Positions 1-37,023 of a stretch of 37,023 bases of DNA are shown here, one piece after another. The stretch is from Chthonomonas calidirosea. Its GTDB lineage: Bacteria > Armatimonadota > Fimbriimonadia > Fimbriimonadales > Fimbriimonadaceae. Position numbers and translations under genes: made by a program. Below the pieces are notes generated by a model. That model ran no database searches, had not been told where the DNA came from, and saw only the letters and a program-made list of their open reading frames with translations. Positions within the stretch are counted from its first letter, which is position 1; every line of letters begins with the position of its first letter. The stretch spans positions 1 through 37,023 of the forward strand of contig CAMCWC010000023.1 in NCBI GenBank assembly GCA_945882415.1. The letters are read 5' to 3'.

Positions 1-89
1 GGCCCGTTCTGTTGCTTGGGGTCTGCCGACAGATAATGAGAAAGATGGTCGGATGCGCGGCATTGGCGTCAGGGAACCATGGTTAAGCA

Positions 90-944
90 ATGGACTTGAA
101 GCAGTTATTCGAGGATCTCGACGCCGAAGCTTACGATTATCGTGAGTTCGCCGCGAGGGCCGGATTCAGCGTTGCCCAGTCGTACCGCCGCGCCGTAAAA
201 GCGGGCATCTCGCAACCTCTCCTTGCTCGCCGAAGAGTGTTGCTTGAGCGAGCGGCGTGGCATTTGACGCGGGATCACATCACGATTTCGGAACTCGCGC
301 TAGACGCGGGCTTTGAATCTACGGAAGGGTTTTCGCGGGCTTTCGCGCGGGCCTTTGGCGTGACTCCTTCTGTATTTCGAAAGCTCTCGCCGCGTGAGTA
401 CCGGATCGGGCCTCGAAACGGCATCCACTACGCTCCAGGAAGCTATCAAGTCTGTCGGCAAGAAGAAACCATGAAGTTCATTCAACGATTGCTCGACACT
501 CACCGAGACCAGGTGCTCACGATTCTCTCCTCGCTAGAGACACGGCCAGAACTCTTGGAGACCGTTCTTCCGCTCACCAACCCATTTCCCTGGCCGTGGG
601 AGCCAGACGACGAGACGGTGGGCCAACTGCTCGCTAGAAGCTGCACCGGTGCCGTCCCATGGTTGCACTCCATTGAGGGTTACTCGGATGACGCTAGTCT
701 CAGCAACCGTGAGCGCCTCTTAAGGCAGCATGAGGCGTTCTCGAAGTTCGTAGCCGAGACCGAGAGGGACGGCACTTGGGATGTCACGTTTGTGGATGCC
801 GACTGCGATCCACCGCAGGTGTTCTCGTACTCAAGCCTAATCCACCACGTGATCTCGTTCAACGAGCATTCTCGAATCACCCTGATCCAGCGGTTGCGAG
901 CGTTAGGAATCGAAACACTGGACCCTCTGCCAGCTCAAATTTAA
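90..944 (+). CDS. AraC-type HTH / DinB-like domain fusion protein
   Basis: A probable transcriptional regulator of 284 residues. Residues about 20-100 look like the double helix-turn-helix of AraC/XylS proteins, with the second helix pair around ISELALDAGFESTEGFSRAF and the usual FGVTPSVFRK ending. Residues about 128-275 resemble a DinB/YfiT four-helix domain, with candidate metal ligands His138, His252/253 and His260. In most AraC proteins the HTH is C-terminal behind a sensor; here it leads and the DinB-like domain follows. The start at 90 has only a weak purine stretch (AGGGAA, 71-76) about 13 bases upstream. The ATG at 79 is out of frame and stops after six codons. The gene stands alone and ends in a shared terminator. 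The HTH call is firm and the DinB call moderate. Ligand and target genes are unknown. Confidence 0.75.
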   Translation: MDLKQLFEDLDAEAYDYREFAARAGFSVAQSYRRAVKAGISQPLLARRRVLLERAAWHLTRDHITISELALDAGFESTEGFSRAFARAFGVTPSVFRKLSPREYRIGPRNGIHYAPGSYQVCRQEETMKFIQRLLDTHRDQVLTILSSLETRPELLETVLPLTNPFPWPWEPDDETVGQLLARSCTGAVPWLHSIEGYSDDASLSNRERLLRQHEAFSKFVAETERDGTWDVTFVDADCDPPQVFSYSSLIHHVISFNEHSRITLIQRLRALGIETLDPLPAQI

Positions 945-956
945 TGAGCTAACGAC

Positions 957-994
957 AAAAAGAGCCCCGAACAAAATCGTTCGGGGCTCTTTCG
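957..994. terminator. Bidirectional intrinsic terminator
   Basis: A perfect 12-bp stem (961-972 with 979-990) encloses a 6-base loop. It is followed by a short T run on the plus strand and by TTTTT on the minus strand. It lies between the convergent AraC/DinB gene and the SBBP gene, so it can end both transcripts. Confidence 0.85.
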
Positions 995-1009
995 TGTGTG
1001 GCAAAGACC

Positions 1010-3475
1010 TTACGGGTTGACCGTAATCACGACACTTCGGGAGTTTCCGCCATTCGAAAGCGTTACCGTCACGTTCGTTGGAACGATCACCGAGCCAGGG
1101 AACGCCTTCACGCTCTTTCGGTCAGTTGAAGCTGGCACAACAAAGGTGCTGCTGGCAAACGAGATTGCACTTGGGTTGTCCGAGGTAACCGTGATCGTCT
1201 TGCCAACTCCGCCAACGACTGCGTTCATGAGCGCTTCGATGAAGATGCTCGAACCCTGGTTGAGGACGGTGCTGCTCGCTCGAGCTTCGATGATGTCCGT
1301 CGAGAAGGCAACTCGGCCAAGGAAAAAGTCCGAGGAACCGCCTCGAACACCGTATGTGTTCGTCGTAATTGGGCTAAAGCTGGCGGTTGTTCCGATTGTG
1401 TTGCCAAGTACAAGCGCATCGTCATAGGCTCCAACTTGAACAACCTTCACTCCGTCGCCGGCTTCGGAGCCCGGGCGTGAAAGGAGGTACGTGCTGGAAA
1501 CGAGGCTGGTCAAGCCGCCGCTAAGGCGAGCCAAATAGGCAGACCGCGTTCCAGGAGCGGCATAAGAGCCCGTGGTGACCGGAAGGCCACTGACGGCCGA
1601 ACCCGTGAGAATCACTTGTCCATTTGGCGAGATTGCAACGCCGTTAACGTTATCGGCGCCAGCCGTACCTAAGAAAGAAGTGGCGATACCGGCGTTTAGG
1701 GTTGAGTTGGCCCGGAAGACGAATCCAGAAGTTCCGCCCGGGTTCGCGGTTTGGTAGGCACCCGACGTTCCTGCCAACGTTCCACCATCAGAAGTCCCGA
1801 TGACGGCAAGAATTCCGTTTGGCGAAATCGCGATTCCTCGTGGCTGCTCGCTCCCCGAACCACCGATGAACGTGGCGTGAGTCACGATGCCGTTGCGGCT
1901 CGTGCTTCCAGTCCGGGTGTCAATCGTGATTCGGTAAAGCAAGAGGTCGTTGGTGAAGTCGAAGATATCTGCTTTGCCTTGGGAAGCATTGCCTCCACGC
2001 TGCTGGTCCGTGTAGTAACCCGTCGGGGTGACCACAACGGAAGGCGAGGTGCTTACCGTCTGTGCTCCCGGATACGCGTTGGGCGCGCTCGCGCTGACCG
2101 CAACGAACACGCCATCGCCCTCTACGGTGGGGGTCATGAAGCCGGTTTCTGCTTCGTAACCGGTACCGCCGTAGTAGCCGCCGGTGATCATTGTTTCAAG
2201 AGCAGCGTCAAGCGCGAGAAGATAGAGGTCTCCGCTACCTTTGTGCGTACTGTTCGCATTGTTTTGCGTCTTCGTCGCGGCACCCGCCGCTGCACATTGC
2301 ATGGCTATGGTGATTCGGCCGTTGTTGGTCGCGACCATGTCAAGTAACCGATCGAAGTCAGGGCCGCCTGCGTAGGTGCTGCTGCGTAGAGTAGTGAGAG
2401 CAGAATTGAAACGGCCGATCCATACGTCGGTGCTCTGCCGAGTTGCTTTGTGCGGGGCGCCGGGAGCGCCAGCATCGTCGACGATAGGACCGTTGTTCGA
2501 TACTGCAGTCGCAAGGTACACGCTGCCGCCGGAGTAGACCACGCGAACTGAATCTTCGTTACCGTAGGTGGTTAATCGCGCGACGCGGCGTACGGCGTTT
2601 GTCCCGAGGCTGGTTTCAATTGCGGCAACGAAGGCCTCTGTGCCGGACTGCTCTGTACTGATGTATCCACCGGTGGTGAGTGGGAATGAAACAAGGGAAG
2701 AGTTCGTTGTTCCACCAACAAACACGACGTTGTCGTCGGCTTTAGCAATGGACGAACCAAGGTCTGCCCCGGAACCGCCGCCGATGAAGGCTGCCTTCAC
2801 GACCTGAGGGTCAATCACGAGCGGTTTAGATTTGTCGTACTGGCCAACCTTGAAGCCGAACTTGTTGCCCGCTTGTGGCGCGAAGTTGATCGCAACCGGA
2901 GTCTGCTTGCCGTTAATCGTCTGGTAGGCAAAGAGCCCCCGCTGGCGTACGGTGCCGAGGGAAGTGCCGATCAAGAGCTCGCCTTTCGCGTCCACTCCAA
3001 TATTTGTTGCTCCCTTAACGTTGAACACGGCTTTCGTGACGTCCGCGTTCGGACTCACGATGAGGTCGTAGCGTAGAACGCCGGCTGCATCGCGGTAGTG
3101 GCGTAATGAGAAGCCGTTTCGAACGTTCGCGACGGTGGCGCTCTCAAACGAGCGAACGTCGGTCGCTCGGGTTCCGTCGGGTCCAAAGTATGAAGTTAGG
3201 TGAGTAGCCGCGCTGTTGCCAATACCCTTCGCCGTTCCAGTCGCACCCTCAAGTTCAAACTTGAGAACATGTCCAACTCGCTTTTGGCCGTTGGTCTGAT
3301 GAACATCTAAAACAATTCCTCGATCAGTAGCCCAGTACGCCGTGCCCGGTTCTTCGATAGCGAACTTGACATTCTGCGGCCACTGTCCCTTATTCTCGAT
3401 AAATAGACTGGGAATTGATGCGCTCGGTTCTTGAGGAACATTTGCAATGGATAAGAGAAAAGGTACTAGAAGCAT
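1010..3475 (-). CDS. Secreted SBBP/beta-propeller repeat protein with C-terminal Ig-like domain
   Basis: An 821-residue protein with a short hydrophobic leader (MLLVPFLLSIANV), so probably exported. Residues about 24-40 carry the FIENKGQWPQNVKF block typical of DUF7948/SBBP proteins. The middle (about 230-730) has repeated units built on GGSGxD, VVGGT and LTGS-like strands, as in SBBP propeller blades. The last 90 residues (from about STVLNQGSS to VTVNP) look like a bacterial Ig-like beta-sandwich. The start is fixed by an in-frame TAG two codons upstream; a GAGG sits directly against the ATG, which is closer than usual. Cell-surface or extracellular location and a structural or binding role are inferred. 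No catalytic residues are recognised. Confidence 0.75.
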   Translation of the reverse strand: MLLVPFLLSIANVPQEPSASIPSLFIENKGQWPQNVKFAIEEPGTAYWATDRGIVLDVHQTNGQKRVGHVLKFELEGATGTAKGIGNSAATHLTSYFGPDGTRATDVRSFESATVANVRNGFSLRHYRDAAGVLRYDLIVSPNADVTKAVFNVKGATNIGVDAKGELLIGTSLGTVRQRGLFAYQTINGKQTPVAINFAPQAGNKFGFKVGQYDKSKPLVIDPQVVKAAFIGGGSGADLGSSIAKADDNVVFVGGTTNSSLVSFPLTTGGYISTEQSGTEAFVAAIETSLGTNAVRRVARLTTYGNEDSVRVVYSGGSVYLATAVSNNGPIVDDAGAPGAPHKATRQSTDVWIGRFNSALTTLRSSTYAGGPDFDRLLDMVATNNGRITIAMQCAAAGAATKTQNNANSTHKGSGDLYLLALDAALETMITGGYYGGTGYEAETGFMTPTVEGDGVFVAVSASAPNAYPGAQTVSTSPSVVVTPTGYYTDQQRGGNASQGKADIFDFTNDLLLYRITIDTRTGSTSRNGIVTHATFIGGSGSEQPRGIAISPNGILAVIGTSDGGTLAGTSGAYQTANPGGTSGFVFRANSTLNAGIATSFLGTAGADNVNGVAISPNGQVILTGSAVSGLPVTTGSYAAPGTRSAYLARLSGGLTSLVSSTYLLSRPGSEAGDGVKVVQVGAYDDALVLGNTIGTTASFSPITTNTYGVRGGSSDFFLGRVAFSTDIIEARASSTVLNQGSSIFIEALMNAVVGGVGKTITVTSDNPSAISFASSTFVVPASTDRKSVKAFPGSVIVPTNVTVTLSNGGNSRSVVITVNP

Positions 3476-3752
3476 CCTCTATATATATAGGGTTTCAGAT
3501 TGTATTAATCTTCTTCTATTAGGGCCACTTGCATTACACAAAAACGTGACCTGAATACATGAAATCTAAAGCACCCTCGTTCGGCGCAGCCTCATCGATG
3601 AGAGACCCGTGGACGTCGATGGGCAGGATTGCCTATCCTCACTCGCGCAATCGAGTGCTGCGGATTCTGCGGTGATGGGCGGGAAGAAAGACTGGATGGC
3701 GAGAAAATGCGGGCGAGATGCAGGGCAGGTCCCAAGCGCGGGGCTCGATTTC
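3476..3752. other. Intergenic stretch, no gene recognised
   Basis: About 280 bases between the divergent SBBP and fusA genes. The left part (3476-3560) is AT-rich, with an alternating TA run next to the SBBP start, and probably holds its promoter, though no clear -35/-10 pair is visible. The right part is GC-richer, contains a perfect 12-bp palindrome at 3591-3602, and shows no convincing small gene or known RNA. Confidence 0.5.
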
Positions 3753-3797
3753 TTGCGTTTCCGGCCTCTCAACGTTCATACTCTTAGGTTGGACCCG
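3753..3797 (+). promoter_or_regulatory. Candidate fusA promoter and leader start
   Basis: TTGCGT (3753-3758) and CATACT (3777-3782) are separated by 18 bases, a weak sigma70-like pair. Directly downstream at 3786 is AGGTTGGACCCG, a short core that recurs in the leaders of other translation genes here. The predicted leader is about 70 bases. Promoter use is inferred from sequence only. Confidence 0.3.
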
Positions 3798-3856
3798 AGT
3801 GCAATGTCGACTGACAGAGCTGATCGGTGTTCAAAAATCAACGAGAAGATATTCCC

Positions 3857-6007
3857 ATGCCCCGTAGTCACGCTCTAAACTTCGTTCGGAACATCGGTAT
3901 TGCTGCGCACATTGACGCCGGCAAGACAACCACCACCGAGCGCATCCTCTATTACACCGGTAAGAGTCACAAGATCGGAGAGGTTCATGACGGAGCAGCG
4001 ACGATGGACTGGATGGAACAGGAGCAGGAGCGAGGAATTACGATCACCTCGGCCGCTACCTCGTGCTTCTGGCGCGTCAGCCGATTTGACGATACCGACG
4101 GTAAGAACACGTCGGACCAGTACAAGATCAACATCATCGACACCCCTGGCCACGTTGACTTCACGGTTGAAGTCGAGCGTTCGCTTCGAGTGCTCGACGG
4201 TGCCGTCTGCGTTCTCTGTGCGGTCGGTGGCGTTCAGCCCCAGACCGAAACAGTCTGGCGCCAGATGAACAAATACATGGTTCCGCGAATCATCTACGTC
4301 AACAAGATGGACCGAATCGGAGCCGACTTCTACTCGGTTCTTGAGCGAGCAAAGGATCGACTCGGCGCCAACGCGGCTCCGATCCAGATTCCGATCGGCC
4401 AGGAAAGCGAGTACCTCGGTTACGTTGACCTCATCACCATGACCGCCGCCGTTTACGACACGGACGACGACAAGGGTAAGAGCTTCCGCCGAGCCGAAAT
4501 TCCGGAGAACATGCGAGAAATCTCGGCTTCCTACCGGGAGAAGATGCTTGAGGCGATCGCAGACTATGACGAAGAGATCATGGTTCGATTCCTCGATGGC
4601 GAAGAGATCAGCGAACAGGACATCCGCGTAGCGCTCCGAAAGGGATGCTTGGCAAACAAGATCGTTCCGATGATCAGTGGCTCCTCGTTCAAGAACAAGG
4701 GAGTCCAGGCGATGATCGACTCGGTCATCGACTACCTGCCATCGCCGCTCGACGTCGGTGAAGTGAAGGGCGTTGACCCAGACACGGAAGAAGAACTGAC
4801 CCGCGCACCAGACGATAAGGCTCCGTTCAGCGCTCTTGCGTTCAAGATTCAGAGCGACAAGTTCGTTGGCCGATTGACTTACCTCCGCGTTTACAGCGGA
4901 ACCCTGAAGAAGGGATCTTCGGTCAGCGTCACGTTCCGAGACCCAGTTTCGAACGACTTCCGAACTCGAACCGAGCGAATCGGCCGAATTTTGGAAATGC
5001 ACTCGAACCAGCGACAGGACATCGACGAAGTATTCGCCGGTGACATCGTGGGCGTTATCGGTCTTGCCGACGTTAACACCGGACACACGGTTTGCGACGA
5101 AGATCACCAGATCGCGCTTGAAAGCATCAAGTTCCCAGAACCAGTTATCCAGATCGCGATCGAGCCGAAGTCTCGATCCGACCAGGAAAAGCTTGGTACG
5201 GCGCTTGTTCGACTTGCGCAGGAAGACCCAACCTTCCGAGTGTTCACTGACCCCGAAAGCGGCCAGACGATCATCTCCGGAATGGGTGAGCTTCACCTCG
5301 AAATCATCGTTGACCGACTGAACCGAGAGTTTGGCGTTCAGGCGAACCAAGGAAAGCCACAGGTTGCTTACCGAGAAACGGTTCGCGGCAAGGCGAAGGC
5401 AGAAGGCCGATTCGTTCGACAGACGGGTGGTTCCGGTCAGTACGGTGTGTGTACGATCGAAATGGAGCCACTCGAAGTTGGACAGGGCTTCGTCTTCGAG
5501 AATAAGGTCGTCGGTGGTGCAATTCCGAAGGAATACATCCCAGCTTGCGAAAAGGGAATTCGAGAAGGTCTGATCTCGGGCGTTCTCGCCGGATATCCGG
5601 TTGTGGACGTTAAGGTCTCGCTGACCGACGGTTCTTACCACGACGTTGACTCGAACGAAAACGCCTTTAAGCAGGCAGGTCTCTTGGCGTTCAAGGAAGC
5701 CATGAAGAAGGCAAACCCGGTTCTCAAGGAACCGATCATGCACGTCGAAGTCACGACGCCAAACGACTACGTTGGAGACGTTGTTGGAGACATCAGCAGC
5801 CGACGCGGTCAGTTGCAGGGTCAGGACTCGGCTCCGGGCGGAGTTGTGGTCATCAACGCCCACGTTCCACTTTCGGAAATGTTCGGCTACGTTACGACGC
5901 TTCGATCCCTCACCCAGGGTCGAGCCGCTCCAAACGTGACTCCGAGCCACTACGAAGAAGTGCCAAACAACATCGCCGCGGAAATCACGGCGAAGAGCTC
6001 GCGCTAA
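3857..6007 (+). CDS. fusA: Translation elongation factor G
   Basis: EF-G is the GTPase that drives tRNA-mRNA translocation and, with RRF, ribosome recycling in the cytoplasm. The 716-residue product has G1 AHIDAGKT (17-24), G3 DTPGH (95-99) and G4 NKMD (149-152), and is full length for the family. The start chosen is the ATG at 3857 (MPRSHALNF) because it gives the usual EF-G N-terminus and has GAGAAG about 8 bases upstream. A GTG at 3827 would add ten residues with no family support. Between switch I and G3 there is a loop of roughly 17 residues (about 73-89, [12 protein letters not shown]) that is longer than in Thermus; E. coli also has extra residues here. The gene stands as its own unit with a terminator behind it and no rpsL/rpsG in front within the window. 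Confidence 0.98.
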
Positions 6008-6021
6008 GCCGAGTCGTTGCG

Positions 6022-6056
6022 AAAAGCTCCTGCCAGAAATGGCAGGAGCTTTTTTT
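6022..6056 (+). terminator. Intrinsic terminator after fusA
   Basis: A 14-bp stem (6022-6035 with 6040-6053) has a GAAA tetraloop and a run of T bases to 6056. This is a textbook Rho-independent terminator 15 bases after the fusA stop codon. Confidence 0.95.
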
Positions 6057-6137
6057 GTGCCTGATGAGTGGTGATGGTCTGAGGTTTTTGGGACCTTATG
6101 CGGGAAACTTGCTCTATGGAGGCATCCTCTAACAAGC

Positions 6138-6593
6138 ATGCCGATGATCATAAATCGTCCACCAAATGGCTCCCCTAAACCACCGCATCAGGTTCCGACC
6201 CAGCCTGCGGTGGCAATGGGTGACACGGTGTTTGCTACAGTGTTTGGTCTCATGGCCGGTCTTTTGGCTTTAGGTTCTTTTGGGGCTGCAATTTGGATTT
6301 TGAGTCCAGCCGTAACGCAGAACGCGGGCATGGGGGCGCTCATGATTCCGATCATTTCTGGACTCCTAATGATCGTCTTCATCGTCGGGCTTTTCTGCGC
6401 AATCAAGCTAACGCCGCTAATGCTGCGCGGAGAGAGTTCTGGTTTCACCTTGGCTAGCGTGGCGTGTTTCGGGCTTGTGGCATCACCAGTAGGAGCTTAT
6501 GCTTTAACTAGTTACATTGCTATGGCATTGGCGATCGGCGTACTTGTCCTTGGCTTTTTGGGCCTATACCGTGGGATTCACGGACGATGGTGA
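6138..6593 (+). CDS. Small four-helix membrane protein, unknown function
   Basis: A 151-residue protein with a proline-rich cytoplasmic-looking leader (PPNGSPKPPHQVP) followed by four hydrophobic stretches, roughly residues 32-56, 66-89, 102-122 and 126-146. It has no motif I recognise. It is the first of three small membrane proteins lying in a row between fusA and tuf; all three have a Pro-rich N-terminus or its remnant followed by four helices, so they may share an origin. The start could be 6138 or the in-frame ATG at 6144, since no clear ribosome binding site is seen. Membrane location is well supported; function is unknown. Confidence 0.65.
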   Translation: MPMIINRPPNGSPKPPHQVPTQPAVAMGDTVFATVFGLMAGLLALGSFGAAIWILSPAVTQNAGMGALMIPIISGLLMIVFIVGLFCAIKLTPLMLRGESSGFTLASVACFGLVASPVGAYALTSYIAMALAIGVLVLGFLGLYRGIHGRW

Positions 6594-6633
6594 TCGGAAC
6601 ACTCTTTTTCGCTGGGTTTCCAAGGTGAATTGA

Positions 6634-6690
6634 ATGGCGCTGAAAATTTCAAAACACGATCCTTCTCAACCGCCGCCAGTCATCGGGCCG
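6634..6690 (+). repeat. Direct repeat, copy 1 (5' end of membrane-protein gene)
   Basis: The first 19 codons of the intact gene. The second copy is at 7092-7148, with three substitutions in 57 bases. The copies begin 458 bases apart and diverge sharply after the shared segment. Confidence 0.9.
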
Positions 6691-7065
6691 AAGTCGTCCA
6701 ATGCGGTTTTCGCGGTCATTTACGTTCTGATGTGCCTAGTCACAGATATTGCGGTTCTGTCCACGATGTTCTTCCAAACCCCAGAAATGAAGTCGGGCGG
6801 CCTCGGAGTCGTTGGTTGGCTCTTCTTTGTCGCCCTTGGTGCCTTGGTGATTAAGGTTCTAATCGGCGTGCTGTCCGTTCCACTTTACAATGGCAAACGC
6901 TGGGCTTACGAAGTTGCGTTTCTATCTCTTCTCGCTTCGCCGCTCTTTCTCCTTCTAGGTGGGCTGGCCACGACGCTCCCAGCGGGAATCTTCTACGTGA
7001 TCGGGACGCTGAACTTGGCTCTGGCCGTCGGCGCGCTCGTTATCAGTCCGCCGAAGCTCACTTAG
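6634..7065 (+). CDS. Small four-helix membrane protein (intact tandem copy)
   Basis: A 143-residue protein with a soluble leader of about 24 residues (MALKISKHDPSQPPPVIGP) followed by four predicted membrane helices, near residues 25-45, 58-80, 92-113 and 116-136. No functional motif is recognised. Its first 57 bases (6634-6690) recur at 7092-7148 with only three changes, showing that the next gene is a tandem duplicate that has since diverged in the membrane part. An AAGG lies about 9 bases upstream of the ATG. Function is unknown. Confidence 0.65.
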   Translation: MALKISKHDPSQPPPVIGPKSSNAVFAVIYVLMCLVTDIAVLSTMFFQTPEMKSGGLGVVGWLFFVALGALVIKVLIGVLSVPLYNGKRWAYEVAFLSLLASPLFLLLGGLATTLPAGIFYVIGTLNLALAVGALVISPPKLT

Positions 7066-7091
7066 TCGAGATTCAAACCTAATCACTTGGT

Positions 7092-7157
7092 ATGGCACTG
7101 TAAATTTCAAAGCACGATCCTTCTCAACCGCCGCCAGTCATCGGGCCGCGGGCATCG
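7092..7157 (+). pseudogene. Relict 5' end of the duplicated membrane-protein gene (nonsense codon 4)
   Basis: This matches the first 19 codons of the gene at 6634 (repeat copy 2, 7092-7148) but has AAA changed to TAA at codon 4 (7101-7103). The old frame is exactly in phase with the ATG at 7158, 22 codons later, so the downstream open frame is the body of the same ancestral gene. The leader is therefore either lost from the protein or bypassed by reinitiation. Confidence 0.75.
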
Positions 7158-7532
7158 ATGGTCGGTTTCGCGGCACTCTTTGTCCTGGTGAGCCTTGCAA
7201 CGGTGTTGCTCAGCATCTTTGCCCAAGGACATCCGGTTCGACGCTCCCTCAGCCTAATCGATCCAAGTGACGGAGAGATTGCTGTCAAGCAAATGGTCGC
7301 CTTCTTTGGGGTGCCATTCACTGTCATTCTCGCGATCGCCCTGGCAGTGCCTCTTGTCAAATCGAAGCCATACGCGTTCGGTGTTGCTGGGGCTTGTCTT
7401 CTTGCTTCGCCGCTCTACGTTTATTGCTGTGTGTCAAACACAACGGTGCCGACCTGGCCATTCTTCTGCGTTGGAACGGTGAACATCGCGCTCGGGTTGG
7501 TGGCGTTCATTCTGAGGCCGCGCGCGACTTAG
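7158..7532 (+). CDS. Truncated tandem-duplicate membrane protein, possibly a pseudogene
   Basis: An open frame of 124 residues with four hydrophobic stretches, starting almost directly in the first helix (GFAALFVLVSLATVLLSIF). It is the remainder of a duplicate of the gene at 6634. The ancestral start at 7092 is followed three codons later by TAA, and 7158 is the first in-frame ATG after it. No good ribosome binding site precedes 7158, so expression is doubtful. The two copies still share placement of helices and motifs such as LLASPL, but the membrane part has diverged. The body has no further stop or frameshift, which suggests either a recent nonsense change, a sequencing error, or continued use of the shorter product. 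Confidence 0.5.
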   Translation: MVGFAALFVLVSLATVLLSIFAQGHPVRRSLSLIDPSDGEIAVKQMVAFFGVPFTVILAIALAVPLVKSKPYAFGVAGACLLASPLYVYCCVSNTTVPTWPFFCVGTVNIALGLVAFILRPRAT

Positions 7533-7609
7533 ATTGGAACCAGAGCCGTCCGGTGAACGATTGAAAGCTACCAATCGCCGATTCCTTTGAAAGATGAGGA
7601 CAGAATCGG

Positions 7610-7638
7610 TTGCAGTCAGAAGATTCGAAGGGTAAACT
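7610..7638 (+). promoter_or_regulatory. Candidate sigma70-like promoter of tuf
   Basis: TTGCAG (7610-7615) and TAAACT (7633-7638) are spaced by exactly 17 bases. A start near 7645 would give a leader of about 93 bases before tuf. Visual match only. Confidence 0.45.
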
Positions 7639-7660
7639 GCACGATTGTCTAGACCCCTCC

Positions 7661-7720
7661 TGTGGGAAGGTAGAGACCGAAGTTGGGCGACGGGTCGCCC
7701 CCCTCCATCCCACATTGGGA
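7661..7720 (+). promoter_or_regulatory. Structured tuf leader with competing hairpins
   Basis: TGTGGGA (7661-7667) can pair with TCCCACA (7708-7714), enclosing a GGGCGA/TCGCCC hairpin (7685-7690 with 7695-7700). The same TCCCA (7708-7712) can instead pair with TGGGA (7716-7720) just downstream. The two folds exclude each other. The leader also contains the AAGTTGGGCGACG core at 7680. Confidence 0.35.
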
Positions 7721-7737
7721 CAACAAAGAATTAAGAC

Positions 7738-8970
7738 ATGGCACGAGCAAAATTCGAAAGAACCAAACCTCACGTCAACATTGGCACCATTGGCCACGTT
7801 GACCACGGTAAGACGACCCTAACCGCAGCGATCACGGGAGTCCTTCAAACGAAGGGACTCGCCCAGGCCCGAAAGTACGATGAAATCGACTCGGCGCCAG
7901 AAGAAAAGGCCCGTGGAATCACGATCAACATTTCGCACCAGGAATACGAGACGGATACGCGACACTACGCGCACGTCGACTGTCCTGGACACGCTGACTT
8001 TATCAAGAACATGATCACCGGTGCTGCCCAGATGGACGGCGCTATTTTGGTCGTGGCTGGTACGGACGGCCCAATGCAGCAGACCCGAGAGCACATCCTT
8101 TTGGCTCGACAGGTCGGTGTTCCACACATCGTTGTCTTCATCAACAAGATTGATGCCGTCGACGACGAAGAACTGCTGGATCTCGTCGAAATGGAAGTTC
8201 GAGAACTCCTGAGCAAGTACGGCTTTGACGGCGACAACACGCCAGTCATCCGCGGCTCGGCTCGAAAGGCCCTCGACCAGGTTGAAGCCGGAACGGTTGC
8301 TTACGACGACAAGTACGTCAAGGCGATCACCGACCTCATGGATGCAGTCGATGCCTACATCCCAACCCCAGAGCGAGACAAGGACAAGCCATTCTTGATG
8401 GCCGTTGAAGACGTCTTCACGATCACCGGACGAGGCACCGTTGCTACGGGCCGAGTTGAGCGCGGTCAGCTGAAGTCGATGGAAGAAGTTGAGATCGTTG
8501 GTCTCTCCGAAGCTCCACGAAAGACGATCTGCACCGGCGTTGAAATGTTCCGAAAGACCCTCGACTACTGCGAAGCTGGCGACAACGTCGGCTTGCTGCT
8601 CCGAGGCGTTGACCGAACGATGATCGAGCGCGGCATGGTTATCGCCAAGGTCGGCACGATCAAGCCGCACCGAAAGTTCAAGGCAGAGGTTTACGTTCTG
8701 TCGAAGGAAGAAGGCGGCCGACACACCCCGTTCGTTAAGGGTTACCGACCACAGTTCTTCTTCCGAACCACGGACGTTACTGGAACCATCGAAGAAATTC
8801 AGGGCCAGGGCGGAGTCGTTGCGGAAATGTGCATGCCTGGTGACAACGTCACCATGAGCATCGAACTGATCGAAGGCAAGCCAGTTGCCGTCGAGCAGGG
8901 ATCGAAGTTCTCGATTCGTGAAGGTGGCCGAACCGTCGGCGCCGGCGCGATCACCGAGATCATCGAATAA
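7738..8970 (+). CDS. tuf: Translation elongation factor Tu
   Basis: EF-Tu delivers aminoacyl-tRNA to the ribosomal A site as a GTP complex. The 410-residue product has GHVDHGKT (19-26), DCPGH (81-85) and NKID (136-139) and all three domains. It is about 15 residues longer than E. coli EF-Tu because of a longer segment after the G5 SARKAL motif, as in cyanobacteria and plastids. Of 25 arginine codons counted by eye, 19 are CGA. It is a single-gene unit with its own leader and a terminator behind it, whereas in many bacteria tuf is co-transcribed with fusA. Only one tuf copy is in the window. Confidence 0.98.
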
Positions 8971-8997
8971 GAAAGCGGCTCCTGCCGTGATCTAAAG

Positions 8998-9031
8998 GTT
9001 CGGGCCACCCAGCAATGGGTGGCCCGAACTG
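8998..9031. terminator. Bidirectional terminator between tuf and the GT-C-like gene
   Basis: A 14-bp perfect stem (8998-9011 with 9016-9029) has a GCAA tetraloop. The T tracts on both sides are weak. It lies between the stop codons of convergent genes. Confidence 0.75.
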
Positions 9032-9033
9032 TT

Positions 9034-10920
9034 TCACTTGGAGGGTTTGAGCAAGACGAGCTGGTAGCTCGCTGAATTTCCCAGCACCTTGGCATCTTCT
9101 GTGCGGACCTCAGTTTGAGCTGTCGGCCCACCACCCATCGGCCTACCACCCCCTCCGGGACCACCAAACCCACCCGTCTCTTCAAGCCGGATAACGTTCG
9201 CGAAAGCAGAGAAGGCGTCCGCGGGCAGCGACTTTGCGCTCTTCACGCCGAGGAAGTACGTGCCCCAATACTCGAGTCCGTGCCGAGCAACCAGTAGCGT
9301 TGTGCCCTCCTTCGGCAACTTTGCCTTTAGGCTAGTGAGCTCAGTTGCTTTTTGCCGAGTCATCAGAGGTGGCATTCCGGTTTTGCCAATGCCGGAAAAC
9401 ATCAGGGCTAAGCTTGCGGCCATTGGGAGCCCAGCCAAGTAGGCCCAGTTTGAGGTTCTAGCGAGAAGTGCGAAAGCAGCAGAAGCGGCGACCGCTGCAG
9501 GAACGCTCGCAATCAGAATGAGCCGCGTAAAGTACTCAATGCCTAACAACGGGCAAGCAAGAGCCAGCCCACCGAGTGCCGAGCCGATGATGATTGTTCG
9601 TTCCGCGCCGTTTGAATCTCTCCAGCGAACGCCCAAAACGATCAGCGCCGCAATGCTCATTCCGTAGGCGGTTAACAGCAGAGCAAGCGAGTTGTCATTC
9701 GGTCCACCCGGTGGTGGACCACCGCCCCCTGGTCCGCCCATGTTTGGACCGCCCATTCCAGGACCGCCTTGCCCATTGCCATTAGGGCCACCAAAGTTAG
9801 GCGGCTTGCTGCCCTGAGGACCAGCTTGCTGATCAAACATGGGTGGCGGTCCGCCCATGCCTTGCCCCATGTTTGGCGGCGGTCCCCCCGGAGGTCCACC
9901 CATGGGTCCACCGGGAGGTTTCTGTCCAGGTTGCCCCGGCTGGCGCACGAGAGTGCCCAAGTCTTCTTTGGATCCGTCCCAGCCCATCGGTTCGAATCCG
10001 CCACTTGGAGGTCGTCCTTCGCCCGGAACCTCGCTACCGGGGATCCCGCCGGGAAATCGGCCACCTTGTCCCGGTCGACCCATTTGTCCACCCGGACCAG
10101 GTCGATTCTGTTGTCCAGAAAAGATCGTGCTCATTGCCGGTTGTTCAAAAACCCGAGTCAAACCAGACTGGACGAACTTCACCTTGTGCGGAGCAACAAG
10201 ATTCATTGCCGAGACGCTCAAAGTAGCGATGAGGGCCACGGCGGCTACCGAGATGGACTTTCCCTTGTTCGACATCTCAGAAAATGCCAGGGAAGCCAGC
10301 CAAATTAAGCCACAAATCAACGCCGTAGCTGCGCCGGTCCCAATGTGGGTAAGGGCCGCTGCCGCGACTGCTCCGGCAACCGAAAGTCCAGCAATCCAAG
10401 AGGGGCGGTTGAAGAAGATGTAGGCGAGATGGATCGCTAGGGCCAGCCATAGAATCGCGACACTCTGTTTCTCGAAGTCACTGATCATCCGGAGCATCCC
10501 TAGGGTCATTAGGCCGGCAAACGCGCAAGCGACACTTGGAACGATTCCTCGAGTACTCCCATGAGAGATCTGTCTACCGAGAACCATGACCGGGACCGTA
10601 GCCAGGGCAGGGATCACGCAATCCCCTATACGCGTCGCGAGAAGGGAAGCCGCGCTGACGTCCATTCCAAACGCTCGCAACACTCGGGCGATCAGGGCAA
10701 ACAGGTAGTAAGCCACCGGCAAATCGGGTTTGAGAAGGTTGCCCGTCTCTAAGATGGATCGCACTTGGTTTGCGTAGTGCGCGGCGTCCATTCCGTTTGG
10801 AAACTCGGAAGCAAAACTGACCGAGGCACGAGAGGCGATTACTACGACGGTTGCGGCAAAAGTTGCAACGAACCAGAGCCCCTTGGTCGAATCGTCCACT
10901 TCGGATTCAAAACTTCGCAT
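9034..10920 (-). CDS. Multi-pass GT-C-like membrane protein with Gly/Pro/Met-rich insert
   Basis: A 628-residue integral membrane protein. The N-terminal part (about 15-260) has many helices, and the first external loop carries MDAAHYANQVRSILETG and DLPVAYY, resembling the acidic loop-1 motif of GT-C lipid-linked sugar transferases (PMT/ArnT/STT3-like). Residues about 269-408 form a 140-residue low-complexity insert of Gly, Pro, Met, Gln and Asn (for example GGPPGGPPPNMGQGMGGPPP), after which helices resume (411-510). A second Gly-rich patch is at 583-599 near the C-terminus. Transfer of a sugar or similar group from a polyprenyl-linked donor is inferred from weak resemblance only. It sits alone on the minus strand between tuf and a carbonic anhydrase, interrupting the ribosomal gene order. 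Confidence 0.55.
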   Translation of the reverse strand: MRSFESEVDDSTKGLWFVATFAATVVVIASRASVSFASEFPNGMDAAHYANQVRSILETGNLLKPDLPVAYYLFALIARVLRAFGMDVSAASLLATRIGDCVIPALATVPVMVLGRQISHGSTRGIVPSVACAFAGLMTLGMLRMISDFEKQSVAILWLALAIHLAYIFFNRPSWIAGLSVAGAVAAAALTHIGTGAATALICGLIWLASLAFSEMSNKGKSISVAAVALIATLSVSAMNLVAPHKVKFVQSGLTRVFEQPAMSTIFSGQQNRPGPGGQMGRPGQGGRFPGGIPGSEVPGEGRPPSGGFEPMGWDGSKEDLGTLVRQPGQPGQKPPGGPMGGPPGGPPPNMGQGMGGPPPMFDQQAGPQGSKPPNFGGPNGNGQGGPGMGGPNMGGPGGGGPPPGGPNDNSLALLLTAYGMSIAALIVLGVRWRDSNGAERTIIIGSALGGLALACPLLGIEYFTRLILIASVPAAVAASAAFALLARTSNWAYLAGLPMAASLALMFSGIGKTGMPPLMTRQKATELTSLKAKLPKEGTTLLVARHGLEYWGTYFLGVKSAKSLPADAFSAFANVIRLEETGGFGGPGGGGRPMGGGPTAQTEVRTEDAKVLGNSASYQLVLLKPSK

Positions 10921-11069
10921 GGATTCACGATGCCAAAGAGTTGTGAGTTTTTCCTTCGAAAAGACTTAGATTCAGGCTCGGCCTAAGATTCGAAGTATTT
11001 TGATGTCCCTTTCTAGCTAGATCGTTGGTAGGGTCCTTGAGCAGGACTGGACCGGCGTAGAACGTAGCT
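10921..11069. other. Divergent intergenic region
   Basis: 149 bases between divergent start codons, presumably holding promoters for the GT-C-like gene (minus) and the carbonic anhydrase (plus). No clear promoter pair or structure was recognised. Confidence 0.4.
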
Positions 11070-11648
11070 ATGAGCCAAACCTCGGTCCTTCCAGAAATTC
11101 TTGAAGCAAATGCCCAGTACGTCGACAGTTTTGGTGACAAGGGCTCGCTTGCCTTGCCACCCGCGCGCGGATTTGCGATCCTGACTTGCATGGATGCGCG
11201 ACTAGACCCTGCAAAGTACGCCGGTCTTGCAGAAGGCGATGCCCATGTCATCCGAAACGCTGGCGGACGAGCGAGCGATGATGCGATCCGATCCCTCGTC
11301 ATCTCGTACAAATTGCTCGGAACGAAGGAGTTCTTCGTGATTCACCACACCAACTGCGGCATGGAGTTCTTTACCAGTGAGTTGATGGCCGACCTGTTAA
11401 ACAGCAGCTTGGAGACGGCGGCATTGACGGACGAAGGGTTCAAGGATGTCGGAACTGGCCCAGGATCGAGCGAGGGTGCGTACATTAACTTCCTGACGAT
11501 CAGGAATCAAGAAGACAGCGTTCGAGAAGACGTGGCTCGCATCGCGAACCACCCCCTCGTGCCGAGATCAATTCCCATTCGAGGATTCATCTACGATGTC
11601 CGAACCGGGAAGCTGAACGCGGTTGAGGGCGCGACACGCGAATCGTAG
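11070..11648 (+). CDS. Beta-class carbonic anhydrase
   Basis: Interconverts CO2 and bicarbonate with a zinc centre. The 192-residue protein has the beta-CA signature: Cys40-Met-Asp42-Ala-Arg44 (zinc ligand plus the Asp-Arg dyad) and His93-x-x-Cys96 (the other two ligands) within HHTNCGM. VIRNAGG (60-66) is also typical. The length is close to that of short beta-CAs of the mycobacterial Rv1284 type. No signal peptide is present, so it is cytoplasmic. It is a single-gene unit inserted between tuf and rpsJ, with no obvious functional link to translation; it could supply bicarbonate for carboxylases. Catalytic residues are complete. Confidence 0.9.
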
Positions 11649-11726
11649 TTGCTCGAACCTTTCGGAAAATGCATTTTGGGGTCGATAGAACGGATCAGGA
11701 CGCGAATCTGGTTTAATAGACGGGCT

Positions 11727-11756
11727 GAGAGGTTGGGTGGCGCATGCCGTGCTACC
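11727..11756 (+). promoter_or_regulatory. rpsJ leader element shared with rplC leader
   Basis: Bases 11727-11747 (GAGAGGTTGGGTGGCG, then CATGC) match 12229-12249 before rplC at 19 of 21 positions. Here GGTGGC (11736-11741) can pair with GCTACC (11751-11756). An AT-rich TTTAATAG at 11712-11719 could be the -10 just upstream, placing the element at the 5' end of the transcript. It may be an RNA site for a ribosomal protein or a DNA operator. Confidence 0.4.
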
Positions 11757-11790
11757 GTTATTCGCAGCAAATCAGATACATCAAGGCAAC

Positions 11791-12093
11791 ATGAAAGTAC
11801 GAATTCGACTTCGAGCATTTGACCACCGCGTCATCGAGCAATCCGCAGAAAAGATCGTTGACACCGCCAAGCGCACCGGCGCGGGCGTGAAGGGACCAGT
11901 TCCGCTTCCAACCCACATCCGACGATTCTGCGTTATCCGAGGACCGCACATCGACAAGGAGTCGATGGAGCACTTCGAACTGCGAACCCACAACCGCTTG
12001 ATCGACATTATCGAGCCAACCAACAAGACCATTGACGCCCTGATGCGACTCGACCTGCCTAGCGGCGTCGACATCGAAATCAAGAGCGCCTAA
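11791..12093 (+). CDS. rpsJ: 30S ribosomal protein S10
   Basis: S10 is part of the small-subunit head and, as NusE, of the antitermination complex. The 100-residue product begins [18 protein letters not shown] and contains GPVPLPT and the [10 protein letters not shown] block, all family hallmarks. The ATG at 11791 gives the standard N-terminus; an upstream in-frame start at 11737 would add an unlikely leader overlapping the regulatory element. AAGG lies 5 bases upstream. Unlike the usual S10 operon, this gene is followed by a strong terminator and seems to be transcribed alone. Confidence 0.97.
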
Positions 12094-12105
12094 ACATCAG
12101 TTTGG

Positions 12106-12142
12106 AAAGCGGCCCCGTGCAGATTGCACGGGGCCGCTTTTG
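12106..12142 (+). terminator. Intrinsic terminator between rpsJ and rplC
   Basis: A 16-bp perfect stem (12106-12121 with 12125-12140) with a 3-base loop, ending in TTTT. It separates rpsJ from the rest of the S10 cluster, so rplC needs its own promoter. Confidence 0.93.
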
Positions 12143-12204
12143 TGTTTCAGGGCCTACGCAAGCAGGCAAGGTTCAAAACCGAGCAATTGAGTTGAACGGA
12201 AAGG

Positions 12205-12293
12205 TATAACCTTTTGTTGCGCCTCACCGAGAGGTTTGGTTGCGCATGCTTCAGAGCGACGATTGTCGGGCGCCCCGTTTAATGGGCAACGCC
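12205..12293 (+). promoter_or_regulatory. rplC promoter/leader region
   Basis: TATAAC at 12205-12210 is a possible -10 without a clear -35. The 21-base element shared with rpsJ lies at 12229-12249. Farther down, GGCG-CCC (12269-12275) can pair with GGG (12284-12286) and CGCC (12290-12293), with a 3-base bulge on the 3' side. The leader before the rplC ATG is more than 100 bases, long enough for autoregulation by a ribosomal protein. Confidence 0.4.
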
Positions 12294-12348
12294 ACTATTC
12301 CTGACGGAACAAATCGACTGATCGTTGCGGCGAAGCGAAGGAGATTCG

Positions 12349-12975
12349 ATGCTACCAGGCATTTTAGGGCGAAAAGTGGGCATGACTCACCTCTTCTCCG
12401 AGGACGGAAAAATGATTCCGGTCACGGTTTTAGAGGCTGGTCCTGTCTTCGTTACCCAAATCAAAACAGAAGAGAAAGACGGATATTCGGCAGTTCAAGT
12501 TGGCTATGAAGAGATGAGCGATAAAAACCTCACCTTCCCAAAGCACGGTCACTTGAAGAAAGCCGGTTTAACAAAGAACCTTCGAACCCTGCGCGAGTTT
12601 CGACTTAGCGGCAAATCGCCGTTCGAACTCGGACAGGAAATCAAGGCAGACATTTTCGCCGACGGCGAAGTGATCACGGTCACCTCCACCAGCAAAGGTA
12701 AAGGTTTCCAGGGTGGCGTCAAGCGCTATCACTTCAAAGGTCAGCACATGACTCACGGTTACATGACTCACCGACGACCGCTCTCGAGCGGTGCAACTGG
12801 TCCTCAGCGCGTCTTCAAGGGCGTTCGAAAGCCAGGTCGAATGGGTACCGATACCGTTACTCAGAAGGGACTCAAAGTTGTGAAGGTCGATGCCGAGCGA
12901 AACCTCATCATGGTTAGCGGAAGCGTCGCCGGACCGAACGGAGCCCTCGTCACCATCAACAAGGTGGGCAACTAA
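12349..12975 (+). CDS. rplC: 50S ribosomal protein L3
   Basis: L3 binds 23S rRNA near the peptidyl-transferase centre and is an early assembly protein. The 208-residue product begins MLPGILGRKVGMTHLF and has the core STSKGKGFQGGVKRYHFKG and the GxxMGTDTVT block. The ATG at 12349 is chosen because AAGGAG (12338-12343) lies 5 bases upstream and the N-terminus fits the family; an ATG at 12325 would add eight unsupported residues. Its stop codon overlaps the rplD start in TAATG, so the two are translationally coupled. First gene of the rplC-rplD-rplW-rplB unit. Confidence 0.97.
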   Translation: MLPGILGRKVGMTHLFSEDGKMIPVTVLEAGPVFVTQIKTEEKDGYSAVQVGYEEMSDKNLTFPKHGHLKKAGLTKNLRTLREFRLSGKSPFELGQEIKADIFADGEVITVTSTSKGKGFQGGVKRYHFKGQHMTHGYMTHRRPLSSGATGPQRVFKGVRKPGRMGTDTVTQKGLKVVKVDAERNLIMVSGSVAGPNGALVTINKVGN

Positions 12976-13634
12976 TGGCAGAACTGATTGTTAAAAGCCG
13001 CGATGGAAAAGAAGTAGGCAAGCGAACTCTCTCGCCAAACTTCGATACCGTCCGCGTCAGCATGACCTCGCTTCACCGCGTGGTCGTTGCCGAAGAAGCC
13101 AACAAGCGACAAGGCACCCAGAAGACCAAGACCCGAAGTGAAGTTCGTGGTGGTGGTCGAAAGCCGTACAAGCAGAAGAAGACCGGTAACGCCCGACAGG
13201 GAACCATCCGAGCTCCTCACTATGCCCACGGTGGTATGGCCCTCGCGCTCACGCCTCGAGACTACGAAAAGAAGGTCAACAAGAAGGAGCGACGAGCTTC
13301 TATCCTTGGCGTTCTTGGCGCTCAGGCAGAAGTCGGCAACGTGACCATCATCGATTCGCTGGTGTTTGATGTTCCTCGAACCAAGGATGCAACCGCATTC
13401 CTTAAGAACCTTGGTCTCGAAGGCGCACGCCGAATCCTCATCATCCTTCCGCAGTACGACGAAGCAACCTACAAGAGCTTCCGAAACTTGCAGAACGTTG
13501 AGGTTCGAACTGCACCAACCGTCGATCAGAGCGCAAAGAGCCAAGCGTTCTCCGCTCGTGATCTCATGGTCGCAAAGAACATCATCATCGTACAGGCAGC
13601 TCTCGATCGAATCGAGGAGGTTTGGGCTAAGTGA
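12975..13634 (+). CDS. rplD: 50S ribosomal protein L4
   Basis: L4 lines the peptide exit tunnel and in E. coli autoregulates the S10 operon. The 219-residue product has the L4 tunnel-loop region with GGGRKPYKQKKTGNARQG and the RRASILGVL stretch. The start overlaps the rplC stop by one base, and the end overlaps the rplW start in GTGA. Whether this L4 controls the leader before rplC or rpsJ cannot be read from sequence, but it is an obvious candidate. Confidence 0.97.
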   Translation: MAELIVKSRDGKEVGKRTLSPNFDTVRVSMTSLHRVVVAEEANKRQGTQKTKTRSEVRGGGRKPYKQKKTGNARQGTIRAPHYAHGGMALALTPRDYEKKVNKKERRASILGVLGAQAEVGNVTIIDSLVFDVPRTKDATAFLKNLGLEGARRILIILPQYDEATYKSFRNLQNVEVRTAPTVDQSAKSQAFSARDLMVAKNIIIVQAALDRIEEVWAK

Positions 13635-13975
13635 AAAATCCTTACGAAATCATCGTTCAGCCACACATCACCGAGAAGTCGGTGGAGTTGAGCTACGGCG
13701 ACCCGAAGATCCGAGACGAAGCGGAACTGGTTCGCAAATACACCTTCATTGTTCAGCACACCGCGAACAAGATCGAAATCAAGAAAGCGATTGAAGCCAT
13801 CTACAACGATGGTCGCCAGAAGGATGACTCGATCGTGGTAACGAGCGTTCGAACCATGACCGTTCTCGGTAAGAAGCGACGCCGCTCCCAAAAGAGTGCC
13901 GGCTACGAGCCAGACCGAAAGAAGGCAATCGTTACTTTGAAGAAGGGGCAGTTGCTGGAGGACTACGGAGTCTAA
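13631..13975 (+). CDS. rplW: 50S ribosomal protein L23
   Basis: L23 sits at the tunnel exit and docks trigger factor and SRP. The 114-residue product contains the [18 protein letters not shown] start and a [13 protein letters not shown] block diagnostic of L23. It begins with GTG inside a GTGA overlap with the rplD stop. The segment [20 protein letters not shown] has extra residues between the first strand and the FIVQHTANK strand compared with E. coli L23. It ends one base before the rplB ATG. Confidence 0.96.
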
Positions 13976-13976
13976 G

Positions 13977-14810
13977 ATGCCGACCAAACAGTACAAACCA
14001 ACATCGCCTGGCCGACGCCATATGATCGGCGCGGATTACTCCGAGGTTACAAAATCGAAGCCAGAGAAAAGCTTAACGAAAGCTAAGCCTAAATCTGGTG
14101 GACGTAACCACTTCGGACGAATCACGTCGTTTAACCGTGGCGGCGGTAACAAGCAGCGATACCGAATCATCGACTTCAAGCGAACGAAGGACGAAGTGAA
14201 GGCGAAGGTCGCCGCGATCGAATACGATCCAAACCGAACTTGCCGAATTGCTCTTCTTCACTATCTTGATGGAGAAAAGCGGTACATCCTCGCTCCAAAG
14301 GGCCTCGAAGTTGGCACTTTGGTGGAAAGCGGAGCACAGGCAGACATTCTGCCGGGCAACGCACTTCCGTTGAAGAACATTCCATTGGGAACCTTGGTTC
14401 ACAACGTTGAGCTTCAGCCAAACAAGGGTGGCCAGATGGTTCGATCTGCCGGAGCATCCGCACAGGTTATGGCGAAGGAAGGCATGTATGTCACCCTTCG
14501 ACTTCCTAGCGGAGAAATGCGAATGGTCCACAACACTTGCCGCGCAACGGTAGGAGAAGTGGGTAACGCTGAGCACGAGAACGAAGCGCTGGGTAAAGCC
14601 GGTAAAGCTCGAGGCCTTGGCCGAAAGCCACACGTTCGTGGTGTTGTTAAGAGCCCACGAGACCACCCACACGGTGGTGGTGAAGCCAAGTCGCCGGTTG
14701 GACGAAAGAAGGGTCCAGTCGACCGATGGGGCAACAAGTCTTTGGGCGAAAAAACCCGAAGCAACAAGCGAACGGACAAGTTCATTGTTCGACGCCGCGA
14801 CAAGAAGTAA
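13977..14810 (+). CDS. rplB: 50S ribosomal protein L2
   Basis: L2 is needed for subunit joining and peptidyl-transferase activity. The 277-residue product is full length. It has the family blocks [31 protein letters not shown] and the C-terminal region with the conserved His loop [13 protein letters not shown]. Arginine is mostly CGA. It is the last gene of its unit, with a perfect-stem terminator directly behind, whereas in most bacteria rpsS follows within the same transcript. Confidence 0.98.
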
Positions 14811-14823
14811 AGTCGCGAAAACA

Positions 14824-14866
14824 AAGATGGAGACCACGATTGCTCGTGGTCTCCATCTTGTTGTTT
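14824..14866 (+). terminator. Terminator between rplB and rpsS
   Basis: A 16-bp perfect stem (14824-14839 with 14844-14859) has a TTGC loop and is followed by the T-rich GTTGTTT. The stem is very strong and the U tract modest. It splits the S10 cluster a second time. Confidence 0.85.
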
Positions 14867-14948
14867 AGAGGGTGCTAATTTCCGATATTTCCAGGGAATT
14901 CTTGGCTCTCAGCGCAACCATAAACCGGCGCGGACAGTCAGGTTGCAT

Positions 14949-15059
14949 TAGATAGACAAGGTTGGGTACCATTCCTGTTTGTGCCCGACCGAGATTCGGG
15001 ATTAGGCACCGATTAACTTGTCTCAGCAGTAATTTCGCCGCTGAGATTAATAACGGAGG
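14949..15059 (+). promoter_or_regulatory. rpsS leader with two hairpins and shared core
   Basis: TAGATA (14949-14954) is a possible -10. AGGTTGGGT at 14959 is identical over 9 bases to the core in the rpsJ leader. Next is a nested hairpin (GTGC 14981 with GCAC 15006, inner CCGA/TCGG). Then comes a 7-bp stem TCTCAGC (15021-15027) with GCTGAGA (15040-15046), just before GGAGG (15055-15059). The second hairpin lies close enough to the ribosome binding site to affect translation. Confidence 0.4.
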
Positions 15060-15062
15060 AAT

Positions 15063-15350
15063 ATGGCAAGAAGTTTAAAAAAAGGTTACTTCGTTGACGA
15101 TCACCTGCTAAACAAGGTGGTCCTGCTCAACGAAAAGGACGAAAAGCGACTCATCAAGACATGGAGTCGACGATCGACAATCATTCCCGATTTCATTGGA
15201 CACACCTTTGCGGTGCACGATGGACGGAAGCACGTGCCCGTTTTTGTTACTGAAAATATGATCGGTCACAAGCTCGGTGAATTTGCGCCAACGCGAACCT
15301 ATAAGGGTCACGCCGGCGGCCTCCCAGAGCGAGGAGTGAAACTCCGCTAA
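15063..15350 (+). CDS. rpsS: 30S ribosomal protein S19
   Basis: S19 forms a head complex with S13 near the A-site tRNA. The 95-residue product begins [16 protein letters not shown] and contains [21 protein letters not shown] and [16 protein letters not shown], a complete family match. GGAGG lies only 3 bases before the ATG, an unusually short spacing, but no other start fits. First gene of the long rpsS-rplE unit. Confidence 0.97.
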
Positions 15351-15364
15351 GAGGAGGGGAAATC

Positions 15365-15964
15365 ATGGAAGTTCGAGCAGTTGCAAAATTTATCCGGGTA
15401 CAGCCACGAAAAGTCCGGCTCGTCGCCCGCGAAGTCCGAGGAGCGCCCGCTGCGCTCGCGGCCCACAAGCTTCGATTCCACCCAAGCAAGGGTGCGAAGG
15501 CTCTGCACAAGGTTCTGGTTTCGGCCATGGCCAACGCCCAGGAGAATCACGGCATTAGCCCTGACTTGCTCCGCATTTCGAACATTGCTGTAGACGAAGG
15601 TCCGCACATGAAGCGAATGCAGGCCCGCGCAATGGGTCGAGGCAATCGAATCCTTAAGAAGACCAGCCACATCACCGTGACGGTTGAGGATTACGATGGC
15701 GAGCAGACCGTTAAGCCGCACGGCACCAAGGCCAAGCCGCGACCAACTCTGGCCGGCAAGCGTGGCAAGAAGGGATCTGCACCAGCAGCACCAGAAGCCG
15801 CCGCCCTAGTTGCCGAAGTGGTTGAGGAAGTCACCACGCCGGAAATCACCAGCAAGGAAGTCGCCGAAGTTGTGGAATCCGTCGAAGTGACGCAAGCCGC
15901 CGCTGAAACCGAAGCCGCCGCAGAAGCCACCCCGGCACCGACCGAAGAAGGAGAGAACAAGTAA
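15365..15964 (+). CDS. rplV: 50S ribosomal protein L22 with long acidic C-terminal tail
   Basis: L22 lines the exit tunnel with its beta-hairpin. Residues 1-115 are a normal L22 (VRAVAKFIRVQPRKVRLVAR, AMGRGNRILKKTSHITVTVED). After a basic linker (KAKPRPTLAGKRGKKG, about 120-137) comes a tail of about 60 residues made almost only of Ala, Glu, Val, Thr and Pro (such as VAEVVEEVTTPEITSKEVAE), making the protein 199 residues against about 110-115 usually. The reading frame is intact and the stop overlaps the rpsC start in TAATG, so the tail is not an annotation artefact. It probably projects from the ribosome surface as a disordered or coiled segment. Confidence 0.95.
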   Translation: MEVRAVAKFIRVQPRKVRLVAREVRGAPAALAAHKLRFHPSKGAKALHKVLVSAMANAQENHGISPDLLRISNIAVDEGPHMKRMQARAMGRGNRILKKTSHITVTVEDYDGEQTVKPHGTKAKPRPTLAGKRGKKGSAPAAPEAAALVAEVVEEVTTPEITSKEVAEVVESVEVTQAAAETEAAAEATPAPTEEGENK

Positions 15965-16779
15965 TGGGTCAGAAAATCCATCCAGTCGGCCTTCGCGTCG
16001 GCGTTATTCGTGGTTTCGATTCGAACTGGTACTACGGAAAGAAAGGCTACGCAGCCGCCCTTCTGCAGGACCACCGAATCCGTGAGTTCATCAAGATGCG
16101 AACCGGTCTTGGCATCGTTAGCCGAGTTGAGATCGAGCGAGCAGCCAACCGAGTTAAGGTGAACGTATTCACTTCGCGACCTGGCGCCATCATCGGCCGA
16201 GGCGGAAAGGGAATCGACGAACTGTCCTTCATCCTGAACAAGCTAGTTCGCCAAGGCGACCCAACGAGCATGGTTCAGGTGAACGTCACGGAAGTTCGCC
16301 AGCCAGAACTCGACGCTCAGCTGGTTGCCGAGAATATCGCCGCTCAGCTTGAAAAGCGAGTCAGCCACCGACGAGCCATGCGACAGGCCATGACCCGCGT
16401 CACTCGAATGAACGGACGAGGAATCAAGGTTCTCATCTCCGGTCGATTGAACGGATCGGAAATTGCCCGATCGGAAGGCGACAAGCTCGGAAAGATTCCA
16501 CTTCACACGATTCGAGCCGATATTGATTACGGCCTTGCCGTTGCGAAGACCATCTACGGAACGGTTGGCGTTAAGGTTTGGATCTACAAGGGTGAAGTTC
16601 TTCCGGAGCGACGTATGCGAGAAATCGCAGAAGGTCCACGTGAAGAGCGACGCGAACGACGGCCACGCCGAGACGACGGAGACCGAGAGCGACGACCGTT
16701 CTCGCGAACCCGAGACGAGAACGCGCCAGCCCAAGACCAAGGAGCAGCACCAGCTGTAAATCCTGGAGGTGAAGCCTAA
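15964..16779 (+). CDS. rpsC: 30S ribosomal protein S3 with charged C-terminal extension
   Basis: S3 lies at the mRNA entry channel and has helicase activity there with S4 and S5. The 271-residue product has the N-terminal [17 protein letters not shown], the type II KH motif [12 protein letters not shown], and the C-terminal domain ending [14 protein letters not shown]. Beyond about residue 220 is an Arg/Asp/Glu-rich stretch ([18 protein letters not shown]) and an Ala/Pro/Gln tail. Extensions of this kind are common in S3 of several phyla. It is coupled on both sides by TAATG overlaps with rplV and rplP. Confidence 0.97.
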
Positions 16780-17408
16780 TGTTAATGCCAAAGCGAGTTA
16801 AAGGTAACCGACGAAAGATGCACCGAGGACGCATGTGCGGCCGGGCAAATCGCGGTAACACCATCGCCTTCGGCGATTACGCGATCGTGTCGCAGGATCC
16901 ACAGTGGGTCACCAGCCGACAGATCGAAGCCGCTCGAATTGCCATGACCCGCCACATCAAACGAGGCGGAAAAGTCTGGATTCGAATCTTCCCAGATAAG
17001 TCCTACACCAAGAAGCCACTCGAAACCCGAATGGGTAAGGGTAAGGCGCCGATCGAAGGCTGGGTAGCCGTCGTGAAGCCGGGCCGAGTCTTGTTCGAGA
17101 TGTCGGGACCACCGGTTGAAGTGGCGAAAGAAGCCATGCGACTTGCGATCTTCAAGCTGCCAATGCGCTGTAAGTTCATGACCAAAGCCGATATGGCGAA
17201 GGACTTGGCAATGCGCGGCGGACAGCGAACCCTGAAGGCAGTAAAGACGGCGGAAGTCGTTGAAGCTGAACCCCTAGGACTCGAAGTGACCGACGTGAAC
17301 GTAACCGAAGCCACCGCGTTCCCGACCGAAATCTTGGAAGCCGTAGAAGCTACGGAAGTCATGGAAACGGTTGAATCGACGGAAACCACGGAGACCACCG
17401 AAGAATGA
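16779..17408 (+). CDS. rplP: 50S ribosomal protein L16 with acidic Val/Glu/Thr tail
   Basis: L16 contacts the A-site tRNA and the peptidyl-transferase region. Residues 1-140 are a normal L16 ([54 protein letters not shown]). The next ~65 residues form an acidic tail of Glu, Val, Thr and Ala (for example [19 protein letters not shown]), giving 209 residues where about 140 is usual. The tail resembles those of L22 and S17 in the same operon. The ATG at 16779 overlaps the rpsC stop; an ATG six bases later is possible, but MLMPKR is the standard start. The end overlaps rpmC in ATGA. Confidence 0.96.
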
Positions 17409-17617
17409 AAGAAACGAAAGCACCTGATCTCCGAGAGAAGTCGGTTCCAGAGCTTGAAGAGTTGATTCGCCAAGAGCGAATCAACCTCTACAACGCTCGC
17501 CGCGACCTGGTTTTCCGTCGCGTTACCGATACGACCAGCTTGAAGGCCCGACGACATAACATCGCTCGGATGCTCACGATCATCACCGAGAAGAAGCGAG
17601 GAAATGCGAATGGCTGA
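17405..17617 (+). CDS. rpmC: 50S ribosomal protein L29
   Basis: L29 lies by the tunnel exit next to L23. The 70-residue product has the two-helix L29 pattern with [20 protein letters not shown] and the conserved [12 protein letters not shown]. The start overlaps the rplP stop by four bases (ATGA), and its last codons overlap the start of rpsQ. Confidence 0.95.
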
Positions 17618-17912
17618 AGAAACCCCACAGGTAGAAACCACTGAGGTTGCGGAAGTTACGGAAGAGCGAGGCCGACGTAAAGTCCGCCGAGGCATCGTAA
17701 CCTCTAGCAAGATGGAGAAGACGGCCGTCGTCCGCGTCACCCGACGTGTGCAGCACCCGCTGTACGGCAAAGTCGTTATCCGATCCGAGAAATTTAAGGC
17801 TCACGACTTGCTGGGCTGCGACGAAGGAGACACTGTCGAGATTATGGAAACTCGTCCGCTTTCGAAAGAAAAGCGATGGCGCGTTACCCGAATCCTCGAG
17901 AAGGTCAAGTAA
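17610..17912 (+). CDS. rpsQ: 30S ribosomal protein S17 with acidic N-terminal extension
   Basis: S17 is a primary 16S rRNA binder. The S17 core starts near residue 25 ([22 protein letters not shown]) and includes the HPLYGKVV and [27 protein letters not shown] blocks. Before it are about 22 residues, [21 protein letters not shown], of the same Val/Glu/Thr composition as the L22 and L16 tails. I chose ATG 17610 over 17604 because GCGAGG (17596-17601) then lies 8 bases upstream rather than 2. It overlaps the end of rpmC by 8 bases. The product is 100 residues against about 85 usually. Confidence 0.94.
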
Positions 17913-17918
17913 CCCAAC

Positions 17919-17936
17919 GGGGCCAACTTTGGCCCC
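17919..17936 (+). other. Small hairpin between rpsQ and rplN
   Basis: GGGGCCA and TGGCCCC form a 7-bp stem with an ACTT loop, without a following T run. It may be a pausing, processing or stabilising structure in the rpsQ-rplN gap, which is 81 bases and the widest inside this unit. Confidence 0.45.
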
Positions 17937-17993
17937 AAACCATCCACGCCCACCTCGATTGTTCGAGACGGCCTCTGGAATTGGAGCAAACCG

Positions 17994-18365
17994 ATGATTC
18001 AGCAATTTACAAGATTAAAAGTCGCCGACAACAGCGGCGCACGCGATGTCATGTGCATCCGCGTCCTCAAGGGCTCCCAGCCGCGATATGGCCGAATCGG
18101 CGATGTGATCGTAGCTTCCGTTAAGGTTGCAACGCCAAACATGCCGGTTAAGAAGGGAGAAGTCATCAAGGCCGTTATCGTTCGAACCAAGCGACCGGTT
18201 CGACGCCGCGATGGCAGCACCCTACGGTTCGATGAAAACGCTTGCGTTGTCATCAACCCCGCAAACCTGGAACCACGAGGTACCCGAATCTTCGGACCAG
18301 TGGCCCGAGAACTTCGCGATAAGAACTTCATGAAGATCGTATCGCTGGCACCGGAGGTGCTGTAA
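17994..18365 (+). CDS. rplN: 50S ribosomal protein L14
   Basis: L14 forms an intersubunit bridge and binds the silencing factor RsfS where present. The 123-residue product is the standard length, with [25 protein letters not shown], the [13 protein letters not shown] block and the ending [23 protein letters not shown] lies upstream of the ATG with a usual spacing. It ends two bases before the rplX ATG. Confidence 0.98.
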
Positions 18366-18367
18366 AC

Positions 18368-18781
18368 ATGCCAACCAAAGCAGAATTTAAGGCAATGAAG
18401 AAGAAGCCGATCAAGCTGAAACTTCGACGCGGAGACAAGGTAGTTGTCATCGCTGGGAAGGATAAGGGAGAAACCGGTTTCATCGCGGCGATTTCGCCAC
18501 GAGAACAAAAGGCGATCATCCTCAAGGAGAACGCGGAGAACCCAGAACAGCCGCTACCTTTGAATGTTGCTATCAAGCACCGAAAGGCGAAGACGCAGCA
18601 GGAGCGATCGGCTCGAGTTAAGATTCCAATGCCAATCCACGTGAGCAACCTAATGCTCCTGGACCCAAAGACGAACGAACCAACGCGAGTTGGCCGACGA
18701 GTCGAAGACGGCAAGATCCTTCGCTACGGAAAGAAGTCGGGCGAATTGATCCCTGACCAAAAGCTTCCTGGCGAAGCCTGA
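18368..18781 (+). CDS. rplX: 50S ribosomal protein L24
   Basis: L24 is an assembly initiator on 23S rRNA. The KOW motif is clear ([20 protein letters not shown], residues about 19-38), and the C-terminal part with [19 protein letters not shown] and [15 protein letters not shown] fits. The 137-residue product is about 30 residues longer than E. coli L24: a Lys-rich leader of some 15 residues and a slightly longer central loop ([21 protein letters not shown]) explain the difference. It directly follows rplN and is co-transcribed with it. Confidence 0.96.
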
Positions 18782-18820
18782 TAACAAAGTAGGGCCTGGT
18801 CAGCAATCAGGCAAAGAACA

Positions 18821-19417
18821 ATGGCAAGAAAAGCAAAAGAAGAAACATCGACTTTGGTTGCGGGATCCCTCCCGAAGCCACGAATCCGGGCTAAGTACAA
18901 GGACGAAGTCGTGCCTAAGATGCGCGAGCAGTTCAAGTACAAGTCTGTGATGCAGGTTCCACGACTCGAAAAGATCGTGATCAACATGGGTACCGGCGCA
19001 TCGGATAAGGATCCGAAGCACCTTGAGAACTCCATGCGAGACATGGCACTCATCGCCGGCCAAAAGCCAGTCTCCACCGTCGCAAAGAAAGCCGTTTCGA
19101 ACTTTAAGATTCGAGAAGGCCTCAAGGTCGGCTGCAAAGTCACCCTCCGCGGCGACAACATGTACCACTTCTTCGACCGACTGGTCACCGTGGTTCTTCC
19201 GCGAATCCGAGACTTCCAGGGCGTTTCGCCGAAGTCGTTCGACGGTCGCGGCAACTACGCCATGGGTTTGAAAGAGCAGTTGGTCTTCCCAGAAATCTCC
19301 TACGACACCTTCGACCGAATTCGCGGTATGGATATCATCATCTGCACCACCGCTGGCACGGACGAAGAAGCCCGAGCCTTCCTGAAGGCCATGGGCCTTC
19401 CACTTCGCGAGAAGTGA
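18821..19417 (+). CDS. rplE: 50S ribosomal protein L5
   Basis: L5 binds 5S rRNA and the P-site tRNA elbow. The 198-residue product includes [33 protein letters not shown] and the [22 protein letters not shown] block. The N-terminus has about 15 extra residues ([17 protein letters not shown]). It ends the ribosomal run: a strong terminator follows at once, whereas in most bacteria rpsN or rpsZ and rpsH come next. Confidence 0.97.
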
Positions 19418-19432
19418 GGAGCTAGTTCATGT

Positions 19433-19466
19433 AAGGCGCGCCCCAGAACTGGGGCGCGCCTTTTTT
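19433..19466 (+). terminator. Intrinsic terminator ending the ribosomal protein unit
   Basis: A 13-bp GC-rich perfect stem (19433-19445 with 19450-19462) with a GAAC loop and TTTTTT. It marks the real end of this transcription unit, 15 bases after the rplE stop. Confidence 0.96.
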
Positions 19467-19517
19467 GTTTGAAGAATTTCTCCGACGCTTGGGTCTAGAG
19501 TACGTGGAGCGATTCTT

Positions 19518-19859
19518 ATGTCGATAGTTTTCCAAGCCATGCACGCCGTCTCCGGCCTCTTTGCGCGGGCGAAGCGTTCAGAGGAGGTTGTCAATGCCTT
19601 CCTGCAGAACGAGCGGCCTTGGATGTATCGACTCGCGCTCAGCATCACACAGCGGCCGGACTTGGCGGAGGACGCGGTGCAAGAGACCCTCAATCGGTGC
19701 TGGCCATCGACCAGGCAGCTGACCAAGGTCAATGCTCATCGCTGGAGCTTCATCACCGGGGTTGCGGTGCAAGTGTCAGAAAATGAAACGCTTCGAGCAA
19801 ACACGGACTTGTTCGCCGAGGAAGTAAAAGAAATGCGCCGGGCGATGAATCCTTCATGA
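19518..19859 (+). CDS. Sigma-70 region 2-like small protein
   Basis: A 113-residue protein whose middle (about 26-80) resembles region 2 of ECF sigma factors: a helix with FLQNERPWMYRLALSITQ and then RPDLAEDAVQETLNRCW, the usual -10 recognition and core-binding helix. There is no region 4 behind it. The frame ends naturally at 19857, followed by non-coding sequence, so it is either a truncated sigma factor or a short protein reusing the fold, for example as a core-binding modulator. GGAGCG lies 7 bases before the ATG. A single-gene unit between rplE and the pilin gene. Confidence 0.55.
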   Translation: MSIVFQAMHAVSGLFARAKRSEEVVNAFLQNERPWMYRLALSITQRPDLAEDAVQETLNRCWPSTRQLTKVNAHRWSFITGVAVQVSENETLRANTDLFAEEVKEMRRAMNPS

Positions 19860-20041
19860 TCTGGCGATTCTTAATCGGTCAGCAGATCCATCAACCCGCC
19901 ATCACCTCGTAAAAACTCGGGCTTTCACAAAATTGACGATTCCTATACCATCATATTTGGCAAGCATAGAATCAACGGGTCGTCCGGTTCATCATCAAAT
20001 TTGACAAGAATGACTGGGGGCCCAACTTCATAGTTCTATGC
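19860..20041. other. Intergenic region before the pilin gene
   Basis: 182 AT-richer bases. Two TTGAC-like hexamers occur (TTGACG at 19933 and TTGACA at 20002). Neither has a good -10 at the usual distance; CATAGT at 20030 is 22 bases from the second. The pilin promoter is probably here but cannot be placed. Confidence 0.3.
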
Positions 20042-20887
20042 ATGGGTCGCAAAACCGGCTTTACCCTCATCGAACTCCTCGTTGTTATCGCGATCATCGC
20101 CATCCTGGCGGCGATCCTTTTCCCCGTGTTTGCGCAAGCCAAAAACGCCGCCAAGAAGACGGCGAGTTTGTCGAACGTTAAACAAATCGGGACCGCGACC
20201 GTTTTGTACGTTGGAGATTACGATGATGTGATCGTTCCGCTACGCTGGCTCAGCTTCAATCCGGCGGAGCCGCTCGCGACCCAGTATCCGACCGCTTGTC
20301 AGGGCGGAGCATGCTTCTTCTTCTATCCCGTGCTGTTCCAACCCTACACGAAAAACACAGACCTATTCCTTTGCCCAGCCGACAGAAACGAGGATGCAAC
20401 GCAAGCCGATAGCCAAGGGCGAGGTCGACTTAATAAGCAATCGTCTTTGTATTGGTACAACACCGGCTTCTCGCCCAGCTACGGCATGAATGCCGAGTAC
20501 CTCAACACCGTAAGCGTGTCAGGCTTTGGCACAAAATCGTACGCAGGGAAGTCAGCTACCAGCTTCGAGTCGCCTTCTCAAACCGTTGTATTCGCCGAAG
20601 CGACCGCCAAGGACACTGGTTCTCCCGGTCGGCCAGGCCCAACGATCGACGTCGGCTTCCACCGCATCGTGCCACCAAGCGGAGCTTCGTCCCCGTCTGC
20701 GGCTTGGGTCAACTTCACGTATCCCAACGCCGCGAGCCAAGGTCAGCTCTGGGGCCGGTTCCAGCGGGATAAGGTGCTGATTAGCTGGCTCGATGGCCAT
20801 GTCTCGTACCCGGCCATTCGAAGCTTAGTGGGCACAAACGAGAGCACAGAGTCCCTCGACCGAGCTTTCAACGGTCGAGGGTTCTAA
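20042..20887 (+). CDS. Type II secretion/type IV pilin-like pseudopilin (DUF1559-like)
   Basis: A 281-residue pseudopilin. The prepilin peptidase site is MGRKTG^[12 protein letters not shown], with Glu at +5 of the mature protein, followed by the long hydrophobic helix to about residue 30. The body has [19 protein letters not shown] and ends in a WLDGHVSY segment of the H-X9-DG type. Such proteins are very numerous in Armatimonadota and Planctomycetota; the natural partners (assembly ATPase, secretin) are not nearby. Location is the inner membrane or an assembled pseudopilus. The last codons encode a 10-bp hairpin that may act as terminator. Confidence 0.9.
20853..20881. terminator. Hairpin in the last codons of the pilin gene
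   Basis: CCCTCGACCG (20853-20862) pairs perfectly with CGGTCGAGGG (20872-20881), with a 9-base loop. It ends just before the pilin stop codon. The convergent gene ends two bases beyond, leaving no room for a separate terminator. T tracts are poor, so the role is tentative. Confidence 0.45.
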
Positions 20888-20889
20888 AC

Positions 20890-22245
20890 TCAGCGTCGCA
20901 AGCGCTGCAGGAGACTCTGAAGCCGACCGCGGCGAGCGTTTCCTGCGGCGTCTGGATTGTCGAACGTGTAGGCGGTGACCATCAAGAACATCTCATCAGT
21001 CGTCTCCTCGCCCCATGTCACGCGCTTTGGCGGGTTGTTGGGGTTGTGCGGGTTGTTCGATGAGTTGTCGTAGGTCGCTTCAACAATCTGCTTCGTGCCC
21101 TTGGGCAGCTTCAGTGGTTCCTTCAATGCGTAGTTGAGCTGCCAGTTGAAGTCCCAATCGTCGACATGAACGAGTGGCTTGACCGTGCCATCTGGCAGTT
21201 CGAACCACGATTTCATGTCGCGCCCTAGCAAGTGCATGTGCGGCATGGTTTGGTGGATCGTGACGTCTTCTCGATAGACGTACTCTTTGCGCATCTTGTA
21301 AGCCTTTTCGCCTGCCGGAATGTTGACGCCAAAGTTGAATATCCAGTTGAGCTTCATTTCTCGCTCGGGCGCTTCCTTCGAGAAGTAGAGAGCTACACGG
21401 GTCTTGTCCACCTCGGGCTTACCGGACTTGTGATAGTGAACCTGCATCACCAAGCGGGTGCCGGGATTGATTCGGTAAGCCGTTCCTTCGCTGAGATATG
21501 ACGCGCGAATTCCGGGCGCCCAACCGCCGAGCGATCCACTTGGGATGAAGCCAACTCCGCCACCCTGGCCGATGTATCCCGGCTGACCGTCCGTTGTCGC
21601 CGCTGCGAGCTTTTCAGAGGCTCCGCGCTCGTCCAAGAACATGATCACGTGGTGAACGACTTTGCTGTTGCCTGGCTTGACGTCAATGGCCCGGACAAAT
21701 CGCGGCTCCTTGAAGTCCGTCGGAATCACGAAGTTTCGGTAAACATCCTCGCCTTCTGGAGCCAAGTTATAGGCGCGCTCGGGCTCGATAATCGCGTCAG
21801 GCTTGCCGAGCGTCCACTCTCCGCCGCTGAAAGTCGGCGGCTTCGGTTCCTTATCCTTCGCACCACGCGGTGCCCCCTGATCTGCCCAAGCTTTCAGGGT
21901 CGCAATCTCGGTTTCGGAAAGTCGGTTCTCGTGCTTAAACGAACCGTAGCCTTCCTTCGCTTTCCACGGCGGCATTCGGCGTGAGCTGGTCGTCGCGGCA
22001 ATCATTTGCGACCACTTCTTGGCGTCTTCAAACTTGACCAACGAAAACGGACCAACTTCACCGGGGCGGTGGCACTCAACGCAACGGTCGTTGATGATCT
22101 TGGCAACGTCGGTCGCATAGGTCGGCTTTGCCGGAACCTTTATCGCTGGCTTCGAGCTCTTTGGCGAGTCGGATCTTGCGCCAGAAGAAACCACCCCGAT
22201 GGTAGTCACCGTGGTTACAGCAAAGATGGCAAAGGTCCAGTTCAT
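20890..22245 (-). CDS. Cytochrome c / copper type II monooxygenase-like fusion
   Basis: A 451-residue exported protein. After a hydrophobic leader (about 1-22), residues 40-130 form a c-type cytochrome with CVECH (Cys55, Cys58, His59) and Met91 in RMPPW as possible sixth ligand. Residues about 140-430 resemble the PHM/DBH copper monooxygenase fold: His198/His199 and His270 or His272 (first copper), and His336, His338 and Met419 (second copper). All expected ligand types are present, so electron transfer from the fused haem to copper is plausible. Similar fusions are known in Acidobacteria and Planctomycetes. Substrate is unknown. It has a divergent start from the SDR gene and converges on the pilin gene. 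Confidence 0.8.
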   Translation of the reverse strand: MNWTFAIFAVTTVTTIGVVSSGARSDSPKSSKPAIKVPAKPTYATDVAKIINDRCVECHRPGEVGPFSLVKFEDAKKWSQMIAATTSSRRMPPWKAKEGYGSFKHENRLSETEIATLKAWADQGAPRGAKDKEPKPPTFSGGEWTLGKPDAIIEPERAYNLAPEGEDVYRNFVIPTDFKEPRFVRAIDVKPGNSKVVHHVIMFLDERGASEKLAAATTDGQPGYIGQGGGVGFIPSGSLGGWAPGIRASYLSEGTAYRINPGTRLVMQVHYHKSGKPEVDKTRVALYFSKEAPEREMKLNWIFNFGVNIPAGEKAYKMRKEYVYREDVTIHQTMPHMHLLGRDMKSWFELPDGTVKPLVHVDDWDFNWQLNYALKEPLKLPKGTKQIVEATYDNSSNNPHNPNNPPKRVTWGEETTDEMFLMVTAYTFDNPDAAGNARRGRLQSLLQRLRR

Positions 22246-22334
22246 CGGTAAGGTGATGATACGATATTGCGCCTTGCGAGTTCACCGACTTAAGGACTTT
22301 CTGAGCAAACTTCTTTGCCAAGTAGAATGTTCGG
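22246..22334. promoter_or_regulatory. Divergent promoter region, possible leaderless start
   Basis: 89 bases between the divergent monooxygenase and SDR starts. TAGAAT (22323-22328) ends 6 bases before the GTG of the SDR gene, so a transcript from it would begin at or next to the start codon. The -35 is weak. Confidence 0.3.
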
Positions 22335-23075
22335 GTGGCAGTCAAGCGGGTTTTGGTCACCGGCGCATCTCGTGGCATCGGTCGGGCGATTGCACTGAAG
22401 CTAGCATCGGACGGATGGCAGGTCGCCATACATTACAACTCCGCCCGGGCAGAAGCAGAATCTCTTGCTTTTGAACTCGGCAACAATTCGAGCGGAATCT
22501 ACTCCGCAAACCTCTCCGAGCCCGATCAAGCCGCTCAGCTGTGGGGCGCAGCCAAAGCAGACGGCCAAGTCGATGCTCTCGTGAACAATGCGGGCATCTA
22601 CATTCCCGTGCCGTTCACCGCGCCCGAAATCGAATTCGAAGCAGCGCGGAAGGCGATGTTCGCCGTCAATTTCGAATCTCCGCTAAAACTCATTCGTTCT
22701 GCGGTCCTCGATTTCGCAACCCAAGGTGGCGGAACCGTCGTAAACGTCGCCAGCCGCGTCGGGTTCCGCGGGGAAGCGAATGCATCCATGTATGCCGCTA
22801 GCAAAGCCGCACTGATAAACTTGACTCGGAGCCTGGCGGTTGAACTTGCCAAGCAGAACATCACGATCAGCGGCATTGCACCAGGATGGGTGGACACTTC
22901 GATGGCCCGGGACGGAATGCAGGACCGGTTGCCTAGCATTCTCGAAACGATTCCCCTCGGCCGCATGGCGAGTCCAGAGGACTGCGCCGAAGTTACCGCG
23001 TTCCTTTTGAGGCCGCAAGCGAAATACCTGAGCGGGGTCGTCGTCGATATCAACGGAGCGAGCTACTTCCATTGA
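22335..23075 (+). CDS. SDR-family oxidoreductase (FabG-like)
   Basis: A 246-residue NAD(P)-dependent short-chain dehydrogenase/reductase, cytoplasmic. The Rossmann motif TGASRGIG (9-16), NNAG (84-87) and catalytic Ser140, Tyr153 and Lys157 (YAASK) are all present. The C-terminal GxVVDINGA segment is typical of FabG-like enzymes. The substrate cannot be told; with no fatty-acid genes beside it I do not call it fabG. It starts with GTG and ends in a TTGA overlap with the following M16-like gene. Confidence 0.88.
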   Translation: MAVKRVLVTGASRGIGRAIALKLASDGWQVAIHYNSARAEAESLAFELGNNSSGIYSANLSEPDQAAQLWGAAKADGQVDALVNNAGIYIPVPFTAPEIEFEAARKAMFAVNFESPLKLIRSAVLDFATQGGGTVVNVASRVGFRGEANASMYAASKAALINLTRSLAVELAKQNITISGIAPGWVDTSMARDGMQDRLPSILETIPLGRMASPEDCAEVTAFLLRPQAKYLSGVVVDINGASYFH

Positions 23076-24190
23076 TTCTTGCTGCATCTTTCCTCTTCGC
23101 TCTTCAGGCTGAGCCACCGCGACTACGAACCCAGTTGCCAAATCGTGCAACGATCCTCGTGGAGCGATTGCCGGCGGCAGATTACGTCTCCGTCCAAATT
23201 TGGATCAACTCGGCCTCGTTTCCCGACCGCTTTGCCACCCACGGCTACCGACATCTCTTGGAGCACTTTCAAGCCAAGGGGTTCGATAACCGCCTCGATT
23301 ATCGACTTGAATCGAAAGGCATGTTGCTCGACGCCGAGACCACGCGTGATGCCATCAAATTCGGCGTCCGCTGCCAACCGTCGCAAGTCAAGCAAGCTAT
23401 CCAGGCGATCGGCGATGTCCTGCGCCCACGCCTCGTGACCAAAGCCAATATCGAGGTCGAAGCAAACATCATTCGTGAAGAGATTGCCCTTCGGGCCGGA
23501 GCTTCCCAACTCTCCGCGGACGCCTGGCTCAAAGCATACGGTGAAAGTGGCTTGGATCCATACGGCAATCCAGACGTGCTGGCAAAGGCGGAGCCGGTTG
23601 AGCTTCAAAACACATGGGTAGAAATGACCTCGCCCGAAAACCTAGCTTTGGTTATTGCTGGCAATGTCGAAATTGACCCGACGACGGAGCTTGCCAAGGA
23701 ACTCCTCGGAACTCGAAAGGCCGTGAGCTCCATTACGGTTAAGGCAGACCGAACCGGAATCAATGATGCCGTCGCCCGAAAGGGAAGCGCGATCGCTGCA
23801 AAAGTCGCATCGTTCCGCGAACCCGGAACCGCCGCTCGAATTGCGGCCGGTCTCGCGATTGCGAACTTAGTGCCCGCTAGCTACTTTCAGTACGGCCCTT
23901 CAAACGTTCCGGGCCTGGTCTTGGTCGGTTCAGACGAAAAGTCCATAAATTGGGTGGACATCGTGGTGAAGGAAAATCCCGATGATCACTTTTCGGTGGC
24001 AAAGAAGCTGGTCGATCGATGGGTCGAAATCCAAACAACTGACCCAGCACGGGTGGCCGCTCTCCGCGGACGACTCCTTGCTCAGTCACCCTCCCTCCGG
24101 CCGGAAACTTTGCTTGAGAACCTGCGAACCGTAACCGTGCCCCAGTTCCGTGAAGCCTGGAAGTCCTTCAACATCGAGGTGCGTCCTTGA
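23072..24190 (+). CDS. M16 family zinc peptidase-like protein (active-type subunit)
   Basis: A 372-residue protein with a short hydrophobic leader (MILAASFLFALQA), suggesting export. The inverted zinc motif HxxEH is present as HLLEH (61-65), and Glu136/137 in EANIIREEIAL lies at the right distance to be the third ligand. The domain pattern after that is a single M16 half plus a partial second half, as in M16B proteases that work as pairs. It begins with TTG in a TTGA overlap with the SDR stop codon and ends in a second TTGA overlap with its partner gene. An initiator TTG is inferred from the overlap and from the leader it yields. Confidence 0.78.
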   Translation: MILAASFLFALQAEPPRLRTQLPNRATILVERLPAADYVSVQIWINSASFPDRFATHGYRHLLEHFQAKGFDNRLDYRLESKGMLLDAETTRDAIKFGVRCQPSQVKQAIQAIGDVLRPRLVTKANIEVEANIIREEIALRAGASQLSADAWLKAYGESGLDPYGNPDVLAKAEPVELQNTWVEMTSPENLALVIAGNVEIDPTTELAKELLGTRKAVSSITVKADRTGINDAVARKGSAIAAKVASFREPGTAARIAAGLAIANLVPASYFQYGPSNVPGLVLVGSDEKSINWVDIVVKENPDDHFSVAKKLVDRWVEIQTTDPARVAALRGRLLAQSPSLRPETLLENLRTVTVPQFREAWKSFNIEVRP

Positions 24191-25359
24191 TCTTGCCGCT
24201 CGTTCTTGCACTAGCCGTTCAAGCCGATCAAGCGACCGTCATCGAAGTTCGGTCCATGACTCCACGGCGCGTCGCGGTAGAGTGCGTCGTCAAGCTTCCG
24301 GAACTGAATCTACGCGAAGAAAAGGCACTGGCAGCAGCGATTGCCGCCATGGAGATGGGAACGCGGCGCCACTCGGCGGATACGATGCAGGACTTGCTGG
24401 ATGGGCAACGTCCAGAGATCACCCAATTTTCAGATCACGTGCGCATCAGCTTGCTCGCACCCAGAGACGGGGCATCTTCTGCGCTCTCGATTCTTTTTGG
24501 ATTAACTAATCAAACCGGCTTCGAGCTCAAATCGATTGCCGCCCTCGAGGCTCGGACCAAAGAGCGGATCGGCCAAGGCTACTGGTCTCGGCTCTACCAA
24601 TCCAAGATTGACGGACGGGTGCTGACGATGGGGGAAGTTGAGGGCACTTACAGCAAAGTTTTTCGGCGGAGCCAGATGGTGATCACCGTATCAGGCGCGC
24701 CGTCCACGGTCGAACCCACGCAATTGTGGCAATCCCTTGAAAGAAACTGGCAAAAGCGTTCGGTTCTTTTCCGAGAAGCACCCTCGGTTGCCGCTGAGGT
24801 GGACACCTACGGTCCCTCCGCCGTCGGCCTGAAAGGCGCGGAATTCGCGTGGGGAAGTCAGGGCCCCGCAAAACTTTTGGCAACGATCGCCCTCGGATCA
24901 GGCAAAGGCTCCGCCCTCTTCCACTCCTGGCGCCAGAAGAAGGGTTGGACTTACGTCCAAGAGTGTGCATGGCTTCCGACGCGAGCTGGATTCCAACCGG
25001 TGTTCGTCGGGATCACCGCAAATCCGGCAAACACCACTGAACTCGAGCCCTGGCGCAGCGCCCTTTTGGAAGAGATCGAGAGTTGGAGCGAAGAAGATCG
25101 AACCCGTGCCCTTGGCTTCGCAAACGGGATTTGGAAGAACGGCATCGGCTTCAGTCCGTTTCTCGGCTCCGCCGACCGCACGCTAACCACCTCCCCGAGC
25201 GATCAGGCCTATCTATTGGCCTATTGGTTTGCCAAAACCGGAAGCGTTTTTGAGACGGATCGTTTCTTGAGTCTGCTTGAGAGCACCGATCTTGAGGCCC
25301 TCAAAGCTACGGCGAAGGACCTAGTTTCCGGTGCTGAGCTCGTTCGGATCGGCAGCTGA
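24187..25359 (+). CDS. M16 family peptidase-like protein (inactive-type partner)
   Basis: A 390-residue protein with a leader MILPLVLALAVQA. It shares the M16 fold pattern but has no HxxEH motif. Residues about 243-257 (ALFHSWRQKKGWTYV) match the Arg/Tyr pair segment (Arg249, Tyr256) that inactive M16B partners supply to the substrate site of the active subunit. With the preceding gene it would form a typical alpha/beta heterodimer acting on peptides outside the cytoplasm. The TTG start overlaps the previous stop by four bases. The last 39 bases overlap the convergent nuclease gene. Confidence 0.75.
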   Translation: MILPLVLALAVQADQATVIEVRSMTPRRVAVECVVKLPELNLREEKALAAAIAAMEMGTRRHSADTMQDLLDGQRPEITQFSDHVRISLLAPRDGASSALSILFGLTNQTGFELKSIAALEARTKERIGQGYWSRLYQSKIDGRVLTMGEVEGTYSKVFRRSQMVITVSGAPSTVEPTQLWQSLERNWQKRSVLFREAPSVAAEVDTYGPSAVGLKGAEFAWGSQGPAKLLATIALGSGKGSALFHSWRQKKGWTYVQECAWLPTRAGFQPVFVGITANPANTTELEPWRSALLEEIESWSEEDRTRALGFANGIWKNGIGFSPFLGSADRTLTTSPSDQAYLLAYWFAKTGSVFETDRFLSLLESTDLEALKATAKDLVSGAELVRIGS

Positions 25360-26130
25360 AACCGGAATCGAGTCGATATAGTCCGGATTGTGAGAGCACA
25401 GCGGCCGAAAGTCGCAACTATCGCAGAGCGGTTTCCATTTCGGAACCACATCGTCCCAATCCGAGGCAAGAATTTGACCGCCGATGCTGAGAATGTCGCT
25501 TTCCAGTTGCTCCAACTCAGATTCGGAAAGCGAGACTTCCGCTCGATCATTCGACTTGAGGGCGACAATTTGGGCTGAAATCTGATTCTCGGGAAACTTT
25601 CGCTTAAGGATCAGCTGATAGATCCCCATCGCCGGATCGTTTCGAATCTCATCCTCCGAAACCGTTTCGCGTCCGGACTTGTAGTCCACAACCCGCCACT
25701 TGCCCTCGGCAATCTCGTCAATCCGGTCAATGCGGCCCAAAAGTACAAATGGACCGAGGTCAACTTGGTAAGTCTTTTCGACGAACAACGTTCTGCCTTC
25801 TTTCGGTCGAGCTTGTTCCGCCGCAATGTGCCGAACGAGAATTTCTTTCCCTTCGCCGAAGGCGTCCATCATGTCCTCCGCGCTTTCGTAGCCGGCATCA
25901 ATCCAGCTTTCTTCCAACGCCGCTACCGCTTCCTCGGTCGTGGCAACGCCGGTATCGGCCGAATCATGAAATCGCTCGAGCACACGGTGCAGGGAAGTTC
26001 CGAAGCTGTAGTAGCTCTTCGCTCGAAGATAAAGCTTCCCGCGTGGGTCGATGTAGGTGTACCGGTACTTCACCGGGCATGCCAAGTACGTGGTGATCTT
26101 GGTTGGACTGAGACTTTTCTTCCTTGGCAT
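25321..26130 (-). CDS. RecB/Cas4-like PD-(D/E)XK nuclease with Fe-S cluster
   Basis: A 269-residue single-domain nuclease of the PF12705 type. It starts LSPTKITTYLACPVKYRY (Cys18). His48, Asp135 in GRIDRID and Asp149/Lys151 in VVDYKSG are the catalytic residues. Cys236, Cys239 and Cys245 (CDSCDFRPLC) with Cys18 form the four-cysteine Fe-S site known from AddB and Cas4. No helicase, AddA or CRISPR gene is near, so its role as an exonuclease in repair or recombination is inferred from family alone. The 3' end overlaps the convergent M16-like gene by 39 bases; the 5' end is divergent from the E2 gene. Confidence 0.85.
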   Translation of the reverse strand: MPRKKSLSPTKITTYLACPVKYRYTYIDPRGKLYLRAKSYYSFGTSLHRVLERFHDSADTGVATTEEAVAALEESWIDAGYESAEDMMDAFGEGKEILVRHIAAEQARPKEGRTLFVEKTYQVDLGPFVLLGRIDRIDEIAEGKWRVVDYKSGRETVSEDEIRNDPAMGIYQLILKRKFPENQISAQIVALKSNDRAEVSLSESELEQLESDILSIGGQILASDWDDVVPKWKPLCDSCDFRPLCSHNPDYIDSIPVSAADPNELSTGN

Positions 26131-26199
26131 TGCTCTGTTTTACTCGCTTACGTTCGAATGTGCCTCCCTTCAGATTAGTTGTCTCGGTAAACTCAAGGC

Positions 26200-27471
26200 A
26201 TGTCCGTTGAGATCCTGATGCCCGAATTGGGTGAGTCCGTTCACGAAGGCACGGTGAGCCGGTGGCTCAAGAAAGTCGGTGATACCGTAAAAGAAGACGA
26301 GCCGATCGTGGAGATCATGACGGATAAAGTCAACACCGAACTTCCGTCGCCTGCATCAGGCGTTCTAACGCAAATTCTCATTCAAGAAGGCGAATTGGTT
26401 CAGGTTTTTGCCGCCATGGGCGTGATCGAGCCTGCTGGCACCGCCGTACCGGCCGCAGCCGCACCAAAGCCAGCCGATGCCCCGGTGGCCGAAGAGAAGC
26501 CGATCGAAGTTGCCGCTCCGGCAGTTGCCGCACCAGAATTGAACTCCGACGAGCGACGCTTCTTCACTCCCGTCGTTAAGTCGATGGCCAAGGAAAGCGG
26601 CGTATCGGATGCCGAACTCGCAAGCATTACCGGTACCGGAGAAGGCGGTCGCGTTACGAAGGCCGACCTTGAGAAGTACCTTGCTGAAGGCCGAAAGCCA
26701 GTTGCTGCTAGCAAGCCAGCAGCAAAGGCTCCAGAGCCTAAAGCCGTGGTCGCGCCAACGGTTGCCGGACCTGAGCAAGAGCTCGTTCCGCTTGCCGGAA
26801 TGCGAAAGATGATCGCCGAGGCAATGGTCCGATCTTCGCAGGTTCCGACGGTTTCCACCGTCACGGCTTGCGATGTGACGAACATGGTGAAGTTCCGAGA
26901 CATCAACAAGGAGTCGTTCCTTGAGACCTACGGCGTCAAGCTCACCTACACCCCGTTCTTCATCAAGGCGCTCGCCGAGGCACTCATGGAGTTCCCCCTT
27001 GCCAACGCGCAGCTCACCCCAGACAACCAGATTCTGAAGACCAACGGCGTCCACATCGGAATCGCAGTTGCCCTTGGCAAGAACGGAGACGAAGGACTGA
27101 TCGTTCCGGTCATTCGAGACTGCCACAAGAAGAACCTGATCGAGATCGCAAAGGACCTCGATGGCATCGCAAAGAAAGCCCGAGCCAACAAGCTCGGTCT
27201 CGCGGACGTTCAGGGCGGAACCTTCACGCTCACGAACCCCGGAACCTATGGCGCAATGTTCGGAACGCCGATGATCAATGCTCCGCAGGCTGGCATTCTT
27301 GGCACGTATTCAATTGCCAAGCAGCCGGTGATCATTGACGACATGATTGCGATTCGGTCGATCATGCACCTGGTGCTCACCTACGATCACCGTTTGATCG
27401 ATGGCATGCTCGCGGGCAAGTTCTTGGCCGGAGTTCGAGATCGGCTTCAGAACTTTGACTTCTTCAAGTAA
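26200..27471 (+). CDS. 2-oxoacid dehydrogenase E2 component (dihydrolipoyl acyltransferase)
   Basis: The acyl-transferring core of a pyruvate, 2-oxoglutarate or branched-chain dehydrogenase complex. The 423-residue product has an N-terminal lipoyl domain (1-78, lipoyl Lys43 in TDKVN), an Ala/Pro/Glu linker, an E1/E3-binding domain (about 118-163), a second linker, and the catalytic domain (195-423) with His397 and Asp401 in DHRLIDG. No E1 or E3 genes are next to it, so substrate specificity cannot be assigned. The stop codon overlaps the mutM-like start in TAATG, linking the two genes in translation. Confidence 0.93.
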   Translation: MSVEILMPELGESVHEGTVSRWLKKVGDTVKEDEPIVEIMTDKVNTELPSPASGVLTQILIQEGELVQVFAAMGVIEPAGTAVPAAAAPKPADAPVAEEKPIEVAAPAVAAPELNSDERRFFTPVVKSMAKESGVSDAELASITGTGEGGRVTKADLEKYLAEGRKPVAASKPAAKAPEPKAVVAPTVAGPEQELVPLAGMRKMIAEAMVRSSQVPTVSTVTACDVTNMVKFRDINKESFLETYGVKLTYTPFFIKALAEALMEFPLANAQLTPDNQILKTNGVHIGIAVALGKNGDEGLIVPVIRDCHKKNLIEIAKDLDGIAKKARANKLGLADVQGGTFTLTNPGTYGAMFGTPMINAPQAGILGTYSIAKQPVIIDDMIAIRSIMHLVLTYDHRLIDGMLAGKFLAGVRDRLQNFDFFK

Positions 27472-28313
27472 TGCCAGAACTGCCAGAGGTTGAATCAGTC
27501 CGGCGCCTGATGGCGTCGGCACTGATCGGGCAGCGATTGATCGACGTGGAAGTGGTTCCGGACGAGATCGTCTGCTCAGGTCACTCGACGGAAGAGGTTG
27601 ATGCTGCCCTGCGAAATCGGGTCGTTTCCGGAGTCCATCGCCGCGGGAAATTCTTTTGGCTCACCTTTGACTCGGCCCCCGTGGTCTTCGGGCATCTTGG
27701 GATGGCCGGCTGGATTCGGGAAGTCGGAGCAGATTCGCTTCGACTTCATTCGCACGGTGAAGCCCCGCTGGACGAGGAAAATGGCCGTCCACGGTTCCTC
27801 AAGCTCCTGATGAAAGCCGAGAACGGTCGGCAGATTGCCTTCACCGATTCTCGCCGCTTCGCCCGAATTTGGCTCGGCGATTCCGCCGAAACCAACGATC
27901 GCGTGAAGAAGCTTGGCCCAGACGCTTTCAACGAAGCACTATCCGTCGCTGACTTTTCGAAGGCCATTCAAAAGCGAAAGGCGCCGATCAAGGCAATCCT
28001 TCTGGATCAAGCCCTCATGAGCGGAATCGGCAATTGGATTGCGGATGAGGTTTTGTATCACGCAAGAATCAATCCTGCCAGGATCGGAACAAGCATGTCC
28101 GATGCCGAAGCGACACGTCTCCATGAATCAATTGCCTACGTCCTTGACCTTGCGGTAAACGTGGAAGCGGACTACACCAAGTTCCCAGAAAACTGGCTGT
28201 TCCATCACCGCTGGGGTGGTAACAAAGGGGCCGACTTGATCGAAGGTCGAGAAATTCAGCGCGACACGGTCGGAGGGCGAACAACCGCATGGGTTCCAGC
28301 GATTCAACTTTAA
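27471..28313 (+). CDS. mutM: Fpg/Nei-family DNA glycosylase lacking zinc-finger cysteines
   Basis: Removes oxidised bases such as 8-oxoguanine and nicks the abasic site. The 280-residue product keeps the catalytic Pro2 and Glu3 (MPELPEVE), Lys60 (RRGKFFW), His74 and Met78 (GHLGMAG) and the helix-two-turn-helix Asn188 (GIGNWIADE). The C-terminal beta-hairpin keeps Arg270 (VGGRTTAWVPAIQ), but none of the four zinc cysteines is present; the only cysteine in the protein is Cys35. This is a zincless-finger form, as known for NEIL1 and plant FPG. Substrate range may differ from classical MutM. It is coupled to the E2 gene before and overlaps the GNAT gene after by 25 bases. Confidence 0.85.
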   Translation: MPELPEVESVRRLMASALIGQRLIDVEVVPDEIVCSGHSTEEVDAALRNRVVSGVHRRGKFFWLTFDSAPVVFGHLGMAGWIREVGADSLRLHSHGEAPLDEENGRPRFLKLLMKAENGRQIAFTDSRRFARIWLGDSAETNDRVKKLGPDAFNEALSVADFSKAIQKRKAPIKAILLDQALMSGIGNWIADEVLYHARINPARIGTSMSDAEATRLHESIAYVLDLAVNVEADYTKFPENWLFHHRWGGNKGADLIEGREIQRDTVGGRTTAWVPAIQL

Positions 28314-28768
28314 CCATCAGAGCTGCCGAACTCTCCGAAATGGATGAGGTTCGCCAACTTTTTCGCGAGTACCAAACCGAGCTAGACGTCGATCTGTGTT
28401 TCCAATCGTTCGAAGAAGAGCTTGATTCGCTTCCGGGAAAATACGCGCCGTCAAAAGGCCAGTTACTGCTCGGAATGGTTGATGGCACTGTTCAAGGGTG
28501 TGTGGCTTTCCGCGCTTTGGAACCTGGCATCTGCGAAATGAAGCGGCTCTTTGTTCGGCCGGCCGCACGTTCAGTTGGCTTGGGAAGAGAGCTTGTCGCC
28601 GAGATCCTGTCGCAAGCAAAAAGCTCAGGCTACGAGTCGATGGTGCTCGATACGCTCGATCGTCTTCACTCGGCGCGACTGCTGTATGAACGCGCAGGCT
28701 TCGTCGAGGTTCCGTCGTACTACGAGAACCCACTAGAAGGCGTGATTTTCTTGCAGCGAAAACTCTAG
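28289..28768 (+). CDS. GNAT family N-acetyltransferase
   Basis: A 159-residue acetyl-CoA-dependent acetyltransferase. The GNAT core is seen in CEMKRLFVRPAARSVGLG (strand 4 and the acetyl-CoA pyrophosphate loop, near residues 77-94) and in the LYERAGFVEV strand near residue 131. The acceptor is unknown. The ATG at 28289 lies inside the end of the glycosylase gene in another frame, a 25-base overlap that suggests coupled translation. It is the last gene of the E2-mutM-GNAT run; a new promoter follows. Confidence 0.85.
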   Translation: MGSSDSTLTIRAAELSEMDEVRQLFREYQTELDVDLCFQSFEEELDSLPGKYAPSKGQLLLGMVDGTVQGCVAFRALEPGICEMKRLFVRPAARSVGLGRELVAEILSQAKSSGYESMVLDTLDRLHSARLLYERAGFVEVPSYYENPLEGVIFLQRKL

Positions 28769-28773
28769 GCCGC

Positions 28774-28801
28774 TTGCAGATCGTCCTATCAGTGTTATTC
28801 T
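28774..28801 (+). promoter_or_regulatory. Candidate promoter of the propeller gene pair
   Basis: TTGCAG (28774-28779) and TATTCT (28796-28801) are 16 bases apart. The start codon at 28818 follows closely, so the leader would be only about 10 bases, and no ribosome binding site is visible. The -35 is the same hexamer as in the tuf candidate. Confidence 0.4.
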
Positions 28802-28817
28802 GTTACGCAGACCAGCC

Positions 28818-30155
28818 ATGAAGAACCTTCTGACTCGCGCAAGCATCGTGTCCAGTATCGCCCTTGTTGCCTCTTCAGCGATGGCTCAGCCGTTCACGCA
28901 AAGTTCAATTGCCGGAAATGACAAAGCATGGATGCTACTCAGCCCGAAATTTGTGGCAGATGGTGAGTGTACGGATCTGGGTTGGTCGTCCGATGGACGA
29001 TTCTTGCTTGTTAACCGTTCGCGGATGGAGCTGACAACGAAGTACATCCAGCAGATTTTCTCAAAATCGTCTGCGCCGCAAGAACCGCCACCAAGTATTG
29101 GGGAGATCGTCACCTTCTCGATGGAAACCGGTAAGTCCAGGGTGATCTATAAGTACGACGCATCCTTGTTTCGCGCCGAGACTAAGTGGCTTGGCACAGG
29201 AAGCGCGGTCATTTTCTCCTTGCAATCCAATTTGACGTCGCTTATCAGCGTGTTTGTCAGCACGGCCGATGGAGATGTTAAGCAATTGAACTTAGGCGAA
29301 AAGGTCAACCTGATCCAGTACTTCCCATCACCCACGCGGGCTGAGATGGTGATTCAATTACACAGTGAGTCAGATGGAATGACCGTTCAACGGGTGAACT
29401 CGTCGGGTCCGGTCGGCCGAACCTTAAAAACCGCGAGCGGAAGCGAACCAGTTGCCTACCTGAAGAACGGGAACGAGATTTTATTTGCTGGCATGCGCCG
29501 AGCAACCGGACCGCTCTCGTCTGACGGCAAAACTAAAGAAGCCGAAACCTTCTTTGAAGCCGTCAACGTTCAGACAGGTGCGACACGGCCAGCGACGAAA
29601 TCGGAGTACGACGCAGCCTACGACGGCGAAGAGCCGCAACTGGCACTTGATGAAAAGCCGGTTCAAGTCGATTCAAAGCTGAAGCCGCTCACATCCGCAA
29701 TTTTTCGGTCCGCGGATGAGCTCGTCCTGATTGCCGCCGATGTGTCCTTGGTAAAACCAAACCGACAACTCACCGGTGTGGCCTACGTCTCTCAGGGCAC
29801 GATATTTGTTCGACCGATTGCGGAGGTGCCACTCGCAGCCTTCCTAGATGCTAAGGACGCAGCGGAGCGAACTAAGATCATCAGTAATGCAAAGCAGGTC
29901 GCTTTAGGACTTATCATTTATGCAGCTGATAACGATGACAACTTGCCTTCAAATCAGGGAAAGTGGCAGGATTCGATCTTCCCGTACCTCAAAGACCGAA
30001 ACACGATGGACGGGTTTGTTTTAGCATTTAAGGGAGGAAGTATTTTAAAGGTAGAGGACCCTTCCAAAACGATCATGGGATACATTCCGGGGAAGGGTGG
30101 TCGAGCCGTTGCTTACGTGGACGGTCACGTGAAGTGGATCAAAGATGGTCAGTAG
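28818..30155 (+). CDS. Exported propeller-like protein with pseudopilin-type C-terminal domain
   Basis: A 445-residue protein with a clear signal peptide (1-23, ending AMA before QPF). Residues about 38-335 look like TolB/WD40-type blades (LGWSSDGRFLLVN, IVTFSMETGKSRVIYKYD). From about 349 the sequence changes to ERTKIISNAKQVALGLIIYAADNDD and ends GGRAVAYVDGHVKWI, which closely mirrors the body of DUF1559/H-X9-DG pseudopilins, including the SNxKQ start and the YxDGHV end, but without the prepilin helix. So a pilin-type globular domain seems fused to a propeller. Function is unknown; periplasmic or surface location is likely. Its stop lies inside the start of the paralogue that follows (11-base overlap). 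Confidence 0.72.
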   Translation: MKNLLTRASIVSSIALVASSAMAQPFTQSSIAGNDKAWMLLSPKFVADGECTDLGWSSDGRFLLVNRSRMELTTKYIQQIFSKSSAPQEPPPSIGEIVTFSMETGKSRVIYKYDASLFRAETKWLGTGSAVIFSLQSNLTSLISVFVSTADGDVKQLNLGEKVNLIQYFPSPTRAEMVIQLHSESDGMTVQRVNSSGPVGRTLKTASGSEPVAYLKNGNEILFAGMRRATGPLSSDGKTKEAETFFEAVNVQTGATRPATKSEYDAAYDGEEPQLALDEKPVQVDSKLKPLTSAIFRSADELVLIAADVSLVKPNRQLTGVAYVSQGTIFVRPIAEVPLAAFLDAKDAAERTKIISNAKQVALGLIIYAADNDDNLPSNQGKWQDSIFPYLKDRNTMDGFVLAFKGGSILKVEDPSKTIMGYIPGKGGRAVAYVDGHVKWIKDGQ

Positions 30156-31467
30156 ATTCCTCGTCCTAGCCACGATTTCATGTGCGTCCAGCGGCTTAGC
30201 TGAGTTGCGTTCGCAAAGCGCAACGAACAGTTTTCTCCCATTTAGAGAAACCGCGCTCCTTTTCCTTCCTGCAAGGTTTGTTTCAGAGGGGGAAGTCAAG
30301 GAGATGGTTTGGTCAAACGACGGCAATTACCTGCTGATTAACCGGACATACCAACCTGCAGCCAGTGAACTGCTACAGGCTCAGCTACACGCGACCGTGC
30401 CGCAAACTTCAACTCCGAAGCTTGAAGGCGAAATCCTCGTGTGGAACCTAGCAACATCCAAGACTTGGAGCATCAAGAAGTACGACGCAAGTACAACGCA
30501 AGCATCGGCTCAGTGGCTTGGAAACAGTAGCCAGATCACCTTCTGTCTGTTCCAGGAAAAGGAAGCCGTTGCCAAACTGTTCACAAGCACCACCGATGGC
30601 TCCGTTCGCGAGTTGCCCCCTTTCACTCGGTGCTTCCAAATCTCGATCCATCCGCTCAAACACTCCGCTGAAGCAGTACTGGCGCTTCTGAATAACGGTG
30701 GCCGTGGCTCGGTTCGCCGGTTCAACGCTAGCCTCGAGCTTGGGCCCGAGATCAATCAGCCGAGGGAACTGTTTGCCGGGTTTCATATCGAAACCGATGA
30801 AGCTATCTTCTTGCTCTATCCTAATGCGAAATTTGGCGAGCCACACCCCGAATCAAGTTTTCGCGGAGAAAATGTCCTAAACGGAGCTAGTCGCACCCTC
30901 AGTCCGGGCCAAGTTAATCCGCCAAAGCAAGCGCCGGACTCCGACAAGTTTCCGACTCTGACTAGCATCAAAACCCCGGTCAATGAAACCGGTGGAACCA
31001 CGACGGCTCTGCTCATGCAGTTTGAAAAGAAGTTCGTACTGATTAGTGCTGATTGCACCATGGCGCTCGCGAACGATCAGCTGACCGCGGTGGCATTCCA
31101 ATCCGAGGGCAAGCTCTTCATTCGCCCAATTGAACGCGCGCCACTTGTGCGATCGGATCATGGGAAGGAAGTAGCGGAGCGAACGATGCTACTGGGACGT
31201 GCAAAAGAACTCGCACAATGCTTTGCCAGCTACGCTCAAGACCATCACGACACAATGCTCGGTGTGGGAAGCAATTGGAAAGCCGAGATGCAGCCCTACG
31301 TGCCGAACGCAGTGCTGCTTGAAGAATTTGTCCTTGCATTTGCTGGAGGAGTCGTTAGTGCAGTGGAGAAGCCTTCGGAGACCGTGTTAGGCTATCTCCA
31401 AGGCCGCACCGGCAAAGTAGCCGCGTATCTCGACGGAAGCGTGCGGTGGATTCCGAACGGAAAGTAA
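30145..31467 (+). CDS. Paralogue of the preceding propeller/pseudopilin-tail protein
   Basis: A 440-residue tandem paralogue. It has a signal-like leader (MVSRFLVLATISCASSGLA) and the same order of blocks: VWSNDGNYLLINR, ILVWNLATSKTWSIKKYDAS, then from about 343 AERTMLLGRAKELAQCFASYAQD and a closing KVAAYLDGSVRWI. The His of the DGH motif is Ser here (DGS). Divergence is considerable, so the duplication is old. It overlaps the preceding gene by 11 bases, so the pair is translated together. Function is unknown; two related exported sensors or adhesins are one possibility. Confidence 0.7.
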   Translation: MVSRFLVLATISCASSGLAELRSQSATNSFLPFRETALLFLPARFVSEGEVKEMVWSNDGNYLLINRTYQPAASELLQAQLHATVPQTSTPKLEGEILVWNLATSKTWSIKKYDASTTQASAQWLGNSSQITFCLFQEKEAVAKLFTSTTDGSVRELPPFTRCFQISIHPLKHSAEAVLALLNNGGRGSVRRFNASLELGPEINQPRELFAGFHIETDEAIFLLYPNAKFGEPHPESSFRGENVLNGASRTLSPGQVNPPKQAPDSDKFPTLTSIKTPVNETGGTTTALLMQFEKKFVLISADCTMALANDQLTAVAFQSEGKLFIRPIERAPLVRSDHGKEVAERTMLLGRAKELAQCFASYAQDHHDTMLGVGSNWKAEMQPYVPNAVLLEEFVLAFAGGVVSAVEKPSETVLGYLQGRTGKVAAYLDGSVRWIPNGK

Positions 31468-31476
31468 CCTAGCAAC

Positions 31477-32319
31477 ATGGTTGAAGGCCGCTGGGACTTA
31501 ACGATTCATGACGTCAATGGTGACTACCCGAGTTGGGTGGATCTTTCTCCGCAGGAGGGCTGGTTTGTCGGACGGTTTGGAAGCGCTCGCCCAATCCCGA
31601 CGATCTCCCTCACCGAAAACTCCGTAGAATGGGCCCTTCCAAAGCAGTACGAAGGTCGAGAATCGGATCTGCAGTTCACCGGAACGCTCACCGAAGACGG
31701 GATTTCTGGCACAACGACGAACGACAGTGGTGAAGTGGTTCAGTGGTCCGGTCGAAAAGCTCCCGCACTGCCGTCAACAGATAGTCCCGTCTGGGGCGAT
31801 GTCATCTCGCTTGTCCAGTCGGACCTCAGCAACTGGCATCCACGAAGCCCAGAATGGACGAACCAGTGGAGCATCACCGCAAATGGTCTCGAGAACGCAG
31901 GCGTCGGAACCGATCTGATCACCCGAGACACCTTTGGTGACTTCCGACTGGTGGCCGAGTACCGGTACCCGAAGGGTAGCAACTCTGGCATCTATCTGCG
32001 CGGGAGATACGAGTTCCAAATCCTCGACGATCACGGACACGAGCCAACGGTCGGAAGCAGCGCCGCAATCTACGGTTTCCTGATCCCGAGCGAGAACGCC
32101 GTTCATGCGCACGACGAGTGGAACACCGCGGAGATCACACTGCTCGGTCGGTTTATTACGGTCGTGCTAAATGGCAAAACCGTCATCGAGAACGCGGAAA
32201 TTCCCGGCATCACGGGTGGCGCCTTGGAGTCCCGAGAAGACCTGCCCGGCCCGATCTTTGTGCAAGGTGATCACGGACCGGTAACGTTCCGAAAACTAGA
32301 TCTGTATCCGAGAATTTAG
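31477..32319 (+). CDS. DUF1080 (3-keto-disaccharide hydrolase-type) protein
   Basis: A 280-residue protein. Residues about 105-280 match the PF06439 beta-sandwich: FGDFRLVAEYRYPKGSNSGIYLRGRYEFQILDD, an EWNTAEITLLGRFITVVLNG strand pair and the closing GPIFVQGDHGPVTFRKLDLYP. The first 100 residues form a separate small beta domain (GRWDLTIHDVNGDYPSWVDL) of a type often placed before DUF1080. Unlike many relatives it has no signal peptide, so a cytoplasmic place is likely unless a start was missed. It follows the propeller pair by 9 bases and may belong to that unit. It ends one base before the convergent glycosyltransferase. Confidence 0.82.
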   Translation: MVEGRWDLTIHDVNGDYPSWVDLSPQEGWFVGRFGSARPIPTISLTENSVEWALPKQYEGRESDLQFTGTLTEDGISGTTTNDSGEVVQWSGRKAPALPSTDSPVWGDVISLVQSDLSNWHPRSPEWTNQWSITANGLENAGVGTDLITRDTFGDFRLVAEYRYPKGSNSGIYLRGRYEFQILDDHGHEPTVGSSAAIYGFLIPSENAVHAHDEWNTAEITLLGRFITVVLNGKTVIENAEIPGITGGALESREDLPGPIFVQGDHGPVTFRKLDLYPRI

Positions 32320-32320
32320 G

Positions 32321-33706
32321 CTAGAACGCGGGGGACCACAGGTCCTCCGCGTCGCTCTCGTCTTCGGAAAGCAGTAGACCGGGAGCCGCACTGACCGGCG
32401 CGGAAGGGCGCTCGATGGGAACTCCCGTCGTCGCCTTTTCTTCCAGATGGAGCTCCTTGGCTCGATCCTCTGCACCAGGAGAAACGGGCCAAACCGTCCC
32501 GGCCGCCCAATAACTTTCCAAGAACTCCGCCCATACCCGCTCGTAGACCGCGATCGTCTGAGTCGCCAGATTTGCCCAAGAGAAGTCCGTCGAGAGCCGT
32601 TCCTTGGCTTGCTCCCTAATCTTCGCCGCCCGTTCAGGGTCTTGCAGAACCCGCAACACACCCCAAGCGAGGGAAGCAGTGTCTCCGGCGAAGGTTGTGG
32701 TTCCGGTCAAATCATGGCTAACCACTTCAGGAAGTCCACCCGCGTCGGAGCAAACTACCGACGTTCCAGCCGCCATCGCCTCAAGCGCGACAATTCCAAA
32801 AGGTTCGTATAGCGAAGGGAACACCGCAACGTCGGCGCAGCGATACAGTTCCAGTAGCTTTCGCCCTGAGATAAATCCGGTGAAGTGGATTCGAGATCGC
32901 AATCCGGACCAATCCACGAAGCCTTCAAACTTCTCGCGATTACCGCCGCCGGCAATCACAAAGCGAGTGTTCGGCTCGGCCGCTAGGATCGCGTGGGCAG
33001 AGTTCAACAGAACCTGAATGCCTTTCTCTCGCACAAATCGGCCGACGTAAAGCACGATCTTCTCGTCCGGTGCCGCATATTGCTCCCGGGCCGCGAGCCG
33101 TTCAGCTTCGGTCCAATCGAACTTGAACTTGTCCGCATTGACGCCGTTAAAGATGACGTCCGTCTTTTCCCATGGACAGTTGAACGTGCGATGAACTTCA
33201 CCGCACATGAACTCGGAGCAAATAATCACGCGCCAGGCTTCATAGGTGAGCCAGTACTCCTGGTCGTGGATGTAACGGGAAACGTTGTTGTGAATTCCGC
33301 CATGGCGGCCGGTCTCGGTAGCGTGGACCGTCGCCACCATTGGAAGCTTGTACTCATACTTCAACTCCCGGGCTGAATCAAGCGAAAGCCAGTCGTGGGC
33401 ATGAAAGATGGTTGGTTGCCCGCCGGGTCGCCAGTCTTCGAGCAATTGCCGGACCCGCAAGTCGGTCGCTTGGTTCAGAAGCTGGATTTCGTGCAGAAAG
33501 TCGTTCGGCGTTCCGGAGAGTTCCACCCGGTGCACATGCACACCGGAAGCTTCCGTCTCTTCGTTAGGGGCATTGGGCGTCGCCTTGGTGACAACGTGGA
33601 CCTCAACGCCTTGCTTGACCAGTTCTTGGGAAAGCTCGTAGACGTGCGGGCTGATGCCTCCCACAATCCGAGGCGGGTATTCCCAAGAGAGCATCATCAC
33701 GCGCAT
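32321..33706 (-). CDS. Glycosyltransferase family 4 (glycogen-synthase-like)
   Basis: A cytoplasmic GT-B enzyme that moves a sugar from a nucleotide donor. The start is set at 33706 (MRVMMLSWEYPPRIVGGIS), which gives the standard N-terminus and leaves a 10-base gap to the upstream gene; a start at 33778 would overlap it. The 461-residue product has the GGIS acceptor-side loop, Arg223 and Lys228 in GRFVREKG, and the EX7E motif Glu301/Glu309 (EPFGIVALE). The WEYPP start resembles archaeal/bacterial glycogen synthases of GT4, but donor and acceptor are not proven. The last ~60 residues are a variable acidic tail. Confidence 0.87.
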   Translation of the reverse strand: MRVMMLSWEYPPRIVGGISPHVYELSQELVKQGVEVHVVTKATPNAPNEETEASGVHVHRVELSGTPNDFLHEIQLLNQATDLRVRQLLEDWRPGGQPTIFHAHDWLSLDSARELKYEYKLPMVATVHATETGRHGGIHNNVSRYIHDQEYWLTYEAWRVIICSEFMCGEVHRTFNCPWEKTDVIFNGVNADKFKFDWTEAERLAAREQYAAPDEKIVLYVGRFVREKGIQVLLNSAHAILAAEPNTRFVIAGGGNREKFEGFVDWSGLRSRIHFTGFISGRKLLELYRCADVAVFPSLYEPFGIVALEAMAAGTSVVCSDAGGLPEVVSHDLTGTTTFAGDTASLAWGVLRVLQDPERAAKIREQAKERLSTDFSWANLATQTIAVYERVWAEFLESYWAAGTVWPVSPGAEDRAKELHLEEKATTGVPIERPSAPVSAAPGLLLSEDESDAEDLWSPAF

Positions 33707-33716
33707 ATCGACTTGA

Positions 33717-34559
33717 TTATGCGGCAGGTTCGCCCGATTCGAGGACGTAGATTTCACGATACGCGCGGAACAGCTCAAGCCCGAAGAAGAAAATTTGGGC
33801 GGTGTAGAAAATCCAGAGCAGCAAAATGACCAGCGCGCCCGCGGATCCGTACGCTTTTGTCACCGGGATGAGCTCGAAGTAGTAACCCATTAAGTTCCGG
33901 CAGAGCCAGATCCCGATGGCGGTCACCGCGGCGGCGGGCCAAACTTCTCGCCATTTCACCGCAATCGGTGCAAGCGTCCGAAACCAGATTCCGACCAGCC
34001 CAATCAGCACCGACAACAGGCTAACCATCGTAAAGACTTTGGCAACCGGACCCGCGAAGCGTTGAGAAAGCCCAACCAGCACCGAATCTGCAAAGAACCA
34101 GAGCAACGCCGTTCCGCCGTAAACCAAAACCCCAAGGAACGCCCGAGCTCGCATGATGAGCCAGTTCTTCACCACGTGGCCTTTCATCGTGTAGCCGAAC
34201 ACGGTATTCACCCCATCTTGTAGCGCGACAAACAGGTTCGAGGCGGAGAAGAAGGTGATCGCAAAGGAAAGAAGCGTTGCAAGAATCCCGTTCTCCGGCT
34301 TCTTCGCTCCGGCAATGACCTCGCCAACGTAATCGGCGGCTTCCTTTCCGACCGCATCTCGAATCTGGGCGAGAATTGGCTCGTTTGCCCCTTGCTGACC
34401 GAACCATTGCGCGGCAACGTACACGCCGACCACCAAAGTCGGGGCGATACTGAGCGCCGCAAAAAAGCTGAAAGCCCCGGCGAGACGAGCTAAGTTGTGC
34501 GGGCCCGAGTTGTCGATGGCCCGGAGGATCCAAGCGCGTAGTTTTTCGAATCTGGTCAT
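33717..34559 (-). CDS. YihY/BrkB family inner membrane protein
   Basis: A 280-residue multi-pass membrane protein (PF03631). Six hydrophobic segments are seen, with the family blocks AGAFSFFAALSIAPTLV, the conserved YGSAGALVILLLWIFYTAQIFFFGLEL near the end, and a soluble loop (EPILAQIRDAVGKEAADYV). The family was once called ribonuclease BN in error and has no proven enzyme activity. The ATG at 34559 is preferred over 34592 because GAGGA lies about 8 bases upstream. It is likely co-transcribed with the glycosyltransferase 10 bases downstream and divergent from the exonuclease. Confidence 0.88.
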   Translation of the reverse strand: MTRFEKLRAWILRAIDNSGPHNLARLAGAFSFFAALSIAPTLVVGVYVAAQWFGQQGANEPILAQIRDAVGKEAADYVGEVIAGAKKPENGILATLLSFAITFFSASNLFVALQDGVNTVFGYTMKGHVVKNWLIMRARAFLGVLVYGGTALLWFFADSVLVGLSQRFAGPVAKVFTMVSLLSVLIGLVGIWFRTLAPIAVKWREVWPAAAVTAIGIWLCRNLMGYYFELIPVTKAYGSAGALVILLLWIFYTAQIFFFGLELFRAYREIYVLESGEPAA

Positions 34560-34598
34560 GTGCGAAATCCTCGCGCTAACGTAGTATCCCAAGAAGTC

Positions 34599-35651
34599 AT
34601 GTCGATCGCCGTGTCCGAGAACCCGAAACTACTTTCCCTCACGGATCGCGGATTGTATTGCGAGGTCGGAGATTTTTACGTCGATCCGTGGCGTTCGGTA
34701 GAAAATGCCGTGATCACCCATGCCCATTCGGACCACGCGAGATGGGGAATGAAGCGCTACTTGTGCTCTCAGGAGGGCGAAGGTGTGCTCCGAAGGCGAC
34801 TCGCGCTGGACAGTGACATCTCCTCTTTTGCTTACGGGGAGCGTTTGAACATCAACGGAGTCCATGTTTCCCTTCATCCGGCCGGGCACATTCTTGGCTC
34901 GGCCCAGGTTAGGATCGAGTTGGATGGGGAAGTCGCCGTCGTGTCGGGCGATTACAAGACCGCCCCGGACACGACATGCTCCGCATTTGAGCCGGTCCGC
35001 TGCCATACCTTCGTTACCGAGTGTACGTTCGGCCTGCCGATCTATCGTTGGGAACCTGACGCGAGCATTTTCGCCTCGATCAACGACTGGTGGCGAGAGA
35101 ATCAAGCGCGCGGAAGATGCTCGATCCTCATGGGCTACGCCCTCGGAAAGTCGCAGCGTGCACTTTCTGGGCTGGATCCGAGCATCGGCCCGATCCTGGC
35201 TCACGGCGCGGTGCACGCAATGAACGAGGCATACCGAGACGCCGGGATTTCGCTGCCTGTAACGCGAAGGCTCGGCGAACTTCCGACCGGTTTTGACTTC
35301 GCACAGGCCCTTGTTTTGGCCCCGCCCAGCGTTCAGGGCTCAACGTGGCTCCGACGCTTTGGCGAAGTATCCACGGCATTTATGTCGGGATGGATGGCGG
35401 TTCGTGGTGCCAAACGGCGGCGTGCCATGGACCGTGGGTTCGTTCTGAGCGATCACGTCGACTGGCCGTCTTTGCTTGGCGCAATCGAATCAACCGGAGC
35501 GGAACGCATCTGGGCAACCCATGGCTACACAAACATCCTCGTTCGGCATCTAAAGGAGCAAGGGAAGTGGGCCGAGGTGCTTTCAACCGAATGGGAAGGC
35601 GAACAGGACGCGAGCGAACCCGGGGCGGCTGACCAGGAGGACCAGGCGTGA
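34599..35651 (+). CDS. Ligase-associated DNA exonuclease (metallo-beta-lactamase fold)
   Basis: A 350-residue MBL/beta-CASP-type nuclease of the ligase-associated exonuclease family (TIGR04122). HAHSDH (41-46) is the metal motif, followed by His97 in HPAGHILGSAQV, Asp118 in SGDYK and a late HGYT histidine. TFGLPIYRW is characteristic of this family. It would trim or resect DNA ends before sealing by the ligase encoded next. The ATG at 34599 is chosen; a GTG at 34560 is possible but adds an unsupported leader. The end overlaps the ligase start in GTGA. Confidence 0.92.
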   Translation: MSIAVSENPKLLSLTDRGLYCEVGDFYVDPWRSVENAVITHAHSDHARWGMKRYLCSQEGEGVLRRRLALDSDISSFAYGERLNINGVHVSLHPAGHILGSAQVRIELDGEVAVVSGDYKTAPDTTCSAFEPVRCHTFVTECTFGLPIYRWEPDASIFASINDWWRENQARGRCSILMGYALGKSQRALSGLDPSIGPILAHGAVHAMNEAYRDAGISLPVTRRLGELPTGFDFAQALVLAPPSVQGSTWLRRFGEVSTAFMSGWMAVRGAKRRRAMDRGFVLSDHVDWPSLLGAIESTGAERIWATHGYTNILVRHLKEQGKWAEVLSTEWEGEQDASEPGAADQEDQA

Positions 35652-37023
35652 GGGATTTTGCGAAGCTGTATCTCGAACTGGATTCTTCCAATCGGACGAA
35701 CGACAAGGTCGCTTTTATGGTGGAGTACTTCCGGACGGCGTCGCCCGAAGACGCGGGTTGGGCGGTTTACTTCCTCACCGGTCGCCGCCCCAAGCGACCG
35801 TTTGCTAGCACCAAGTTCCAACTCTGGGCCGCCGAGACTGCTGGAATCAGCCCTTGGCTTTTCACCGAATGTTATGATGCCGTCGGAGATCTCGCCGAAA
35901 CGATCGCGCTGGTCTTGCCGCCGCCGATCCAAGACAACAATGAGGGGCTAGCATGGTGGGTCCAAAACGTCCTGCTGATTCTGGCGAAGGAACCCGAAGA
36001 AAGCCAGCGGCGAATCGTTCAAGACAGCTGGCAAAAGCTGAGCCATTCGGAGCGGTTTGTCTTCAACAAGCTGATCACGGGTGCTTTTCGGGTTGGCGTA
36101 TCGCAAGAACTGGTCGTACGGGCGCTGTCGATTTCAAGCGGCGTGCCGCAGGCAACCCTGAGCCATCGCCTGATGGGCGACTGGACCGCCGGATCACTCT
36201 TCTTTGAGAGCCTGTTGTCGCAGGACCACGATCCCACTGAAGACTTGAGTAAGCCATACCCCTTCTGCTTGGCGCATCCGCTCGAAGCTGAACCCAATTC
36301 GTTAGGTGACCTTTCGGAATGGCACGTCGAATGGAAATGGGACGGCATTCGGGCGCAGGTGATCCGACGCGGCGGTAACGCCTACGTCTGGTCGCGTGGC
36401 GAAGAGCTCATCACCGCTCGCTTCCCGGAGATCGCCGCCATTGGCGACCGATTGCCCGAAGGCACCGTCATCGACGGGGAGATATTGGCCTGGTCTGATG
36501 GCCGCCCGCTCCCATTTGCCGAACTGCAGAAACGCATCGGCCGAAAAACTGTCGGCGCGAAGCTCCTTCAGACAGTTCCGGTAACCCTTGTCGCCTTTGA
36601 TATTTTGGAATTCCAAGGCCAAGATGTTCGAGCAAATCCGTTGTCTGAAAGGCTACAAATTCTCGACCAACTCAAATCCTCCGGACTCGTCGGGGTTCCA
36701 ATGCCCGAGCAAGTCGGCGATTGGTCAGAGCTCGCCGCCGTCCGAGAGCAAGCCCGTGATCTCCGGGTGGAAGGGCTAATGCTGAAGCGGAAATCGAGCG
36801 TTTACGGGGTTGGTCGGAAGCGAGGTGACTGGTGGAAATGGAAGCTCGAGCCATTCACGATCGATGCGGTCCTCATTTACGCCCAAAGGGGAAGCGGCAA
36901 GCGGGCATCGTTGTACACCGACTACACCTTTGCGGTTTGGAACGACGAGAAACATCTCGTCCCCATCGCGAAGGCGTACTCCGGGTTGACCGATGCAGAA
37001 ATCAAAGAAGTCGATGCCTTCGT
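35648..37023 (+). CDS. ATP-dependent DNA ligase (Lhr-cluster type), partial
   Basis: Seals nicks in DNA using ATP. The visible 458 residues include the N-terminal DNA-binding domain (1-200), motif I with the adenylated lysine (Lys230 in EWKWDGIR), motif III VIDGEIL (274-280), motif IV EGLMLKRK (375-382), motif V WWKWKLEP (395-402) and the start of the OB domain. The window ends inside the OB domain; by family length roughly 70 more residues are expected. It starts with GTG overlapping the exonuclease stop. In other bacteria this pair is followed by an Lhr-type helicase and a phosphoesterase, which may lie beyond the edge. Confidence 0.94.
   Translation, partial: MRDFAKLYLELDSSNRTNDKVAFMVEYFRTASPEDAGWAVYFLTGRRPKRPFASTKFQLWAAETAGISPWLFTECYDAVGDLAETIALVLPPPIQDNNEGLAWWVQNVLLILAKEPEESQRRIVQDSWQKLSHSERFVFNKLITGAFRVGVSQELVVRALSISSGVPQATLSHRLMGDWTAGSLFFESLLSQDHDPTEDLSKPYPFCLAHPLEAEPNSLGDLSEWHVEWKWDGIRAQVIRRGGNAYVWSRGEELITARFPEIAAIGDRLPEGTVIDGEILAWSDGRPLPFAELQKRIGRKTVGAKLLQTVPVTLVAFDILEFQGQDVRANPLSERLQILDQLKSSGLVGVPMPEQVGDWSELAAVREQARDLRVEGLMLKRKSSVYGVGRKRGDWWKWKLEPFTIDAVLIYAQRGSGKRASLYTDYTFAVWNDEKHLVPIAKAYSGLTDAEIKEVDAF

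Follow-up and report, generated by a model that had tools for sequence, protein, structure and literature searches.

Nonsense alleles that turn members of tandem gene families into pseudogenes are a known outcome of birth-and-death evolution, and gene conversion over short tracts is likewise known to act between neighbouring paralogues. Both concepts bear on a locus we analysed in a 37,023-nucleotide stretch of Chthonomonas calidirosea DNA (contig CAMCWC010000023.1, positions 1 to 37,023, forward strand; hereafter the window), in which genes for small four-helix membrane proteins form a tandem array between fusA and tuf and one copy, W2 (7092-7532), carries a premature stop. Our findings suggest that W2 is probably a tandem duplicate early in decay, which was hit after its leader had been homogenised with that of its neighbour, W1.

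Except where stated, all features lie on the plus strand. The left border of the array is fusA (elongation factor G, 3857-6007), whose translation is 99% identical to its homologue in G014 and whose start we infer to be at MPRSH; the right border, assigned from reading frames and homology, is tuf (elongation factor Tu, 7738-8970). Between them, reading frames and comparison with G014 (a pond MAG of the same genus, JAIXQR010000007.1) identify one b-type gene (6138-6593, 151 aa, 58% identical to G014 gene B), the intact c-type gene W1 (6634-7065, 143 aa, 87-88% identical to G014 gene E) and W2. The fusA-tuf interval of G014 holds seven array genes, A-G (142, 151, 144, 151, 143, 144 and 148 aa), all of them open, with A, B and D of b type and C, E, F and G of c type, so that the two species possessing the array have different numbers of genes in it. 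The b and c types may be distant relatives, as judged from a profile comparison (E 1.5e-5, probability 79%).

As the original prediction had it, the first 57 bases of W1 (6634-6690) recur at the head of W2 (7092-7148) with three changes, one of which makes a stop. In W1 these bases form codons 1-19 and, according to sequence comparison and the structure model, encode a proline-rich N-terminal tail; 54/57 of them are the same in W2, the exceptions being 6639/7097 (G-A), 6643/7101 (A-T) and 6654/7112 (A-G). While the changes at 7097 and 7112 are silent, that at 7101 converts AAA into TAA (7101-7103) at old codon 4 of W2, a stop seen by both sequence comparison and homology search. Chance repetition is excluded, W1 and W2 being alignable over their full length when read across the TAA (43% identity, E 7e-21). 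Also real is the likeness of the leaders as against the divergence of the rest, with 3/57 bases changed in the former vs 48% DNA identity and 31% protein identity in the latter.

The comparison with a close relative, as had been proposed, points to 7092 as the ancestral start of W2. Because the starts of W1 and W2 are 458 bases apart, precisely the spacing of the intact pair E and F in G014, we regard 7092 as ancestral and the stop in W2, therefore, as derived. The 30 bases upstream of W2 match those upstream of F at 17 positions. All four c-type copies of G014, together with W1, are open from this common start, so 5/6 c-type genes are intact homologues against which the stop of W2 is premature. 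What the stop takes away is the sole strongly conserved segment of the protein: invariant residues of the six c copies concentrate in the proline-rich tail (I5, K7-V16), in which K7 H8 D9 P10 S11 Q12 P13 P14 P15 V16 are invariant in 6/6 copies, and pairs of copies have 13-18 residues of the 19-codon leader in common. This is not matched by the underlying DNA: leaving out W1/W2, fourfold sites differ at 65/119 positions in the leaders of the 14 other pairs, compared with 307/519 in the bodies of the same pairs. Since silent sites of the leader are thus about as variable as those elsewhere, the tail seems to be maintained as a peptide and not as DNA. At a guess, family members may be small membrane subunits that bind a common partner through the tail.

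Of three options put forward originally for W2, a gene early in decay, one with a newly shortened N-terminus or a read error, the first is now the best supported, given the ancestral start at 7092, the removal of the conserved tail and a ribosome site at 7158 that does not rise above background. A sequence of events may be envisaged in which short gene conversion, or template switching, between the two neighbours with their 458-base spacing homogenised the leader, after which codon 4 of W2 became a stop through one base substitution (A to T, provided that the W1 codon served as template). Ribosomes starting at 7092 would make three residues and stop, presumably yielding little or no protein, and a restart at 7158 would give a product devoid of the conserved tail; the loss of W2 may be tolerable through its intact neighbour W1. 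One nonsense change alone does not, however, prove loss of W2 function.

Indeed, the remainder of W2 is still open, and this is where the option of a functional gene whose N-terminus has been shortened comes in. The codons of W2 from 7104 to 7155 are open, and the first ATG after the stop (7158-7160) is in frame with the ATG at 7092, as claimed previously; the frame that it opens runs for 124 codons to a stop ending at 7532 and, by reading frames, conservation counts and the structure model, encompasses all four hydrophobic segments. No second lesion is present, with no further stop across 142 codons, and of 24 body columns without variation among the other five copies W2 retains 13, as many as intact copy G does. 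Body identities to other c copies are alike, too (28-31% for W2, 28-32% for G). From the lack of a second lesion and the 13/24 columns, as in G, it follows that the stop is recent or that the rest of W2 is still used. In the latter scenario, ATG 7158, or else a rare start codon (ATT 7104, for instance), would serve for initiation, and a tail-less four-helix membrane protein with a changed role would result. Consistent with this, erosion of W2 is no greater than that of G, and the structure model of W1 (mean pLDDT 82.3) predicts the tail as a low-confidence extension ahead of the long helices (residues 20-46, 57-85, 89-111 and 117-137), and the fold could therefore survive without it. By that model, a product from 7158 would be tail-less but have all four membrane segments.

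Against a shortened but working W2, conservation within the family is highest in the tail, an open frame is also expected after a fresh stop and the 124-residue product was modelled with low confidence (mean pLDDT 61.9). Ribosome-site scoring, based on what we take to be the anti-SD sequence, gave no signal above background at 7158 (-2.3 vs a background mean of -2.3), with -1.1 for 7092, -2.4 for W1, a mean of -3.5 for a further 18 starts in the window (4/18 of which score 0) and 0 for intact gene A. Since the dead start at 7092 is also poor and other genes are low as well, such scores discriminate little and, as weak evidence, give no support for 7158 as a start. All in all, we consider a functional, tail-less W2 unlikely, albeit the least unlikely among alternatives to decay.

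Less probable still is that W2 is intact and the TAA an error of sequencing or consensus calling, or a variant from a minority strain caught in the assembly. One base decides the matter, and with a leader repeated 458 bases apart read misplacement is possible; yet the substitution is isolated, the other two leader differences are silent, misplaced W1 reads would bring the W1 base rather than T, and neighbouring fusA and tuf read through intact. Errors of this kind are rare in finished consensus sequence. To our minds an equally long shot is a stop that acts not as decay but as a recent switch: conversion would keep the leader DNA alike, and through a three-codon opening frame (ATG GCA CTG TAA) ribosomes arriving from W1 would resume translation at 7158, yielding a four-helix partner of W1 without the tail found in all other copies.

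Returning to decay following homogenisation, the leader conservation that had been called odd is not so for amino acids, where selection on a peptide kept in all six copies explains it, but it is for silent sites, and conversion is thus needed for the latter only. W1 and W2 differ at 1/11 fourfold sites in the leader vs 20/34 in the body (Fisher p 0.005), and 1/11 is also out of line with the 65/119 above (binomial p 0.002), so near-identity of silent sites is confined to this one pair. In base changes, W1/W2 differ by 3, the 14 other pairs by 10-17 of 57 and the orthologues W1/E by 12 (12 vs 3, Fisher p 0.024), the latter also differing at 7/10 leader fourfold sites; because the 14 comparison pairs have sequences in common and are not independent, p values on leader pairs are guides only. 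With 3 changes for W1/W2 vs 12 for W1/E, paralogues older than the species split are more alike than orthologues, in the leader only, and silent-site identity here is well above that of the W1/W2 body and of W1/E. The idea that this likeness reflects selection on the leader DNA or RNA itself may appeal to the protein-level likeness of the leader in all copies, but we reject it as scarcely credible, silent sites varying freely in the other pairs, as they do in the bodies, and in W1/E.

Hence the local gene conversion suspected in the original prediction finds support: the silent sites show that W1 and W2 were made alike in their tail-coding DNA after the split from G014. The longest exact part of the proposed tract is a run of 36 bases (7113-7148) identical to 6655-6690; the bases just upstream of the two genes do not match (7/30). 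Leader bases that differ give no single direction of copying, W2 having GCA in codon 2 as in E and F, and AAG in codon 7 as in E and G. A possible second short conversion patch (7397-7416), suggestive only, has 19/20 bases in common with 6927-6946, compared with 14-16/20 in C, E and F, and diverged flanks.

As for the descent of W2, which is present in one genome only, a tree of the six c copies places W1 with E firmly (99/99), whereas the placements of W2 and G, both on long branches, are not firm, and we therefore claim no orthologue of the W2 body among the G014 copies. The 5' end of W2 has the position of F, its 3' end the extra loop residues and the tuf-side position of G; a candidate F-G fusion by deletion would explain both features. 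In G014, B and D start 1049 bases apart, as do C and E, which marks a duplicated gene pair; besides this 1049-base two-gene repeat, there is the 458-base single-gene repeat. The spacer between F and G (L020, 7308-7457) aligns with the upstream regions and first bases of b-type genes (TCTAAC....ATGCCGATCA) but the gene body is gone; a b-type gene was lost here, and decay is thus not confined to the window. A block upstream is common to b-type genes (window 6076-6137; L020 4807-4868 and 5856-5917; GGTC.GAGGTTTTTGGGACC...GGGAAACTTGCTCT...TCTAAC) and possibly constitutes a candidate promoter or leader of each gene pair.

Looking beyond these two species, we took the DNA upstream of tuf from the other 18 genus members, where fusA is present in 13/18 stretches and three end early at contig ends. 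The fusA-tuf interval measures 313-494 bases in G003, G010, G011 and G002, and 1763, 3650 and 3799 bases in G001, G015 and G008, with unrelated reading frames inside. As it is short in several members and holds unrelated frames in others, the interval seems to accept insertions. Some of the frames in G001, G008 and G015 (L064, L068 and L062) have a prepilin-like start. Antisense to fusA, on the minus strand of the window (3875-6151), there is a 758-codon open frame, which probably is a by-product of codon usage.

The family itself is restricted to this lineage and has no match above cut-off in the libraries searched. It is found in 2/20 genomes of the genus at E 0.001, and strong profile matches occur in 2/113 genomes of the order (G000 and G014); four weak ones among these 113 (G039, G025, G004 and G010; E 7e-4 to 7e-3) were not accepted. 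Contig searches by single protein returned no wider relatives, and those by profile the G014 contig as the sole relative. Ten array proteins each gave no match above cut-off in Pfam and NCBIfam, and there was none above threshold among PDB sequences. Five of the ten were searched against PADLOC, with 0 matches at E 0.1 to anti-phage defence, and against PHROGs, with no match worth following (the one hit, that of W2 to a PHROG without known function, is at E 0.05). The best Pfam match of copy F, the one protein among the ten scanned to have it, is DUF308 (PF03729; E 0.0022); at 18.7 bits vs a curated 25 bits and in F only, this does not make the array family a member, although F resembles DUF308 in being a small membrane repeat without known function. 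The predicted fold is a common four-helix bundle, for which Foldseek found no match in the PDB at E 0.001 or better and VIA-align retrieved common four-helix bundles only (best Z 11.8 at 7% identity, a range counted as uninformative for bundles).

Next to the array, just before tuf, lies a highly conserved leader (window 7640-7706, core GACCGAARTNGGGCGACGGGTCGCCC) with two candidate hairpins. A covariance model of it matches once each in 25/291 genomes of the phylum, all within the family of the window, and in 25/25 the match is upstream of tuf (23 by script; L104 and L105 by reading). Rfam holds no match for it. Pairing is kept at 98.2% as opposed to 41-57% for slid versions, and in base-pair counts no pair is changed on both sides, because the leader hardly varies; its structure is hence not proven by covariation. 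Possibly, it is a candidate new cis-regulatory RNA of elongation factor Tu.

Taken together, the array is a small group of related genes for membrane proteins that changes fast, is lineage-restricted and lies between two highly conserved translation genes, and it is a small, clear case of copies being gained, mixed and lost. What it captures is ordinary duplication and loss of genes, with no known biology overturned, but silent sites here tell peptide-level selection from DNA copying in W1 and W2, and the history of W2 is legible through one close relative. In keeping with a birth-and-death family, the number of paralogues changes, one copy has a premature stop next to an intact neighbour and a related genome retains the relic of another copy. 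W2 differs from the usual nonsense pseudogene in that its lesion falls within a stretch that was made alike to a neighbour, the leader being common to the damaged and the intact copy. The W1/W2 pair in turn resembles known cases of short-tract conversion, in that silent-site identity is limited to one stretch of paralogues otherwise saturated and is younger than the species split, yet departs from them in the shortness of its tract, with 36 exact bases or 57 including three changes, and in a tract onset no further upstream than the start codon.

Follow-up and report, generated by a model that had tools for sequence, protein, structure and literature searches.

The closest described relatives of the proteins reported here belong to the DUF1559 (SBP_bac_10) pseudopilins. 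Fimbriimonas ginsengisoli has 79 PulG-type genes, only 65 of which carry the N-terminal methylation motif (PMC4072686), and 68 DUF1559 proteins have been counted in Planctopirus limnophila (PMC10632474). For the planctomycete Tuwongella immobilis, one report gives 91 proteins with both a prepilin motif and SBP_bac_10, and notes three proteins in which SBP_bac_10 is joined to a Sec/SPI signal peptide (PMC8567305); the section concerned presents the latter as a domain combination only, with no propeller fusion and no interpretation. In Geobacter the major pilin is heterodimeric, with PilA-N (61 aa) and PilA-C (104 aa) as its subunits (PMC11046646), and the PilA-C-like protein has a signal peptide (PMC5174107). 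A propeller is also found in PilY1, whose modified C-terminal propeller domain is active in pilus biogenesis (PMC4471445). Helix-less pilin heads therefore have precedents, in Geobacter PilA-C and in the Sec/SPI plus DUF1559 proteins of Planctomycetes. No account of a pilin body fused to a propeller or an M56 metallopeptidase turned up in the openly licensed papers that could be searched.

We analyzed a 37,023-nt stretch of DNA assigned to Chthonomonas calidirosea (contig CAMCWC010000023.1), referred to below as the window, in which two tandem genes encode exported propeller proteins that end in such a body. The features are as follows (all on the forward strand):

28818..30155, +, P0001, exported propeller plus helix-less pilin body, 445 aa
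28818..28886, +, P0001 Sec/SPI-type signal peptide, residues 1-23, cleavage between AMA and Q (read by eye)
28905..29831, +, P0001 beta-propeller, residues 30-338 (AlphaFold2 model; WD40 and S9-peptidase propeller matches)
29832..30152, +, P0001 helix-less pilin body, residues 339-445, with the retained soluble half of helix 1 at 339-371
30145..31467, +, P0002, second tandem copy, 440 aa
30145..30201, +, P0002 signal peptide, residues 1-19, cleavage between GLA and E (read by eye)
30247..31143, +, P0002 propeller region (alignment to P0001)
31144..31464, +, P0002 diverged helix-less pilin body, DGS for DGH
30145..30155, +, overlap of the P0001 and P0002 reading frames, 11 nt
20042..20887, +, canonical DUF1559-type pseudopilin outside the tandem, for comparison only (PF07963 and PF07596 above cut-off)

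The first-pass annotation of this DNA had described the coordinates, signal peptides, tandem layout and sequence motifs of the pair in the same way. Read by eye, signal peptide cleavage would follow MKNLLTRASIVSSIALVASSAMA and precede Q in P0001, and would follow MVSRFLVLATISCASSGLA and precede E in P0002. The P0001 signal peptide is modeled as a helix at residues 3-20, and the AQ pair is present in the family consensus. Neither protein has an M56 domain or membrane segments, and end to end the two are 32% identical. With the DUF1559 pseudopilins they share the soluble half of helix 1 and the motifs YAxDxDDxxP, W..PYxKN, PAxT and DGHxKW, with changes in P0002 described below; they differ in having a Sec signal peptide and a propeller in place of the prepilin leader and membrane helix. 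In the Tuwongella proteins (PMC8567305), too, a type I signal peptide takes the place of the prepilin leader in front of a DUF1559 body. Geobacter PilA-C (GSU1497-like) is likewise a helix-less pilin globular domain behind a signal peptide, but it partners an adjacent helix-only PilA-N, whereas no such partner is adjacent to the window pair or evident in the genome. In PilY1/PilC a propeller is tied to pilins, as in the window pair; PilY1 however works with separate pilins, whereas here the pilin part lies in the same chain and is unlinked to pilus genes.

The likeness of the P0001 C-terminal part to the pseudopilin at 20042, which had been noticed by eye, goes beyond chance. Direct BLASTP gives E 1e-6 against this pseudopilin and E values down to 2.1e-6 against others of the same genome. 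A family sample of 51 relatives was drawn from 61 related genomes, and a profile built from their C-terminal parts only retrieved true pseudopilins with prepilin leaders (best E 5e-15). When 25 C-terminal domains were compared with 15 same-genome pseudopilins by hhalign, the match began at FLDAKDAAERTKIISNAKQ and reached a probability of 99.4 (E 1.6e-21). In the reverse direction, we trimmed the hydrophobic helix from a pilin-body profile; it then matched 44 of the 51 relatives (best E 1.1e-17; P0001, 2.9e-16), while all 1071 controls, shuffled or reversed, stayed unmatched. P0002 was not matched by the pilin-body profile itself and is linked only via the family; its body has diverged, with DGS for DGH and PYVPN for PYxKN. 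The P0002 orthologue in the sister genome shows a similar change (DGT), which argues that P0002 is a stable divergent copy. Curated models did not recognize the pair: PF07596 listed neither protein at E 1, and TIGR04294 (H-X9-DG-CTERM) scored the pair at 12.6 and 13.6 bits, below its 19-bit cut-off, aligning the DG part with the H of H-X9-DG absent. Since these Pfam and NCBIfam models miss the body or score it below cut-off, standard annotation would probably call such genes hypothetical proteins. Comparison through the family and pilin-body profiles upholds the homology suggested in the first-pass annotation, and the other checks proposed there, a fold prediction for the body alone and a survey of the phylum, likewise gave favorable results (see below). 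A search of solved-structure sequences with the body profile gave no match, and a scan of viral contigs found no relative.

The AlphaFold2 model of the whole protein (P0001 with 45 relatives) has a pLDDT of 91.8 and consists of the signal helix, a propeller at 30-338, a helix at 339-371, and then two short helices and three strands. Over residues 32-337 the propeller resembles WD40 and S9-peptidase propellers (Z about 14), in agreement with the propeller-like blades that had been noted in the sequence; PD40 was matched in 2 of 36 family members. Foldseek with the whole-protein model returned propellers only. Modeled alone, the body reaches a pLDDT of 95.5 and adopts a pilin fold, in which helix 1 packs against a sheet of three strands. 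With this model Foldseek alone found nothing significant in the PDB, and pilins surfaced only in a second pass, when the model was aligned to the 855 best Foldseek chains by VIA-align 2. The best solved match was then Thermus thermophilus PilA4 (Z 8.3, rmsd 2.7 over 94 residues), followed by neisserial pilins in second and third place (Z 5.0 and 4.5) and, fourth, a pilus-like protein (Z 3.4). These four are all type IV pilins, and unrelated chains come next with Z at or below 2.8. Taken with the profile results, the C-terminal domains of P0001 and P0002 are almost certainly helix-less pilin bodies.

The body model aligns to PilA4 residues 19-118, which puts the cut near pilin residue 20, at the point where helix 1 exits the membrane. 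The body accordingly starts at about residue 339 of P0001, equivalent to pilin residue 21 or so, and not at 349 as first proposed. In the model the last propeller strand (328-338) continues straight into the 339-371 helix, so that this strand is predicted to stand in for the membrane half of pilin helix 1, with the soluble half kept. The membrane half with E5 is absent, and the most hydrophobic 19-mer past the signal peptide lies in the propeller. No N_methyl match was found in P0001 or P0002, unlike P0003; a Sec signal peptide is present instead. The earlier statement that cleavage site and helix are gone therefore holds for the leader and the membrane half, but not for the soluble half (mature residues from about 21 on). 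Because both the leader and the membrane segment of the helix are missing, the usual processing and incorporation into a filament would be impossible.

A body profile run on the genome of origin found 55 places. A canonical prepilin leader precedes the body in 49 (48 by a strict pattern and one by eye), a degenerate leader in two, and the remaining four are helix-less: P0001, P0002, a LADLP protein and a two-body lipoprotein. The LADLP protein (L011:931-1869; G000:C14:101860-102216) combines a signal peptide, a 'LADLP' domain of about 150 aa and a helix-less body, and similar LADLP-type proteins occur in relatives (L093-L097, L099-L101, L105). The lipoprotein (L198:967-1863; G000:C12, about 36.5-39 kb) has the lipobox ILACGG and two tandem helix-less bodies. 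Elsewhere, BlaR1-type M56 metallopeptidases end in the body (L107:1660-3117, L091:930-2876, L175:4834-6465), with the M56 domain recognized by Pfam at E about 1e-33 or better; they share the helix-less body with the window pair, which has no M56 domain. Two exported proteins (L156:5521-7164, L157:925-2160) combine an NTF2-like domain, one body or two, and then a thioredoxin-like domain, as read by eye. Other relatives have a signal peptide with an NTF2-like domain and body, or a signal peptide and body alone (domains assigned by eye), and in another a GYF-like domain and a membrane helix precede the body (names again by eye). The planctomycete protein L162 also carries a helix-less body. One non-pilin protein (L099:1126-2250) retains, as AILAPVFTQANKASKQTQTLSNAKQ, the last part of the pilin membrane helix; this remnant looks like a fossil of the fusion and points to descent from a canonical pilin. 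Two further observations concern the genome of origin. It has 77 prepilin leaders against one PF06750 prepilin peptidase match, and two adjacent pseudopilin-like genes (L014; G000:C5, about 82-85 kb) carry the degenerate leaders LTLTECIAIV and YTFAEGLAIG.

The fusion is widespread in the phylum: a propeller-only profile detected the family in 142 of 291 genomes across many taxonomic families. We read 22 genes from distant families: 20 have the body, a single complete gene is without it (L245), and a contig end truncates the last, which leaves 20 body-bearing genes among the 21 testable matches. This occurrence across many families argues for an old, retained architecture rather than a local accident. 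Most of the named records belong to Armatimonadota (Fimbriimonadia and others); beyond the phylum, only a few loci document the spread. Propeller-body genes occur in one to four tandem copies per occurrence. One of them (L242:5687-7036) is split by a single in-frame stop, both halves being still recognizable. We found no conserved operon partner for the family, including signaling, uptake and pilus genes; the neighborhood search returned only sub-clade neighbors (leuD and a DUF192-like lipoprotein) and one trpE-like gene. The leuD and lipoprotein pair (the latter DUF192-like by eye) lies directly upstream in one sub-clade (L069, L070, L074, L081 and others).

When 46 fusion proteins were aligned, D371, Y390, G421, G428, D435 and W440 were invariant (P0001 numbering). 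The counterparts of D371, Y390 and D435 in the canonical proteins are D59, Y102 and D251, which are invariant in 15 canonical pseudopilins. Invariance in both classes suggests that these residues matter for the body itself rather than for the assembly of filaments. The mean column identity is 51% in the body versus 23% in the propeller. Compared with the sister genome (L051), P0001 is 59% and P0002 62% identical, with bodies at 75 and 70% and propellers at 53 and 61%, respectively, whereas most flanking genes (those for E2, Fpg, a keto-disaccharide hydrolase, a glycosyltransferase and YihY) are at 91-96% and a GNAT gene is at 72%. The tandem pair evolves much faster than most of its neighbors; weak constraint would also give such fast evolution. 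Between the sister genomes dN is well below a dS that is saturated. On the question of one helix loss or several, a body tree of 79 columns did not reject a single clade of helix-less bodies (p-AU 0.41).

The same invariant residues on and off the filament, together with the varied partners, suggest that the body most likely binds something itself. We propose that it would act on its own outside the cytoplasm, as a binding or sensing module put to new use away from the filament, and would recognize the same type of ligand or partner that some 50 filament-type bodies present on pseudopili; the faster-evolving propeller would provide a second, more variable recognition surface. M56/BlaR1 proteins carry a sensor domain, for beta-lactam, after the protease domain. 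In the M56 relatives the pilin body follows the protease, at the place of the BlaR1 sensor, which may point to sensing. The M56 and other fusions are analogies, the sensor role there being itself a presumed one, and the conserved aspartates may do nothing but shape loops. On balance we put a binding or sensing role at an even chance. A broader reading, held more tentatively, is that the DUF1559 body could be a general extracytoplasmic recognition domain, displayed on filaments by dozens of paralogous pseudopilins and, once rid of helix 1, acting as the sensor or recognition head of propellers, M56 proteases and other exported proteins; these bacteria would then have one recognition system in both filament-bound and soluble form.

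The first-pass annotation left two uses open for the detached domain, interaction with pseudopili or action as an independent module. In the former case the body would be a docking adaptor that binds pseudopilin bodies, at the tip or in the groove left by a helix-only subunit, and hangs the propeller on the filament. The genome encodes pilus/type II secretion ATPases, platform proteins and a prepilin peptidase as well as about 50 body-bearing pseudopilins, and Geobacter PilA-C and the propeller-bearing PilY1 provide precedents. Docking is the main alternative, though we consider it the less likely reading: no clear helix-only pilin was found among the 77 prepilin leaders of the genome (the shortest leader-bearing frames, 76 and 91 aa, are both at contig ends), no pilus gene is conserved beside the family, and the fusion partners of the same body include M56, NTF2-like and thioredoxin proteins, for which a role in filaments is not obvious. 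From these sequence comparisons the independent module appears better supported than interaction with pseudopili, because the body occurs on many unrelated exported or membrane proteins and has no linked pilus gene.

Alternatively, the body could be a structural relic that merely closes or stabilizes the propeller and has no binding role. The confident model, in which nothing separates the last propeller strand from the body helix, would fit this, as would the degraded body of some members (L252) and the complete gene that lacks one (L245). Yet no other part of the protein is as well conserved as the body, its invariant residues are common to filament-type bodies, and it occurs without any propeller, even alone behind a signal peptide, which makes a relic improbable. 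Hardly credible is the idea that the pseudopilin similarity reflects convergence or low-complexity coincidence: the unreached PF07596 and TIGR04294 cut-offs and the lack of a significant match by Foldseek alone would be in line with it, but the hhalign result, the reciprocal profile matches with clean controls, the four pilin folds that head the VIA-align 2 ranking and the L099 remnant, which can be aligned beside its canonical pilin counterpart, refute it, barring contaminated profiles.

The presence of the same helix-less head on many other exported or membrane proteins suggests that pilin heads also function apart from pili. The results further suggest that the H-X9-DG/DxDD signature has to do with how the body folds and functions and not with pilin processing. 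The paralogous families of DUF1559 proteins are very large; a soluble, helix-less version with the same invariant residues separates the role of the body from filament assembly, and provides a tractable protein for a ligand search.
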